Shown piece by piece: positions 1-64,000 of a stretch of 64,000 bases of DNA. Under the pieces are notes generated by a model, which had not been told where the DNA came from, ran no database searches, and worked only from the letters and a program-made list of their open reading frames with translations. The position numbers and the translations under genes are program-made. Source of the DNA: Alistipes sp. (lineage in GTDB: Bacteria; Bacteroidota; Bacteroidia; Bacteroidales; Rikenellaceae); the NCBI GenBank assembly GCA_017937125.1, contig JAGBEH010000001.1, positions 496,001 to 560,000 on the forward strand. The letters run 5' to 3'. Each line of letters starts with the position of its first letter. Within the stretch, counting starts at the first letter, position 1.

Positions 1-1
1 C

Positions 2-247
2 GAGGTCCCGTGCGTAATCGAGGGGCAGGGCACCAACCTCCTGAACCATAAGTTGAAGATAGGCAGCCGCCTGCGCATCCCGCTTTCGGAACTGGTGTAT
101 TCGTACGATGCGGACGAGGACGGAAATGAAATAATCATCATCGAACAACGTTCGCTGAAGAATGCCGTTTCGGTCAGGATGAGCGACATAAAGATCGTTT
201 CGCTCGGCGATGTCCCCGTGATAAGAAAAGCCCGCACCGATGATTAG
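2..247 (+). CDS. C-terminal fragment of a YbbR/CdaR-like protein (5' end outside window)
   Basis: The last 81 residues of a forward protein run in from the left edge in the frame of position 2; the ATG at 53 is internal, so no start is visible. The fragment contains IPLSEL followed by an acidic turn and two short strands, compatible with the tail of a YbbR repeat. In Bacteroidota a membrane-anchored YbbR-like protein is commonly encoded directly upstream of coaE, and here the stop codon overlaps the coaE start by 8 bp, suggesting translational coupling. The assignment rests more on context than on motif and should be treated as tentative. Confidence 0.45.
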   Translation, partial: EVPCVIEGQGTNLLNHKLKIGSRLRIPLSELVYSYDADEDGNEIIIIEQRSLKNAVSVRMSDIKIVSLGDVPVIRKARTDD

Positions 248-845
248 GGTAGGAATTACGGGCGGTATCGGTAGCGGCAAGAGTACCGCCTGCCGAATGT
301 TCGAAGAACTCGGGGCTGCGGTCTATGATACCGACGCCAATGCCAAACGGCTGATGAACGGGGATGCGGAGATACGGCGCAGATTGACGGATGCTTTCGG
401 CGACGGGATATATATCGACGGAGAGTTGGATAGAGCTCTGCTCGCCTCGATTGTCTTTGCCGACGACTCCGCACTTGCGAAGCTGAATTCCATAGTCCAC
501 CCTGCGGTGCGCGAGGATTTCCGCCGCTGGTGCGAGGGCCGCAGCGAGGATTATGTGCTGTTGGAGAGCGCCATACTGTTCGAAGCGGGTTTCGATACCG
601 AGGTCGATCGTACGCTTGCGGTCGTTGCGCCGCGCAATCTGCGCATAGAACGGGTATGCCGCCGCAGCGGTATGATGCCCGAGCAGGTGGAGAGCCGCAT
701 CGCTCACCAGATGTCCGACGACGAGTTGCGTGAGCGAGCCGATTATACTATCGTAAACATAACGCTCGACTACTTGCGCAGCGATGTCGGGCAGCTGGAT
801 AAGATGTTCAGATATGAAGCGAATGGCGGTAAGATACGGAATTGA
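240..845 (+). CDS. coaE: Dephospho-CoA kinase
   Basis: Catalyses the last step of coenzyme A synthesis, phosphorylating the 3' hydroxyl of dephospho-CoA with ATP in the cytoplasm. The 201-residue protein has the usual family length. It begins with a P-loop GGIGSGKST (residues 8-16), followed by YDTDANAK, which corresponds to the family's D-x-D substrate region, and a C-terminal DYTIVN strand. The ATG at 240 overlaps the end of the preceding gene by 8 bp. The 3' end overlaps the beginning of folP by about 30 bp, so the two are likely cotranscribed. Nothing appears missing. Confidence 0.95.
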   Translation: MIRVGITGGIGSGKSTACRMFEELGAAVYDTDANAKRLMNGDAEIRRRLTDAFGDGIYIDGELDRALLASIVFADDSALAKLNSIVHPAVREDFRRWCEGRSEDYVLLESAILFEAGFDTEVDRTLAVVAPRNLRIERVCRRSGMMPEQVESRIAHQMSDDELRERADYTIVNITLDYLRSDVGQLDKMFRYEANGGKIRN

Positions 846-1659
846 CTTTTCCCGTCCCCAAGTGATGACTATCGTCAATGTGACGCCTGATTCGTTTTAC
901 GAAGGCAGCCGTACGACGGACGAGGCGGACGTTGTCGCCCGCGTACGCGAAGCCGTCGCGGCTGGATGTTCCATAGTCGATGTCGGCGGCTATTCGTCGC
1001 GGCCTAATGCTGACGATGTATCCCCGAACGAGGAGTGGAGGAGGGTAGAGACGGGAATACGTTGCGTGCGTGCCGTCTCGGCCGATATTCCCGTTTCGAT
1101 AGACACGTTCCGCGCTTCGGTCGCCGAACGTGCCGTTTCGGCCGACAGCCGTATAATCATCAACGATATTTCGGCAGGTGCGCTCGACCCTGCAATCATC
1201 GATGTCGCGGTCGAAAGCGGAGTGCCGTATATCGCTATGCATATGCGCGGAACTCCCGCAACGATGCAGTCTATGACCGATTACGACGACATTACGGCCG
1301 AGGTGAAGAGATATTTCGGCGAGAAAATAGAGTCGTTCCTGTCGCGCGGTATGCGTGACGAAAATATCATCCTCGACGCAGGTTTCGGCTTCGCCAAGAC
1401 GCTCGACCAGAATTACGAACTGCTCGGCCGCCTGAACGAAATATGCGGAATGGGGTATCCGGTGCTTGCTGGGCTGTCCCGCAAGTCGATGATATATAAA
1501 CTTTTGGGCGTAACTCCGTCGGAGAGTTTGGCGGGCACCGTAGCTCTCGGCTGGGAGGCTTTGCGGCAGGGAGCTACCATCCTGCGTGTGCACGATACGC
1601 GCGCGGCAGTCGATACGGTGAAGATATTCGAAACTTACGGCAGAAATCTGAAAAGATGA
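814..1659 (+). CDS. folP: Dihydropteroate synthase
   Basis: Condenses p-aminobenzoate with hydroxymethyl-dihydropterin diphosphate in folate synthesis; it is the target of sulfonamides. The TIM-barrel signatures are present in order: [21 protein letters not shown] (pterin/PABA loop 2), [30 protein letters not shown] and RVHDTRAAV. The frame is open from 784, but that start would cut deep into coaE; ATG 814 (or 823) gives a protein of about 281 residues, normal for the family, with an overlap of about 30 bp. The end overlaps the next gene by an ATGA. No resistance-type insertion is evident by eye. Confidence 0.94.
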
Positions 1660-2306
1660 TAAAGGCTTACGACATACACAAGAATTTCGGTGCGCTTGAG
1701 GTGCTCAAAGGCGTGTCGTTGGAGGTTGCGAAAGGCGAGGTCGTTGCCGTGACGGGCGCGAGCGGCGCGGGCAAGACGACGCTGTTGCAGATACTCGGGA
1801 CGCTTTCGCGTGCCGATGCGGGACGTCTGGAGATAGACGGTACGGATGTGGCGACATTGCGCGATCGGGAGCTGTCGCGATTTCGCAATTCGCATATCGG
1901 GTTCGTCTTCCAGTTCCATCATCTGTTACCCGAATTTACGGCATTGGAGAATGTATGCATACCTGCGTTTATCGCGCATCGCGATCGCGGCGAGACCGAA
2001 GCGCGTGCGCGCGAACTGCTTGAGATGCTTGGGCTCGGCGAACGGATGTCGCATAAGCCGAGCCAGTTGTCGGGCGGCGAGCAGCAGCGCGTGGCCATAG
2101 CGCGGGCGTTGATGAACAGGCCGTCGGTGCTTTTGGCCGACGAACCGTCGGGCAATCTCGACACGCGCAATCGCGAGGAGATATATCGCATTTTTTTCGA
2201 ACTGAGGGACAAATTCGGCCAGACTGCGGTGATAGTTACCCACGATGAGGGGTTCGCCGATATGGCCGACCGTAAAATAGTTATGAGCGATGGATGTATA
2301 TTATGA
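1656..2306 (+). CDS. lolD: ABC transporter ATP-binding protein, LolD type
   Basis: ATPase subunit of an MacB/LolCDE-type transporter that drives lipoprotein release or export across the inner membrane. The 216 residues contain Walker A GASGAGKT (34-41), a Q-loop at [11 protein letters not shown], the ABC signature [15 protein letters not shown], Walker [13 protein letters not shown] and the switch His in [10 protein letters not shown]. The phrase [16 protein letters not shown] is typical of LolD. The gene starts on the ATGA overlap with folP. No permease (LolC/E) is next door, so the partner must be encoded elsewhere, as is usual in Bacteroidota. Confidence 0.85.
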
Positions 2307-3081
2307 TTTTTCCGAAGAGGAGCTGCGCGACCTGCTCGAACGGCTCCACGACAAGTATAACTGCCCTGAGTTCATCGAGGCCGACCCCATAAGCGTACCG
2401 CACGCCTTTTCGGTGCGCGAGGATCGCGAGATAGCGGGGCTTTTCGCTTCGACCATAGCTTGGGGCAACCGTAAGGCGATAGTCAAAAGCGCGCGGCGGA
2501 TGATGCAGTATATGGACGATGCTCCGTCCGATTTCGTGCGCAATGCGTCCGACAAGGAGTTGCAGATGTTGCAGAGCTATGTGCACCGTACATTCAACGG
2601 CCGCGATTTCATCGATTTCGTCATCGCCGTGCGCGGGATATGCGAGCGTTTCGGCGGCATAGGCCGTTTCGTCGAGGAGCGTTATGCCGCAACGGGGTCG
2701 ATAGCTCGTGTGCTTTCGGATTTCCGTCGCGAATTTTTCTCCTGCGACCACGATCCGCATTGCGAAAAACACCTCTCCTCGATCGATAAGGGGGCGGCCT
2801 GCAAGCGCCTGAATATGTATTTCCGCTGGTTCGTACGCCGCGATGCACGCGGCGTGGATTTCGGCGAGTGGACGAGCATCCCTATGTCGGCATTGTACCT
2901 GCCGTTAGACGTGCATACGGGCAATATGGGGCGTGCTTTGGGACTTCTGAAACGTAAGCAGAGCGACTGGAAAGCTACTGTCGAGATCACCGATGCCCTC
3001 CGTCGGTTCGATGCCGAAGACCCCGTGCGCTACGACTTTTCGCTGTTCGGCGCGGGCATAGACGGATTCCTGAAACAATAA
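2290..3081 (+). CDS. TIGR02757 (DUF2400) family protein, function unknown
   Basis: This 263-residue protein matches my recollection of the TIGR02757 family, common in Bacteroidota and some other bacteria and without an established function. Recognisable parts are the N-terminal segment with [16 protein letters not shown], an [10 protein letters not shown] helix, [23 protein letters not shown] and the C-terminal [14 protein letters not shown]. The VHTGN and [11 protein letters not shown]-like segments recall helix-hairpin-helix glycosylase folds, but no catalytic claim is possible. The start overlaps the end of lolD by 17 bp, so expression is probably coupled to it. Confidence 0.8.
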
Positions 3082-3084
3082 CGG

Positions 3085-3777
3085 ATGTTTCGTTTCAAAC
3101 AGTTCACCGTGCGGCAGGAGGGTTCGGCTATGAAGGTCGGAACCGACGGCGTGCTCGTGGGTGCGTGGGCTTCGGCGGGCGACGGTTGCCGACGTATTCT
3201 CGATATCGGTACGGGCACGGGACTTATCGCCCTTATTGCGGCGCAGCGTTTTCCGTCGGCGGACGTCGTCGGCGTCGAGATAGATGCCGACAGTGCCGCG
3301 CAGGCTCGTGAGAATGTCGCCGCCTCGCCGTGGAGCAACCGCATAGATATAGTTTGCACTGCCGTTCAGGATTATACGCCCGACGAGCGGTTCGACCTCA
3401 TAATTTCCAATCCTCCGTATTTCGATAATTCGCTCGTGTGCCCCGATAAGGGACGTACTGCTGCGCGACATACGGTTTCGCTGAATTTCGCTGAATTGGC
3501 TGCGGCCGCCGAACGGCTGCTCGCCGACGGAGGACGGTTCGCGGTCATCGTTCCTGCGGATGCCGCCCGTGCCGTGATAATGGCCGCCCGTCTGCATCTG
3601 GTACGGCGCTGCGATGTGCGGACGAAGCCGTCGGGCGTGTTCAAACGGACGATGTTGGAGTTTGCGAAACGTTTCGAAGGGGCGGCAGAGTGTTCGGAGC
3701 TGACGATAGGCGACGGAGCGGGCGGTTATGATGATGAATACAGGTGTCTGACAGGCGATTTTTATCTCAAATTTTGA
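3085..3777 (+). CDS. trmN6: tRNA1(Val) (adenine-37-N6)-methyltransferase-like protein
   Basis: Class I SAM-dependent methyltransferase of the YfiC/TrmN6 group, 230 residues. It has the substrate-side N-terminal MKVGTDGVLVGAWA, SAM motif I DIGTGTGLIALIAAQR, an acidic loop VGVEIDADSA and the catalytic NPPYF tetrad (motif IV) characteristic of N6-adenine methylation. The FRFKQFTVRQ opening is typical of the family. It begins 3 bp after the TIGR02757 gene and ends the forward operon; the next gene has its own promoter. Exact tRNA target is inferred from the family. Confidence 0.85.
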   Translation: MFRFKQFTVRQEGSAMKVGTDGVLVGAWASAGDGCRRILDIGTGTGLIALIAAQRFPSADVVGVEIDADSAAQARENVAASPWSNRIDIVCTAVQDYTPDERFDLIISNPPYFDNSLVCPDKGRTAARHTVSLNFAELAAAAERLLADGGRFAVIVPADAARAVIMAARLHLVRRCDVRTKPSGVFKRTMLEFAKRFEGAAECSELTIGDGAGGYDDEYRCLTGDFYLKF

Positions 3778-3841
3778 TTCTGCATTCGTAATCATATACC
3801 GAAAAAGCGGTCGCGTCCGTTCGTTATTCGGAGTAAAGTTG

Positions 3842-3849
3842 TAATTTTG
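3842..3849 (+). promoter_or_regulatory. -7 element TAATTTTG upstream of the DUF4831 gene
   Basis: Matches the Bacteroidota -7 consensus TAnnTTTG and lies 29 bp before the ATG at 3879. No clear TTTG -33 box is seen, only a TTCG in the right area. Its position makes the upstream TTG at 3852 an unlikely start. Confidence 0.6.
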
Positions 3850-3878
3850 CGTTGCTAACCCTTAAACAGTTTTTGAAT

Positions 3879-4772
3879 ATGAAACGTCTGTTTTTGTTGA
3901 TCGCGGCGGCTGCGGCGGCATTTTCCGCAACCGCGCAGGATAACCGTATAATACGCACCGGTGTTGTCGTACGCGACGGCGAGGCGGCGTTCGTCGAACC
4001 CAAAAGTACGATTGCGGTGGACATTACGGTAGAGCATTCCGAAATCATAGTCGGTCCTTATGCACGCTATGCCCAGAAATACCTCGGGGTGCGCGCCCCG
4101 TTGAGCGATAAGAGTTCATACCGCATCGCAGGTGCGACTGTCGCGCTTATGAAGGACGGAGCGCACTTCGCGGCGGATAATGTCGCGGAACCCGATAGCC
4201 GTCTCGAACCGCTGTCAGGCTCCGAGCGCGATTTCGCGAAGCTGTTGCCCGACCGTATGGACTCGCGGGCATTGACGGCCGATCAGGCTGCCGCCGAGGC
4301 TGCTGCGGCCATATTCTCGCTGCGCAAGCACCGCATAGACCTTGTTACGGGCGAGGCTGGCGAGAATGTCTTCGGCGGAGGGCTCGAAGCGGCCCTGCGT
4401 ACGATAGACGATTACGAAAACAAATATCTCGAACTCTTTTTCGGCAAGCAGATAACGTCCGTAGAGACGGTGCGTTTCACCGTGAAACCGAGCGGCGACA
4501 AATTCGGCTATCTGCTCGGACGTTTCAGCGAGAAGGACGGGATGGTTCCCGCGACGGATCTGTCGGGCGAGATAATTATGCTCCAGATAGAGCCTTCGGG
4601 CGATACGTCGTTGAGTTACATCACCGAGGCGGGTGAAAAGGATAAGGTCACGGCCGAGTGCCGTGTGGCCGACTTCTCGTCGTGCATTCTTTCGTACGGC
4701 ACGGAGCGCATCGCATCGGCCGTGCTGCCGCTCTTCGAATTCGGCCGTACGATAAAGGTGGCGCTCAAGTAG
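3879..4772 (+). CDS. DUF4831 family secreted protein
   Basis: 297 residues beginning with a clear Sec signal peptide (MKRLFLLIAAAAAAFSATAQ, probable cleavage after Ala-Gln). The segment VGPYARYAQKYLGV is the hallmark I associate with DUF4831, a Bacteroidota-specific periplasmic or surface family of unknown role. A long central helix with DQAAAEAAAAIFSLRKHR and the phrase TGEAGENVFGGGLEAAL also fit that family. The upstream -7 element and the signal peptide fix the start at 3879 rather than the TTG at 3852. No enzymatic motif is evident. Confidence 0.75.
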   Translation: MKRLFLLIAAAAAAFSATAQDNRIIRTGVVVRDGEAAFVEPKSTIAVDITVEHSEIIVGPYARYAQKYLGVRAPLSDKSSYRIAGATVALMKDGAHFAADNVAEPDSRLEPLSGSERDFAKLLPDRMDSRALTADQAAAEAAAAIFSLRKHRIDLVTGEAGENVFGGGLEAALRTIDDYENKYLELFFGKQITSVETVRFTVKPSGDKFGYLLGRFSEKDGMVPATDLSGEIIMLQIEPSGDTSLSYITEAGEKDKVTAECRVADFSSCILSYGTERIASAVLPLFEFGRTIKVALK

Positions 4773-4792
4773 CTTTCAGGGTCTCTGCGAAT

Positions 4793-5437
4793 ATGGACAA
4801 TACGTCGCGAATGGTCGCCCTGCTGGCCGAGTTGCGCCGCGAGAGAAACGGACTTGCGGCCGATACGATGCGGTTCTACGGTACTCCCTACGGAATGAAC
4901 TACGGTGTGGCGATACATACCGTACGCGAAAAAATCGCCGGTATGTCTCGCGATCGGGCGTTTGCCGAATATCTTTATCTTCAGGATGTCCGCGAACTGC
5001 GTATCGCGGCATTGTGGCTTGCCGACCCGAACGGGCTGTCGTCCTCCGATTTCGATTTCTGGGCTGCGGGAATCATAAATTCCGAGGTCGCCGAACAGGC
5101 GGCTATGGCTTTTCTGTCGCAGGCGGATTGCATCGACGAATTGTTGGACGGGTGGTGTGCGGCGGACAACGTATTGCTGTGCTATGCCGCTATGCTTGCG
5201 GCTGCCCGCAATGCGAAATGCAGTGCCGATACTGCCGTTGCGTCGGTGGCGAAATCCCTTGCCGCATTTCCCGACAGCCGCCTTATGGCGCAGGGTGCCG
5301 TCGCTTTGCTCGTTGCCGTTGCCGAACGTTCGGAGGAGGGGCGCCGACAGGTGGAAAATATGATGAGTTCGCTTCCCGAAGATGCTCCCGCCGCAAGGTA
5401 TCTCCGCGAAGAACTGTCGTGGCGTCTCGAACCGTGA
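4793..5437 (+). CDS. DNA alkylation repair (AlkD-like HEAT repeat) family protein
   Basis: 214 residues, all-helical by composition, resembling Bacteroidota proteins annotated as DNA alkylation repair: the opening LRRERNGLAADTMRFYG, the phrase DVRELRIAALWLADP and the SEVAEQAAMAFL helix fit that family. The longer open frame from 4658 would overlap the preceding gene's end by over 100 bp, so ATG 4793, 20 bp after that gene, is preferred. AlkD proteins remove bulky or positively charged alkylated bases without base flipping; whether this divergent member does so cannot be told here. It ends 21 bp from the convergent radA end, with no terminator hairpin visible. Confidence 0.6.
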   Translation: MDNTSRMVALLAELRRERNGLAADTMRFYGTPYGMNYGVAIHTVREKIAGMSRDRAFAEYLYLQDVRELRIAALWLADPNGLSSSDFDFWAAGIINSEVAEQAAMAFLSQADCIDELLDGWCAADNVLLCYAAMLAAARNAKCSADTAVASVAKSLAAFPDSRLMAQGAVALLVAVAERSEEGRRQVENMMSSLPEDAPAARYLREELSWRLEP

Positions 5438-5458
5438 TGCGCATCGGTGCCGCCCGCA

Positions 5459-6829
5459 CTACTCTTCGGCGAAGAGCGCTTTCGGCAGCTGGGCGATATT
5501 GTTGATGCGGATTATCTCTATCCCTTTGACGGATTTCGACGGTTTGGCCATATATCCCGAAACCACGATTTTCCGGAACCCGAGCCGTGCAGCTTCGGCG
5601 ATGCGCTGTTCGGTGCGCGGTGCGGGTCTGACCTCTCCCGAAAGTCCTATTTCGCCCGCACAGCAGATGCCCGTATTTATCGGGCGGTCGTAGTACGACG
5701 ATATTACGGCGGCGACTATTGCCATATCCAGCCCCGTGTCCTGCACCCGAAACCCTCCCGCGAAGTTCAGAAAGACGTCTTTGGTGAACATCTTCATTCC
5801 TACGCGCTTTTCGAGAATGGCCAGCAGCATATTCATCCTCCGCGAGTCGTATCCCGTCGCGTTGCGCTGCGGCGTTCCGTATGCGGCGTTGCTTACAAGT
5901 GCCTGAACCTCTATCAGATAGGGGCGTATTCCGTCCACCGAAGCCCCTACGGCTATTCCGCTCAGCGGCTCGTCGTAGTGCGTGAGCAGTATCTCCGACG
6001 GGTTGTCCACGCAGCGCAGCCCGTTGTCGAGCATTTCGAAAACGCCTATCTCGAATGTCGCTCCGAAGCGGTTCTTTATGCCGCGGAGTATGCGGTAGAT
6101 ATTGTTTCCGTCGCCCTCGAACTGGAGCACCACATCGACGATATGTTCCAGTATTTTTGGACCCGCAATGGTGCCGTCTTTGGTTATGTGCCCGATGATG
6201 AATATCGACGTACCCGTGCTCTTGGCATATTTGAGCAGTGTCGCGGCGCATTCGCGTATCTGCGACACGCTGCCTGCCGACGAGTCGATAAGGTCGGTGT
6301 ACATCGTCTGTATCGAGTCGATTATTACGATGTCGGGACGCTGTTCTTCTATCTGCGATATGATGTTTTCGAGCAGCGTTTCCGTGTATACGATGCACTC
6401 CTCGTTGCCGATGCCTATGCGCGAGGCACGCAGCTTTATCTGCTCGGCCGACTCCTCGCCCGATACGTAGAGCGTCCGCAGTCCGTTGGGCGACAATGCT
6501 ATCTGCAAAGAGAGGGTGGACTTCCCGATACCCGGTTCCCCGCCCAAAAGTACGAGCGAACCCGCAACGAGCCCGCCGCCGAGTACGCGGTTGATTTCCG
6601 AATTGCCCAAATCGAGACGGCGGCGGTCGCCTTCGCGTATTTCGCTCACGCGCTGCGGTTTCGACAACGGAACATTGGCTATCGATGCCGCTGCCGAGCC
6701 GCTTTCGCGGGCGATGATCTCTTCGGTGAACGAGTTCCACTCGCCGCACGAGGGGCAGCGCCCGAGCCATTTGGGTGCCTCGAACCCGCAATTCTTGCAG
6801 AAAAAAGCCTTTTTTACCTTTGCCGCCAT
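5459..6829 (-). CDS. radA: DNA repair protein RadA
   Basis: RecA-related ATPase that promotes branch migration during recombination and repair. The 456 residues show the full architecture: an N-terminal zinc finger (CKNCGFE...CPSCGEW, residues 11-31), Walker A GGEPGIGKST, Walker B IVIIDSIQTM, the RadA-specific KNRFG motif, and a C-terminal Lon-like domain (SNAAYGTPQRN..., FAGGFRVQDTGLDMA). It is the last gene of a reverse operon with rseP 7 bp upstream and converges on the AlkD-like gene. Confidence 0.97.
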   Translation of the reverse strand: MAAKVKKAFFCKNCGFEAPKWLGRCPSCGEWNSFTEEIIARESGSAAASIANVPLSKPQRVSEIREGDRRRLDLGNSEINRVLGGGLVAGSLVLLGGEPGIGKSTLSLQIALSPNGLRTLYVSGEESAEQIKLRASRIGIGNEECIVYTETLLENIISQIEEQRPDIVIIDSIQTMYTDLIDSSAGSVSQIRECAATLLKYAKSTGTSIFIIGHITKDGTIAGPKILEHIVDVVLQFEGDGNNIYRILRGIKNRFGATFEIGVFEMLDNGLRCVDNPSEILLTHYDEPLSGIAVGASVDGIRPYLIEVQALVSNAAYGTPQRNATGYDSRRMNMLLAILEKRVGMKMFTKDVFLNFAGGFRVQDTGLDMAIVAAVISSYYDRPINTGICCAGEIGLSGEVRPAPRTEQRIAEAARLGFRKIVVSGYMAKPSKSVKGIEIIRINNIAQLPKALFAEE

Positions 6830-6836
6830 ATCGCTG

Positions 6837-8153
6837 TTATTTTATGAAAAAGCGGTAGATGTCGTTGCCGTTGGCATAGACCAGCAATATCAGAATGAGT
6901 ATCAGTCCTATATATTGCGCGATTTCGAGGAAGCGGTCGCTCGGCTTGCGCCCCGTTATCATCTCCCAGAGAGTAAAGAGCGAGTGCCCTCCGTCCAACC
7001 CCGGGATGGGGATGATGTTCATTATGGCGAGAATTATCGAGAGGAAAGCCGTTGTAAACCAGAACTGCTGCCAGTCCCAATGCGACGGAAATATGTTTCC
7101 GATGGCTATGAATCCGCCGAGATTCTTGTACATCTCGGTCTTGGGCTGCACTATCATCTTCAGCTGCTGCCAGTAGTTGGAAATCACCTTGCCCGTAAGC
7201 TTGGCACCCGCGGGTATGGATTGCAGGAAGGTGTAGTGCTGCGTACGCAAAGGCAGCGGGGCTATTACGAACCCTATCTTGCCCTCGTCGTTTATCGGCA
7301 CCTCTATTTGCAGCATCTCGCCGCCGCGTTCTATGTCTAAGGGCACCGTTTCGCCCTTGTGTGATTGAATGAGGTCGTAAATCTTCTCTATCTCCACTGC
7401 CTGTTCTCCCGCGACCCCCGCTATGCGGTCGCCTTCGCGCAACCCTGCCGCTGCGGCTGTCTCCGATTGCACCTCGCCGACCAGCATCGGGATGCGCGGT
7501 GCGTACAGCCCCTTGAAACTCTCGCTGTTGCGCATATCGAGCAGTTTGTCGTAAGGGATTACCAGCTCCCGTTCGATGCCGTTGCGCTCGATAAGGACCG
7601 TGCGGTCGCTGTCGGCGAGAACCAGCAGGTTGAGTATCTCGTTGGCGTTGTCTATCGTCTTGCCGTCGATAGAAATTATCTTGTCTCCGTCTTCGAAGCC
7701 CATATCGTGCGCCGTATCGTTGAATACGTAGCCCCACTTCACGTCTTCATTGGCCAAATAGGTGCTGCCCCAGGCGTATGATATGCCGCAGTAGATGACG
7801 AATGCCAGTATCAGGTTCATCACCACGCCCGCTATCATCACGAAAAACCGCTGCCAAGCGGGTTTCGCGCGGAATTCGTCGGGCTTGACGGGTTGTTTCA
7901 TCTGCTCCGTGTCGAGACTTTCGTCTATCATTCCCGCGATCTTGACATAACCGCCGAGCGGCACCCAGCCCAATCCGTACTCCGTATCGCCGCGCTTGAA
8001 CTTAAAGAGCGAGAAATAGGGGTTGAAGAATATGTAGAACTTTTCTACCCGTATGCCGAAGATGCGTGCGGCTATGAAATGTCCGAATTCGTGAATCGCA
8101 ACTAACAGCGAAAGGCTCATCAGCAGTTGCAGAACCTTGATGAAAATTTCCAT
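6837..8153 (-). CDS. rseP: Site-2 protease RseP
   Basis: Membrane-embedded zinc metalloprotease that cleaves transmembrane anti-sigma factors or leftover signal peptides. Residues 21-25 form HEFGH in the first membrane helix; the second metal/active-site motif, IPGLDGGH, is in a C-terminal helix. Two periplasmic PDZ-like stretches lie between (around DMGFEDGDKIISIDG and GLREGDRIAGV). 438 residues is normal for Bacteroidota. It sits between dxr (4 bp gap) and radA (7 bp gap), so the envelope-stress protease is cotranscribed with isoprenoid synthesis and DNA repair genes. Confidence 0.96.
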   Translation of the reverse strand: MEIFIKVLQLLMSLSLLVAIHEFGHFIAARIFGIRVEKFYIFFNPYFSLFKFKRGDTEYGLGWVPLGGYVKIAGMIDESLDTEQMKQPVKPDEFRAKPAWQRFFVMIAGVVMNLILAFVIYCGISYAWGSTYLANEDVKWGYVFNDTAHDMGFEDGDKIISIDGKTIDNANEILNLLVLADSDRTVLIERNGIERELVIPYDKLLDMRNSESFKGLYAPRIPMLVGEVQSETAAAAGLREGDRIAGVAGEQAVEIEKIYDLIQSHKGETVPLDIERGGEMLQIEVPINDEGKIGFVIAPLPLRTQHYTFLQSIPAGAKLTGKVISNYWQQLKMIVQPKTEMYKNLGGFIAIGNIFPSHWDWQQFWFTTAFLSIILAIMNIIPIPGLDGGHSLFTLWEMITGRKPSDRFLEIAQYIGLILILILLVYANGNDIYRFFIK

Positions 8154-8157
8154 TATG

Positions 8158-9312
8158 TTATATTCCTAAAAATTTACTTGCCAATGCGCGTGCTTCGTCG
8201 TTGCACAGCGCGTAATCGTCCGTCGTAGGGTCGGTCTTGAACGTCGCATTCGCTAAGGCGTATTCTATGGTCCGTACTATGTCGGGATAGGTGCATTTAT
8301 GCGCGAGGAATGCCGCTACGGCCGTTTCGTTCGCTCCGTTCATCGTGCAGGCCGCCGTGCCGCCGCGCCGCAGACAGTCGTAGGCGATGTCGAGTGCGGG
8401 GTATTTCGCACGGTCTGCTTCCGCGAATGTGAGGGTGGGGTGGTCTGCGAAACTGAAGGGTTCCGAGCCGCGCACCGCACGGTGCGGATACATAAGCGCG
8501 TAGCTTATGGGCATACGCATATCGGGAGTGCCGAGCTGCGCCTTCAAAGCCCCGTCTTCGAACTCCACGAGCGAATGCACTATCGACTGCGGGTGGATTA
8601 TTACCGATATTCGGTCGGCATCGGTGCCGAAAAGCCAGTGCGCTTCTATTACTTCGAACCCTTTGTTCACGAGCGTCGCGGAGTCGATGGTTATCTTCGC
8701 GCCCATTGTCCATTGCGGATGTTTGAGCGCCTGCTCGACCGTAACGTTCGCCAATGCTTCGCGCGGAAGGTCGCGGAATGCTCCGCCGCTGCACGTGAGT
8801 ATCAGCCTGCGTACGGGCGATACTTCGCCCGTGAGACACTGGAAGATCGCCGAATGCTCCGAGTCCACGGGCAGTATCGGCGCGCGGTGCTCGACAGCCT
8901 TGCGCATAATTGTTTCGCCGCCTACCACCAGGCTCTCCTTGTTGGCCAGCGCCACTTTCTTGCCGCACTCTACGGCTCGTAGGGTCGGCATCATTCCCGC
9001 GTATCCTACCAGTGCGTTTACTACCGTGTCGATATTGGAGTTGTCCACCGTATCCCCGACGGATTTCGAGCCGGCGAAGACCTTTACGTCGGTGTCGGCC
9101 AAAGCCTCTTTCAGCTGTCCGTAGTAGCGTTCGTCCGCTATCGCTACGCTGTCGGCATCGAACTCCCGCGCCTGCCGTGCGAGCAGTTCCCAGTTACTGT
9201 TGGCCGTAAGCGATATTATTTCGAAACGATCGGGGTTTTCGCGTACCACATCGAGTGTCTGGACGCCGATAGAACCGGTTGAGCCGAGAATGGCAAGACC
9301 CTGTTTCTTCAT
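8158..9312 (-). CDS. dxr: 1-deoxy-D-xylulose 5-phosphate reductoisomerase
   Basis: Second enzyme of the MEP isoprenoid pathway, NADPH-dependent and the target of fosmidomycin. 384 residues. NADPH-binding GSTGSIG is near the start; then ALANKESLV, PVDSEHSAIFQC (metal and substrate ligands), LTCSGGAFRD, MGAKITIDSATLVNKG and HPQSIVHSLVEF. The open frame extends upstream to 9543, but this runs into the preceding gene and lacks homology; the ATG at 9312, two bases after the LytM gene, gives the conserved N-terminus. ispD of the same pathway lies separately at 36-37 kb. Confidence 0.97.
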   Translation of the reverse strand: MKKQGLAILGSTGSIGVQTLDVVRENPDRFEIISLTANSNWELLARQAREFDADSVAIADERYYGQLKEALADTDVKVFAGSKSVGDTVDNSNIDTVVNALVGYAGMMPTLRAVECGKKVALANKESLVVGGETIMRKAVEHRAPILPVDSEHSAIFQCLTGEVSPVRRLILTCSGGAFRDLPREALANVTVEQALKHPQWTMGAKITIDSATLVNKGFEVIEAHWLFGTDADRISVIIHPQSIVHSLVEFEDGALKAQLGTPDMRMPISYALMYPHRAVRGSEPFSFADHPTLTFAEADRAKYPALDIAYDCLRRGGTAACTMNGANETAVAAFLAHKCTYPDIVRTIEYALANATFKTDPTTDDYALCNDEARALASKFLGI

Positions 9313-9314
9313 AT

Positions 9315-10181
9315 CTAAAATACGATATATCCTTCGGGATCGACGGCTTTGCCGCCGCTCCACAGTTCGAATTCGAATTGATTGCTCCCGTCTTCCGCCG
9401 ACTCGCTCGCGCTGTATCCTATGACTTCGCCGCCGCGTACGGCCTGACCTTTCGAGACGATCGTCTGCGACAGGTTGCGGTATGTCGATACAAGCCCGTT
9501 GGGGTGCTGGATTTCGACTACGTTGCCGTTGTCGGGCGTCCACATAGATACTATTACCGTCCCGTCCGTGACGGCCATTATCTGCGCCATCGATGCGCTC
9601 GCCATACGGATGCCGTAATTGCCGTTGCGGATGTCTATGCGGGAGGTTATTATGCCGTCTACGGGAACCGCCATATCGCTGCCGCTGCCTGCCGTCGCGG
9701 TGCGTACCGTAGTGTGCAGACCGTATGCGCCGTTACCCTCCATTTGCGCTCGCAGCAGCGAATCCTCCGCCGAAGGAGGAACGAGCGTCTTGTTGCGGTG
9801 GACGCTGTCCGAGGCTATCGTGGTGCGCACGGCGGGCGTACGGCCGCTCATAACGGTCGCTATGTTTTCGTTGTAGACCAGCATCTCGTTCATTCGGCGC
9901 TCTATCGAGTCCAGACGCATAATGCTGTTCATAAGGTCCTCGCGCGAACGCATGGCATCGGTCTTGTATCCCGGCAGAAACTCGATGACGGGCGTGTAGG
10001 CGACCATTATCAGAATGATTGCGAATACGAGGAATATCAAAGCCGTAAAACCGGCGACCGCCCCTGCCGGAGAGATCAGCACGTGCCACTCTTCGCTGTT
10101 GTCGGCGACACTCAACATACTGAAACGATGTTTGCACATCATCTTTTTCCACCAGTCGGTAAACGATTTCATTCGGCCCAT
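9315..10181 (-). CDS. Membrane-anchored LytM/M23-domain protein, apparently catalytically dead
   Basis: 288 residues: a short cytoplasmic segment, one membrane helix (TALIFLVFAIILIMVAY), a coiled region and a C-terminal LytM-like fold (AVPVDGIITS..., VTDGTVI, NVVEIQHPNGLVSTYRNLS, KGQAVRGGEVIGYSA). The zinc ligands of active M23 enzymes (HxxxD and HxH) are replaced: NYGIRMAS and QFEFELW stand where those motifs would be. It therefore probably acts as a regulator or scaffold of peptidoglycan hydrolysis, as known degenerate LytM factors do. A -7 element at 10203-10210 rules out the upstream ATG at 10205 and supports ATG 10181. First gene of the dxr-rseP-radA operon. Confidence 0.8.
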   Translation of the reverse strand: MGRMKSFTDWWKKMMCKHRFSMLSVADNSEEWHVLISPAGAVAGFTALIFLVFAIILIMVAYTPVIEFLPGYKTDAMRSREDLMNSIMRLDSIERRMNEMLVYNENIATVMSGRTPAVRTTIASDSVHRNKTLVPPSAEDSLLRAQMEGNGAYGLHTTVRTATAGSGSDMAVPVDGIITSRIDIRNGNYGIRMASASMAQIMAVTDGTVIVSMWTPDNGNVVEIQHPNGLVSTYRNLSQTIVSKGQAVRGGEVIGYSASESAEDGSNQFEFELWSGGKAVDPEGYIVF

Positions 10182-10202
10182 ATCAAAATATAACTCTAAC
10201 CG

Positions 10203-10210
10203 CAAAGATA
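10203..10210 (-). promoter_or_regulatory. -7 element TATCTTTG for the LytM-dxr-rseP-radA operon
   Basis: Read on the reverse strand the site is TATCTTTG, a perfect TAnnTTTG, 21 bp upstream of ATG 10181. No obvious TTTG -33 box. It faces a second, oppositely oriented TATCTTTG at 10255-10262, forming a compact divergent promoter region. Confidence 0.65.
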
Positions 10211-10229
10211 ACCAAAAATGACGAATACC

Positions 10230-10262
10230 CTTGTATTTGTATCCGATTTTTTGTTATCTTTG
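10230..10262 (+). promoter_or_regulatory. Promoter of the sugar nucleotidyltransferase gene
   Basis: A -7 element TATCTTTG at 10255-10262 with a CTTG at 10230-10233 about 21 nt upstream as a weak -33 box. The ATG at 10290 follows after 27 bp, and transcription starting just after 10262 excludes the longer reading frame from 10218. Confidence 0.65.
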
Positions 10263-10289
10263 TTCTCATATTATAAATCGCTTAAAATT

Positions 10290-11198
10290 ATGATAAAACC
10301 TACTTTATTGGTACTTGCCGCAGGTATGGGTTCGCGCTACGGTTCTCTCAAGCAGATGGACGGTGTGGGTCCCAACGGCGAGGCTATTATCGACTATTCC
10401 ATTTACGATGCCATTCGCGCGGGTTTCGGCAAGGTGGTGTTCGTCATTCGCCATTCGTTCGCCAAAGAGTTCATCGAGGTTTTCAACGAGAAGCGCTTCG
10501 GCGGTAAGATCGCGGTCGAATACGTATATCAGGAGCTCGATTACCTGCCCGAAGGCTTTACCGTTCCCGAGGGGCGCGTGAAGCCGTGGGGTACGAACCA
10601 CGCCGTGATGATGGCTGCCGATGCGATTCACGAACCGTTCGCGGTAATCAATGCCGACGACTTCTACGGCGAGGACGCCTATAAGGTCATCGGCAACTAT
10701 CTGAGCAATCTCGGAGGGTCGGAGAACCACTACTGTATGGTCGGATACGAGGTCAATAAGACACTGTCGGAGAACGGCACCGTATCGCGCGGCGTATGTA
10801 CGGTCGATGACGACAAGTTCCTCAAATCCATGGTCGAGCGTACTCAGATCGAGCGCGTGAACGGCACTATCGTTTTCCACGACGGCGGGGCCGACGAACC
10901 GTTGGCGGAGAATACCCCCGTATCGATGAACCTGTTCGGCTTTACGCCCGACTTTTTCCGTTATTCGAAAGAGTATTTCATCGATTTTCTCAAGGCGAAC
11001 AAGGATAATCTGAAGGCGGAGTTCTTCATCCCGCTTATGGTCAATCATCTTATTGAAGGAGGCATTGTCAAACTGAAGGTGTTGAGTACGTCTGCCCTTT
11101 GGTTCGGCGTGACATACAAGGAGGATAAGCCTGCGCTGGTTGCCAAGATAGAACAGCTTATCGAGCAGGGAGTATACCCCCGCAATTTGTGGGCGTAA
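10290..11198 (+). CDS. Sugar-phosphate nucleotidyltransferase family protein
   Basis: 302-residue GT-A-like nucleotidyltransferase. The N-terminal LVLAAGMGSRYGSLKQ is the nucleotide-binding signature (GxGxR followed by K), and INADDFYG carries the metal-binding acidic pair. The phrase VKPWGTNHAV is conserved in the Bacteroidota members I recall, which are annotated only as nucleotidyltransferase. The sugar and nucleotide are not determined; roles in activating a hexose-1-phosphate are likely. Monocistronic, with its own promoter and a perfect terminator after it. Confidence 0.8.
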   Translation: MIKPTLLVLAAGMGSRYGSLKQMDGVGPNGEAIIDYSIYDAIRAGFGKVVFVIRHSFAKEFIEVFNEKRFGGKIAVEYVYQELDYLPEGFTVPEGRVKPWGTNHAVMMAADAIHEPFAVINADDFYGEDAYKVIGNYLSNLGGSENHYCMVGYEVNKTLSENGTVSRGVCTVDDDKFLKSMVERTQIERVNGTIVFHDGGADEPLAENTPVSMNLFGFTPDFFRYSKEYFIDFLKANKDNLKAEFFIPLMVNHLIEGGIVKLKVLSTSALWFGVTYKEDKPALVAKIEQLIEQGVYPRNLWA

Positions 11199-11220
11199 CG
11201 TTCCCGAAAACCTTATAACG

Positions 11221-11263
11221 AAAAACTCCGCCCGACGATTCGTCGGGCGGAGTTTTTTTTTTT
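11221..11263 (+). terminator. Rho-independent terminator after the nucleotidyltransferase gene
   Basis: Perfect 17-bp inverted repeat (11221-11237 with 11241-11257, loop ATT) rich in G+C in its inner part, followed by a T run to 11263. The A-rich 5' side makes it potentially bidirectional. The rest of the gap up to 11467 holds no gene that I can support. Confidence 0.93.
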
Positions 11264-11467
11264 CGTATGCCTGCCGCATATCGATATGTCTGCCGCGGCT
11301 GCCGCTTCGTACCTGCGGGTGCGCACCCTCCGTTCGGTGTTCGTGTCCGACGTTCAGCCGCCGCTGCTGCGATACATTCGGTCGAGATAATCTGCAACCC
11401 CGAAAAGCCGAAACTCCGCAAGTCCGTTCGGCCGATTCTCCGCAACCCCGCGTACTGCCGACCTCCT

Positions 11468-11860
11468 CTATTCGTCGAGCACCCCGTCGTGTACGAGCTG
11501 TTCACGTATCTTTTCCCAGTCCGCGAACGGGCGTTTCACGCCGTCGCGGAACTTGAGAGGGCAGCCGAGTGCACTGTCGTCTATGTATATGTCGGCATAG
11601 ATTTTAGGCGACGACGACCACTCTTTTTGCGTCGGGTTTTCGTTTATCGCATATAAAGGAATGCCGTTGCTGCGGAACCAATCCTCGGCGCGTTGCAGGA
11701 GCGAACCGCTGCGCATCGTGTGGAGAATCAGCTTGCAGCCGTTGTCCGCCAATTCTCGGAGCACGGGAACCGCTCCTATGTCTATCCCCATATGGGGATA
11801 TTCATGCGTTACGCACGTCCCGTCGAAATCGACGGCTATGAAATAATCGTTTCCGCTCAT
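11468..11860 (-). CDS. Small HAD-superfamily phosphatase
   Basis: 130 residues. Motif I VDFDGT (residues 10-15), motif II with HTMRS, and the acidic IYIDDSALG pair near the C-terminus fit the HAD superfamily without a large cap domain, as in the BT0820-type sugar phosphatase-like proteins of Bacteroides. The start codon shares one base with the wzc stop (TAATG), so it is very likely cotranslated with the polysaccharide kinase. A role in removing phosphate from a sugar intermediate or in the same export system is inference. Confidence 0.75.
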   Translation of the reverse strand: MSGNDYFIAVDFDGTCVTHEYPHMGIDIGAVPVLRELADNGCKLILHTMRSGSLLQRAEDWFRSNGIPLYAINENPTQKEWSSSPKIYADIYIDDSALGCPLKFRDGVKRPFADWEKIREQLVHDGVLDE

Positions 11861-14358
11861 TATTTACGTGTATGGCGATGTTTGTGTTTCGATTTTCTGC
11901 CGAAGATACTCTTTATTCTGTTCAGTGTCGAACGGAGAATATTCGTGTTCGCTATGTTGTCCGAATAGTCGTCGGACATCGAGGAGTAATAGTAGTATCC
12001 GTAACCGTATCCGTAGCCTCGCTTGGTCATACTTGCACCGTTGAGGACTATGCACATATTGGCGAGTTTGTGCTCGCGGTACATATTCTCGATGTCGGGC
12101 AGCTGACGGCGGTCGAGCATACCTTCGCGTACGACGTATATGCATATGTCCGACAGACGGTTGGTTATCATAGCGTCCGCTACGGCAAGTGCGGGTACGC
12201 TGTCGATGATGATGAAATCGTACATCCGCCTCAATTCGTCGAACAGCTTGTCGAGATTTTCAGACATAAGCATCTCCGCGGGGTTGGGCGGTTGCAGGCC
12301 TGCATACATCATATCGAGATTGTCGTGCAGGTCGCTTTTGACCGTCACCTTGTCGATGTCGCCGATATTCCCCGACATATAGGCCGTCAGTCCGTTGGGA
12401 TCGTTGCGGTGCCCGAGCTGTTTCGACAGCGTTCTGCGGCGCAGGTCGAGGTCCATCAACAGCACCTTGCGTCCCGACATAGCCAACGTTACGGCCAGAT
12501 TGGTCGATACGAACGTCTTGCCTGCGTGCGGGTTCGAAGAGGTGATTTGTATGACTCTGGATTTTTGGTCGCGCCCGTTCATAAAGCTCATATTCGTGCG
12601 CAGGATACGGAATGCCTCCGATATGCTGTCGCGGCCGTTTTCGCGAACGACGACACTGTTTCTGGTGCTGCCTTCGTACAGCGGAATGTCGCCGAGGTAC
12701 GGTACGCTGAGGTAGCGTTCGATGTCCTTGCGGCCCTTGATCGTCGTGTCGAGCGCAGCCATCAGATAGATGATTGCGAACGGTACGACCAGACCTACAG
12801 CCAATGCTATGAGCAGTATGATTATGCTGCGCGGGTGTATCGGATATACCGAGCCGAATGCGGGATCGACGATGCGGGCATTGCTCTCGGTGATGGCTAT
12901 CGTCAGCGCGTTTTCCTCGCGCTTGTTGAGCAGGTAGAGATACAGCTCCTCCTTTATGCGCTGCTGACGCGCGATGGTCAGATACTGCTTCTCCTGCGAC
13001 GGTGCGGCGGATATGCGCATATTCGCGCGCTGCTCTTCGTGGCGTATTCCCGCCAGCTGAATCTCAAGCGCCGAGATATGCGAGTCGAGCGACGCGAGGA
13101 TGGCGTTGCGTATGGATGCCATATCGCGGTCGAGTTCTTGGATGACGGGGCTGTTTTCCGTACTGTTGGCGATGAGTTTCTCGCGACGGAGAATGGCCAT
13201 ATTGTACGCCTCGATCTGGCTGTTTATGGCAGTGCCCGAGTTGCCTGAGAAGGTCGTGGTCGTAGGTATGAGCGACGAACCTTTTTTGTCGTTGCGCAGA
13301 TAATCGCGAATGTATTTCGCTATCTGTATCTGGTTCTCGACACTCAAGCCTTCGGTCTTGAATTTCGTGCTTTCGGTCAGTACTCGCGTAGCTTCGGTTT
13401 CGAGGTCGAACAACTGGTTGTTCTTCTTGAAAGATTCTATATCCTTGTCTACGGCGCCCAACTCTTTGCTTATGATATGCAGACGGTCGTTGATGAATTC
13501 GGCGGTGGCTTCCGATATGCGCTGCTTGTCCGATATGGCGTCGTCGTTGTATACCTGAATGAGGGTGTTCAGTATGTCCTCGGCACGCTTGGGCACGTTG
13601 TCGTTGAGCGATATCGTTATTATCGACGACTGCTTGTTGGCTACCGATGATTGCGTCGCCGTACGGTAAACCGATGCCACTACGGCGTCCGAGCCCTTGC
13701 TTACGGATATGACCCTGCCCTCGTATTCGGGAGTCATATAGAGCGTCTTGTTTACCAGTATCTTGCCTACGGGGGTGGATATGGTGTCGCCGAATGCCCC
13801 TTCCGCCACGTATTTGCGGTCGGCGCGCTCGAGGTCTTTGCCCCTGAAATTCGTTATCGATATTTTGTCGTTCCCTTCCAGCTCGACATTGAATGCGCAG
13901 CTTTGTCCCGAAAAATTGTCTATCAGCGACGCTTCGATAGGCGAACGGCCGTACAGGTCGGCTACGCGCAGCCGCTCCTTGGTGGTGTATCTGGTCGTCA
14001 GGCCGAGACGGTTTACCACCTCGATCATCAGTCGGCGCGACTGGAGAATGTACAGCTCGTTATCGACATTGCGGCGCGTCGGCATACCGATGATGTCGCT
14101 GAAGGCCGATATGTCGTTGCTTCCGCCTTTTCGGCTGTCCTTGACCAGTATGGTCGCCTGGCGCTTGTACACCTTGGGCGTGCTGGCTATGTAATAGCAG
14201 CCGATGCCGACGCACAGTACGACCGAAATTACGAACCAGTACCATTTGTCGAGCATCATATCGATAATATCCTGTATCGAGAATGTGGGCATCGACTCGA
14301 ACTCTTCCTGCGTATCCTGCATACGGGCATTCCCGTTGTTGATATTCTGTTCCGTCAT
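11860..14358 (-). CDS. wzc: Polysaccharide co-polymerase / tyrosine autokinase, Wzc type
   Basis: Inner-membrane protein that controls chain length and export of surface polysaccharide. 832 residues: an N-terminal membrane helix (WYWFVISVVLCVGIGCYYIA) opening a Wzz domain, long periplasmic coiled coils, a second helix (IIILLIALAVGLVVPFAIIY), then a BY-kinase domain with Walker A SSNPHAGKTFVSTNLA, Walker A' LLMDLDLRR and Walker B FIIIDSVPA. The tail has a tyrosine cluster (YGYGYGYYYYSS), the expected autophosphorylation site. It lies 14 bp after wza and overlaps the HAD gene by one base. The main polysaccharide operon is 26 kb away. Confidence 0.94.
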   Translation of the reverse strand: MTEQNINNGNARMQDTQEEFESMPTFSIQDIIDMMLDKWYWFVISVVLCVGIGCYYIASTPKVYKRQATILVKDSRKGGSNDISAFSDIIGMPTRRNVDNELYILQSRRLMIEVVNRLGLTTRYTTKERLRVADLYGRSPIEASLIDNFSGQSCAFNVELEGNDKISITNFRGKDLERADRKYVAEGAFGDTISTPVGKILVNKTLYMTPEYEGRVISVSKGSDAVVASVYRTATQSSVANKQSSIITISLNDNVPKRAEDILNTLIQVYNDDAISDKQRISEATAEFINDRLHIISKELGAVDKDIESFKKNNQLFDLETEATRVLTESTKFKTEGLSVENQIQIAKYIRDYLRNDKKGSSLIPTTTTFSGNSGTAINSQIEAYNMAILRREKLIANSTENSPVIQELDRDMASIRNAILASLDSHISALEIQLAGIRHEEQRANMRISAAPSQEKQYLTIARQQRIKEELYLYLLNKREENALTIAITESNARIVDPAFGSVYPIHPRSIIILLIALAVGLVVPFAIIYLMAALDTTIKGRKDIERYLSVPYLGDIPLYEGSTRNSVVVRENGRDSISEAFRILRTNMSFMNGRDQKSRVIQITSSNPHAGKTFVSTNLAVTLAMSGRKVLLMDLDLRRRTLSKQLGHRNDPNGLTAYMSGNIGDIDKVTVKSDLHDNLDMMYAGLQPPNPAEMLMSENLDKLFDELRRMYDFIIIDSVPALAVADAMITNRLSDICIYVVREGMLDRRQLPDIENMYREHKLANMCIVLNGASMTKRGYGYGYGYYYYSSMSDDYSDNIANTNILRSTLNRIKSIFGRKSKHKHRHTRK

Positions 14359-14372
14359 AGTCTGTCGGGGAT

Positions 14373-15179
14373 TTATTTAGTGAGCGAAATGATCGATATT
14401 ACCAGTGTCGAAACGCTTACGAGCGAACCTACGAGCGACAGCCAAAACGTACGGTTCTGGTTGATTTCGGCAGTCGCGGCCTTGTATTTGTTGGGTTTGA
14501 CGTACACCACGTCGTTCTGGCGCAGGTGGTAGAAGTCCGACGAGAAGAGGTCTTTCGAGCGCAAATCGACGTATTCCACGACCGATTTGCCGTCTACGTC
14601 GCGAATTATGGCTATCTCGTCGCGTTCGCCGTAAATCGTAAGGTCGCCCGCCAAGGCCAGTGCTTCGAGCAGCGTTATCTCGTCGCGCACGATGTCGTAT
14701 TGCCCCGGTCGATTGACCTCGCCTATTACCGTAATCTTCATATCGGCGAACTGCACGTTCACCGTCGGGTCGGAGATATACCCTCCGTCCTTGATTTTCT
14801 GCGCTATTTCGGCAGCCAACTGGCTCCTCGTACGTCCCGCGCACTCGACGGCTCCTATAATCGGCATATCGAGCGTGCCTTCGGGCGTCACGGTGCGTAT
14901 CTGCAACGAACTGGCGCCGTTGGTCGTAGAACCGATCTGAGTGCCTGAGAGCGAGTTGTATGTGGAATTCGCATTGAACGGGGCTGCCAGTTCGGGATCC
15001 TTGCTCGATACGACTATCGTCAGACGATCGAGCGGTTTGATACGGATCTGGTAATCTTCCGCCATTTTTACCGTTTCGTTCGGTCGGGCATCCTGAATGT
15101 AAACGATGCGTTTCTGCACATTGCAGGAGCATAGCGCCGCGGCAGCAACCAAACAGAATAACAAGGTTGAATTTCTCAT
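14373..15179 (-). CDS. wza: Polysaccharide export lipoprotein, Wza/BexD type
   Basis: Outer-membrane export channel partner of Wzc. 268 residues with a lipoprotein signal (MRNSTLLFCLVAAAALCSC, lipidated Cys in the LCSC box), a Poly_export domain (YQIRIKPLDRLTIVVSS), SLBB-like segments (ITVIGEVNRPGQY, LLEALALAGDL) and a C-terminal hydrophobic helix (FWLSLVGSLVSVSTLVISII). The open frame extends far upstream opposite the amylase gene, but the signal peptide and the promoter at 15219-15249 place the start at 15179. Confidence 0.93.
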   Translation of the reverse strand: MRNSTLLFCLVAAAALCSCNVQKRIVYIQDARPNETVKMAEDYQIRIKPLDRLTIVVSSKDPELAAPFNANSTYNSLSGTQIGSTTNGASSLQIRTVTPEGTLDMPIIGAVECAGRTRSQLAAEIAQKIKDGGYISDPTVNVQFADMKITVIGEVNRPGQYDIVRDEITLLEALALAGDLTIYGERDEIAIIRDVDGKSVVEYVDLRSKDLFSSDFYHLRQNDVVYVKPNKYKAATAEINQNRTFWLSLVGSLVSVSTLVISIISLTK

Positions 15180-15218
15180 CGATATTAAATGTTTTTTATA
15201 AATCGGTATAAAGTCACG

Positions 15219-15249
15219 CAAAGATATAACTTTGCACCGAGTTTTCAAA
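15219..15249 (-). promoter_or_regulatory. Promoter of the wza-wzc-HAD operon
   Basis: On the reverse strand TTTG (15246-15249), 19 nt, then TATCTTTG (15219-15226): a consensus Bacteroidota promoter. The leader to ATG 15179 is about 35 nt. Confidence 0.8.
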
Positions 15250-15300
15250 GTCGAGTTGCGAAAAAGCATTAAAATGCGCTCGCTTTTGATATAGTTTGTG

Positions 15301-15308
15301 TATTTTTG
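15301..15308 (+). promoter_or_regulatory. -7 element TATTTTTG upstream of the GH13 gene
   Basis: Fits TAnnTTTG and lies 30 bp before ATG 15339. No good -33 box is seen. It forms a divergent promoter pair with that of wza. Confidence 0.6.
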
Positions 15309-15338
15309 CGGACCTTGAATGAAAACCGTTGGAGGAAT

Positions 15339-16625
15339 ATGAACAGCGACAGTCGTAATTCGTGGAGCGGCGGCAGTGCCGTGCTGTACGAGATGAACAT
15401 ACGTCAATTGACGGGCGAGGGAACGTTGCGGGCGGCGGTGCCGCATCTCGGATTCCTGCGTAATATGGGTGTGGATACCGTCTGGCTGATGCCGATTTAT
15501 CCCATCGGGCAGACTCGGCGCAAGGGCTCGCTCGGCTCCTACTATTCGATACGCGACTATTGTGCCGTCAATCCCGAGTTCGGCACTATGGCCGATTTCG
15601 ATGACTTCGTGGCCGCGGCCCACAGGCTCGGTATGCGCGTCCTTCTCGACTGGGTGGCGAACCACACTTCGCGCGATGCGCGCTGGCTGACGGAGAAACC
15701 CTACGGCTGGTATGAGCGCGACGAGCACGGCGAGGCCGTTGTGCCGTTCGACTGGAGCGATACGGCCAAACTCGACTATACCGACCGCGATGTCTGGCGC
15801 GGGCAGATCGATGCTATGCGTTTCTGGCTCGAACACCACATCGACGGGTTCCGTTGCGATATGGCGATGCTGATGCCCATAGAGTTCTGGCAGGAGGCGT
15901 CGGCGGCCCTGCACGCCGTGAAACCGGATGTGTTTATGCTTGCCGAGGCGGAGGAGCTCAACCTGTTCGACCGCGCCTTCGATGCGAGCTATGCGTGGGA
16001 GATGCACCACATTCTGTGCGACATAGCGCAGGGCAGGCGCCGTGCAGATGCCTTGCGGAGCTATGTGTATGCCGACCGCGGGCGCTATCCGAAAAGCGCC
16101 TTGCGTTTGATGTTCACCTCCAATCACGACGAAAATTCGTGGAGCGGCAGCGAGTTCGCACGTCTCGGCGATGCGGCCGCCATAATGGCGGCTCTGACTT
16201 TCGTTTTGCCGCAGGGTATGCCGCTCATATACACGGGGCAGGAGTTCGGCTACGATCACAGTTTCGCATTCTTCGACCGCGATCCGATGCCCGATTTGCA
16301 GCCCAATTCGTTTACGGATATGTATCGCCGTCTCGCGATGCTGAAACACGACAATCCGGCTTTGCATTCGGGAACCGACGGAGGCAGTTTCGTCGAAATA
16401 CGCAATAACGCCGAGGATTGTCTTATGACTTTCGTACGCGAGGCCGGCGGCGGCAGGGTGACGGCCGTTATGAACGTCTCCCCGTATACCGTGCACGCCG
16501 ATTTCAATACCGGAATTTACGCCGGAACGTATCGGGACGTTATGTCCGACTCGGAATTCGAACTGCCGTTGCATGTCGAGCGGGATATGGCGCCTTGGGA
16601 GTTCGTAATCCTGTCCCAAATGTAA
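15339..16625 (+). CDS. GH13 alpha-amylase family glycoside hydrolase, cytoplasmic
   Basis: 428 residues with the four GH13 regions: DWVANH (I), GFRCDMAM with the nucleophile Asp (II), MLAEAEE with the acid/base Glu (III) and FTSNHDEN (IV). There is no signal peptide, so it should act on internal alpha-glucans or oligosaccharides rather than on dietary starch outside the cell. ATG 15339 is preceded by GGAGG at 15331-15335, a strong Shine-Dalgarno that is unusual among its neighbours. A start at 15306 is excluded because it falls within the -7 element. The gene ends 19 bp from the convergent ClC gene. Confidence 0.92.
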   Translation: MNSDSRNSWSGGSAVLYEMNIRQLTGEGTLRAAVPHLGFLRNMGVDTVWLMPIYPIGQTRRKGSLGSYYSIRDYCAVNPEFGTMADFDDFVAAAHRLGMRVLLDWVANHTSRDARWLTEKPYGWYERDEHGEAVVPFDWSDTAKLDYTDRDVWRGQIDAMRFWLEHHIDGFRCDMAMLMPIEFWQEASAALHAVKPDVFMLAEAEELNLFDRAFDASYAWEMHHILCDIAQGRRRADALRSYVYADRGRYPKSALRLMFTSNHDENSWSGSEFARLGDAAAIMAALTFVLPQGMPLIYTGQEFGYDHSFAFFDRDPMPDLQPNSFTDMYRRLAMLKHDNPALHSGTDGGSFVEIRNNAEDCLMTFVREAGGGRVTAVMNVSPYTVHADFNTGIYAGTYRDVMSDSEFELPLHVERDMAPWEFVILSQM

Positions 16626-16644
16626 TCCGAAACGGCTATGCCGC

Positions 16645-18429
16645 TTACTGCGAAATATTTACCAACTGTCGTCGGTAGGCATTCAGTATTCTGGATTTTG
16701 ATATGAATCCGAGATAACGGTTGTTTTTGTCCACGACGGGCAGCATCCACGTGTTTTTCTCGTCGAATTTGGGCAATACGCTCTGTATCTGCTCTTTTTC
16801 GAGAATCTTGTCGGGCGGCTGTATCATATAGTTCGTTATCGGATTACCCCATTTCTCGCGTTTGAACATATCCTCGCGCAGGTCGTCGAGCTGCACCACG
16901 CCCAACAGCGTGCCGAAATTGTCGATGACGGGGAAGATATTGCGGTGTGCCGAAGCGATTATGTGCACTATGTCTCCCAGCGTGAACGTCTCCTTGATGC
17001 GTATGAAGTCGGTCTCCATCAGCTCGTCGAGTTTCAGGAATACGAACACCGACTCGTCCTTGTTGTGCGTCAGCAGTTCTCCCTTCATTCTCAACTGCTT
17101 GGTATATATCGAGTCGGGGTCGAGATAGTAATCCACGGCGAACGATATGCAGGCCACGATCATCAGCGGAATAAACAGCTCGTATCCGTTCGACAGCTCG
17201 GCGATAAGGAATATCGATGTCAGCGGGGCGTTCATCACTCCCGACATCACACCTGCCATACCCACGAGCGTAAACGAAACGAGCGACAGCTCCCATCCGA
17301 AGCATATGTTGCACGTAAGGGCGACTATGGCCCCCATAAATGCTCCTACGAACAGCGACGGCGCGAATGTTCCGCCGACGCCTCCCGCGGCGTTCGTCGT
17401 AGACATCGCTATTACCTTGAAGAACATTATGGCCGTTACATACAGCAGTATTACCCAGTCGGTCGAGCTGAATTTGTAGAACAGCGAGTTGTCGAAAAGC
17501 GACTCGGTATTGCCGTGCATCAGCGATACGAATGCTTCGTAACCCTCGCCGTAGAGCGGCGGGAATACGAATATCAGAACGCCGAGCAGCGCTCCGCCTA
17601 TCAGCCATTTCTTGTATTGGTTGTCTATCCGTCTGAAAAATCCGCCTATGCGCGAGTTTACTGAGGTGAAATAGTAGGCCATAAGGCCGCACAGTACGCC
17701 GAGTATGATGAAAAGGGGGATCTGGTTGAGGTCGAATGCGTCCGCTTCCGTCAGCGTGACGGCTATTATGGGGTCGAAGCCGCGCAGCGTCAATGCTATG
17801 GTCGTGGCCGTGATGGACGATATCAGCAGCGGAATTACCGAACTGGCCGTGATGTCGAGCATCAGGATTTCGAGGACGAAAACCACGCCCGTTATCGGGG
17901 CCTTGAAGATGGCGGCTATGGCCGCACCTGCCCCGCAGCAGAGCAGCAGCGTGATGTTTCTATAGTTCAGCCGTGCCAGTTTGCCGATGTTCGAGCCTAT
18001 GGCCGCACCCGTGAGCACTATCGGGGCCTCGGGACCGACCGATCCTCCGAACCCGATGGTCGTGGCGCCTCCGACTATCGATGTCCAGCAGTTGTGGGGC
18101 GCGATGCGCGACCCTTTGCTCGACATAGCATACAATACGCGCGTGACGCCTTCGGAGATGTTGTCGCGGACTATGTATTTGACGAACAGCGTTGCCAGAA
18201 TTATACCGATTGCCGGATATATGAGGTATAGGAAATGGGAACTGTCCACCGGGAACCAGTTTACGAGACACTGGCGTATGGCGTACAGCAATATTTCGAA
18301 AATGCAGGTGCCCAATCCTGCGCAGGCTCCTACCACCACGGCCAATATGGCCATCACCTGACGGTCGCTCAGTCGCTTCGTCAGGGACAGGTATATTCGG
18401 TAGATGCGGTCGAACCTTTGCAGTTTCAC
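16645..18429 (-). CDS. ClC-family chloride channel/antiporter with C-terminal CBS domains
   Basis: 594 residues: about ten hydrophobic helices followed from about residue 450 by a CBS pair (HIIASAHRNIFPVIDNFGTLLGVV..., NTWMLPVVDKNNRYLGFIS). ClC selectivity motifs are present: GSVGPEAPIV aligns with the usual GREGP so the gating Glu is kept, and GGTFAPSLFVGA matches GxFxP. Together with CBS domains this suggests a regulated anion transporter. It begins 9 bp after trpS and is likely cotranscribed with it. Confidence 0.92.
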   Translation of the reverse strand: MKLQRFDRIYRIYLSLTKRLSDRQVMAILAVVVGACAGLGTCIFEILLYAIRQCLVNWFPVDSSHFLYLIYPAIGIILATLFVKYIVRDNISEGVTRVLYAMSSKGSRIAPHNCWTSIVGGATTIGFGGSVGPEAPIVLTGAAIGSNIGKLARLNYRNITLLLCCGAGAAIAAIFKAPITGVVFVLEILMLDITASSVIPLLISSITATTIALTLRGFDPIIAVTLTEADAFDLNQIPLFIILGVLCGLMAYYFTSVNSRIGGFFRRIDNQYKKWLIGGALLGVLIFVFPPLYGEGYEAFVSLMHGNTESLFDNSLFYKFSSTDWVILLYVTAIMFFKVIAMSTTNAAGGVGGTFAPSLFVGAFMGAIVALTCNICFGWELSLVSFTLVGMAGVMSGVMNAPLTSIFLIAELSNGYELFIPLMIVACISFAVDYYLDPDSIYTKQLRMKGELLTHNKDESVFVFLKLDELMETDFIRIKETFTLGDIVHIIASAHRNIFPVIDNFGTLLGVVQLDDLREDMFKREKWGNPITNYMIQPPDKILEKEQIQSVLPKFDEKNTWMLPVVDKNNRYLGFISKSRILNAYRRQLVNISQ

Positions 18430-18438
18430 TGACTTCGG

Positions 18439-19563
<1,125 letters not shown>

Positions 19564-19592
19564 TCTGTATTAACTCTATTGATAATGATGGG

Positions 19593-19600
19593 CAAATGTA
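19593..19600 (-). promoter_or_regulatory. -7 element TACATTTG upstream of trpS
   Basis: TAnnTTTG on the reverse strand, 29 bp before the trpS ATG. No distinct -33 box. Confidence 0.55.
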
Positions 19601-19651
19601 TAAAAATATCGGTGAATGTCGAAAAAAGTTCATCCGTATAGTTTTTTTTTA

Positions 19652-19659
19652 TATTTTTG
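19652..19659 (+). promoter_or_regulatory. -7 element TATTTTTG upstream of oxyR
   Basis: TAnnTTTG, 23 bp before the oxyR ATG, after a long T-rich run. Divergent from the trpS promoter. Confidence 0.6.
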
Positions 19660-19682
19660 TCGTACGGAATAAGTTTTGAATT

Positions 19683-20579
19683 ATGACTATCATTCAACTC
19701 GAATATTTTCTCGCGGTTGCCAACTGCGGCAGTTTTTCGCTGGCATCGGAGCATTGTTTCGTGACGCAGCCGTCGCTGAGTATGCAGGTCAAGGCGTTGG
19801 AGGAGGAGCTGGACGTGGTTCTGCTCGACCGTTCCAAAAAGCCCGTAATCCTTACCGAAGCGGGCAAGGCCGTACTCGCCCAGGCCCGCGAAGCGCTCAA
19901 GGAGTATAACGCCATTCGCGAGGTGGTTGCCGAGATGAAGGGCGAAACCGCCGGAAAGATGCGTTTGGGCGTTATACCGACGATAGCTCCCTATCTGTTG
20001 CACAAGTTCATACCCGCCTTCGTGCGGAAATATCCCAAAGTCGAACTCGAAATCAGGGAGATGGTGACGGCCGACATCGTGGATGCGCTCAATAGGGACC
20101 GTATAGACGCTGCCATAGTCGCGGGCGGGACATGCGGGGAGGGAATTACCGAACATGAGCTTTTCAACGACCGTTTCTATCTCTACGTGTCGCCGAACAA
20201 TCCTCTTTTCGAGCGTGTGAATGTCCGTATCGAGGATATAGACCTCAAGGATGTCATTCTGCTGAGTCCGGGCAACTGTATGCGCGACCAGATTCTGGAG
20301 CTGTGCCAGGCCAAACGCGATGTTCCCCAGCACTATGCTTTCGAGTCGGGTACGCTCGATACGCTGATGCGCATAGTCGATTGCACGAGTTGCGTGACCA
20401 TAATCCCCGAAATGGCACTGGAATATATTCCCGCAGGGCGCAAGCGTCAGGTCAAAATGCTTGCAAAGGGTGCCACGTCGCGCAAAATAGCGGTCGCCGT
20501 GCGTCGCACGTATGTCAAGAACTCGGTAGTCAAGGCGCTGATAGATACCATTGTCTCCGAATTGAACATCGTACGGTGA
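19683..20579 (+). CDS. oxyR: Hydrogen peroxide-sensing LysR-type regulator OxyR
   Basis: 298-residue LysR regulator: N-terminal winged helix-turn-helix (LEYFLAVANCGSFSLASEHCFVTQPSLSMQVKALE region) and a periplasmic-binding-like sensor. Counting from the chosen ATG, Cys199 and Cys208 fall in GNCMRDQILELC, the exact positions and spacing of the redox cysteines of E. coli OxyR. It is therefore expected to form an intramolecular disulfide on peroxide and activate antioxidant genes. No catalase or peroxiredoxin gene is adjacent, so its targets are elsewhere. Confidence 0.93.
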   Translation: MTIIQLEYFLAVANCGSFSLASEHCFVTQPSLSMQVKALEEELDVVLLDRSKKPVILTEAGKAVLAQAREALKEYNAIREVVAEMKGETAGKMRLGVIPTIAPYLLHKFIPAFVRKYPKVELEIREMVTADIVDALNRDRIDAAIVAGGTCGEGITEHELFNDRFYLYVSPNNPLFERVNVRIEDIDLKDVILLSPGNCMRDQILELCQAKRDVPQHYAFESGTLDTLMRIVDCTSCVTIIPEMALEYIPAGRKRQVKMLAKGATSRKIAVAVRRTYVKNSVVKALIDTIVSELNIVR

Positions 20580-20605
20580 CGCAGGTGCCGTGAAACGGCC
20601 TGCGA
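20580..20605 (+). terminator. Imperfect hairpin directly after oxyR
   Basis: CGCAGG and CCTGCG plus CCGT and ACGG pair with a two-base bulge just downstream of the stop. There is no T tract, so terminator function is uncertain. Confidence 0.3.
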
Positions 20606-20967
20606 TATTTGTCGCCGATACTTTCCGAACGGACAATAATATATTCCGAACGGACGTTATGGTGCAATGCGAAGATGTGCTGCGGAAAATAAAAACTGCC
20701 GTGAGCGGCGGGTCGTTAAAATTTATGGCGATTATATGCTGTTGTACACTGACCTTATTCCAAAGTCCTGCTGCCTTGCGGGTTCCGCCGAAAGCCACTC
20801 CCCGAGGGTGGGACTGTGGCAGGGTCGGAATTGCAAACGCGGCTGAGCCGCGAGCGACACGACCGTCGGAAAAGAGAGTGTGTGGTATTGAATATCGATT
20901 CGGTGTAAAGTTGGATATAGTTACCAAATTTATTATCTTTGCAAAGTTATAGTGCAATCGAATTTTT
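20606..20967. other. Long intergenic region with an unusual G+C-rich segment
   Basis: The 388 bp between oxyR and rsfS hold no gene I can support. The open frame at 20590-20952 looks like noise. A compact G+C-rich part at about 20760-20880 contains the inverted repeat CGCGGC-TGA-GCCGCG (20838-20852) and other partial dyads, unlike the surrounding AT-rich spacer. It could be a dispersed repeat or a structured RNA. The promoter of rsfS lies at the 3' end. Confidence 0.4.
20911..20941 (+). promoter_or_regulatory. Promoter of the rsfS-ftsH-cdsA-psd operon
   Basis: TATCTTTG at 20934-20941 with TTG at 20911-20913, 20 nt upstream. The rsfS ATG follows after 26 bp. Confidence 0.75.
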
Positions 20968-21333
20968 ATGGGAAAATTTACGGAAACCGAACTCATAGAT
21001 ACTATAGTCGGTGCCATAGAGGATAAAAAGGGTAAGAATATTGTATCGCTCGACCTTTCGGGATTCGACGGTGCGATATGTTCGCATTTCATCGTTTGCA
21101 ATGCCGACTCCACCGCGCAGGTCGTTGCCATTGCCGACGGCATCGAGGAGTCTGTTCTCGAAAAGCTCGGCGAAAAGGTATGGCGTGTCGAGGGGCAGCA
21201 GACGGGGCTGTGGGTCGCGATGGATTACGTGGATGTCGTGGTCCATATCTTCCAGACGGATTTGCGCGATTTCTACAAGCTCGAAGATCTGTGGGCAGAC
21301 GCGCCGATGAAACGGTATGAATACGAAGAATAA
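20968..21333 (+). CDS. rsfS: Ribosomal silencing factor RsfS
   Basis: 121-residue member of the RsfS/Iojap family, which binds ribosomal protein L14 and blocks joining of the subunits when nutrients are scarce. Typical segments are [52 protein letters not shown] and [11 protein letters not shown]. First gene of the operon, 6 bp before ftsH. Confidence 0.95.
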
Positions 21334-21339
21334 CGGTTT

Positions 21340-23322
21340 ATGGCAAAGAAACGAAATAACGGAAAAGTGAACCTGAGACCCACTATTATGTGGTTTTGGG
21401 CTTTGATAGCGGTCTCCATCATCGTCTTGAGCCTGTTCGGACGGGAGAATGCCGATCCGATTCCCAGCAACTGGAATACGGTGGAGAAGATGATCCGCGA
21501 GGGCGAGGTCGAGAAGATAGTCGTCGTCAATCGTGAAACGGCACAGGTATACCTTAAAAAAGGCGTTGCCGACAAATACAGGAATTCTACCGACAAGGCG
21601 TTGAACAGGATGCCGCGGAACGGGGCGCAGATGATTTTTACTATCGGCTCCGTGGATTCGTTCGAGGGCAAACTCGCCGCCGTCGCCGACAATGACGTTA
21701 CGGTCGAGTACGAGATGAACGACAACGGCTGGACCAATATGCTGATAAGCCTGCTGCCGTGGATCTTCTTCATAGGCATCTGGATATTTATGATGCGCAG
21801 TATGTCGCGCGGCGCAGGAGGTGCCGGCGGCGGTATTATGAATGTGGGCAAGGCCAAGGCGCAGGAGTTCGACAAGAATGCCAGCAAGCGCGTTACGTTC
21901 AAGGATGTCGCGGGATTGGAAGAGGCCAAGGTCGAGATTATGGAGATCGTCGATTTCCTTAAGAACAAGAACAAATACATCGAGCTGGGAGCCAAAATTC
22001 CCAAAGGGGCGCTTCTGGTAGGTCCTCCGGGGACGGGCAAGACCTTGCTGGCAAAGGCCGTAGCGGGAGAGGCGAATGTACCCTTCCTGTCGATTTCGGG
22101 TTCCGATTTCGTGGAGATGTTCGTCGGCGTGGGGGCATCGCGCGTTCGCGATTTGTTCGAGCAGGCGAAGCGTAAGGCGCCGTGCATCCTCTTTATAGAC
22201 GAGATAGACGCCATAGGCCGCGCGCGCGGCAAGAATGCGGGATTCTCGGGAAATGACGAACGGGAAAATACGCTCAACCAGCTGCTTACCGAGATGGACG
22301 GGTTTCAGACCAATACGGGTGTCATAGTGCTGGCTGCGACGAACCGTGCCGATATACTCGACAAGGCGTTGATGCGTGCGGGACGTTTCGACCGTCAGAT
22401 AGAGGTCGGTCTGCCGGATGTCAAGGAGCGCGAGGAGATTTTCAACGTGCACCTGCGTCCGCTGAAACTCGACCCGCAGCTCGACCGCGAGTTTCTGGCA
22501 AAACAGACCCCCGGTTTCTCGGGCGCCGATATTGCCAACGTATGCAATGAAGCGGCACTGATAGCCGCCCGCCATAATAAGAAATTCATCTCTAAAGAGG
22601 ATTTTCTCTCGGCGATAGACCGAATAATAGGCGGTCTGGAGCGCCGCAACAAGATAATTACCGACGAGGAGAAACGCACGATAGCCTACCACGAAGCGGG
22701 ACACGCTACGGTAAGCTGGATATTGGAGAACGCCAACCCGCTTATCAAGGTGACTATCATCCCTCGCGGAAAGGCTCTCGGTGCGGCGTGGTACCTGCCC
22801 GAGGAGCGGCAGATAACGACGCGCGAACATCTGCTCGACGAATTGGCCGCCACGCTGGGCGGACGCGCCTCGGAGGAGCTGACATTCGGTCATCTGTCTA
22901 CGGGGGCATTGAACGATCTCGAGCGTGTGACCAAACAGGCCTATGCTATGGTGGCCTATTACGGTATGAGCGAGAAGGTCGGCACCATAAGCTATTACGA
23001 TTCCACGGGACAGAGCGATATGGCCTTTACCAAGCCCTATTCCGAACGTACGGCCCAAGAGATCGACTACGAGGTGAAAAGCCTTATCGACAAGGCATAC
23101 GCTATGGCCAAGGAGGTTCTTGTCGAGCACAGGGACGGCCTTCGGGAGCTTGCGGAGCTGTTGCTCGCCCGCGAGGTGGTCTTCACCGAGGATGTGGAAC
23201 GCATATTCGGCAAACGCAGGAAGGACATCCTTCGTGAGCGGAAAGAGGCCGAAGCACGATCGGAAAAGACAGGTGATGAAAACGGTCCGGTGTCAGAATC
23301 CGGACAGAAAGAGGGTAACTGA
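21340..23322 (+). CDS. ftsH: ATP-dependent zinc metalloprotease FtsH
   Basis: Membrane-bound AAA+ protease that degrades unassembled membrane proteins and some regulators. 660 residues: an N-terminal membrane helix, a periplasmic domain, a second helix ([19 protein letters not shown]), Walker A GPPGTGKT (from residue 228), Walker [13 protein letters not shown], the SRH with [20 protein letters not shown], and the zinc motif HEAGH (451-455). The charged, low-complexity C-terminus is usual. Stands between rsfS and cdsA. Confidence 0.98.
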
Positions 23323-23341
23323 CGTATGAACCCGTTGCGTT

Positions 23342-24205
23342 ATGAGTGATAAAATGAAGGAACTCGGTATCCGCACGTTCAGCGGATTGATTCTGATAGC
23401 CGTATTTTCGGGCGCCGTACTCTTTTCCCGCTGGAGTTTCGGGGCGCTGTTGCTGGCGATCCTCGTCGGCTGCCAGTGGGAGTTCTACCGCATATGCCGT
23501 CGCGGCGGCGTATCCCCCCAATCGTTTACGGGGCTGATATGCGGCATCGCGCTGTTCGCCGTCAATTTCATAATTTTCCGACAGTTCGGAGACGGTGGCA
23601 TTGCCGATTATGCGGCGGGAAATGCGGTGCTTATATTATTGTTGTATATCGTCGTGCTGCTGCCGTCGATTTTTATCTGCGAACTGGCAAGGAAGAGCGA
23701 TAATCCCATAGCCAACATCGCTGCGACCGTTACGGGAGTGGTTTATGCGGCAGTCCCCGTCTCTTTGTTGCTTTATATTCCGCTGCTGCTCGGCGGCGGC
23801 GAATGGAGCGGATGGATGATGCTGGGATTCGTCCTGATAGTGTGGGCCAACGACGTATTCGCCTATCTGGTCGGCTGTACTTTCGGTAAACACCGTATGT
23901 GCGAGCGCATATCGCCCAAGAAGTCGTGGGAAGGGTTCTTCGGCGGAGTGGCGGGTGCGATCGCTGTCGGCCTGCTTGTAGGGCGGCTGCTCGGCGGGAG
24001 CCTGCCCGTGTGGGGCGGACTCGCGGCCGTGACGGCCGTTACGGGTGTCGCGGGCGATTTCGTCGAATCGATGTTCAAACGCTCGGTCGGCATCAAGGAC
24101 TCGGGCGCGATGTTGCCGGGGCACGGCGGCTGGCTCGACCGTTTCGATGCTATGCTGATTTCCGTGCCGTTCGTATTCGTCTATCTGCTAATCGTATGTA
24201 ATTAA
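23342..24205 (+). CDS. cdsA: Phosphatidate cytidylyltransferase
   Basis: Makes CDP-diacylglycerol from phosphatidate and CTP in the inner membrane. 287 residues with about eight hydrophobic helices and the C-terminal CDS signature region (SPKKSWEGFFGG..., GDFVESMFKRSVGIKDSG, PGHGGWLDRFDAM). The following gene, psd, acts two steps later in phosphatidylethanolamine synthesis, so the pair forms a phospholipid module. Confidence 0.95.
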   Translation: MSDKMKELGIRTFSGLILIAVFSGAVLFSRWSFGALLLAILVGCQWEFYRICRRGGVSPQSFTGLICGIALFAVNFIIFRQFGDGGIADYAAGNAVLILLLYIVVLLPSIFICELARKSDNPIANIAATVTGVVYAAVPVSLLLYIPLLLGGGEWSGWMMLGFVLIVWANDVFAYLVGCTFGKHRMCERISPKKSWEGFFGGVAGAIAVGLLVGRLLGGSLPVWGGLAAVTAVTGVAGDFVESMFKRSVGIKDSGAMLPGHGGWLDRFDAMLISVPFVFVYLLIVCN

Positions 24206-24216
24206 AACTTGACATT

Positions 24217-24885
24217 ATGAAGATAAATAAGGAGGGCTATAAGATAATTTTCATAACGGGCATCATCTGCCTGCTGATATGGGGTTTCATCTACCATCTG
24301 CTCAACAACCGCGAGGATGTCGGCGTGATGTGGCTCAGTGCGATAGTGCTCGTGATGTTCTGGTTCTTCATCGTATCGTTTTTCCGCGAACCGCGCCGTG
24401 TCAAGATCCACGATGCCGATCTGGTATTCGCGCCGTGCGACGGACGCGTGGTGGTGACGGAGCTCGTCACCGACGACGAGTATTTCGGCAATCGGGAGGT
24501 GATGCAGATATCGATATTTATGTCGATTACCAACGTGCATATGAACTGGTTTCCGGTCGGCGGAATCGTAAAATATTTCAAGTACCATCCCGGGCGTTTC
24601 CTCGTAGCTTGGCATCCCAAATCGTCTACCGAGAACGAACGCACGACGACGGTTGTCGAAACCGAGAAGGGGCACGAGATCCTCTTCCGCCAGATTGCGG
24701 GGGTGGTAGCCCGACGCATAGTGTCGTATATGAAGGTCGGAAATGCGGTAAAGCAGAACGATGTGTGCGGTTTTATCAAGTTCGGCTCGCGTATTGATCT
24801 GCTTATTCCCAAAGAGAGCGAACTGTTGGTCGAGATCGGCGATCCCGTAGTGGGTACGCAGACGCCGCTGGCCAGATTGAAATGA
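24217..24885 (+). CDS. psd: Phosphatidylserine decarboxylase (short, pyruvoyl type)
   Basis: Converts phosphatidylserine to phosphatidylethanolamine. 222 residues, the short archaeal/Bacteroidota type: N-terminal hydrophobic helices (IIFITGIICLLIWGFIY and following), FFREPRR, APCDGRVV, the SITNVHMNWFP region and the self-cleavage site FGSR, where Gly190-Ser191 would be split to give the pyruvoyl group. Placed 11 bp after cdsA. Confidence 0.93.
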   Translation: MKINKEGYKIIFITGIICLLIWGFIYHLLNNREDVGVMWLSAIVLVMFWFFIVSFFREPRRVKIHDADLVFAPCDGRVVVTELVTDDEYFGNREVMQISIFMSITNVHMNWFPVGGIVKYFKYHPGRFLVAWHPKSSTENERTTTVVETEKGHEILFRQIAGVVARRIVSYMKVGNAVKQNDVCGFIKFGSRIDLLIPKESELLVEIGDPVVGTQTPLARLK

Positions 24886-24892
24886 TTATTCG

Positions 24893-25999
24893 ATGAGCGG
24901 GGCTAAACAATCCATATGGCGTTATGTCGCGGGTATCGCATTGACTGCTGCCATACTGTTTCTGGTATGGTATTTCAGCAATGTGGTCATATACATACTC
25001 GTCTCTGCCGTCTTGGCCATCATCGGCCGTCCGCTCGTAAGCAGGCTCACCAAAATAAGGCTCGGACGCTTCCGTGTCCCGCGCTGGCTCGCCGCATTCG
25101 CTACGCTGCTGGTGATATGGGTGGTGTTCATTACGGCCTGCTCGGTTTTCGTGCCTCTCGTTACGAACAAGATCTACGAATTGGCGACGCTCGATTTCAG
25201 CTCGGTGCTGAAAAGCATCGAGGAGCCTGTCAAGCGGGCGCAGGAGTATCTGCATACGCTGTTCCTGATGCCCGATTCGCGCTTTTCGCTGACGGATGTG
25301 CTCGCATCCTCGCTGCGGCAGATAATCGATTACGAAACCATAAATTCGGCTTTCTCGTCGATTATCAACATCGGCCTGTCGTTCGTCATAGCCTTTTTCT
25401 CCATCTCGTTCATCACTTTCTTCTTCCTCAAGGAGGACGGTCTGTTCTATGCTATGGTCAAGTCGTTGTTCCCTCAGAAATATCAGGCCAACGTCACCCG
25501 TGCATTGGACAAGATTACAGTATTGCTGTCGCGATATTTCGGCGGGATACTGGCCGAGAGCGCTATGATTATGATAGTCGTGTCGGTCGCGATGGTCGTC
25601 TTCGGAATGCAGGCGACGGATGCCTTCTTCATCGGTTTCATTATGGGCGTGATGAACGTTATACCCTATGCGGGACCGCTTATGGGCGGTATCGCGTCGG
25701 TGTTTATCGGCATAGTCACCCCGATAGACGGCTATACCGTAGGCCATACGATGACTGTCATAATACTGACGCTGATGGTGGTTAAGGGACTCGACGATTT
25801 CGTGTTGCAGCCTACGCTGTATTCCGAACGTGTGAAGGCGCATCCTTTGGAGGTGTTTCTCGTGATCCTCATCGCGGGTTCGGTTGCGGGAGTGGTAGGT
25901 ATGCTGCTCGCAATCCCCTCATATACGGTGTTGAGAGTATTTGCCAAGGAGTTTTTCTCCCAGTTCTCGTTAGTGCAGAAGCTGACGGAAAAGGTTTAA
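24893..25999 (+). CDS. AI-2E family permease (PerM/TqsA type)
   Basis: 368-residue polytopic membrane protein with an N-terminal hydrophobic pair, a central amphipathic segment and four or five further helices. Family features are SFVIAFFSISFITFFFLKED, IGFIMGVMNVIPYAGPLMGG and the C-terminal KGLDDFVLQP with HPLEVFLVIL. The family name comes from E. coli TqsA, which affects autoinducer-2 export, but members also include Na+/H+ antiporters and unknown transporters. The convergent luxS about 1 kb downstream makes an AI-2 link worth testing; it is not shown by sequence. Confidence 0.88.
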   Translation: MSGAKQSIWRYVAGIALTAAILFLVWYFSNVVIYILVSAVLAIIGRPLVSRLTKIRLGRFRVPRWLAAFATLLVIWVVFITACSVFVPLVTNKIYELATLDFSSVLKSIEEPVKRAQEYLHTLFLMPDSRFSLTDVLASSLRQIIDYETINSAFSSIINIGLSFVIAFFSISFITFFFLKEDGLFYAMVKSLFPQKYQANVTRALDKITVLLSRYFGGILAESAMIMIVVSVAMVVFGMQATDAFFIGFIMGVMNVIPYAGPLMGGIASVFIGIVTPIDGYTVGHTMTVIILTLMVVKGLDDFVLQPTLYSERVKAHPLEVFLVILIAGSVAGVVGMLLAIPSYTVLRVFAKEFFSQFSLVQKLTEKV

Positions 26000-26009
26000 G
26001 GTTTTGTTT

Positions 26010-26360
26010 ATGGTTATCGAAGGCGAAGTTATTCACGGTCAGCAGCTCGGACGGAAAATGGGATTTCCTACGGCGAATATGGAGGTCGAAGGGGTGAATG
26101 TCGAAAACGGCGTATATATGTCGAACGTCGAAATCGACGGCCGCAGCTATCGGGCTATGTCGAATGTGGGCGTCAGGCCTTCGGTAGACGGCAAGCGCCG
26201 CCTGCTCGAGACTTTCATTTTCGACTACGACGGCGACCTTTACGGACGGCGTTTGCGCGTGGAGCTGTTGCATAAGGTAAGGGACGAAAAAAAATTCAGC
26301 TCCATAGAGGAGCTGAAATCGCAACTCGAGCGCGATTGCGCACATATTCTTTCGTTATAG
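26010..26360 (+). CDS. Stand-alone riboflavin kinase domain protein
   Basis: 116 residues corresponding only to the C-terminal kinase half of bifunctional RibF: GRKMGFPTAN (flavin/ATP loop with the PTAN metal motif), NGVYMSNVEIDG, MSNVGVRPSVDG, ETFIFDYDGDLYG and a C-terminal helix. The N-terminal FAD synthetase half is absent and the upstream DNA is the permease gene, so this is not a local truncation. ATG 26010 is preferred over the TTG at 26004. Its 3' end overlaps the convergent nucleosidase gene by 6 bp. Confidence 0.85.
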   Translation: MVIEGEVIHGQQLGRKMGFPTANMEVEGVNVENGVYMSNVEIDGRSYRAMSNVGVRPSVDGKRRLLETFIFDYDGDLYGRRLRVELLHKVRDEKKFSSIEELKSQLERDCAHILSL

Positions 26361-27038
26361 AGCTTCTATCTTCTCGAGTATCGGTCCGAAATCCGAATGT
26401 CTGTCGGCGAACTCCTCGTACGACTGGTCGTTGTGTCCCGCTTCCGGAACGTCCGAAATCATCTTTACGGCAATTACGGGTATCTTGCCGCATATGTCCG
26501 CGGCTATGGCTATCGCATCTATCTCCATATCGAATATCGCGCGTTTTATGCCGAAGCGTCGCTTTATGTCGCGTACGATGTCTGCATCCACGAACGAGTC
26601 GCCCGTAAATACGGTTATGTTATCGGTGCCGAGCAGTTTGTAGGGATCGGTAAGCTCGGGTACGAAGCCGTCGGGTACGTTGCAGTCGTGGTATCGCGCA
26701 GCGGAGGGTATGGCTATGTCGCCCTGCTTGAAATCTGCCGTTCCTGCGGCGAATCCGATGACGGCTATGGCATCGAACGGCTGTTTCGGGGTTTCTCCCT
26801 TTTCCAATGGGGGAAAGGCCTCGAACAGATTGTCCGAATGCTCTCCGAACTTCGAAACCTCTATGTTCGGCCGACCCTTGAATGCGGCTACGGTCGCCGA
26901 TACGGCTGCTGCCGCAGCGGCCTTGCCCACCCCGCAGCGGATTAGCGTGTAGGTGTGGCGCGTTTCGCCCGCTTCGGCTATCGCTGTCGCCATATAATCG
27001 TATTCCCGCTCCGTAGGAGCAGCTATCAGAATATTCAT
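26355..27038 (-). CDS. mtnN: Nucleosidase, probably MTA/SAH nucleosidase (Pfs)
   Basis: 227-residue member of the PNP/UDP-phosphorylase superfamily: AAPTEREYDYM at the N-terminus, RCGVGKAAAA, VIGFAAGTADFKQGDI, FDMEIDAIAI (the ribose-binding MExxA-like site, here MEIDA) and KMISDVPE. Cotranscription with luxS (6 bp gap) points to S-adenosylhomocysteine nucleosidase, which produces S-ribosylhomocysteine for LuxS. Futalosine hydrolase (MqnB) is a close relative and cannot be excluded by motif alone. Confidence 0.72.
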   Translation of the reverse strand: MNILIAAPTEREYDYMATAIAEAGETRHTYTLIRCGVGKAAAAAAVSATVAAFKGRPNIEVSKFGEHSDNLFEAFPPLEKGETPKQPFDAIAVIGFAAGTADFKQGDIAIPSAARYHDCNVPDGFVPELTDPYKLLGTDNITVFTGDSFVDADIVRDIKRRFGIKRAIFDMEIDAIAIAADICGKIPVIAVKMISDVPEAGHNDQSYEEFADRHSDFGPILEKIEAL

Positions 27039-27044
27039 CGTACG

Positions 27045-27536
27045 TTACAGTTTGATATGTGCCGCTTCAGCCTCTTCTTTCGAAAAGAGTATACCGATAT
27101 ACTTGCGCATAGCTTCGTTGGTCTCCTCTATCGCGTACAAAGCTGGGTTCCCGCATTGTATTTCATTCAGGCCTACGATATCTTCGGTGCCGTGAATTGG
27201 GAATACCTTTGCGTAGACGCGCCCCAATGCCGCTTTTATATCTTCGGCCTTTACGTCGTTCATCGTCGAGAGATAAAACCCTGTTTGGCAGCCCATAGGG
27301 CAGAACGAAACGATGCTTTTGCCTATCTTCTCATCCAAACGGAGCCAATAGGCCATCAGATGCTCGATCGTGTGCACCGCCCCCGCGCAAAGCGGCTTAC
27401 GGTCCATAGGCGCGCAAAAACGCAAATCCCACGAGTAGACGGCCAACGTATCGTCTATCTTGTATGTCGAGCGGAGGTAAAGCCCTTCGCGGAGAGTCCG
27501 ATGATCTACATCGAACGAAGAAACTATCGATTTCAT
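27045..27536 (-). CDS. luxS: S-ribosylhomocysteine lyase LuxS
   Basis: Cleaves S-ribosylhomocysteine to homocysteine and DPD, the precursor of autoinducer-2. 163 residues with the metal motif HTIEH (His55, Glu58, His59), the reactive cysteine in CPMGCQTGFY (Cys83) and the third metal ligand in NEIQCGN (Cys128). Lies between the aminotransferase (4 bp) and nucleosidase genes in one reverse operon that can recycle SAH. Confidence 0.96.
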   Translation of the reverse strand: MKSIVSSFDVDHRTLREGLYLRSTYKIDDTLAVYSWDLRFCAPMDRKPLCAGAVHTIEHLMAYWLRLDEKIGKSIVSFCPMGCQTGFYLSTMNDVKAEDIKAALGRVYAKVFPIHGTEDIVGLNEIQCGNPALYAIEETNEAMRKYIGILFSKEEAEAAHIKL

Positions 27537-27540
27537 AAGC

Positions 27541-28740
27541 CTATTTTGTTCGGTTGTTGTATGCTTCCAGTGCCTTGCTCAGGACGACTAATGCGCGCTG
27601 CAAATCCTCTTTCTTGAGGACGTAGGCTATGCGCACCTCATTGCGGCCTTTGCTCGGGTCGGAGTAGAATCCCGATGCGGGTGCGAGCATTACGGTCTCT
27701 CCCTCGTACTCGAAGTCGCTCAGGCACCACGCGCAGAAATCGTCGCTGTCCTCTACCGGCAGTCGGGCTACCGTGTAGAAAGCACCCATAGGAATGGGGG
27801 AGTATACCCCCGGTATCTTGTTCAGCCCGTCGATAAGGCACTTGCGTCGCTCGATATACTCTTCGTAAACGTCGGTCGCATATTGGCGCGGAGCATCGAT
27901 AGACGCTTCGGCGACGATTTGCCCGATAAGCGGCGGCGACAGACGTGCCTGGCAGAATTTCATCACCGCGGCACGCAGCCTTTTGTTCTTGGTAATCAGG
28001 GCACCGATTCGTATTCCGCACTCCGAGTAGCGTTTCGATACGGAGTCTATCAGGACGACATTATCCTCTATGCCGTCGAGGTGGCATGCCGAGATGTACG
28101 GCGAACCCGTGTAGATGTATTCGCGATATACCTCGTCCGAGAAGAGGAACAGGTCGTATTTTTTCACTAAATCGCGTATCTGGTTCATCTCCTTGCGTGT
28201 GTAGAGATACCCCGTCGGGTTGTTGGGGTTGCATATCAGTATGCCGCGCGTACGTTCGTTGATGAGAGCCTCGAACGATTCCACGCTCGGCAGGGCGAAG
28301 CCGTCGTCTATGGTAGACAATACGGGACGTATAATGGCTCCCGCGGATATGGCGAACGCCATATAGTTCGCATACGCAGGCTCGGGGACTATAATTTCGT
28401 CTCCGGGGTTCAGACACGACATAAATGCGAAAAGCACCGCTTCGGAACCGCCCGTCGTCACGATTATGTCGTCGGGCGTCAGGTGTATCTGGTATTGGTC
28501 GTAATATCCTACGAGCTTTTCGCGCAGCGAACGGTATCCGTCGCTGGGGCTGTATTCCAGTATCTTGCGGTCGATATTTTTCAGGGCATCCAGTCCGACT
28601 TGCGGCGTGGGCAGGTCCGGCTGGCCGATGTTCAGATGATACACTTTCGTTCCGCGTGCTTTGGCCGCTTCGGCCAGCGGGACGAGTTTGCGTATGGGCG
28701 ATGCGGGCATATCTTCCGCCCGTTGTGAAATCAGAGGCAT
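27541..28740 (-). CDS. Fold-type I PLP-dependent aminotransferase (aspartate aminotransferase-like)
   Basis: 399 residues. GQPDLPTPQ, the TTGGSEAV segment, ICNPNNPTGYLYT, LFSDEVYREYIY and the PLP lysine in DSVSKRYSECGIRIG are typical of class I aminotransferases in the Bacteroidota AspC/PatA-like group. Substrate not determined; heading the luxS operon suggests a link to the methionine cycle (for example the final transamination of methionine salvage), which is inference. The -7 element at 28765-28772 rules out the upstream ATG at 28767, so ATG 28740 is used. Confidence 0.85.
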   Translation of the reverse strand: MPLISQRAEDMPASPIRKLVPLAEAAKARGTKVYHLNIGQPDLPTPQVGLDALKNIDRKILEYSPSDGYRSLREKLVGYYDQYQIHLTPDDIIVTTGGSEAVLFAFMSCLNPGDEIIVPEPAYANYMAFAISAGAIIRPVLSTIDDGFALPSVESFEALINERTRGILICNPNNPTGYLYTRKEMNQIRDLVKKYDLFLFSDEVYREYIYTGSPYISACHLDGIEDNVVLIDSVSKRYSECGIRIGALITKNKRLRAAVMKFCQARLSPPLIGQIVAEASIDAPRQYATDVYEEYIERRKCLIDGLNKIPGVYSPIPMGAFYTVARLPVEDSDDFCAWCLSDFEYEGETVMLAPASGFYSDPSKGRNEVRIAYVLKKEDLQRALVVLSKALEAYNNRTK

Positions 28741-28764
28741 AATCTTCTCGTTGTTTATCGTCGG

Positions 28765-28772
28765 CAAAGATA
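28765..28772 (-). promoter_or_regulatory. -7 element TATCTTTG of the aminotransferase-luxS-mtnN operon
   Basis: Perfect TAnnTTTG on the reverse strand, 24 bp before ATG 28740. It lies just downstream of the terminator for the M16 gene. Confidence 0.7.
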
Positions 28773-28796
28773 GTATTTTTTCGGTGAGTAATGAAA

Positions 28797-28830
28797 CAAA
28801 AAGGACGGAGCTTCGAAACCCCGTCCTTCG
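28797..28830 (-). terminator. Rho-independent terminator after the M16 peptidase gene
   Basis: On the reverse strand AAGGACGG and CCGTCCTT form a stem, followed by TTTGTTT. It ends the M16 transcript before the luxS operon promoter. Confidence 0.85.
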
Positions 28831-28851
28831 TCGCCGATACTGCGGCCGCGT

Positions 28852-31764
28852 TTAGTAGCCGAATATCTCTTTCTGGCTCAGCATCGTGATTTTGCCGATA
28901 CCGTTCAGATACTTCATATCGAGGTCTTTCTCGTCGCCGAGTATGCAGAACGTATATTTGCGATCCTTGATGTGCTCCTGCTGGAAAGCCACTACATCTT
29001 CGAGCGTTAGATTTTGGATCTTTTCGTATATAGCCTTGTTGCGGTCTACGTTTACGCCCATATCCTGATTGTCGATATACTGCCACAGAACGTTTTCCTT
29101 GATCGTGCGATCCGTCTCCAAAACCGTCAGTGCCGACTGCTTGGCCAGATCGAATGCCGCCTGCGACTGCGGCATATCGTTTATGATCTCCTCGAATGCC
29201 TCTATCGCCTGCTTCATCTTGTCGTTCTGCGTCGCGATGAATGCGTAGTAGCTGTATCCGTCTTCGGGACGTATCGATTCTCCGTATGTCGCCCACGACG
29301 AGTAGGCCAGACCGCGGGCTTCGCGCATCTCCTGGAATACTATGGCGTTCATTCCGCCGCCGAAATAGTCGTTGTACATATTGACTATCGCGTCGTTATC
29401 GGTCGAGAATACCTCGTCGCCGCGCTTCGAATACTGAATGTAATATATCTGCTTCGCGTCGTAGTGGGCAAGCAGAACATTGTTCTCGTCGGTCGCGAGC
29501 GTCGGGTAGTACACCTTGTCGGCGGCAGGGTCGATCATATTGTCGCTTACGTGGTGCGTTTTGTCGAGCTCCGCTATAAGGGCACGCTCCGAGAGAGGAC
29601 CGTAGTACATTACGCGGTGCTTCATATCGGGCAGCGCCTTGATGCAGGCTATGAGTTCGTCGTTCGTGAGGGCCTCCACCTGCTCGTTCGTCAGCGTGCT
29701 CGCCTTTATGGCATCGGCTCCGTAACGAGCATAGCGGAACAGGGCGTTGAAATTGGCTCCCTGATTGAGTTTCGCATCCGCCCGCGATTTGAGAATATCC
29801 TTCTTCATTTCGGCGAGTTTCTCCTCGTCGCCCTGGACATTGGACATATACTCTTCGGCCAAAGCCATTGCGCGCTGCATATTTTCGCCCAGACCGAATA
29901 TCATCACGTATGCGCGGGTCGATGTTACTACGATGCGGAAATCGCAGGCAAGAGCATAGAACTCGCTCTGTATCTCTTCGAGCGATTTGGTGTCGGTTCC
30001 CAGCAGCTGGAAGTATTTCGACATAGCGATGCCCGCTTTCGGGTTGTCGTAACTGCCGAAATCGTAGAGATACATCATCGTAAAGAGGTCGTTGGTCTCG
30101 TTGCGCTTGTAGAGCACTTCGATGTCGTTCTTCATCTTGCCGACCGACATATCCTTGTCGAAGTCGATGAATATCGGCTCGATAGGCTTTACCTGCGTGT
30201 TCTGTATTTCGGCCAGGAAGTTGCTCTTCGCATCGCGGTTCGTCGCAATCGGAGTGATGTGCGGCTTGTCGATCTTTTTCTGGTTCTTGTCTTCGCCCTG
30301 ACGCTTGTAGAGTATCACGTAGTTATCGTCGCGCAGATTCTCTTTCGCCCACTCGACTATCTGTTCTTTGGTGATTTTGCTCATTTCATCGAGCGTGTGG
30401 ACTACATCCGCCCAATCCGTACCGTTGATGAACGAATTGACATATTGGTATGCACGGCCGTTGTTGCTGTCGAGCTCCTCCATCGTGTAGCGCTTGTAGT
30501 TGGCTATGGTGGACGCGAGCAGCGTCTCGTCGAACTCGCCGTTGCGCAGTTTGGCCGCCTCGCCGAGAATGAGGTCGCGAACCTCCTCGAGCGTCTGGTT
30601 CTGCTTGGGATAACCTCCGACCAGAATAGCTCCCAGATCGGGATTTATCATAGCCTCGGCGAAACCGTTGAGTATCTTCTGCGACTGTATGAGGTCTACG
30701 TCCATAAGACCGCATTTGTTATTCGACAGAATGGATGCGATGAGCGTGCAGATGTCGGCATCCTCGCTTTTGGCACCTCCCGTACGCCAGCCCATATAGA
30801 TGAAATCGGCTTCGTTGCCGTAAACCTCTTTGGATTTCGGCTCCGTAAGCGGCTCGGCAGGCTCGTACGTGAACTCGGGCAGGTTTTCGTTGGGCTTGAG
30901 CTCTCCGAAATACTTGTCGATTATGGCAATGGCCTCATCAGGGTCGAAATCGCCCGACATACATATGGCTATGTTGTTGGGCACATAGTATGTCTTGTAA
31001 TAGTTCTTGATGTTGGTGATCGACGGGTTTTTCAGATGTTCCTGCGTACCGAGCACGGTATGCTGGCCGTACGGGTGGTTCGGGAAGAGCATCTCCATAA
31101 TGCCGTAGTAAGCCTTGTTCCCGTCGCGCGTGAGCGACATATTGTACTCTTCGTACACGGTCTCCAACTCGGTGTGGAACCCGCGAATCACGCTGTGCGC
31201 GAAACGGTCGGCCTGAATCTTGGCCCAGTTCTCGATCTGGTTGGACGGAATATCCTCGGTGTAGACCGTCTCGTCGAACGATGTCCAGGCATTGGTCCCC
31301 GTAGCGCCTATGGCCGACATAAGTTTGTCGTATTCGTTCGGAATGGCCAGTTTGGAGGCTTCGTTCGATACGCTGTCGATTACGGCATAGATTTTAGTAC
31401 GCTCTGCGGGGTCGGCAGTGTTGCGGTATACTTCGAACAGCCTTTCGATTTCGTCGAGCATCGGCTTCTCGGCCGCATAATCCTGTGTTCCGAAGCTCTC
31501 CGAACCCTTGAACATCAGGTGTTCGAAATAGTGTGCCAGACCCGTAGTCTCCGCGGGGTCGTTCTTTGCGCCGACCTTGACCGCGATGTAGGTCTGGATG
31601 CGCGGTGTTTCCTTGTTTACGGTCATATAGACCTTCAATCCGTTGTCGAGAGTGTAGATACGTGTTTTGAGCGGGTCGTCCGCCACCTTTTCGTACCTGT
31701 ACTTCGAACACGATACAGCGCCTAATGCTATGATTACCGCTGTCAGAAGAAAAAGCCTCTTCAT
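28852..31764 (-). CDS. M16 (insulinase) family zinc peptidase, lipoprotein
   Basis: 970 residues. Lipoprotein signal with lipobox AVSC (Cys19), inverted zinc motif HYFEH (78-82) with the distal Glu expected in the ELETVYEEYN region, then an inactive second half (including SYYAFIATQ and the DYFGGGMNAIVFQEMREARGLAY region), giving the usual four-domain clamp. Such two-half M16 lipoproteins of Bacteroidota are thought to degrade peptides in the periplasm or at the surface. Monocistronic. Its promoter contains a nine-G run between the -33 and -7 boxes (see findings), unlike any other promoter here. Confidence 0.93.
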   Translation of the reverse strand: MKRLFLLTAVIIALGAVSCSKYRYEKVADDPLKTRIYTLDNGLKVYMTVNKETPRIQTYIAVKVGAKNDPAETTGLAHYFEHLMFKGSESFGTQDYAAEKPMLDEIERLFEVYRNTADPAERTKIYAVIDSVSNEASKLAIPNEYDKLMSAIGATGTNAWTSFDETVYTEDIPSNQIENWAKIQADRFAHSVIRGFHTELETVYEEYNMSLTRDGNKAYYGIMEMLFPNHPYGQHTVLGTQEHLKNPSITNIKNYYKTYYVPNNIAICMSGDFDPDEAIAIIDKYFGELKPNENLPEFTYEPAEPLTEPKSKEVYGNEADFIYMGWRTGGAKSEDADICTLIASILSNNKCGLMDVDLIQSQKILNGFAEAMINPDLGAILVGGYPKQNQTLEEVRDLILGEAAKLRNGEFDETLLASTIANYKRYTMEELDSNNGRAYQYVNSFINGTDWADVVHTLDEMSKITKEQIVEWAKENLRDDNYVILYKRQGEDKNQKKIDKPHITPIATNRDAKSNFLAEIQNTQVKPIEPIFIDFDKDMSVGKMKNDIEVLYKRNETNDLFTMMYLYDFGSYDNPKAGIAMSKYFQLLGTDTKSLEEIQSEFYALACDFRIVVTSTRAYVMIFGLGENMQRAMALAEEYMSNVQGDEEKLAEMKKDILKSRADAKLNQGANFNALFRYARYGADAIKASTLTNEQVEALTNDELIACIKALPDMKHRVMYYGPLSERALIAELDKTHHVSDNMIDPAADKVYYPTLATDENNVLLAHYDAKQIYYIQYSKRGDEVFSTDNDAIVNMYNDYFGGGMNAIVFQEMREARGLAYSSWATYGESIRPEDGYSYYAFIATQNDKMKQAIEAFEEIINDMPQSQAAFDLAKQSALTVLETDRTIKENVLWQYIDNQDMGVNVDRNKAIYEKIQNLTLEDVVAFQQEHIKDRKYTFCILGDEKDLDMKYLNGIGKITMLSQKEIFGY

Positions 31765-31793
31765 AAATTTATGATTAAAAATGTAATTCGTTG

Positions 31794-31824
31794 CAAATAT
31801 AACGATTTACCCCCCCCCGCCAAA
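31794..31824 (-). promoter_or_regulatory. M16 promoter with a G9 tract in the -33/-7 spacer
   Basis: On the reverse strand TTTG (31821-31824), a 19-nt spacer, then TATATTTG (31794-31801). The spacer contains nine consecutive G (31810-31818 on this strand are C). The 19-nt spacing equals that of the wza, secA and polysaccharide operon promoters, so the present length should be the active state. Gain or loss of a G would change the spacing. Confidence 0.8.
31810..31818. repeat. C9/G9 homopolymer in the M16 promoter spacer
   Basis: Nine C on the given strand. Directly visible; see the promoter entry for its setting. Confidence 0.97.
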
Positions 31825-31884
31825 TTTCGAAACGAAAAAGTGGCGAAAATATTGCAATAAGTTGCGAATTCGTCTTTTCGGGAA

Positions 31885-32394
31885 TCAGAATAGAGATGAT
31901 ACCCACTCGCTGAACGGGGTGTATATGTCTTTGCAGACATATATGAACATCGCAGTCGCGGCAGTCAGTTTTATCCCCGTGCCTACGATGAACGAGAGGA
32001 ACGAACCGAAGCCTGAACGCAGGGCGCGGTTTATGTCGTCGCGGTCGTTGAGCAGCTCCCCGACGAAAGCCCCGACGAAAGGTCCCGCCAGCAATCCTAC
32101 GGGTGCGAAGAACATCCCGACAATCATTCCGATCGTTGCTCCTACGGTGGCGGCTCTGCTCCCGCCGAACACTTTTGTCATATATGCGGGGAGAAAATAG
32201 TCTACGGCCGATACGACGATGACGATGGCGAGCCATATCCACAGGAATGTTGGCGACAACTGCGAATTTCCGCTGAAGTAGGCGCACATCAGGCCCGCAT
32301 AACTCAATACGACACCGGGTATGATCGGAATTATGCAGCCGATGATGCCGATAACGGTAAACAGCAGGGCGAGGACGGACAGAAGAATGTCCAT
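31885..32394 (-). CDS. DUF456 family membrane protein
   Basis: 169 residues, mostly hydrophobic, with two long N-terminal helices, PIIPGVVLSYAGL, a glycine-rich middle (VGATIGMIVGMFFAPVGLLA) with GPFVGAFVGEL, and a further helix. This matches DUF456, small integral membrane proteins of unknown function. Follows panD after 1 bp, so it is part of the pantothenate operon, although no functional link is known. Confidence 0.83.
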   Translation of the reverse strand: MDILLSVLALLFTVIGIIGCIIPIIPGVVLSYAGLMCAYFSGNSQLSPTFLWIWLAIVIVVSAVDYFLPAYMTKVFGGSRAATVGATIGMIVGMFFAPVGLLAGPFVGAFVGELLNDRDDINRALRSGFGSFLSFIVGTGIKLTAATAMFIYVCKDIYTPFSEWVSSLF

Positions 32395-32395
32395 A

Positions 32396-32749
32396 TTATT
32401 TTACGAGTCGATTTGTGGCCGTATCGGGGAATATTACGGTCGGTTCGAACTTTTTGGCCTCCTCGAAATCGAGCAGCGCATACGAAACGATTATTATTAT
32501 GTCGCCCTCGGATGCCTTGTGTGCCGCCGCACCGTTGAGGCATATTACGCCGCTGCCGCGTTTGCCTTTTATTATGTAGGTCTCCAAACGCTCGCCGTTG
32601 GTTACGTTGAGCACCTGCACCTTTTCGCCTTCGATCATATTGGCCGCTTCCACCAGCTCCTCGTCTATCGTTATGCTGCCCACGTAGTTGAGGTTGGCCT
32701 GGGTGACCGTCACGCGGTGTATCTTCGATTTGAGAACTTCGATCTGCAT
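32396..32749 (-). CDS. panD: Aspartate 1-decarboxylase proenzyme
   Basis: Makes beta-alanine for pantothenate synthesis. 117 residues. The proenzyme self-cleaves at Gly24-Ser25 (in NYVGSITID), giving the pyruvoyl group at Ser25. Other family segments are [17 protein letters not shown] and [19 protein letters not shown]. Follows panC after 1 bp. Confidence 0.96.
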
Positions 32750-32750
32750 G

Positions 32751-33587
32751 TTATTTGAGTTTGATGTTGTCTATCAGACGGATGGCTCCTGCCTGCACGG
32801 CTATGCAACCCTGAATGCGTCCGCTGTCATCCCACGACGATACCTGTTGCATAGTCAGTGCATCGACGGCCTGGAAATATATTACTTCGAGCAGAGGGTT
32901 TTTCTCCGTCTCTTCGGTTACCCACACGGCAAGTTCGGCGGGCGACATCTCGTGCGTCTTTTTCGCCGCCGCGCTCAGCACCTCGTAGATATGCGGTGCT
33001 GCGGCACGGTGCTCGGCATCGAGCAGCGCATTGCGCGACGAAAGCGCCAGCCCGTCCGCACCGCGGACTATCGGGCACTCGACGATCTCCACCGTCGAGC
33101 CGAGCTGCGCGACCATAGCCTTTATTACCGCTATCTGCTGGAAATCTTTCTCTCCGAAAAATGCCTTGTCGGGCTTCACCATATCGAACAGGCGGCTCAC
33201 CACCTGCGCGACGCCGTTGAAATGTCCGGGGCGTGTCGCGCCCTCCATTACCTTGTCTATCTGCCCGAAGTCGAAAATACGCGTGTCGGGTTCGGGGTAT
33301 ATCTCGTCCGCCGAGGGCATAAACACTATGTCCGCGCCTGCGGTTTCGAGAAGGGCTATATCTGCCTCGGGTGTTCGGGGATAGTTCTTCAGGTCGTTCT
33401 TGTCATTGAACTGCGTGGGATTGACGAATACGCTTACCACGCATACGGCACACTCCTTGCGTGCCCTTCGTATGAGCGACATATGTCCCTCGTGGAGGGC
33501 ACCCATCGTCGGTACGAAACCTACGCTGCCGCCTTTCTTTTCGTCGAGTGCGGATCTCAGGTCGCTGACTGTTTTTACAACTTTCAT
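32751..33587 (-). CDS. panC: Pantothenate synthetase
   Basis: Joins pantoate and beta-alanine using ATP. 278 residues with [11 protein letters not shown] (HIGH-like ATP motif), [15 protein letters not shown] and ALSSRNALL, all diagnostic. The frame is open to 33617, but ATG 33587 begins the conserved [11 protein letters not shown] region, and the -7 element at 33615-33622 excludes the longer form. First gene of panC-panD-DUF456. Confidence 0.97.
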
Positions 33588-33614
33588 CGCTTTATATGGT
33601 AATAAAACCCGCGG

Positions 33615-33622
33615 CAAAGTTA
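33615..33622 (-). promoter_or_regulatory. -7 element TAACTTTG upstream of panC
   Basis: TAnnTTTG on the reverse strand, 27 bp before the panC ATG. Divergent from the element at 33666-33673. Confidence 0.65.
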
Positions 33623-33665
33623 TACAATAATTCGGATACGGGTATCCCTATTCGGTTTTTTTATC

Positions 33666-33673
33666 TAAATTTG
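33666..33673 (+). promoter_or_regulatory. -7 element TAAATTTG upstream of the dipeptidyl peptidase III gene
   Basis: TAnnTTTG, 25 bp before ATG 33699; no -33 match. Confidence 0.6.
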
Positions 33674-33698
33674 CGCATAATTTTAACCGAACAAAGTG

Positions 33699-35723
33699 AT
33701 GAAACGATTATTAACACTGTCTGTTATGGGATTTTTTGCAACGATGCTCTCGTCGTGCGGCAGCGCACCGGAAGAGAAAGCGTGGATCGTAGACCGCTTC
33801 GACGACATCAAGGTGATTCGCTATGAAGTTCCCGAGTTCGAGAAACTTCCGCTCGAAGAGAAGATATTGGTTTACTATCTGGCCGAAGCTGCCAAATGCG
33901 GCCGCGATATTCTGTTCGACCAGAATTTCAAGTATAATCTGGCCATACGGCGCACGCTCGAAACGATATATACCGAGTACGGCGGCGACCGTACGTCCGA
34001 CGAGTGGCTCGCCGTCGAGAAGTATCTCAAGAAAGTCTGGTTCGCCAACGGCATACACCACCACTATTCCAACGACAAGTTCCGTCCCGAATTTTCGCAG
34101 GAGTATTTCGAAAAACTCATCGCGGCCGTTCCCGCCGAGAAGCTGCCGCAGGATTTCGGTTCCGTCGAGGGGCTGAAGGCGGTGATTATGCCTGCTATTT
34201 TCGACCCGACGCTGTACGCTTCGCGTCTCGACCAGACCGCCGGTGTCGATATGATTGCCTCGTCGGCGAACAACTACTACGAGGGCGTTACGCAGCAGGA
34301 GGTCGAGGATTTCTATCATAAGATGGCCGACGATCACGACCCGCGTCCCGTGTCTTACGGCCTGAATTCGAAGCTCGTAAAGGAGAACGGCCGCATCGTC
34401 GAGCGCGTATGGAAGGTCGGCGGAATGTACTCGCCTGCGATCGAACGCATCGTGGAGTGGCTCGAAAAGGCCGAAAACGTCGCTGCCGAACCTCAGAAAT
34501 CGATAATCGCTTCGTTGATAAAATATTACCGTACGGGCGATCTGCGTCAGTTCGACGACTATAACATCAAATGGGTGCGCGACACGGTGTCGAACGTCGA
34601 TTTCGTGAACGGCTTCATCGAGGATTACGGCGATCCGCTCGGCCGCAAGGCGTCGTGGGAGGCGAACGTCAATTTCCGCGACGAGGAGGCTTGCCGCCGC
34701 ACCGAGATAATCTCCGAGAACGCACAGTGGTTTGAGGACAACTCGCCCGTGGACCCCGCTTTCAAGAAAAAGGAGGTCAAGGGCGTGTCGGCGAAGGTTA
34801 TCACCGTCGCGATGCTCGGCGGCGACTGCTATCCCGCTACGCCGATAGGCATCAACCTGCCCAATGCCGACTGGATACGCAAGGAGTACGGCTCGAAATC
34901 GGTTACCATAGACAATATTACTTATGCTTACAATAAGGCGGCGCAGGGCAACGGATTTCAGGAGGAGTTCGTGCTGCGCGGCGAAGACCGCGACCGCATC
35001 AAACAGTACGGCAAGCTGGCCGACGACCTGCATACCGACCTGCACGAGTGTCTGGGACACGGTTCGGGACAGCTCGCACCGGGCACCAAGGGCGGTGAGT
35101 TGAAGAGCTACACTTCGACGCTCGAAGAGACGCGTGCCGACCTGTTCGGGCTCTACTATCTCGGCGACCCGAAGTTGGTCGAGCTCGGTCTCATTCCGTC
35201 GCTCGACGTTGCCAAAGCCCAATATGCGTCGTATATTATGAACGGTATGATGACGCAGCTGTCGCGCATAGAACTCGGCAAGAATGTCGAGGAGGCGCAT
35301 ATGCGCAACCGCAAGATGATTGCCGAATGGTGCTACGAAAAGGGTAAGGCCGACAATGTGATAGAGTGGGTGAAGGATGACGGCAAGACTTACGTCGTCG
35401 TAAACGATTTCGACAAACTCCGTTCTCTGTTCGGCGATATGCTCCGCGAGGTGCAGCGCATCAAGTCGGAGGGCGATTACGAGGCGGGCAAGGCTCTGGT
35501 CGAGGACTACGGCGTGAAGATCGATCCCGAACTGCACGCGGAGGTGCTTGCGCGATATAAGTCGCTCAATATCGAACCTTACGGCGGCTTCATCAATCCC
35601 GACTATCGGTTGGTCGAGAAGGACGGCAAGATTGTCGATGTCGAAATCGTCTACAACGACAGCTATGTCGGTCAGATGCTCGAATACTCCGAAAAGTATT
35701 CGTTCCTGCCGTCGATAAACTGA
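33699..35723 (+). CDS. Dipeptidyl peptidase III (M49) family lipoprotein
   Basis: 674 residues. A lipoprotein signal (MKRLLTLSVMGFFATMLSSC) precedes the M49 domain. The zinc motif is HECLGH (449-454), the variant known from Bacteroides DPP III rather than the eukaryotic HELLGH. The third ligand is in LEETRADLFG. DPP III removes dipeptides from short peptides. Classical DPP III is cytosolic, so a lipid-anchored form implies periplasmic or surface peptide trimming. The ATG at 33699 is preferred over the GTG at 33696. Ends before a strong hairpin. Confidence 0.93.
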   Translation: MKRLLTLSVMGFFATMLSSCGSAPEEKAWIVDRFDDIKVIRYEVPEFEKLPLEEKILVYYLAEAAKCGRDILFDQNFKYNLAIRRTLETIYTEYGGDRTSDEWLAVEKYLKKVWFANGIHHHYSNDKFRPEFSQEYFEKLIAAVPAEKLPQDFGSVEGLKAVIMPAIFDPTLYASRLDQTAGVDMIASSANNYYEGVTQQEVEDFYHKMADDHDPRPVSYGLNSKLVKENGRIVERVWKVGGMYSPAIERIVEWLEKAENVAAEPQKSIIASLIKYYRTGDLRQFDDYNIKWVRDTVSNVDFVNGFIEDYGDPLGRKASWEANVNFRDEEACRRTEIISENAQWFEDNSPVDPAFKKKEVKGVSAKVITVAMLGGDCYPATPIGINLPNADWIRKEYGSKSVTIDNITYAYNKAAQGNGFQEEFVLRGEDRDRIKQYGKLADDLHTDLHECLGHGSGQLAPGTKGGELKSYTSTLEETRADLFGLYYLGDPKLVELGLIPSLDVAKAQYASYIMNGMMTQLSRIELGKNVEEAHMRNRKMIAEWCYEKGKADNVIEWVKDDGKTYVVVNDFDKLRSLFGDMLREVQRIKSEGDYEAGKALVEDYGVKIDPELHAEVLARYKSLNIEPYGGFINPDYRLVEKDGKIVDVEIVYNDSYVGQMLEYSEKYSFLPSIN

Positions 35724-35739
35724 TGCGGCATACGTGATG

Positions 35740-35785
35740 CGAATAAATCGGGCTGTCCTCATTAGAAGACAGCCCGATTTATTCG
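35740..35785. terminator. Bidirectional terminator between convergent genes
   Basis: Perfect 18-bp inverted repeat (35740-35757 and 35768-35785) with a 10-base loop. AT-rich outer arms flank a GGGCTGTC core. It separates the M49 gene from the convergent PH-domain gene. Confidence 0.85.
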
Positions 35786-35827
35786 ACAGTGCGTCGTGCG
35801 GCCAAACTCGGTCATATGGCCGTCGGA

Positions 35828-36346
35828 TTATTCGTCTCCTCCGTTTTTCGACTTCCGCGCGTTCTGCGAAAGTTCTGCGACCAGTTCGCCGCGGTCGGCG
35901 CAGGAGATGTAGTAAGTATCTTCGTATATCGTGTTGATTTCGATGAAATCGCTCCACGTCGAGGCGTAAATCTCTACGTGCCGCATATTCCTGACATCGA
36001 AAAAGTGCCCGTAATAGCCGAAAAAACCTATGCTGGCGAAGACGGGGAGTATCATCCTCATCTCCTTGTTGTCCACGGCACGTACCGATGCTATTTCGTC
36101 GCGCGGTATTTCCGTTATGTCCAGTATGCAGCGAATGAGCAGAGTATTGTCCGTAACTACTATTTTGCGGGGTATGGACATCGCCGTCAGCGCTATGAAC
36201 GCTATGCAGAACGAAAGGAACCACGCCGACAGGTAACCGCCCTCGTACAGACCTGCCATAATGCTGAATAACAGCACTATTATGACGATGTAGACGGTAG
36301 TCCAATACCACGTGTAGCGGTTTATCCTATATTTGTATATTTTCAT
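35828..36346 (-). CDS. Membrane protein with a bacterial PH-like domain
   Basis: 172 residues. Two adjacent hydrophobic helices (WTTVYIVIIVLLFSIMAGLY and WFLSFCIAFIALTAM) are followed by a beta-rich part (KIVVTDNTLLIRCILDITEIPRDEIASVR) typical of bacterial PH (YdbT/PF10882-like) proteins. Function unknown. ATG 36346 lies 20 bp inside the end of ispD; the longer frame to 36376 overlaps more and lacks homology. Last gene of the M23-ispD operon. Confidence 0.7.
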   Translation of the reverse strand: MKIYKYRINRYTWYWTTVYIVIIVLLFSIMAGLYEGGYLSAWFLSFCIAFIALTAMSIPRKIVVTDNTLLIRCILDITEIPRDEIASVRAVDNKEMRMILPVFASIGFFGYYGHFFDVRNMRHVEIYASTWSDFIEINTIYEDTYYISCADRGELVAELSQNARKSKNGGDE

Positions 36347-37046
36347 CTCCTGTGTCGGCAGCGAATGTCGCCGCATCGTTTTGGTAATCGAGCAATGCTT
36401 CGGCTATGGCTATGTCTTCGGGTGCCGTGATCTTGATATTCGAACGTTCGCCTTCGCAGAGTACGACCTTCCCGCCCGCCCGCTCTACGACGGACGCATC
36501 GTCCGTAAATGCAGGGTCGTATTCCGTATCGTAGGCGGTGCGCAGCATCGCCGCATCGAATATCTGCGGTGTCTGTATCATACGCAGCGCCGCACGGTCG
36601 AGGATATGCGTCGTGTCGCCGTCGATTGCGCGGAACGAGTCCGTCGGTACGATTGCGGGAACCGCCGAACCGTGTTCGAGTGCGCATTGTATCGCCCGTA
36701 TAATCAGTTTGCGGGAACACAGCGCACGTACTCCGTCGTGGACGGCTATGAGTTTCACGCTGTCTCCGAGTGCCGCTACACCCGCCTTCACGGAGTGGAA
36801 CCGTTCCGCACCTCCCGCGACGGTCTTGTGGCGCGCGACCGTGAAACGCGACTTCAGGTCATTCCAGAAAGCCGTATGCTCGCTCGGCAGTACGACGACG
36901 ATTTCGGCTGCGGGCAGTGTCGTCGCAAAGGTGTTTATGGTGCGTACCAGCAACGGTTCGTTGCCCGCGATGCGGAATTGCTTGGGTATGCCGCCGCCCA
37001 TTCGCTTGCCGCTTCCGCCGGCGACGATTATTATGCCGATGTTCAT
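36327..37046 (-). CDS. ispD: 2-C-methyl-D-erythritol 4-phosphate cytidylyltransferase
   Basis: Third enzyme of the MEP pathway. About 239 residues with IIVAGGSGKRMGGGIPKQF (CTP-binding), VHDGVRAL, VPTDSFRAI and a C-terminal TDDASVVERAG ... ITAPEDIAIAEALL. The frame is open to 37085; ATG 37046 starts at the conserved core, though 37058 or 37085 cannot be excluded. It follows the M23 gene and overlaps the PH-domain gene. Confidence 0.94.
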   Translation of the reverse strand: MNIGIIIVAGGSGKRMGGGIPKQFRIAGNEPLLVRTINTFATTLPAAEIVVVLPSEHTAFWNDLKSRFTVARHKTVAGGAERFHSVKAGVAALGDSVKLIAVHDGVRALCSRKLIIRAIQCALEHGSAVPAIVPTDSFRAIDGDTTHILDRAALRMIQTPQIFDAAMLRTAYDTEYDPAFTDDASVVERAGGKVVLCEGERSNIKITAPEDIAIAEALLDYQNDAATFAADTGDENIQI

Positions 37047-37091
37047 TTTGCCGTCCATACGGGTCGTCTCGTCGTAAATTGTCATATGATT

Positions 37092-38372
37092 CTATTCGGC
37101 AGCCGCGGTTCCGGTCTCCGCCGTTTTTGTAATGACTATCGAATCGAGCTGCACTATGCGCTCGCTGTCGGGTATATCGCCGTTCAGCTCTGCGACTATG
37201 CGATCGCGAACGAATTCGAAAGCCTCGCGGTTGGCCTTGGATATGGGTTCGGTCGGCTCCTGAGGTATTGTCAGCGGATTTATCGGTTTGCCGCCTTTCC
37301 AGACGCGGAAATCGAGGTGCGGACCCGTCGATGTCCCCGTGCTTCCGACATAGCCGATTATTTCGCCTTGGGAGACGTGTTTCCCGTTGCAGAGACCGTT
37401 CGCGAATCTGCTCAAGTGCAGATATCCGGTCATCATATTGCGCGGATGTTTTATTTTTACGGTATTTCCTCCGCCTCCGCCCCAACCTTTGAAGACGACC
37501 ACTCCGTCGGATACGGCGCGTACAGGCGTCCCCTTGGGGGCGGCATAATCCACGCCGTGATGCGGGCGGTAACGCTTGAGCACGGGATGGAAACGCGAAT
37601 TGGAGAATTTGGAGCTTATGCGCGTGAATTTCAGCGGAGCCTTGAGCATCTGCTTGCGCAGGCTTCCGCCGTCGTACTCCCAATACGCGACCTTGTCGCC
37701 CTGCTTGAAGGGTATGGCGTAGATATCTTTACCTCCGTGCGTGAATTTCGCACCCCAGACTCTGCCGACGCCGACGGAAAGGGTGTCCACGAACTTCTCG
37801 TCGTATATTACCGTAAAGCCGTCGCCTTTCTGCACTCCGAAGAAATCCACCGTCCACTGGTATATGTCCTCCAGCTCGGCCGCCAGCGAGTAGGGCAGGC
37901 TGTCCTTGATGATTGCTCCCCAGAGCGACGACTCTATCTCGGAGCTGCGTTTCGTGCGCCGCAGGGTGACGGGACGTTCGCCCGTCGTGACGCTTACCGA
38001 ATCGCCTGCGAATCCGAATACCACATAGTCGGTGAGCGTGCGCTCGTACACCAGATAATCCAGACGCGAAGAGAGCGAGTCTTCGAGCAGGAATGCCGTG
38101 TATCTGTTGCCCGAGCGGATATTGCGCAGCGGGAAGATGTCGCGCGACGCACGGTCGAGACGGTCCACTGTTACGGGGCGGATGCCGTATCCGAAAAGTA
38201 TGTCGCTGAGGGTCTGGCCTCTCTTGACTTCATCCTGTTCTATACGGTAATTGTCGGCTTCGATGCCGAAAATCAATGTCGGTTCGCTCTCTTCCTCGGC
38301 GGCGGTCTTGTGCGAGCAGGCCGTTACCGTCGCTATGGCAACTGCCAATGCCGTAAAATATAATCTTTTCAT
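37092..38372 (-). CDS. M23 family metallopeptidase, lipoprotein
   Basis: 426 residues. Lipoprotein signal (lipobox VTAC, Cys19), a LysM-like N-terminal stretch (RIEQDEVKRGQTLSDILFGYG) and a C-terminal M23 domain with the zinc motif HHGVDYA and GPHLDFRVW. The usual HLHF is HLDF, a substitution I associate with many Bacteroidota members, so one ligand or general-base position is Asp. Probably a peptidoglycan endopeptidase at the outer membrane. Contrast with the fully degenerate LytM protein at 9315-10181. Confidence 0.88.
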   Translation of the reverse strand: MKRLYFTALAVAIATVTACSHKTAAEEESEPTLIFGIEADNYRIEQDEVKRGQTLSDILFGYGIRPVTVDRLDRASRDIFPLRNIRSGNRYTAFLLEDSLSSRLDYLVYERTLTDYVVFGFAGDSVSVTTGERPVTLRRTKRSSEIESSLWGAIIKDSLPYSLAAELEDIYQWTVDFFGVQKGDGFTVIYDEKFVDTLSVGVGRVWGAKFTHGGKDIYAIPFKQGDKVAYWEYDGGSLRKQMLKAPLKFTRISSKFSNSRFHPVLKRYRPHHGVDYAAPKGTPVRAVSDGVVVFKGWGGGGGNTVKIKHPRNMMTGYLHLSRFANGLCNGKHVSQGEIIGYVGSTGTSTGPHLDFRVWKGGKPINPLTIPQEPTEPISKANREAFEFVRDRIVAELNGDIPDSERIVQLDSIVITKTAETGTAAAE

Positions 38373-38401
38373 AAACTCCGTTCTTCAATTGATAGTTATG
38401 G

Positions 38402-38409
38402 CAAAAGTA
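38402..38409 (-). promoter_or_regulatory. -7 element TACTTTTG upstream of the M23-ispD operon
   Basis: TAnnTTTG on the reverse strand, 29 bp before the ATG at 38372. Confidence 0.6.
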
Positions 38410-38547
38410 CTAAAAAAAACGATAATCACCGCTGTCGCACGTTATTTTGTCCGTATGGAAAAATCGTTGCGACACGTTTTCCGTCGGTCTGTTATTCGTA
38501 ATTTCGGCTTCGTCTCGGCGATTCCCGTCTGCAAAATCGCCGACAAG

Positions 38548-38579
38548 TTTGTTTTTGCCGTTATTTTGTCGTACCTTTG
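38548..38579 (+). promoter_or_regulatory. Promoter of lpxK-PNP-ssb
   Basis: TTTG (38548-38551), 20 nt, TACCTTTG (38572-38579); ATG 38598 follows after 18 bp. Excludes the TTG at 38577 as start. Confidence 0.8.
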
Positions 38580-38597
38580 GAGAACAAGTTTATCGTA

Positions 38598-39638
38598 ATG
38601 TCGGAATTTCTGAAGAAAATAGCGGCTTGCTGTTACGAAGCGGGAGTGCGTTTGCGCCATTTCCTCTTCGATACGGGTTTGCTCAAAAGCGAGACTTTCG
38701 ATATTCCGATCATTTGCGTCGGCAATATCACGGTCGGCGGTACGGGCAAGACGCCTACGGTCGAGATGATCGTGGGGCATATGTACCGTACGCGGAAAGT
38801 GGCATTGCTGTCGCGCGGATACGGTCGCCGTACGCACGGGTATCGCGAGGTCGCCGTTACCGATTCCTATCGCGATGTGGGGGATGAACCGCTGCAAATG
38901 AAATTGAAGTATCCGGATGCCGTCGTCGTCGTGTGCGAAAAGAGGGTAAAAGGCATTCGGCGCATCAGGGCGGAACATCCCGAAGTAGACCTTATAGTTA
39001 TGGACGACGGGTTCCAGCACCGTTACGTGTCGGCCAAGGTGAATGTCGTCGTCGTGGACGCCACACGCCCCGTGGAACAGGACCATATGCTGCCTTACGG
39101 TTCGCTGCGCGACATACGCTCGTCGCTCGAGCGCGCCCATTATTTTATCGTGTCGAAATGCAGCGACAGTATGTCGCCTCTGGACAGGATGCTGATGAAG
39201 AAAGTGCTGTTGAGCATCGCCTACCAGAAGATATATTTTATGCGCTACGAGTCTCTGCCTATGCGGCCGGTCTTTGCCGATGTCGTCGGCTCGGAAGCGG
39301 GCATACCCAATTTCAGCGAGGTGATAGCTATGTCGGGGGTGGGGAATCCGTCCGTGTTCATTCGGGGTCTGCGGCTCCATTACCGTGTGATAGGCGAGCT
39401 TACTTTCGACGACCACCACGTTTACCGCGTGCGCGATATGCACGCTATGGAGCGTATGCTCGCCGAACATCCGAATGCCTATATCGTGACTACGGAGAAA
39501 GATGCCGTGAAGATTTTCAACAGCAGGAAAATATCCGACGCCCTGAAGCGTCGCCTGTATTACATACCAGTAAGAATGTCGTACATAGAGGAGTCCGACA
39601 AGGATTTCCTTCAAAACCTTGAAAAAGATGTTGGATGA
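38598..39638 (+). CDS. lpxK: Tetraacyldisaccharide 4'-kinase
   Basis: Phosphorylates the lipid A disaccharide precursor at the inner membrane. 346 residues. [16 protein letters not shown] is the distinctive P-loop with its preceding strand, followed by [28 protein letters not shown] and the C-terminal [10 protein letters not shown]. The MDDGFQHR and TTEKD motifs are LpxK signatures. Confirms a Gram-negative lipid A pathway. Confidence 0.96.
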
Positions 39639-40434
39639 GATTAAGAAAACGGCAGCATTCATAAATGCCGCCACCGAAAACTTCAAACCGGAAATAGGAA
39701 TCATTCTCGGTACGGGTCTCGGCGACTTCGCCGACAATATCGCCGTCGAATATGCACTCGAGTATAAGGAGATACCCGGCTTCCCCGTTTCGACGGTGGA
39801 AGGGCATAAGGGACGCCTCATATTCGGATTCATCGAGGGACGCCGCGTAGTCGCCATGCAGGGGCGTTTCCACTACTATGAGGGATACCCGATGCAGCAG
39901 GTAACTTTCCCCGTGAGGGTTATGAAGCTGCTCGGCATAGAGTACCTTTTCGTGTCGAATGCCAGCGGGGGCATCAATACTTCGTTCCGCGTCGGAGACC
40001 TGATGATCATCACCGACCATATCAACCTTATGCCCAACCCGCTCATCGGACCTAATATCGCCGAACTGGGACCGCGTTTCCCCGATATGCACAACTGCTA
40101 CGACAAATCGCTGATAGCCAAGGCTGCTGCCATTGCCGAAGAGGAGAATATCAAATTGCAGTACGGGGTGTATGTCGGCAGCACGGGGCCTACGTTCGAA
40201 ACGCAGGCCGAATACCGCTATTTCAAGAATATCGGCGGCGATGCCGCGGGTATGTCCACGGTTCCCGAAGTCATCGTGGCACGCCATATGTCGATACCCG
40301 TCTTTGCCGTGTCGGTGATTACCAACTGCGGTTTGAGCGACGAAATAGGCGACCACGAGGACGTGCAGCGCCAGGGTAAGAAGGCAGGCCGCAAGATGGC
40401 GGCATTGTTCGTGAAATTGATAAAACAATTATAA
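39628..40434 (+). CDS. Purine nucleoside phosphorylase
   Basis: Phosphorolysis of purine nucleosides, trimeric (PNP-I) family. 268 residues with [60 protein letters not shown] and [10 protein letters not shown] plus the [10 protein letters not shown] base-binding part. ATG 39628 overlaps the end of lpxK by 11 bp; the TTG at 39619 is an alternative. Cotranscribed with lpxK and ssb. Confidence 0.94.
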
Positions 40435-40436
40435 CT

Positions 40437-40922
40437 ATGATCAACAAGGTAATTCTTGTGGGCAATGTGGGGATCGACCCCGAAGTCCGCACAACCGAGT
40501 CGGGCGTCAAGGTGGCGCGTATCCGTCTCGCGACGACCGAACGTATGTTCGACCGCCAGACAAATGAGACCAAGGAGCATACCGAGTGGCACACGGTGGT
40601 CGTGTGGCGCGGTCTGGCCGATGTCGTGGACCGCTTCGTGCGCAAAGGTTCGCAAATATATGTCGAGGGCAGTCTCCGTACCCGCGAATGGGTCGATAAG
40701 GATAACCAGAAACGCTATACTACGGAGATCGTCGCCAATGATATGAAACTGCTCGGCCGACGGTCCGATAATGCGGTGCAGGGTGCTTCCGCTTCTTCGG
40801 CACAGTCGTCTTATGCGTCGCCGCAACCTTCCTATGCGGCGCCTGCGCAGGCCGCACCGCAGCAACCTGCGGCAGCTCCTATCGCGGCACCTGCGGACGA
40901 TCCCGACGATCTGCCGTTCTGA
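40437..40922 (+). CDS. ssb: Single-stranded DNA-binding protein
   Basis: 161 residues: N-terminal OB fold (MINKVILVGNVGIDPEVR, WHTVVVWRGLAD, YVEGSLRTREW), a low-complexity Ala/Pro/Gln linker, and the acidic tail DDPDDLPF that docks partner proteins. Begins 2 bp after the PNP gene. Confidence 0.96.
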   Translation: MINKVILVGNVGIDPEVRTTESGVKVARIRLATTERMFDRQTNETKEHTEWHTVVVWRGLADVVDRFVRKGSQIYVEGSLRTREWVDKDNQKRYTTEIVANDMKLLGRRSDNAVQGASASSAQSSYASPQPSYAAPAQAAPQQPAAAPIAAPADDPDDLPF

Positions 40923-40976
40923 TTCGGTTCAGGACGGGTCGGAAACGGACTGTAGGACAAGTGTTCGAAATTAAAA

Positions 40977-41010
40977 TCACCCCTGTCGGATATTGTTCCG
41001 ACAGGGGTGA
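40977..41010 (-). terminator. Terminator at the end of the polysaccharide operon
   Basis: Perfect 14-bp stem (40977-40990 with 40997-41010) and a six-base loop. On the reverse strand it is followed by TTTTAATTT, so it mainly ends the reverse operon, but it may also stop ssb transcripts. Confidence 0.85.
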
Positions 41011-41064
41011 AATCGTCAGGTGTCCGTTCGACCGACAGTCTCTTAATACTCGGGACGCATACGG

Positions 41065-42138
41065 TTACATATGGCGTAATGCGCTGACGGCCGAATTCAA
41101 TAACATCGGTATGAATCCGTCCCTGTAAACGAGTTTATGTTTCCAACTGTTGCCGAAGCGTCTGTTTATGCGTAACAGAATGTCCGATACGAACGTCTCT
41201 CCGCGCATATTACGATAGCGGGGGTGGAGAATGTCGTCTAAAATCCGTTTCTCGATCTTCTCGTCGCGCTTGCCGAGGAAATGCGGGAAATCGGCTTTCA
41301 AACCGAGTTTATCGACCGCAATGGCGTTTACGGCATCGACGAAAGGAGTCATTCCCTGCCGTTCGGATATTTTGCGTACCGTCGCCCAATCGACTTCGTC
41401 TCCGTCTCGGGAGACGAACAGCACCCAGTCTGCGAGATGGCGCAATCCGATGTTTACGGCGGCGAAGTGTACGGCCATATGCCGCAACAGATATACGGCA
41501 TTGAATGTCGGCGACGGTACATAGGCGGTTTTGCCGTCCAGCGTGATGGTACGCGTCTCGTTTTCTGCCGTTTTTTGCAGGAACGCCTCCAACTCGCGAT
41601 GTTGGCGCGCTTGGAGATCGATGAACGTGCTGTGGTTTTCTATCGAGACCCCGTACAACGTAAATGTCGAGTGGTGCGGATTGTTGCGGTATATCTCTAT
41701 ACCTGTCTTTCCGTTTATTATTTCGTCAGCCTCTTTCTGACGGCCGTACAGCCATATGTCTATATCCCCGCATTCACGGTGTTCGGGCTTGCGGTAACAG
41801 AAACTCAGTCCTATGCCTTTCAGCAGCATAACCTTTATGCCGTACGGTTCCAAAAGTTCTATCAGGTTTTTTGCCGCGAGTTTCTGGATACGATATGTCT
41901 GCTCGATGCGGTCGATGTTGTAGATCCACGACATCTGAATTCTTCGCGGCGGCAAGCATTCCTTGGGCAGGCGGCATACGGCATCGTATGTCAATGCCAG
42001 AATGCCCTGCCTGGAAGCGATATTGAACAGCTCTTTCCATTGTGCGGGGCTGATATCCGTAAATTGGTCGCGGCGTGCTTCCCCCCCCCACAAATAGAGC
42101 CGTAGCAGGTCGATAATAATATCGTCGGTACGATTCAT
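41065..42138 (-). CDS. Uncharacterised nucleotidyltransferase family protein (PF14907-like)
   Basis: 357 residues, last gene of the polysaccharide operon. A central GIKVMLLKGIGLSFCY and CGDIDIWLYG (GDIDxW, the metal-binding acidic pair of the nucleotidyltransferase fold) fit the uncharacterised nucleotidyltransferase family often found in exopolysaccharide loci. HLADWVLFVSRDGDEVDW is also typical. Substrate unknown. Start ATG 42138 shares one base with the DegT gene stop (TAATG). Codons 17-20 (Trp-Gly-Gly-Glu) are formed by a nine-G run, so a single-base slip would truncate the protein after about 20 residues of native sequence. Confidence 0.75.
   Translation of the reverse strand: MNRTDDIIIDLLRLYLWGGEARRDQFTDISPAQWKELFNIASRQGILALTYDAVCRLPKECLPPRRIQMSWIYNIDRIEQTYRIQKLAAKNLIELLEPYGIKVMLLKGIGLSFCYRKPEHRECGDIDIWLYGRQKEADEIINGKTGIEIYRNNPHHSTFTLYGVSIENHSTFIDLQARQHRELEAFLQKTAENETRTITLDGKTAYVPSPTFNAVYLLRHMAVHFAAVNIGLRHLADWVLFVSRDGDEVDWATVRKISERQGMTPFVDAVNAIAVDKLGLKADFPHFLGKRDEKIEKRILDDILHPRYRNMRGETFVSDILLRINRRFGNSWKHKLVYRDGFIPMLLNSAVSALRHM
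42081..42089. repeat. C9/G9 homopolymer near the 5' end of the nucleotidyltransferase gene
   Basis: Nine C on the given strand, nine G in the coding strand, covering codons 17-20 of the reverse gene. Confidence 0.95.
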
Positions 42139-43280
42139 TATCTTTTGCAGCAACGTTTGATCTCTTCCGCCACATCGCCGATCTGCCCGTCGGTCAGCAG
42201 CGAGCCCGAAGGCAGGCATAGTCCGACGTTGAATATGCGCTCCGAGGTCCCGTCTCCGTAGAAGGGGTATTTCTCGAATATCGGTTGCATATGCATCGGG
42301 CGCCACAGCAGCCGCGATTCTATGTTTTCGGATTCGAGGTGCAAGCGTATTTCGTCGGCTGTCGTCCCCGTCTTTTCGGGGTCTACGGTTATGCACGTCA
42401 GCCAGAAATTCGAATCGAAATCTTTCGACGGGTTCTGCTTTACCTCTATGCCGTCGGTATCGGCGAGCAGCGAGGTGTAGAGTGCGTGTATCTCGCGGCG
42501 ACGGGCGATATGTGCATCCAATACCTCCATTTGGCCGCGTCCGATGCCTGCGCAGATGTTGCTCATACGATAGTTGTAGCCGATGTGCTCGTGGTAGTAA
42601 TAGGGGCGGTTTTCGCGTGCCTGCGTAGCGAAGAACTTGATGCGCTGCGCCTCTTCGGCCGTCCCGCAGACCAGTGCGCCGCCGCCCGACGTGGTGATCA
42701 TCTTGTTGCCGTTGAAACTCAAAGCTCCGTACTTGCCGAAGGTCCCGCACTTGCGCCCTTTGTATTCCGAACCTATGGCTTCGGCGGCATCTTCTATTAC
42801 GGTGATGCCGTATTTGCCGGCTATGGCCAGTATCTCGTCGAGCTTCGACGGCATTCCGTACAAATGTACCGGAACTATCGCTTTGGGGTATTTGCCCGTC
42901 TCGGCCTTGCGGTCGAGGATGGCTTTCTCTAAAAGTTCGGGCGACATATTCCAGGTGCTCTCCTCACTGTCTACGAATACGGGTGTCGCCCCCTGATAGA
43001 GTATCGGGTTGGCCGATGCTGAGAAGGTGAACGACTGGCATATCACCTCGTCTCCCGCTTCGACGCCTGCCATAACCATTCCTAAGTGTATGGCCGCCGT
43101 ACCTGCCGACAGCGCTACAACGTGCCGATTTTCACCGACGAATGCTTCAAGGGCTTTCTCGAACGCATCTACGTTCGGTCCGAGCGGCACCACCCAGTTG
43201 GTATCGAACGCCTCTTTGATAAATTTCTGTTCCTGCCCGCCCATATGCGCGAGCGACAGGAAAATTCTGTCTCTGTTCAT
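42138..43280 (-). CDS. DegT/DnrJ/EryC1/StrS aminotransferase, PglE-like
   Basis: 380-residue PLP-dependent sugar aminotransferase. ALSAGTAAIHLG (phosphate contact), the QSFTFSASANPI region, VIEDAAEAIGSEYKG and the PLP lysine in SFNGNKMITTSGGG are clear. In PglE the enzyme converts the 4-keto sugar from PglF into UDP-4-amino-4,6-dideoxy-GlcNAc. Its neighbours PglD-like and PglC-like and the PglF-like gene of the same operon support that role, though other 4-keto sugars are possible. Confidence 0.88.
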   Translation of the reverse strand: MNRDRIFLSLAHMGGQEQKFIKEAFDTNWVVPLGPNVDAFEKALEAFVGENRHVVALSAGTAAIHLGMVMAGVEAGDEVICQSFTFSASANPILYQGATPVFVDSEESTWNMSPELLEKAILDRKAETGKYPKAIVPVHLYGMPSKLDEILAIAGKYGITVIEDAAEAIGSEYKGRKCGTFGKYGALSFNGNKMITTSGGGALVCGTAEEAQRIKFFATQARENRPYYYHEHIGYNYRMSNICAGIGRGQMEVLDAHIARRREIHALYTSLLADTDGIEVKQNPSKDFDSNFWLTCITVDPEKTGTTADEIRLHLESENIESRLLWRPMHMQPIFEKYPFYGDGTSERIFNVGLCLPSGSLLTDGQIGDVAEEIKRCCKR

Positions 43281-43281
43281 T

Positions 43282-43878
43282 TTATGAATTGAATGATTTG
43301 ATTTTTATTACCTTGCATCTGTTACCCGCCGCTATGCAACAGTCGGGTATGTCCTTGGTTACTACCGAGCCTGCGCATACGAGCGACCATTTGCCGATCT
43401 TTACCCCGGGGACTACTACCGAACCTGCACCTATCTGCGATCCTTCACCGACGCTTACGTTTCCGCATAGTGTGGCATTGGGCGAAATGTGGACGAAATC
43501 GCCGATTTTACAGTCGTGATCGACTGTCGCACCCGTGTTGATTATGCAATGACGTCCGATTTCGGCACAGGATTGTATTATCGCTCCCTGCATAACCACA
43601 GTGCCTGTGCCTATGGTTGCGTATTCCGAAACTATTGCCGACGAGTGTACTGCCGTCCCGAAATCGCATCGCAGCTTGTCGGCTATCCTTTTGCGTATTT
43701 CGTTGTCTCCGATGCTTATGATGATCGGCGACAGCCCTTCGGGACTGTGGAATACGCGGTATCCGAGAAGACTCCCGATAGTCGCGTTATCATCTATCAA
43801 CCCCTCTATTTCGATATTCTGCGATTTGAGGATATCGATTATTACCTTTGCGTGTCCGCTTGCTCCGTACAAATACAT
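43282..43878 (-). CDS. Sugar O/N-acetyltransferase, PglD/NeuD family
   Basis: 198 residues: an N-terminal Rossmann-like half (MYLYGASGHAKVIIDIL, binding the UDP-sugar) and a left-handed beta helix of hexapeptide repeats (ATIGTGTVVMQGAIIQ, GDFVHISPNATLCGNV, GEGSQIGAGSVVVPGV). His in VDHDCKIG matches the catalytic His region of PglD. Predicted to acetylate the 4-amino group and yield UDP-N,N'-diacetylbacillosamine. Lies 1 bp from the PglE-like gene and 2 bp from the PglC-like gene. Confidence 0.88.
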   Translation of the reverse strand: MYLYGASGHAKVIIDILKSQNIEIEGLIDDNATIGSLLGYRVFHSPEGLSPIIISIGDNEIRKRIADKLRCDFGTAVHSSAIVSEYATIGTGTVVMQGAIIQSCAEIGRHCIINTGATVDHDCKIGDFVHISPNATLCGNVSVGEGSQIGAGSVVVPGVKIGKWSLVCAGSVVTKDIPDCCIAAGNRCKVIKIKSFNS

Positions 43879-43880
43879 AG

Positions 43881-44489
43881 CTAATTATCTCCGTTGAACG
43901 GTTCCATTGTCGCCGACGTCCCGGACGATATGTCCGCGCGGCAGAGAACCTTTCTGATTGTTATTGCGATTACTTTCAAATCCGTCCGTAACGATAAATG
44001 ATCGACATACCATACGTCGAGTGCGAATTTCTCCCGCCACGATATGGCGTTGCGTCCGTGACATTGCGCCCAGCCCGATATTCCAGGACGTACCTCGTGG
44101 CGCCGCGCCTGCTCGGGCGTGTAGAGCGGCAGGTACTGAACCAGCAGCGGACGGGGGCCGATAAGCGCCATATCTCCTTTCAGGACATTGACAAGTTGGG
44201 GCAGTTCGTCTATCGATGTCGAGCGTACGAATTTCCCGACTTTCGTCAGCCGCTGCTCGTCGGGCAGGAGATTACCGTCGCAGTCTCTCTCGTCGGTCAT
44301 AGTCTTGAACTTTATCACGCGGAAAATCTTCCCGTGCAATCCCGGCCGTTCCTGAAGGAAGAATGCTCCTGCTCCTTTGTTGGCGAAGTGCAGCCATACG
44401 GTGACGCATAACAGCAAGGGGCTTATACATACAAGCGCAATGAGTGCTATCCAGAAATCGAAAAAACGTTTGAAAAAGTGGCGGTACAT
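43881..44489 (-). CDS. Undecaprenyl-phosphate sugar phosphotransferase, PglC-like
   Basis: Monotopic phosphoglycosyltransferase that starts glycan assembly by moving a sugar phosphate onto undecaprenyl phosphate. 202 residues: re-entrant N-terminal helix (FDFWIALIALVCISPLLLC), QERPGLHGKIFRVIKFKTM, the Asp-Glu catalytic pair in SIDELPQL, GPRPLL and RPGISGWAQ. It is the small PglC size class, not the large WbaP class. With the PglD- and PglE-like genes it most likely uses UDP-diNAcBac. Confidence 0.92.
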   Translation of the reverse strand: MYRHFFKRFFDFWIALIALVCISPLLLCVTVWLHFANKGAGAFFLQERPGLHGKIFRVIKFKTMTDERDCDGNLLPDEQRLTKVGKFVRSTSIDELPQLVNVLKGDMALIGPRPLLVQYLPLYTPEQARRHEVRPGISGWAQCHGRNAISWREKFALDVWYVDHLSLRTDLKVIAITIRKVLCRADISSGTSATMEPFNGDN

Positions 44490-45626
44490 TTATTTGAGCG
44501 ATTTATACATTTCGAGTGTTGCGTTCCAAACATCCTGCTGTCGGTATCGCGAAACTATCAATTCGCGCGAAGCGGCAGACATTGCCGCAGTTTCTGTCGG
44601 ATGCGTTGCGAGCCTGCGCATCGCTTCGTACAGCGCATTCGCATCCTGTTTGGGAATTATTATCCCGTTTACGCCGTCCTTTATTATCTCGTTGCATCCG
44701 TTTATGTCGGTAACGATGCAGGGCAGGTCGAGAGCACCCGCCTGAATTACCACATTCGGAAAACCTTCGCGATATGAGGGCAGGACGAGGATATCCGATG
44801 CAGCTAAATACGGGCGGACATCGCTTTGATAACCGACGAAACGTATCTTCGCATTATTCTCTATGACGGTTTTCGTTTTCGGATCTACGGGGTCGAGCTC
44901 GTCCTCGAATTTGCCTGCGAGCACCAGCCTTACGCGGTCGTTTTCCTCCGAAAGACGGTCGAATGCCGCGACCAACTCGTTGATGCCCTTGTCGCGTACC
45001 ATACGGCCGATAAATATGAACGTGAACGTATCGGGTTCCTTCAATACGGCTGCGCGCGTCGTAACATCCTGCGAGCGTGAAAAATATTCGGTGTCGATGC
45101 CGTTTATGTTACCGTTAAGGATTTTTTGCAGCGGCTTGCGGGTGATATGTTCGCGATACAGCGTATTCTTCACGCCGTCGCCTTCGGGAATGACCTTGGT
45201 TGCACAGAAACAGGCGATGCGCTCCATCGTCTTGAGCAACAGCCTGAATAAACCGTGCGTCGTCTCGAACCGCAACCCCGTGACCGTATAGATGCGGTGG
45301 GGTACACGCGTTGCATAGGCCGCCATCATCGCGAGCAGGCTGCCTTTCGGGGTATTGGCGTGAACTATGTAGGGGCGTTCGCGGCGGAATAACCTTATCA
45401 GGGCGAATAACGATTTCAGATCCGCAATGGGACTTATCTCCCGATGCATCGGCACCGCAACCGTACGCACTCCTTCCCGCCGCTCCACTTCGGCCAGCAG
45501 TCCGCTGTCGTCGGCCGTTCCGAGGACCTCGAACTGCCCGTTCATAAATCGCAGCTGCCCGCGCAGCAACGTATCGAGACTGATGTCTACAGTCGTAAGG
45601 CGGATGAGTTTCGGACGATTATTCAT
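44490..45626 (-). CDS. Glycosyltransferase family 4, PglA-like
   Basis: 378 residues with a GT-B fold: HANTPKGSLLAMMAAY and RIYTVTGLRFETTHG in the N-terminal half, then FIGRMVRDKGINELVAAF and SDILVLPSYREGFPNVVIQAG (the EX7E-type donor site) in the C-terminal half. Similar enzymes follow PglC and add the second sugar. ATG 45626 is chosen (8 bp overlap with the upstream gene); ATG 45647 and 45692 are possible. Starts directly next to the PglC-like gene. Confidence 0.87.
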   Translation of the reverse strand: MNNRPKLIRLTTVDISLDTLLRGQLRFMNGQFEVLGTADDSGLLAEVERREGVRTVAVPMHREISPIADLKSLFALIRLFRRERPYIVHANTPKGSLLAMMAAYATRVPHRIYTVTGLRFETTHGLFRLLLKTMERIACFCATKVIPEGDGVKNTLYREHITRKPLQKILNGNINGIDTEYFSRSQDVTTRAAVLKEPDTFTFIFIGRMVRDKGINELVAAFDRLSEENDRVRLVLAGKFEDELDPVDPKTKTVIENNAKIRFVGYQSDVRPYLAASDILVLPSYREGFPNVVIQAGALDLPCIVTDINGCNEIIKDGVNGIIIPKQDANALYEAMRRLATHPTETAAMSAASRELIVSRYRQQDVWNATLEMYKSLK

Positions 45627-46692
45627 CTGATAATGATTGATATACATTGTAGTAGCTATCTGCCATTTTCGAAATGTCGAATTCCTGCGCACGACGGAAA
45701 CATTTATCCGCGACTTGGTCGTATAGTATCTGATTTTCCGCTATCTCTTTGATTTTGCCTGCCAACTCTTCCGCATTGCCGCATTCGAAGAGAATGCCGG
45801 CACCGTAGACGACTTCACGAAGTCCGTTTACATCGCTTGCTATGAAAGGCTTACGGGCGGCCATTCCTTCAACCGACGATAGGGATAATCCTTCATAGCG
45901 CGATGATAATACTACGATGTCCGCCGCTTTCAATAATTGTGGTATATCGGTTCTGACACCTAAGAACATGACACGGTCAGATATCCCGAGCTCTTCGGCA
46001 AGCGCTTCGCATTGCGGCCGACATACGCCGTCCCCTACGAATACGGTATGGTAGTTATTCGGCAATAAGGCTGTCGCACGTATCAGTGTCGGCTGATCCT
46101 TCTGCTCTCTGAATGCGGCTACCTGAATTATCGTAGTTCGGTTTTTGTCGAATAGGTTGGATGCCGCAGCCTCCGCAAATCTGCGCGTATCGATGCCGTT
46201 GGGTATGGTTAATATCGGAAAATCATTACCTATGTATTCTCGCAGCATATCTTCGGCCTTCTCCGATATACATATTATTTTATCGTATCGGCTGTAGATG
46301 CGGCGGTCTACATGTTTGAACCCTTTTATATTACGACGTCTGTTGGTGGTATTGTGCTCGGTCGTTACGAATTTACCCTTTATGCCGAATATCGTTTTGG
46401 CCAATGCTGCGTAATATTGGCAGGCGGTGTTGTGCGTATGTATTATATCGTATCCTTTCAGGTATTTGCGCAGTGCCGACAGATTGCGTATATCGTATAC
46501 GTCGGGATTGTATCCTGTTTCGAAGATCCGAATGCCCGCACTCCGAAGTTGTGCTTTGAACGGCGTCTCCGTGCCGTCGAACAGCAATAAGTCCACTTCG
46601 GCGCCTTTGTCTCTGAGTCGCGGCAGCAGATCGACCATAAGACGCTCGGCACCTCCTGTCTTCAGAGAGGTTATTACGTGCAGTATTTTCAT
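45619..46692 (-). CDS. Glycosyltransferase family 4
   Basis: 357 residues: MKILHVITSLKTGGAERLM (nucleotide-sugar GT-B opening), HTHNTACQYY, a linker, VAAFREQKDQPTLIRA and ADIVVLSSRYEGLSLSSVEGMA (donor EX7E). ATG 46692 is inside the end of the GT2 gene by 4 bp (ATGA). Donor and acceptor unknown. Confidence 0.9.
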   Translation of the reverse strand: MKILHVITSLKTGGAERLMVDLLPRLRDKGAEVDLLLFDGTETPFKAQLRSAGIRIFETGYNPDVYDIRNLSALRKYLKGYDIIHTHNTACQYYAALAKTIFGIKGKFVTTEHNTTNRRRNIKGFKHVDRRIYSRYDKIICISEKAEDMLREYIGNDFPILTIPNGIDTRRFAEAAASNLFDKNRTTIIQVAAFREQKDQPTLIRATALLPNNYHTVFVGDGVCRPQCEALAEELGISDRVMFLGVRTDIPQLLKAADIVVLSSRYEGLSLSSVEGMAARKPFIASDVNGLREVVYGAGILFECGNAEELAGKIKEIAENQILYDQVADKCFRRAQEFDISKMADSYYNVYQSLSDE

Positions 46693-47567
46693 CGTCTCAA
46701 TACGTCTTTTAAGTGGAACATATATCCGACAGGAATTATAGGGAGCGTACTCAGGCCTATTCGTTTTATTTTTCCCGACAAGCTGCCTTTTTCGCAAGGC
46801 GCGAATCTCCAGTAATTGACGGCCGCTTTGACTTTGGATAAAAACGGTATGTCGTATCCGTACAGTTCGGCATAATACAGCAGGGAGGCTTTCGGACTCT
46901 CCATTCTTATGCGGGTTATTTTTGCCGTCAATCCGTCGGCGATGTATTCGCAAACGTATATCGGTTCGGACGTATATCGCAGTTTCAGTCCGTCGGCTGC
47001 TATTCTGTTCCATACGAGAGCTTCGGGGCAGAATCTCTCTCCGTCGAATGTCGGGAAAGGATAGCGTTTCAAGACATCCGTTTTATATGCTTCCGCAAGA
47101 TCTCCTTTGATTCCGTATTTCAATCTTATCTCCAATGCCGTACAGTCGATTGCTGCGGACGGAAACGCCCCTCCTATGCGTTCTCCCGATTTATTGATAC
47201 GCACTCCTGAGATTCCTGCGAAATTCGCGTCGTCCTCTATTTGCCTGTAGTACATCGATAATTTTTCTATTGCATCGGGCGATAGGACGTCGTCGCTATC
47301 GACTATGAAGAACAAAACGCCCCGCGCTTCGGCTGCACCTCGATTTATCGCGCTGTGTTTGCCTCCGTTCGTCTGTCTTATATATCGGATCGCGATTTTG
47401 CCCTCGTCTATGAACGACCGTATCGTATTTTCCGTGTCGTCGGTCGATCCGTCATCTACCACGAGCCATTCGAAATCGCCGGATGTCTGTTCGCAAAGAC
47501 TTGCGTATAATTGTCCTATTATGTAGGCTCGGTTATATGTCGGAGTGAATACGGTAACCGTTGTCAT
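46689..47567 (-). CDS. Glycosyltransferase family 2
   Basis: 292 residues with a GT-A fold: TVFTPTYNRAYIIGQLY, LVVDDGSTDDTE, and FFIVDSDDVLSPDAI with the DxD motif. Likely adds one sugar of the repeat unit. The AT content rises from here on. Confidence 0.9.
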   Translation of the reverse strand: MTTVTVFTPTYNRAYIIGQLYASLCEQTSGDFEWLVVDDGSTDDTENTIRSFIDEGKIAIRYIRQTNGGKHSAINRGAAEARGVLFFIVDSDDVLSPDAIEKLSMYYRQIEDDANFAGISGVRINKSGERIGGAFPSAAIDCTALEIRLKYGIKGDLAEAYKTDVLKRYPFPTFDGERFCPEALVWNRIAADGLKLRYTSEPIYVCEYIADGLTAKITRIRMESPKASLLYYAELYGYDIPFLSKVKAAVNYWRFAPCEKGSLSGKIKRIGLSTLPIIPVGYMFHLKDVLRR

Positions 47568-47572
47568 CGATA

Positions 47573-48643
47573 TTAGGATTTCAGGTACATAAAAAATGTA
47601 AACAGACCGCTTCCGAGAATTATATATGCGATTTTGATATTTTGTTTCGGAACCAGTTTGGTTTTAAGCAGCGGATATATTATGACAGGAGTATATAGGA
47701 ACCACGACAGGTATGCAAATCTGTCGGAATAATTCGCACGGATGACGAGTATCCAAAAAATATTGGCCAAAATATAGGAGTTGTATAATATCGAATAGAG
47801 TCTGTCGTTGAATTTGCGCTTTACGATATAGTAATATCCCAGAAAAATGGGAATACAGCTGTATATGATGAAATCGATCCTGAACCCGACATTGTAAATC
47901 TCCTTGTCTTCGGCTGTCGGGTTGAGGTACGATATGCGGGCATCGAAACCGCCCATCGACGAGAATACGGACTCGAACAGACCTCCTGCAACTGCGTAGA
48001 GCGGAATGGATATCAACCACAGTTTAAGGAACAGTTTCGGATTGTTCCAATGTTTGGCGATGAAAATCGCAATACTCGGGATTATCATCGAAAAATGGCA
48101 TCCTATCGCAATGCACATTGCCGTATAAAACGGTACTTTTTTTTCGTTATACGCAAGTGCCAGCAGCAGGAACGATGCTGCGAAACCCGCACGGATTGTA
48201 TTTACGCCATAACTGAAGAACGAAAATGAAAAGACGGATAATAAAAAAAGTATGAAATAATTGCAACCGGCGGCTTTTTTGCAGAATATGAATAAGTTCA
48301 GCGTATAAATGAATGCCGTTACTACGAACCATAACTGATAACTCATTATTTTAGTGCATAATAGCATATACAGTCCGAACAATTTGTCGTTTCCGTAATC
48401 CGGCTCTCCGTGTTGTGTGAATATGAATTGGTAGGCATATAACGTGCGGTCTTCCGCAATATCCAATCTGACAGGATATGTTCCGAGAAGCAGGACGACT
48501 GCACAAAATAGTATCGTCGCAATTATCGTATTATTGCCGTATATCGATTTTTGATAATTTCGATTTGTTGCGTTGAGCGTGTATAATCCGAATATTGCAA
48601 TCAGGAAGAATATGCCGAAGTAATATATTAAAGTATTATTCAT
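47573..48643 (-). CDS. EpsG-family membrane protein, probable polysaccharide polymerase (Wzy role)
   Basis: 356 residues with about ten hydrophobic helices. SVFSFSFFSYGVNTIRAGFA and AIGCHFSMIIPS are the signature of the EpsG family. These proteins act as Wzy-like polymerases in exopolysaccharide loci. It is the only polymerase candidate in the operon; the Wzx flippase is at 53730. AT-rich, with many TAT, AAT and ATA codons relative to flanking genes. Confidence 0.83.
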   Translation of the reverse strand: MNNTLIYYFGIFFLIAIFGLYTLNATNRNYQKSIYGNNTIIATILFCAVVLLLGTYPVRLDIAEDRTLYAYQFIFTQHGEPDYGNDKLFGLYMLLCTKIMSYQLWFVVTAFIYTLNLFIFCKKAAGCNYFILFLLSVFSFSFFSYGVNTIRAGFAASFLLLALAYNEKKVPFYTAMCIAIGCHFSMIIPSIAIFIAKHWNNPKLFLKLWLISIPLYAVAGGLFESVFSSMGGFDARISYLNPTAEDKEIYNVGFRIDFIIYSCIPIFLGYYYIVKRKFNDRLYSILYNSYILANIFWILVIRANYSDRFAYLSWFLYTPVIIYPLLKTKLVPKQNIKIAYIILGSGLFTFFMYLKS

Positions 48644-48646
48644 ACG

Positions 48647-49813
48647 TTAATTATCGAATTGACTGTACAACTTGGCGATTTCATTGCAATTATCTGTCGT
48701 ATGGTCCGACAGATATCGTATGTACGAATTACGCAGATCGTCGTTATTGAGCAATTCTTCGATAGTATCGGCGAGGTCCTCAGCATTCATTGCGCATATC
48801 GAACCGTTTACACGGTCGGTGAACTGGTCGTAAACCGTCGAGAAGTTCGTAACCACTATCGGCTTGCATAAGATTTTGGCCTCGTCCAAAGAAATGGACT
48901 TGCCTTCGAACAACGACGGATGAATGTATATAGTTGCTTGTTTCAGATACGGGTAGGGGTTTGCTTTTATCCCAAGAAAATGTATCTTTTCCGTTACATT
49001 GTATCTTGCGGCCAATGCGCGGTAATCGTCATCGTTCGAAACCTTCCCTATAAAATACCAGTTGAAGTCTATCCCTCTCGTCTTCAATATACTTGCGGCT
49101 TTTATGGCTGTGTCGGATCCTTTGCGACGGCAGATATGTCCTACGGTAAGAAATGCGGGTTTGGAAGAGTCCATATCCGTTATCTGCTGTTCGGACAATC
49201 GCCGTATCAGATCGGGAGACGATATGTTCTCCATCAGATATATTTTCTCGCTTTCGTTCGGAAAATAATCTTTGAGGGATTGTACGCATTGTTCCGATAT
49301 CGAGAAAATCACATCGACTTTTGGAAAATATTTCCTGTCGATATTATAATAATACGGCCATTTACGGTAATCGTTGTGGAAAAATGTTATTTTTTTGTCT
49401 CCGTTCAGTTTATCGACCATATAATATAATTGTTGCTGACCGTTGTAATCTACGATAACATCGAATTTATCGTTCAGCGGCGGCATCAATCTTGAGATTA
49501 TCCATCCTGCATATCCTTTGTTTATACAACTTACCGCCAATCTGAACAGATGTCCTATTGCCAGCAGAGGTCGTCTGTTTTTTATAAGTTCGACAAATCC
49601 TTTCAGCCTGCAATTCAGCGCCGTTATGTTTTTGTCGGATATTATACGGATGTCGGAGGGCAATAAATCCATAAATACCCCTTGAGGGTTGAGTACCAGC
49701 AAGGATATGTCGTAACGTGTTCTGTCTATTACGGATAAGAGGTTTGTCATACTTTTGGATACGCCTCCGCTCTCCATATTGCTGATTATGAACAGTATTT
49801 TCTTGTTATTCAT
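48647..49813 (-). CDS. Glycosyltransferase family 4
   Basis: 388 residues: MNNKKILFIISNMESGGVSKSM opening region, FDVIVDYNGQQQLYYMV, FLTVGHICRRKGSDTAIKAA, and the donor-site segment ATIYIHPSLFEGKSISLDEAK. The frame is open to 49825, but ATG 49813 has GGAG 6 bases upstream and gives the conserved start. It follows a truncated glycosyltransferase gene that it overlaps by 8 bp. Confidence 0.88.
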   Translation of the reverse strand: MNNKKILFIISNMESGGVSKSMTNLLSVIDRTRYDISLLVLNPQGVFMDLLPSDIRIISDKNITALNCRLKGFVELIKNRRPLLAIGHLFRLAVSCINKGYAGWIISRLMPPLNDKFDVIVDYNGQQQLYYMVDKLNGDKKITFFHNDYRKWPYYYNIDRKYFPKVDVIFSISEQCVQSLKDYFPNESEKIYLMENISSPDLIRRLSEQQITDMDSSKPAFLTVGHICRRKGSDTAIKAASILKTRGIDFNWYFIGKVSNDDDYRALAARYNVTEKIHFLGIKANPYPYLKQATIYIHPSLFEGKSISLDEAKILCKPIVVTNFSTVYDQFTDRVNGSICAMNAEDLADTIEELLNNDDLRNSYIRYLSDHTTDNCNEIAKLYSQFDN

Positions 49814-50306
49814 ATTTATCTCCATAAATGCTGCCTATATAGGCGGATGATCTATAGTATTTATATTTGCGGTAAGATTTGTAGTGCCTGTAAAAGCAAA
49901 TTATTTGATATAGTTTTTTAAGAGGATTGCTTTGGTATGTCAGATAATCGTGCAGATGCCATATCTGTTTTATTTGTTTCCCTGTCGAGCGTACGGCGTT
50001 ATAAACCGGGACATCGTATCCGTCGAAATGCGTATGTATTATATCCGGATCGAAGTCTTCGATAATGTGTTTTAATCCCGTTTCGGTCTTCGGAACATCG
50101 TTATCGGTAAAATAGACTTTATGCGATGAAGAGAATGCGTTCATCCACGATTGGTGTTCGGCATTTTCGGGAAAAACGTATGCACATTCCGCATCGTATG
50201 ATGTTTTAAGGCTGCTTTCCAATAGCCTCAAAGCCGCAATGAAGTTCCCCTCATACGGGGCTGCATATTGAGCAGCGAATAAAATGCGTTTGTTATTGAG
50301 TCTCAT
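49806..50306 (-). CDS. Short glycosyltransferase-like protein, N-terminal GT-B half only
   Basis: 166 residues resembling only the acceptor domain of a GT4/GT1 enzyme: RILFAAQYAAPYEGNFIAALRLL opening region and DIIHTHFDGYDVPVYNAV. It ends just where the donor-binding half would begin; no EX7E motif follows, because the next gene is a complete, different GT4. Could be a remnant, a product of deletion during locus reshuffling, or an accessory subunit. Very AT-rich. Confidence 0.6.
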   Translation of the reverse strand: MRLNNKRILFAAQYAAPYEGNFIAALRLLESSLKTSYDAECAYVFPENAEHQSWMNAFSSSHKVYFTDNDVPKTETGLKHIIEDFDPDIIHTHFDGYDVPVYNAVRSTGKQIKQIWHLHDYLTYQSNPLKKLYQIICFYRHYKSYRKYKYYRSSAYIGSIYGDKYE

Positions 50307-50307
50307 T

Positions 50308-51432
50308 TCAGTCGATAAGTTCGTATATTTGAGACATAACGGAGCGTATGTCGAAATCTTTTACTCTCGATTTGCCCGCTGTGCCGTATTTTTCCCGCAT
50401 AGCATTGTTCTCCATCATCGATTTGACCGCTTCATATATCGCATCGTCATCGTGTTCGGTCAGTAATCCGTATTTATTATCATCGAGTATCTCTATCGGA
50501 CCCGATGTTTTCGTAGAGATCACCGGAACGCCGAGACACATAGCTTCGCAGATGACAAGGCAGAAACCTTCGTATCCCGAACAGCATAACATCATATCCG
50601 CCGCTTTGACATATGGGAACGGGTTCGAATTGAAACCGAGAAATTCGACCGTATCTTCGACCCCTGCATTTTTGCGCTGCTGCAACAAATTCTCTTTGAG
50701 CTCGCCGTCTCCCAGAATTTGAAATGCGATGTTCGATCCTTCCGATTTAAGCCTTGCGGCCAATCGTATTATCCGATCGATGCGTTTTTGCACCGTTAGA
50801 CGTCCTACGGTAATTATTGTGAATTTATCATTGTCTATTTTTACCGCTTCGGCCATTTTTACGATTTTATCGTAGTCTATCGGATTGTATATGACATCCG
50901 TCTGTCCGCTGCATTCCGGAAATCTTCGGAGAAATGCTCTCTCAGTATCTTCGGATACGCAAATAATCTTATCCATTGATTTGTATGCCGTCGACTCTTC
51001 TCCTTTGTAAAAAGATGCGGCTTCATATCTGAACCTGTCCAGATCGCAATGCACCCAAGTTATTTTTTTCGCATCGGTTTTGCGAAGGGCGTGCAGCTTT
51101 AGCGGCATTCCTTCCAAAAATGATATTTCGGTATCGTATCGCGCCGTTAATTTCTTGTTTATTTGCCGTGAAAACAACGTATTTATTCGGAACCACGTGG
51201 ATAGCCTGTAACTTATTTTGTATGCTAACGTATATCCGTCCCATAAGGGTATGATATTTACCTGTTTCGGAACTTCAGGCAGCAATACGCCTTGTGCTGC
51301 GATCAGCGCCAGATCGACATCGTATCGATCGTAATCGAAATTATGCAATATGTCGAGTAATACCCGCTCTGCTCCGCCTCCGCCTAAAGGGCCGTATATG
51401 AATAATATTTTTTTCTTTTTTACTCTTGGCAT
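50308..51432 (-). CDS. Glycosyltransferase family 4
   Basis: 374 residues: ILFIYGPLGGGGAERVLLDIL, the acceptor side with TWVHCDLDRFRYEA, then ITVGRLTVQKRIDRIIRLA and ADMMLCCSGYEGFCLVICEAM (EX7E). The frame opens further to 51876, opposite the next gene, but ATG 51432 starts the conserved region. Confidence 0.9.
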   Translation of the reverse strand: MPRVKKKKILFIYGPLGGGGAERVLLDILHNFDYDRYDVDLALIAAQGVLLPEVPKQVNIIPLWDGYTLAYKISYRLSTWFRINTLFSRQINKKLTARYDTEISFLEGMPLKLHALRKTDAKKITWVHCDLDRFRYEAASFYKGEESTAYKSMDKIICVSEDTERAFLRRFPECSGQTDVIYNPIDYDKIVKMAEAVKIDNDKFTIITVGRLTVQKRIDRIIRLAARLKSEGSNIAFQILGDGELKENLLQQRKNAGVEDTVEFLGFNSNPFPYVKAADMMLCCSGYEGFCLVICEAMCLGVPVISTKTSGPIEILDDNKYGLLTEHDDDAIYEAVKSMMENNAMREKYGTAGKSRVKDFDIRSVMSQIYELID

Positions 51433-51443
51433 ATATGTATGGT

Positions 51444-52586
51444 TTATGGCAGTGCTTTTTGCAGAAAATCTTCCGATTCGGATTTGAAGGCATTTAATTT
51501 CTCGTCGATGGCATTCCAGTCTATCGGAGCTTTCATTTGTTGCGAAAAATCTTCGGTGCTGTCGTATAATCTCTCTTCGAGCCCCAATTTGTTCAGCAGG
51601 GTAGCAAGTCTGACATTCATAGCCTTGACATCGCCTTGTAACGGCAAGGCGATGAACGGCTTGTGCATAAGTATGGAAAATACCGTTCCGTGAAATGAAT
51701 TGGTGCATACGCATTCGGCCGATGCGAGCGATTCGATCCACGATTGTACGGTCATATCGTCGTATGTGGGTGCGAAATCGTTCAGATCGAGTCCGTGCGC
51801 ATTGAAATATCTGATCGAAAGCCCGTTGTCTGCTGCGTATGCAGACAATCGGTCGGTCGGTATCGAGGTGTTCCAATTTATGAAATAGCAGAAAATATGA
51901 TTGGCCGTTTCGATATCGGTTTTAAGAATATCGTCGATGTAATCCAGACCGTTCAATAAAAGCGTCGGATCGCAGACCAACTGCGCATCTTCGCGCCCCG
52001 CCTTTCTGCACAATTCCACTCCGCTCGTCTCTCTTAATCCTACGGCTTTGAAATGACGCAGCAGTCGCGGCAGTGCTTTTTCGTATTGTTCGTCGAGAAG
52101 CGCTTTCCCGAAGCTGGCGGCATATGCGATTTTCGTTATCCTGTCGGATGCGAAATCGAGGAAATAACTGCGTCTCGTGTATTCAGGACAATTCCATACC
52201 TGATCACTGCCGCTTATCATCGCATCCGCATCCCAATTTTCGGCATATAATTCTTCGAAGGACCGATATATTTTGTCGCTCATAACGATGAAATCGTTGC
52301 GGAATTCATCGAATTTTCTTACGTCCGGATTATTGGCGATGTAATAGTGCCTGAGTTTGCGTTTATTCGTGCGGTATTGTATGTATGCCCGGATGTGCGA
52401 TATGTTTATTATCTCCCAAAAGTGCAGTATTTTGTATGACAAGTTTCTCGGAGGGTCTGTCGGGGCATATCTTATCAGAAACGGTTCGTGTCCCAGCGAT
52501 ATGAGATAGCGCTGCAAAGCATAACATTGCAATACCTGTCCGTAATTGTCCTTGGAATTCCAATGTGTGATTATTCCTATCTTCAT
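51444..52586 (-). CDS. Polysaccharide pyruvyl transferase family protein
   Basis: 380 residues. The opening MKIGIITHWNSKDNYGQVLQ, SGSDQVWN, FGKALLDEQY, LRETSGVELCRKAG and the C-terminal CVCTNSFHGTVFSILMHKPF match the family that transfers pyruvate from PEP to sugars as a ketal. This would add a negative charge to the repeat unit. Its neighbour (2 bp away) is the ferredoxin/F420-like protein with which it commonly occurs. Confidence 0.9.
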   Translation of the reverse strand: MKIGIITHWNSKDNYGQVLQCYALQRYLISLGHEPFLIRYAPTDPPRNLSYKILHFWEIINISHIRAYIQYRTNKRKLRHYYIANNPDVRKFDEFRNDFIVMSDKIYRSFEELYAENWDADAMISGSDQVWNCPEYTRRSYFLDFASDRITKIAYAASFGKALLDEQYEKALPRLLRHFKAVGLRETSGVELCRKAGREDAQLVCDPTLLLNGLDYIDDILKTDIETANHIFCYFINWNTSIPTDRLSAYAADNGLSIRYFNAHGLDLNDFAPTYDDMTVQSWIESLASAECVCTNSFHGTVFSILMHKPFIALPLQGDVKAMNVRLATLLNKLGLEERLYDSTEDFSQQMKAPIDWNAIDEKLNAFKSESEDFLQKALP

Positions 52587-52587
52587 C

Positions 52588-53733
52588 CTATCGTAGCAAT
52601 CTTTTTATGTGCTGTTTGATTATCGAAGCCGCTATGCGCAAACGGCTCGGTTCGTATCTTTTGAGTATACGTTTGCAAATATCCGCGATTCGTCCGTTCG
52701 GAAGTGCTGCGAAAAATTCGGCGCGATCGACCGAAACAGCCATATCGCATTCTATAGAAGGATTGCCGGATACGGCTTCTTCGTAAGTGGTTTCGATATT
52801 TATCGTGTCTAAGTCGGCAAATTCCTCCGCTCCTTTGTCCGTTCGTATCATAATCAGCCCAACCCCGTTAGGGTCTACGAATTCGGGGTGCAGATGATGT
52901 ATCCCCCAATAATCGCCTATGGTTATATCGCTGCCGCTCCGACCGCCGCGTGCAGGGCAGGCGTGGCAGGACGGTCGGTTGTACAATTCGCGTAAAAATC
53001 CCCGCATATATATGTTGCCGGCCGCCGGTTCTTTGACGATAGGGGCGCCGATGCCGTTTATCAGTATGCCGTAATCGGTCCAACCTGTCGTTTTATCCCG
53101 CATCGATATTTCGGTAATGCGTTGTTGTGATTTGGATTCATCCAAATACCTTTTCCATACGAACGGACTCGGTACGCCGTGGCAGACGATGTCTACCGTG
53201 AGCAGATTGTCGTAGCGTTTGCCGAGGTATCTTCTCAATCCCGCTATCTGGCACGGCGTTCCCGAGAACAACACCTTGCGACCGGCGGCAAGATACTCTT
53301 TCGCGCGGACGTACTCTCTTCCGATGCGGCTCTGGACATACTTGCTGCCGCGGAATGCCGCCAGCCCCTCTTTCGTTTCGGTATGGTCGTGTACGACCTC
53401 CCATTTTTCGTTGAAACGCGCTCCGAAAACGACTCCGCCTTCGGATACGGTCTTTTCCGCCAGCATAGTGAATATGCCGCCCGAAGAGCTTTTCATACGA
53501 ATGTCGTCATTCGGATTTTTCGCGGCGTAGACTTTAAGCGGTTTTCTCGGTTCGCCGCAATTCAATATCGGGCATACCCGTTCGCACAGCCCGCATTCGA
53601 TACATCGTGAAGCGTCGGTTTCGGGATACGAAAATCCCTCTTCGTCCGTGCGCATCGCTATGCACTGCTTAGGGCAGCATTGTACGCAGGCCTCGCATCC
53701 GCAACAATCGCGTTTGTCCGTTATCGTTATCAT
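52588..53733 (-). CDS. Ferredoxin-like protein with F420 hydrogenase/dehydrogenase beta-type domain
   Basis: 381 residues. Two [4Fe-4S] motifs at the N-terminus (CCGCEACVQCCP, residues 10-21; CIECGLCERVCP), then the FrhB-type domain with MKSSSGGIFTMLAE, FSGTPCQIAGLRRYLG, CHGVPSPFVW and the third cysteine group in SCHACPARGG. This family travels with pyruvyl transferases in capsule loci of Bacteroidales; its redox role there is not known. F420 itself is not expected in these bacteria. Confidence 0.85.
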   Translation of the reverse strand: MITITDKRDCCGCEACVQCCPKQCIAMRTDEEGFSYPETDASRCIECGLCERVCPILNCGEPRKPLKVYAAKNPNDDIRMKSSSGGIFTMLAEKTVSEGGVVFGARFNEKWEVVHDHTETKEGLAAFRGSKYVQSRIGREYVRAKEYLAAGRKVLFSGTPCQIAGLRRYLGKRYDNLLTVDIVCHGVPSPFVWKRYLDESKSQQRITEISMRDKTTGWTDYGILINGIGAPIVKEPAAGNIYMRGFLRELYNRPSCHACPARGGRSGSDITIGDYWGIHHLHPEFVDPNGVGLIMIRTDKGAEEFADLDTINIETTYEEAVSGNPSIECDMAVSVDRAEFFAALPNGRIADICKRILKRYEPSRLRIAASIIKQHIKRLLR

Positions 53734-55256
53734 TTGCCGCAGAGTTTGAGTGCCAGGCGTTTTATAGGAGTGCCTATCAACCGTTTTTCGTCATCGTTCA
53801 TCCCGAATATCCAAAATAGCGGAATATATATCGCTGAATATACTGTGATGCCTGCGCATAGTGATAATAAGGTGTCGGTCGGATACGATTTCAATATGCG
53901 GCCGAAGACGATGACCGATATTATCGGGACTATGGACATTTTGCCTATTTCATACCAGAATTTGGGTATGTCGATATTCTGCTTGCGATAGTAATATACG
54001 TTCATTATCAGTATTTGCCCCAAAGTCAGCGCTGCCGCGATGGCTGCCGCACAGCCTATACTGCCGAAATACTTGGCCATAGGAATTTGTGCCGCGAGAC
54101 TTATGACGGCTATGATGACGTATGTTACCGATCTGAACTTCATCTGATTGCGTGCCTGCAATATGGTTATGCCCATATTCTGTATCAACGGAACGGTCAG
54201 CGGAATGAAAAAGCATAGCGCTATTATATAGGCATCTTCGTATCCGTCGCCTGCCCAGATGTTTATGAACTGACGGCCGAACAATATGAAGCCTGAAAGG
54301 ATAAACGCCATTACGATATATTGAATACGTCCCGTACGGATGAAAAGGTTCGAAATCTCTTCGTCGCTTTTGTGCGTGGCTACCATTGCGGTAACTTTGG
54401 GCAGAAATACCCCTGATATGGCGGTGGAAAATCCCAAATACATACTTTCGAGATTTATGGCTACCGCAAATACCGCAACGGCGGCCGTGCCGACGACGGC
54501 ACCCAATACGAATTGTCCCGTGCTCCAATATATGCGGTCCATAATCGCGTTCAGGAATATCCAGAACGAATATATGGCGATCTCCTTGAGAAATCCCCAG
54601 CGGAATTTACCGAAAACGAGTTTTATCTTGATCTTGTAGCGGCAATAGAACCAGTTGAGCAACAGCGTCGCCACATTGAATACGGTTTGCACCACGACCA
54701 TTGCGATAGCCCTGTAGCCCCAGTGCAGCAGACATATCATCACGGCGGTATTCAGCACGATGCGGGCTATTTGCACAGCTTTCTGGAATATGAAATCCTC
54801 GTATGCCGTTATTATCGAGCCGAAAATCCCCATCGGGAATGAAAAAGCGAGATTGAAGAGCATCAATATCAACAGTATACGTGCTTTGTCCAACTCTTCC
54901 GCACTCATCGTATCGCCGAATATCGCCTCTACGTTGAAATACAATCCCGCTCCTGCCGCAAGCGCTATCAACCCGATTAGCGAATAGAGAACGAAGAACA
55001 TCCCGAACATCGAGTATTGCTCCTGCGTGCGTCCCTCCGCCCTGAATTTTGCCGTATATCGTATTATGGCGTTGCCGAAGCCGAAATCGAGAATAGTCAG
55101 ATATGCGATTACGGAGCCTACGAGCGAATAGAGACCGTATTCGCTTTGCCCCATCATACGCAGCATATAAGGAGTATAGAGCAATCCGACGAGATTGCTC
55201 AACCCCAATACGACGTAATTGAGCGCGGCGCCTGCCTTTATTTGATTTACTGCCAT
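53730..55256 (-). CDS. Polysaccharide flippase (Wzx/MVF-type)
   Basis: 508 residues with 12-14 hydrophobic helices. NYVVLGLSNLVGLLYTPYML opening region and GQSEYGLYSLVGSVIAYLTILDFGFGNAIIRY are typical of oligosaccharide flippases in Bacteroidales. Moves lipid-linked repeat units to the periplasmic face. Overlaps the ferredoxin-like gene by 4 bp. Confidence 0.9.
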   Translation of the reverse strand: MAVNQIKAGAALNYVVLGLSNLVGLLYTPYMLRMMGQSEYGLYSLVGSVIAYLTILDFGFGNAIIRYTAKFRAEGRTQEQYSMFGMFFVLYSLIGLIALAAGAGLYFNVEAIFGDTMSAEELDKARILLILMLFNLAFSFPMGIFGSIITAYEDFIFQKAVQIARIVLNTAVMICLLHWGYRAIAMVVVQTVFNVATLLLNWFYCRYKIKIKLVFGKFRWGFLKEIAIYSFWIFLNAIMDRIYWSTGQFVLGAVVGTAAVAVFAVAINLESMYLGFSTAISGVFLPKVTAMVATHKSDEEISNLFIRTGRIQYIVMAFILSGFILFGRQFINIWAGDGYEDAYIIALCFFIPLTVPLIQNMGITILQARNQMKFRSVTYVIIAVISLAAQIPMAKYFGSIGCAAAIAAALTLGQILIMNVYYYRKQNIDIPKFWYEIGKMSIVPIISVIVFGRILKSYPTDTLLSLCAGITVYSAIYIPLFWIFGMNDDEKRLIGTPIKRLALKLCGK

Positions 55257-55264
55257 TGTCGGAT

Positions 55265-57277
55265 TTATGCCGTAACCTGTTCCGTTGCGGTAATTGTCTG
55301 CGTATCTTCGGTTTCTTCCGAATACTCCTTGTCATACTCCTCGAACCGCGAATTCTGTGATTTGAATTCGGGTACGGTGGATTTCATCAACCGTACCGTC
55401 GAGGGAACGTCCACGGCGAGCGCGAACGCTTCGAGCTGCTCGACAGCCTGACGTGCATTTTCGTATTCGTATTCGCGAACTTTGGCTATGCGTATTTTTT
55501 CGTGGGGAGTGGGCAGGGTGTTCTCCGAGTTGCTGAGCACCTCCTCGTACAGCTTCTCACCGGGCCGCAAACCGGTGTATTCGATATGGATCTCCTTATC
55601 GACCTCGAAGCCGGCCAGCTCTATCATACGTTTGGCCAGATCTGCGATCTTTACGGACTCGCCCATATCGAAGACGAAAATCTCGTTGCCGCGGCTCATA
55701 GTCGCAGCCTCCATTACCAGACGGCAAGCCTCCGGTATGGTCATAAAAAATCGGGTGATGTCGGGGTGGGTTACAGTGACGGGACCTCCGCGCATGATCT
55801 GCTCGCGGAAGCGCGGGATTACCGACCCGTTAGAGCCTAAAACATTGCCGAATCGCGTGGTTATGAATTTGGTGGTACCCGCGACCCCCCCCCTTGAGAT
55901 CGCCTGTCCAAGGCTCTGTACGTATATCTCAGCCAGGCGTTTGGAGGCTCCCATAACGTTCGTCGGATTGACTGCTTTGTCGGTGGAGATCATTACCATC
56001 TTCTCCGCATTGTAGCGAATGCACATATCGGCGATATTGCGTGTGCCGGCTACGTTTACGCAAATCGCCTCGCAGGGATTCTCCTCCATCAGAGGCACGT
56101 GTTTGTATGCCGCGGCGTGGAATACGACCTGCGGCTTGTATGTCCTGAATGCGAAATCGAGACGTCTCGCCGAACGGACGTCTCCGATGACGGGGATGAA
56201 TTTCAGGTTGGGGTAGCGTTCTTCGAGTTCGATGCGGATGTTGTGCATCGGCGTCTCGGCATTGTCGAACAGAATGAGTTCCCGAATGTCGAAATTGCTC
56301 AACTGGCGGCACAACTCCGAGCCTATGGAACCTGCGGCACCCGTAACCATTATGGTTTTGCCCTTGAATCCTGCTATTATCTCGTCCATCGAGATTTTGA
56401 TTTCGGGGCGTCCCAACAGGTCTTCGATCTTTATCTCGCGGACATTCTGCTGCATCAGCTTCCCGTCTATGACCTCGTCGATGGCGGGGGCTATGAGGAC
56501 GTTTATGCCGAGCGTCCCGCACGCTTTTATCAAACGGTCTTTTTCTTCGCGTGCCTCGTCGTAACTGTGGAACAGCACGGCGTCGAAATGTTGTATGGAG
56601 TATATTTTCTTCAAATCGTTACCCGACGTGAACCAGAATATGGGAAGGTCGGAGATGCGGTACGACCGCAGCTTGCGGCCGTAGTTGATGAATCCCGTGA
56701 TTATGTAGTGCGGCGATTTGTGCAGGCGGGTTATCAATGCGACCTGCTTGTCCCCCGTGCCGTATATCAGGACGCGTTTGCGGCGGTGTTTGCTGGTCGC
56801 GGACTGCTGGCTCAGGAGCAGATCGTATGTTACGATCATCATAACGCGCGTGGAGATCAGCAGGCAGATCGACAGCAACATATCCAATATTATGAGAATC
56901 GCTATATTGCATCCTTCAAAAACGGTCGGCGCGATGAAATATGCAGCCAGCAGCATCGCTTCCTTGAGGAATACGGCTTCGCTCAGCTTCAGTATGTCGC
57001 GCATCGTGGAGTGGCGGATGACCGAGCGGTACGTCTTGAAAACGCCGTAAGCTATTCCGCTGAATACCAACGACAGCGCATCTATCTCCAACAACCGTAC
57101 GGCCGTAATCGAAAATTCGGGAATCAGATAGCTCGACATCGCCAGTGCGATCGTAGTCGCAATAGTCGCTATCATCATATCCACTATCAGGATAATCCAG
57201 AGCTTGGTATATCTTTCGAGATGTGCTTTTCGTAGCAAAAAGTCGCTGATACTTTGAAGTGGTCTGTTCTGATTCAT
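55265..57277 (-). CDS. Membrane-bound nucleotide-sugar 4,6-dehydratase, PglF/WbpM-like
   Basis: 670 residues: four N-terminal hydrophobic helices, a first Rossmann domain (RVLIYGTGDKQ) and a second with TGAAGSIGSELC (NAD), FHAAAYKHVPLME and STDKAVNPTNVMGASKRLAE, where Met takes the place of the usual Tyr of YxxxK as in the PglF/WbpM class. Predicted to convert UDP-GlcNAc to its 4-keto-6-deoxy form, the first step towards bacillosamine. Start at 57277 fits the family; 57295 is possible. Codons 462-465 (Arg-Gly-Gly-Val) contain a nine-G run in a loop. First gene of the operon. Confidence 0.9.
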   Translation of the reverse strand: MNQNRPLQSISDFLLRKAHLERYTKLWIILIVDMMIATIATTIALAMSSYLIPEFSITAVRLLEIDALSLVFSGIAYGVFKTYRSVIRHSTMRDILKLSEAVFLKEAMLLAAYFIAPTVFEGCNIAILIILDMLLSICLLISTRVMMIVTYDLLLSQQSATSKHRRKRVLIYGTGDKQVALITRLHKSPHYIITGFINYGRKLRSYRISDLPIFWFTSGNDLKKIYSIQHFDAVLFHSYDEAREEKDRLIKACGTLGINVLIAPAIDEVIDGKLMQQNVREIKIEDLLGRPEIKISMDEIIAGFKGKTIMVTGAAGSIGSELCRQLSNFDIRELILFDNAETPMHNIRIELEERYPNLKFIPVIGDVRSARRLDFAFRTYKPQVVFHAAAYKHVPLMEENPCEAICVNVAGTRNIADMCIRYNAEKMVMISTDKAVNPTNVMGASKRLAEIYVQSLGQAISRGGVAGTTKFITTRFGNVLGSNGSVIPRFREQIMRGGPVTVTHPDITRFFMTIPEACRLVMEAATMSRGNEIFVFDMGESVKIADLAKRMIELAGFEVDKEIHIEYTGLRPGEKLYEEVLSNSENTLPTPHEKIRIAKVREYEYENARQAVEQLEAFALAVDVPSTVRLMKSTVPEFKSQNSRFEEYDKEYSEETEDTQTITATEQVTA
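55885..55893. repeat. C9/G9 homopolymer inside the PglF-like gene
   Basis: Nine C on the given strand; in the coding strand AGG GGG GGG GTC. A slip of one base would shift the frame about two thirds into the gene, before the rest of the dehydratase domain. Confidence 0.96.
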
Positions 57278-57319
57278 AATCGATATTCGGGGCATTTTAG
57301 TAATTGCAAAATCATAGGG

Positions 57320-57344
57320 ACGTCTTATGGTATGCACAAGACGT
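57320..57344 (-). promoter_or_regulatory. Hairpin in the leader of the polysaccharide operon
   Basis: Seven-base inverted repeat ACGTCTT/AAGACGT with an 11-base loop, 43 nt before the first start codon. No T tract follows directly. A short frame ends at its 5' foot (see next entry). Confidence 0.4.
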
Positions 57345-57391
57345 TAATAAGAAGATGATTTCATCGGATTATGGGGTATTAACCGACTCAT
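57344..57391 (-). other. Possible 15-codon leader peptide in the operon leader
   Basis: ATG at 57391 with an in-frame stop at 57344-57346 encodes MSRLIPHNPMKSSSY. The stop overlaps the base of the hairpin at 57320-57344, a layout seen in attenuators. No good ribosome-binding site. May be chance. Confidence 0.2.
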
Positions 57392-57459
57392 TATGATGTT
57401 AAACCTCTACGATAGAGCGTTTTGTCGTATCACAATTTTATATCGCATCTTATTTTGCG

Positions 57460-57490
57460 CAAAGATAAGATAATTTATGCGAATGACAAA
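57460..57490 (-). promoter_or_regulatory. Promoter of the 15-gene polysaccharide operon
   Basis: On the reverse strand TTTG (57487-57490), 19 nt, TATCTTTG (57460-57467): full consensus. No other convincing promoter was found in the next 16 kb on this strand, and gene gaps there are short or negative. Confidence 0.82.
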
Positions 57491-57542
57491 GGCCTTTTGG
57501 TCGTGATGGTGGTATAATCGGTGTAATCGCCGCGTCGGGCTA

Positions 57543-57552
57543 CCCCCCCCCC
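57543..57552. repeat. C10/G10 homopolymer upstream of the polysaccharide operon promoter
   Basis: Ten C on the given strand, 52 bp upstream of the -33 box. It is not in a recognised spacer or reading frame. Confidence 0.93.
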
Positions 57553-57614
57553 GAATCGAACACTTTTTAGGCCTTTTGCGACATTCTTTGATGCATACGG
57601 AATGATATGAAACA

Positions 57615-57645
57615 GGAAATTCGACCGTATATCGGTCGAATTTCC
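57615..57645 (-). terminator. Terminator after the dCMP deaminase gene
   Basis: Perfect 13-bp inverted repeat (57615-57627 with 57633-57645), 5-base loop, followed on the reverse strand by TGTTTCAT. The T tract is poor, so efficiency is uncertain. Confidence 0.65.
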
Positions 57646-57727
57646 ATTATTCGCATCTGCCGGACGGCAAAAATATCTATTCCGACAGGGGTAAATGCGG
57701 CCGTTTGTCCGTGCCGTATCGGCGAAA

Positions 57728-58171
57728 TCAGTCTTCGGCTTCGGGCAATTCTATCTGTACGCACTCGATGCCTACTCTCTTGAGTAATTCCAACCCGTCC
57801 TCGATGCGGTATCTGTCGCAGTATACCACACGTTTTATGCCTGCCTGAATTATGAGCTTTGAACACTCCATACAGGGCGAGGCGGTGATGTAGAGGGTCG
57901 CTCCGTCGCAGTTGTTGGCGCTTTTGGCCACTTTGGTAATCGCGTTGGCTTCGGCGTGGAGCACGTACGGTTTCGTCTTGCCGGCTTCATCCTCGCAGAT
58001 ATTCTCGAACCCCGACGGCGTGCCGTTGTACCCGTCCGATATTATCATCTTATCCTTGACGATAAGCGCACCTACGCGCCGCCGTACGCAATATGAGTTC
58101 TCGGCCCAAACGCGGGCCATACGCAAATAGCGGCTGTCGAGTTGGCGTTGTTTTTCTTCGGCGTATCCCAT
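57728..58171 (-). CDS. dCMP/cytidine deaminase family protein
   Basis: 147 residues. Zinc and catalytic motifs HAEANAI and PCMECSKL are present, with the ISDGYNGTPSG substrate loop typical of deoxycytidylate deaminase (ComEB type). Would supply dUMP for thymidylate synthesis. Lies 12 bp after secA on the same strand. Confidence 0.9.
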   Translation of the reverse strand: MGYAEEKQRQLDSRYLRMARVWAENSYCVRRRVGALIVKDKMIISDGYNGTPSGFENICEDEAGKTKPYVLHAEANAITKVAKSANNCDGATLYITASPCMECSKLIIQAGIKRVVYCDRYRIEDGLELLKRVGIECVQIELPEAED

Positions 58172-58183
58172 TGTGCAGTCGAA

Positions 58184-61477
<3,294 letters not shown>

Positions 61478-61508
61478 AACTGTTTATGTTTGTCGTGTTT
61501 TAATCTTT

Positions 61509-61539
61509 CAAAGATACGCATTTTATCCGATTCTACAAA
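61509..61539 (-). promoter_or_regulatory. Promoter of secA
   Basis: On the reverse strand TTTG (61536-61539), 19 nt, TATCTTTG (61509-61516); 31 bp before the ATG. The -33 box overlaps the last codons of the DUF2851 gene. Confidence 0.8.
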
Positions 61540-62483
61540 CCCGCCGAGACGCTTTTTATTATGCGGCGTCCTACGGGACACTCTTCGCAACGCTGCCGAC
61601 GGCAATATTCGTCGGTCAGCTGTATGAGAGCCTGCGTTTCGAACGCGTTTTTGGGGCGTACGCCGCCTGCCGCCCATTTGCGGACTTTCGCGTTGTCTTC
61701 GGGCGGAACGGTCTCGAGCAGCGTTATGGCTCTGTCGCGCAGGCGGTCGCTGCCGATATAGCTGCCGTAAGCATATTGTAGTTGTGCCACTACGTTTATG
61801 GCGAGTATGTTCGATTTGGAGAACCCGATGCGCTTTACGACGCTTGCCGATTGCAGCGAGGGGACGAAGTGTTCCACCCAATAGTCCGAAGCGCCTACGC
61901 CGAATAGCTGCGCGACGTCTTTCGGCGTGCGGCATTCGAGGATGTTGTTCATCACGAACTCGCGCTGGGCGAGGAATGCGGCGGCCTGCGCCAACCTTAT
62001 CACGGGGTGGTTGTGAGGATATATGTTGGTCGTTTTCCAGTCTGAGGGCGACATCGGCTCGATGGAGTGCTTGTGTGCCAGATATGCGAATTCCCGTTTC
62101 AGATCGAGCGTGTATTCGTCATTCGGATAGGCTTCGAGAAGACCCGAACCGCCTATCAGCAGAGCCTCCAGCGTACGCGGCGACTGCGCATATCGCAATA
62201 CCGTGCCGTAGCCCGCGCGCGAGGCGAGCGTTTCGAAGGCATCGCTGTTGTTCGGGGCGCCGAGGAACCTCAAAAGCAGGGTATAGAACGTCTGGTTCCA
62301 GTTCTCGCCCGACGTTTCGTATATTTTGCGGATGTATTCGTATTTGCGTTTCAGACGCTCGTATGCGAGCGATGTGTATATTTCGGTCAGGTGCAAAGCA
62401 TCGGTACGCGCGAGATAGCCGTTGCAGGAACAAACGGCGGCTCCCGCCGTCAATCTGTTTATCATACGCTGCTTCGCATCCAC
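61533..62483 (-). CDS. DUF2851 family protein
   Basis: 316 residues. The phrase NWNQTFYTLLLRFLGAPNNSDAF region, HPVIRLAQAAAFL, and the C-terminal CRRQRCEECPVGRRII with KNAFETQALIQL match DUF2851, a Bacteroidota family of unknown function. The C-terminal cysteine cluster (CxxxxCxxC) and the CSCNG near residue 18-22 could bind a metal. Located 3 bp after the MIP18-type gene. Confidence 0.8.
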   Translation of the reverse strand: MDAKQRMINRLTAGAAVCSCNGYLARTDALHLTEIYTSLAYERLKRKYEYIRKIYETSGENWNQTFYTLLLRFLGAPNNSDAFETLASRAGYGTVLRYAQSPRTLEALLIGGSGLLEAYPNDEYTLDLKREFAYLAHKHSIEPMSPSDWKTTNIYPHNHPVIRLAQAAAFLAQREFVMNNILECRTPKDVAQLFGVGASDYWVEHFVPSLQSASVVKRIGFSKSNILAINVVAQLQYAYGSYIGSDRLRDRAITLLETVPPEDNAKVRKWAAGGVRPKNAFETQALIQLTDEYCRRQRCEECPVGRRIIKSVSAGL

Positions 62484-62486
62484 GGT

Positions 62487-62807
62487 CTACAACATATTTA
62501 ATTCTATCAAAGCCTCTTCCGACATCATACTTTTGTCCCATACGGGGTCGAACGTCAGTATTACGTCCACCGACTTTACGCCGTCTACCTTGGCGACTTG
62601 GGTATTGACATCCTCGACGAGCTGGTCGGCCATAGGGCAGTTGGGCGCTGTGAGGGTCATACGTATCGTCGCGACTCCCGACGGTTCGAAATCTATTTCG
62701 TAAATCAATCCCAGATCGTAGATGTTTACGGGTATTTCGGGGTCGTATATGTTTTTCAGTGTCAGGACTATGTCCTTTTCGACTTTCAGAATCTCTTCCG
62801 GTGTCAT
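62487..62807 (-). CDS. MIP18/DUF59 family iron-sulfur assembly factor (SufT/PaaD-like)
   Basis: 106 residues: IYDPEIPVNIYDLGLIYEI opening region and LTAPNCPMADQLVEDV, with the conserved Cys in APNCPM. Members help mature or transfer iron-sulfur clusters. The adjacent sufE, 16 bp upstream, supports this. Confidence 0.9.
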   Translation of the reverse strand: MTPEEILKVEKDIVLTLKNIYDPEIPVNIYDLGLIYEIDFEPSGVATIRMTLTAPNCPMADQLVEDVNTQVAKVDGVKSVDVILTFDPVWDKSMMSEEALIELNML

Positions 62808-62823
62808 CGTTATCGTCGTTTAA

Positions 62824-63249
62824 TTACTCCTTATGCAGCGACTGCGCGAACGCCAATGCATATAGTTTCATCTGCTTCACCATCGCCGCCAGCCCGTTGC
62901 TGCGCGTAGGCGACAGATTCTCGCTCAAGCCCGTAGCATCTATAAAATAGAGGTCCAGATCGGCGATCTCCTGCGGCGTGCGCCCGTTCATCACACGTAT
63001 AAGTAACGCGATTATGCCTTTGGTTATTATGGCGTCGCTGTCGGCCGAATAGTATATCTTGCCGTCTTCCAAACGCGCATCGACCCATACTCGGGACTGG
63101 CAGCCGTTTATCAGGTATTTGTCCGTCCTGTGCGTCGGGTCTATTTCGGGCAGCGTGTCGCTCAACTCGATAAGATAGTCGTATTTGTCCATCCAGTTGT
63201 CTATGCCCGAGAAATCCTCGATTATTTCGTCCTGTATTCTGTCATTCAT
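62824..63249 (-). CDS. sufE: Cysteine desulfuration protein SufE
   Basis: Accepts sulfur from SufS as a persulfide on Cys51 in NGCQSRVW and passes it to the SufBCD scaffold. 141 residues with the YDYLIELSDTLPEI start and DATGLSENLSPTRSNGLAAM close to the end, both typical. Forms a small iron-sulfur unit with the next gene. Confidence 0.95.
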   Translation of the reverse strand: MNDRIQDEIIEDFSGIDNWMDKYDYLIELSDTLPEIDPTHRTDKYLINGCQSRVWVDARLEDGKIYYSADSDAIITKGIIALLIRVMNGRTPQEIADLDLYFIDATGLSENLSPTRSNGLAAMVKQMKLYALAFAQSLHKE

Positions 63250-63259
63250 AATACGTTTT

Positions 63260-64000
63260 TTATTTTTCTCGATGAATATTCAATACGGTGCCTTCCGATG
63301 CCGACGGTTCGCCGATGCCGAGTATGCGTGCCACCGTAGGCGCCACCGAGGTCATATCCACGGGACTGTCGCAGCGCTGCGATACGACTCCCGCTCCGTA
63401 GAATACCAGCGGCACGTGCGTGTCGTATGCGTACATCGAACCCGAATGTGAGCGGCAATGCTCCCGCACCTCTATCCATTCGGGCATAAGGTTGATTACC
63501 ACATCTCCCGAACGGCGCGGATAAAATCCGTTCTGCATCTTCTGTGCATAGCCGCTGCCGAAATAGCTCGTTCGCATCGCCGTGGACGACAGTGCGTGCG
63601 AGACCCCTCGGAACTGCATCGCGAATGTCGCCACCTCGTTCTGTACGTCGGCAATAGACAATTCTTTCTCGTACACGAGGTTGTGGTTGAGATATATCGA
63701 GTGGTCGATGTATCCGAGCACCCATTGTCCCTGGCCGTATTTGGCACTGAGAAAGGCGTTTATTATCACTTCGAACTGGCGTACGTTGAACCGCTCGCGT
63801 TCCGACCCGTCGAGGTCGTATGACGGGCTGGTGCCGTGATCCGATGTGAGGACCACCAATACGCCGTCTTCGCTTTTCGCATACGTGAAGACATAATCCA
63901 GAAACTCCGCCAGATCGTTGTCGAGCCGATAGAGCATATCTTCGTACTCTGCGGATTCGGTTCCGTAGCGTTGCGCGATGTTGCGCGACGTGTCGAGACA
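63260..64000 (-). CDS. Alkaline phosphatase / phosphodiesterase family protein (PafA-like), 5' end outside window
   Basis: The frame remains open through the right edge; the ATG at 63937 is internal. The 246 visible residues are the C-terminal part: VVLTSDHGTSPS contains the metal-binding Asp-His, and YDTHVPLVFYGAG with DMTSVAPTVARILG is the closing region of type I phosphodiesterase / PafA-like alkaline phosphatases. Likely periplasmic. Ends 10 bp before sufE. Confidence 0.85.
   Translation of the reverse strand, partial: CLDTSRNIAQRYGTESAEYEDMLYRLDNDLAEFLDYVFTYAKSEDGVLVVLTSDHGTSPSYDLDGSERERFNVRQFEVIINAFLSAKYGQGQWVLGYIDHSIYLNHNLVYEKELSIADVQNEVATFAMQFRGVSHALSSTAMRTSYFGSGYAQKMQNGFYPRRSGDVVINLMPEWIEVREHCRSHSGSMYAYDTHVPLVFYGAGVVSQRCDSPVDMTSVAPTVARILGIGEPSASEGTVLNIHREK

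Follow-up and report, generated by a model that had tools for sequence, protein, structure and literature searches.

A nine-G run in the promoter spacer of an Alistipes M16 peptidase gene is a candidate slippage site within a genus-wide set of G-tract promoters

Does the run of nine G residues between the core promoter boxes of an Alistipes M16 peptidase gene allow the expression of that gene to be varied by slippage? Phase variation in gut Bacteroidales is known chiefly as DNA inversion, and the initial annotation of this locus had proposed the run as a candidate slippage-variable promoter that would be unusual for the order. The gene lies in the window, a term used here for the whole 64,000-nt stretch of DNA that was analyzed (contig JAGBEH010000001.1). 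Its product contains Peptidase_M16 and Peptidase_M16_C domains, a HYFEH motif that we take to be the HxxEH metallopeptidase motif, and a lipoprotein-like N terminus that ends in AVSC. By its domains and HxxEH motif, the 970-residue protein is a predicted M16 metallopeptidase. The two promoter boxes and the nine-G spacer between them were read on the minus strand, and all coordinates first assigned to them were reproduced (Table 1); the ATG start codon at 31764 lies 29 nt past the -7 box. Both boxes fit the Bacteroides consensus given in PMC7366714. With these two boxes and a spacing that is common in its own genome, the site is a predicted promoter of the sigma-ABfr type.

Table 1. Positions of the M16 promoter elements, neighboring genes, and other long G runs of the window
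Feature	Position	Strand	Details
M16 metallopeptidase gene	28852..31764	minus	970 aa; PF00675 1.3e-10, PF05193 7e-31
-7 box TATATTTG	31801-31794	minus	Consensus TAnnTTTG
Nine-G homopolymer within M16 promoter spacer	31818-31810	minus	Proposed slippage site
19-nt spacer GCGGGGGGGGGTAAATCGT	31820-31802	minus	
-33 box TTTG	31824-31821	minus	Read from the sequence
DUF456 protein gene	31885..32394	minus	Upstream of M16
ORF with NTP_transf_5 domain	41068..42750	minus	Contains the tract at 42081-42089
Nine-G tract in coding sequence of NTP_transf_5 gene	42081..42089	minus	~50 nt past likely ATG 42138
Polysaccharide biosynthesis ORF (Polysacc_synt_2)	55268..57337	minus	One tract inside, one upstream
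Nine-G tract in polysaccharide biosynthesis coding sequence	55885..55893	minus	In frame as assembled
Ten-G tract	57543..57552	minus	~50 nt ahead of the -33 box (57490) that precedes the polysaccharide biosynthesis gene

Exact matches to TTTG and TAnnTTTG separated by 19 nt occur at four further sites in the window (54369 on the plus strand and 61539, 57490, and 15249 on the minus strand), in agreement with the earlier statement that other promoters of the window share the spacing of the M16 promoter. One window site has a 20-nt spacer (38548, plus strand), and a scan of the window for exact sites with an 18-nt or 21-nt spacer yielded none. The claim that no other promoter carries such a run held in part: the M16 promoter is the only one of these six sites with a long G run in its spacer, but the window contains three more long G runs. 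Among ordinary promoters in 298,658 scanned bases of the same genome, spacers of 18, 19, 20, and 21 nt were found at 4, 10, 13, and 2 sites, respectively, and in 80 relatives, 19 nt was found at 32 sites, 20 nt at 36, and 18 nt at 3; a few of the scanned stretches behind these counts overlap slightly.

Strand slippage in replication would add G residues to the M16 spacer or remove them, and this would alter the distance between TTTG and TAnnTTTG, the two boxes that the primary sigma factor of Bacteroidota recognizes. Nine G residues give the 19-nt spacing that is usual for this genome, and the assembled state of M16 is predicted to be ON. The promoter would be weakened if one G were lost (18 nt) or two were gained (21 nt) but not if a single G were gained (20 nt). 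We infer this ON/OFF rule from the sequence, together with slippage as its cause and reversible switching within the population. G-tract promoters and tracts in coding sequences would form a genus-wide set, placed mostly ahead of exported or surface-type proteins, and the nine-G run of M16 quite probably belongs to this set as a site at which slippage makes a promoter phase variable.

The M16 promoter was compared with those of the seven genomes that hold the nearest orthologues (at least 72% identity, two of them partial matches; one genome per species). Nine G residues are intact in G087 and G133, both with 18-nt spacers, while G025 has an interrupted tract (G5-A-G3) in a 19-nt spacer and G136 has a tract that is both shortened and interrupted (G2-A-G5). 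The M16 promoters of G162, G030, and G130 have no tract, and the upstream region of G130 is unrelated. With its own genome included, the tract thus has nine G residues in three genomes, is interrupted in one, is shortened and interrupted in one, and is absent from three; every species that keeps it intact (n = 3) has nine G residues. Among the more distant orthologues inspected, no intact spacer tract was found, and across 29 loci from other genomes and 7 stretches, only those of G087 and G133 were intact. Inspection by eye of the 80 named relatives revealed one interrupted spacer G tract (L033) and one C run upstream (L068). At this gene the tract is thus characteristic of a small clade, even though the device itself is found across the genus.

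Two genes stand upstream of M16 on the same strand, one for the DUF456 protein and one for an aspartate decarboxylase. No terminator-like site was found on the minus strand between 31500 and 32500, and hence none between DUF456 and the M16 promoter, so that read-through into M16 is possible and could blunt the switch. The tract would then slip with little consequence for M16, an explanation that overlaps with the one preferred for the entire class of promoters. In several distant relatives, M16 follows the end of a DUF456-like gene (by eye) with no recognizable promoter, which is consistent with transcription from upstream. The present locus, however, has matching boxes, and the retention of the tract, intact in G087 and G133 and interrupted in G025, argues against a promoter of little consequence. 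We consider it unlikely that read-through makes the M16 switch idle. A reading of the M16 promoter as an inverton was dropped because the promoter has no flanking inverted repeats: a search of 31500 to 32300 for arms of at least 11 nt yielded one 12-nt pair, both arms of which lie inside the gene.

Long G runs are more frequent in the window than expected. Words of seven G residues were seen 13 times versus 3.6 expected, and none of 100 shuffles reached 13; runs of G or C with lengths of 5, 6, 7, 8, 9, and 10 nt number 25, 1, 0, 0, 3, and 1, respectively. In each of the three long runs other than that of M16, the G residues are on the minus strand. One is in the NTP_transf_5 gene, the ATG of which was assigned by our own reading of the sequence. 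The other two belong to one polysaccharide biosynthesis gene: nine G residues lie within its coding sequence, and ten lie upstream of its promoter. The nadA gene of Neisseria meningitidis has a tetranucleotide as its repeat unit. The ten-G tract resembles the nadA tract in its position, since the latter lies distally upstream of the promoter (PMC2791445).

The genome from which the window derives (G000; 12 contigs totaling 2.16 Mb, 90% completeness) contains 2, 6, 47, 8, and 1 exact runs of 7, 8, 9, 10, and 11 G residues, respectively, and 56 tracts of at least nine. Runs of nine are far more numerous than runs of seven, the reverse of what a chance process would yield. The M16 tract is longer than chance would give and falls in a length class known to slip (PMC6321876). 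Matching promoter spacers hold 5 of the 56 tracts. Four of these spacers are 19 nt long (M16, C4:712591, C7:68141, and C12:8472, in the last of which ten G residues make up the 19 nt), and that of C9:27735 is 18 nt long.

Forty ORFs of this genome that lie at or adjoin tracts were scanned for domains, and an E value of 0.001 or better was taken as a family match. The families comprise five TonB-dependent receptors, one Mfa_like_1 fimbrillin-like protein, two DUF6562 proteins, two ECF-type sigma factors, two glycosyltransferases, two sulfatases, a BspA-type leucine-rich-repeat protein, two DUF3575/OmpA proteins, two M16 peptidases, and others, and they include the polysaccharide synthesis and nucleotidyltransferase genes of the window. 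Products that are not of the surface type are also present (pyruvate:ferredoxin oxidoreductase and a resolvase), and 11 of the 40 ORFs have no family at this threshold. One TonB-dependent receptor gene (L129) has two tracts, the promoter spacer C9:27735 and, in the region of the frame, C9:27621. The latter is a ten-G tract 45 nt past an ATG, in an ORF that as assembled encodes 26 aa ahead of the receptor frame; this closed frame is as would be expected of a frame switch in the OFF state. Three further loci (L149 at C4:492370, L117 at C6:144702, and L126 at C7:80298) have similar leader ORFs of 53 to 56 aa with a GFAQS or GFAAS motif. In all three, the G tract (ten G residues in L126) lies 27 to 32 nt past the A of the ATG and is in frame as assembled, and large lipoprotein-type genes stand downstream.

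The excess of nine-G runs extends across the genus, which we take to be Alistipes from the match, by eye, between named Alistipes records and genomes of the set (for example, L031 with L158 and L033 with L161). Counts over 61 of its genomes gave 428 exact runs of 7 G residues, 552 of 8, and 1410 of 9, with nines exceeding sevens in 54 genomes, falling below them in 4, and equaling them in 3. In 148 genomes from elsewhere in the order, by comparison, there are 5678 sevens and 431 nines, and nines exceed sevens in a single genome. That genome, G187 (10 nines versus 4 sevens), possibly has an independent poly-G phasome. Loss of mismatch repair is unsupported as the source of the long G runs, since MutS1 scored over the cut-off in 57 of the 61 genus genomes, including that of the window; the other four have fragments (G009) or a weaker MutS-like match only (G035, G041, and G055). 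With MutS1 present, the slippage rate would depend on the length of the tract and not on a defect in repair. An excess that spans the whole genus could also be a neutral quirk, in which the genus grows and keeps nine-G runs that have a minor effect when they fall in a promoter. The occurrence of tracts in genes and in stretches that lack a matching promoter, with only the five mentioned above in a matching spacer, is in keeping with this idea, and the placement of the tracts bears on it directly.

Placement was assessed with the promoter pattern TTTG, 0 to 12 nt, G7, 0 to 12 nt, and TAnnTTTG, using the reversed pattern as the control. In 180 genomes of the genus (one per species), the pattern matched 208 times in 100 genomes, leaving 80 genomes without any match, and the reversed pattern matched twice. 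In 392 other genomes of the order, a hand count gave 24 matches to the pattern and 22 to its reverse. G-tract promoters as an order-wide feature were dropped, because this number of matches is at the control level. None of the four genomes within this sample that belong to the same family but lie outside the genus has a match; with few same-family genomes sampled, the boundary of the trait is resolved only as within the genus versus the rest of the order. Two or three matches per genome occur in three genomes outside the genus, with spacers of 10 to 12 nt (G491 and G560) or 18 nt (G258). Spacer lengths were determined for 149 matches from 75 genus genomes and were 18 nt in 62, 19 nt in 46, 21 nt in 16, 20 nt in 7, and of other lengths in 18. 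Spacers of 18 to 19 nt account for 108 of the 149 matches, and the tract consists of nine G residues in 108 of the 149.

The genes behind these promoters were surveyed for 136 matches (loci L194 to L323 and the genome of the window). An ATG ORF begins within 160 nt of 113 of them, at a median distance of 39 nt. The other 23 include 4 loci that are short of downstream sequence and C9:27735, whose gene is out of frame. Under a simple and crude hydrophobicity rule for calling signal peptides, 106 of the 113 downstream ORFs have a strongly hydrophobic N terminus, versus 14 of 44 large ORFs of the window; the downstream products thus mostly look exported. A neutral tendency to keep nine-G runs would not place them 208 times between TTTG and TAnnTTTG when the reversed pattern is matched twice, would not hold the total spacer at 18 to 19 nt, and would not gather tracts ahead of exported-type proteins. 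It is a quite improbable account of these promoters.

Within the spacer, the tract adjoins the -33 box in 68 of the 149 matches (mode, nine G residues and 18 nt), stands against the -7 box in 76 (mode, nine G residues and 19 nt), and lies between these positions in 5. Among nine-G tracts near the -33 box in the fetched loci, 32 of 49 have a total spacer of 18 nt, versus 14.5 expected and a maximum of 27 in 10,000 permutations. The offsets on either side of these tracts compensate to hold 18 nt. Few ordinary promoters have this length (4 and 3 sites, whereas 19 nt and 20 nt each occur at 10 to 36), and the simple ON rule may therefore fail for tracts near the -33 box, where 18 nt could be a low state or could be tolerated in G-rich DNA. 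The tract promoters would stand at the short edge of the normal spacer range, where one G more or less should matter most.

Homologous promoters differ in the length of their tracts. Among 85 homologous pairs, which are not independent of one another, tract length differs in 27, and spacer length differs as well in 19 of those; the equal spacers of the other 8 indicate substitution at the edge of the tract and not slippage. The promoters of L289 and L315 have nine and eleven G residues, respectively, at 93% flank identity and with the spacer otherwise unchanged. In G003, 267 of the 271 nt shared by two contig ends are identical, and the promoter region differs solely by 10 versus 8 G residues; the proteins behind the two copies diverge after the signal peptide. 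Tract length thus changes faster than the flanking sequence. These differences also bear on the view that the nine G residues are a fixed element, needed by a protein or for DNA shape, that sets the strength of the promoter. The nine G residues retained at M16 in three species and the 19-nt spacer that persists in the interrupted G025 promoter agree with such an element. A fixed element would nevertheless not be expected at two places in the spacer and in coding sequences as well, nor would its length differ between near-identical promoters, and we judge it very unlikely. Sequencing or assembly error is scarcely credible as the origin of the tracts, even though homopolymers are error-prone, G000 is probably metagenome assembled (judging from its 12 contigs and 90% completeness), and the G003 pair sits at contig ends, since nines exceed sevens in most genomes of the genus and in only one outside it, and since the tracts are found in coherent promoters and open frames.

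The initial proposal of a slippage-variable M16 promoter has thus gained comparative evidence from the nine-G excess, the genus-enriched G-tract spacers, the preference for 18 to 19 nt, the length differences between homologues, and the nine G residues kept at M16 in two further species. Slippage at this promoter would have precedents elsewhere. In porA, opc, and fetA of N. meningitidis, a homopolymer lies between the -35 and -10 boxes (PMC2791445), and the expression of nspA is set by an A tract in its promoter that differs by a single base, although no phase variation of nspA was found in that study (PMC6389960). The M16 homopolymer is likewise between two core promoter boxes, as the porA/opc-type class requires, ahead of a surface-type gene, and its length sets the spacing. 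Unlike the Neisseria promoters, those of Alistipes have TTTG and TAnnTTTG boxes 19 to 20 nt apart, and they recur at the 208 places counted above. By analogy, the M16 promoter may work as in the porA/opc/fetA and nspA cases and is a candidate member of that class.

As a genome-wide set, the tracts resemble the phasome of Campylobacter, in which nine-G and ten-G tracts make up 53% and 26%, respectively, and 77% of tracts are within ORFs (PMC6321876). Genomes of Alistipes similarly have G tracts by the dozen, both in and outside frames, and their lengths peak at nine, but Alistipes belongs to another phylum, has a distinct promoter-spacer class, and contains MutS1. In Bacteroides, a member of the same order, surface genes phase vary by means of invertible promoters, or invertons (PMC11868660). 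The M16 promoter likewise concerns a surface-type gene, whereas the change proposed for it is one of length and not of orientation. Among the matches listed from open-license PMC articles, as represented by titles and the starts of abstracts, none reported phase variation through homopolymers in Alistipes or elsewhere in the Bacteroidales, and the extract of PMC2831843 mentions neither "Bacteroid-" nor Alistipes. PMC11868660 cites a survey of long repeats by Mrazek et al. that may include Bacteroidota.

The genus fairly likely has a slippage-based contingency system of poly-G tracts, between a few and roughly a hundred in each genome, with nine-G spacers in primary-sigma promoters of exported proteins, through which each cell would draw its own combination of surface proteins. 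If this is true, a gut Bacteroidota genus would have a multilocus repeat phasome parallel to the DNA inversion switches of Bacteroides, and the expression of Alistipes surface proteins could not be read from gene content alone. Software that seeks inversions would overlook such switches. Two ECF-type sigma factor genes of the same genome (L143 at C4:177907 and L116 at C6:25879) have a nine-G tract in their first part, and slippage in these genes could switch regulons.
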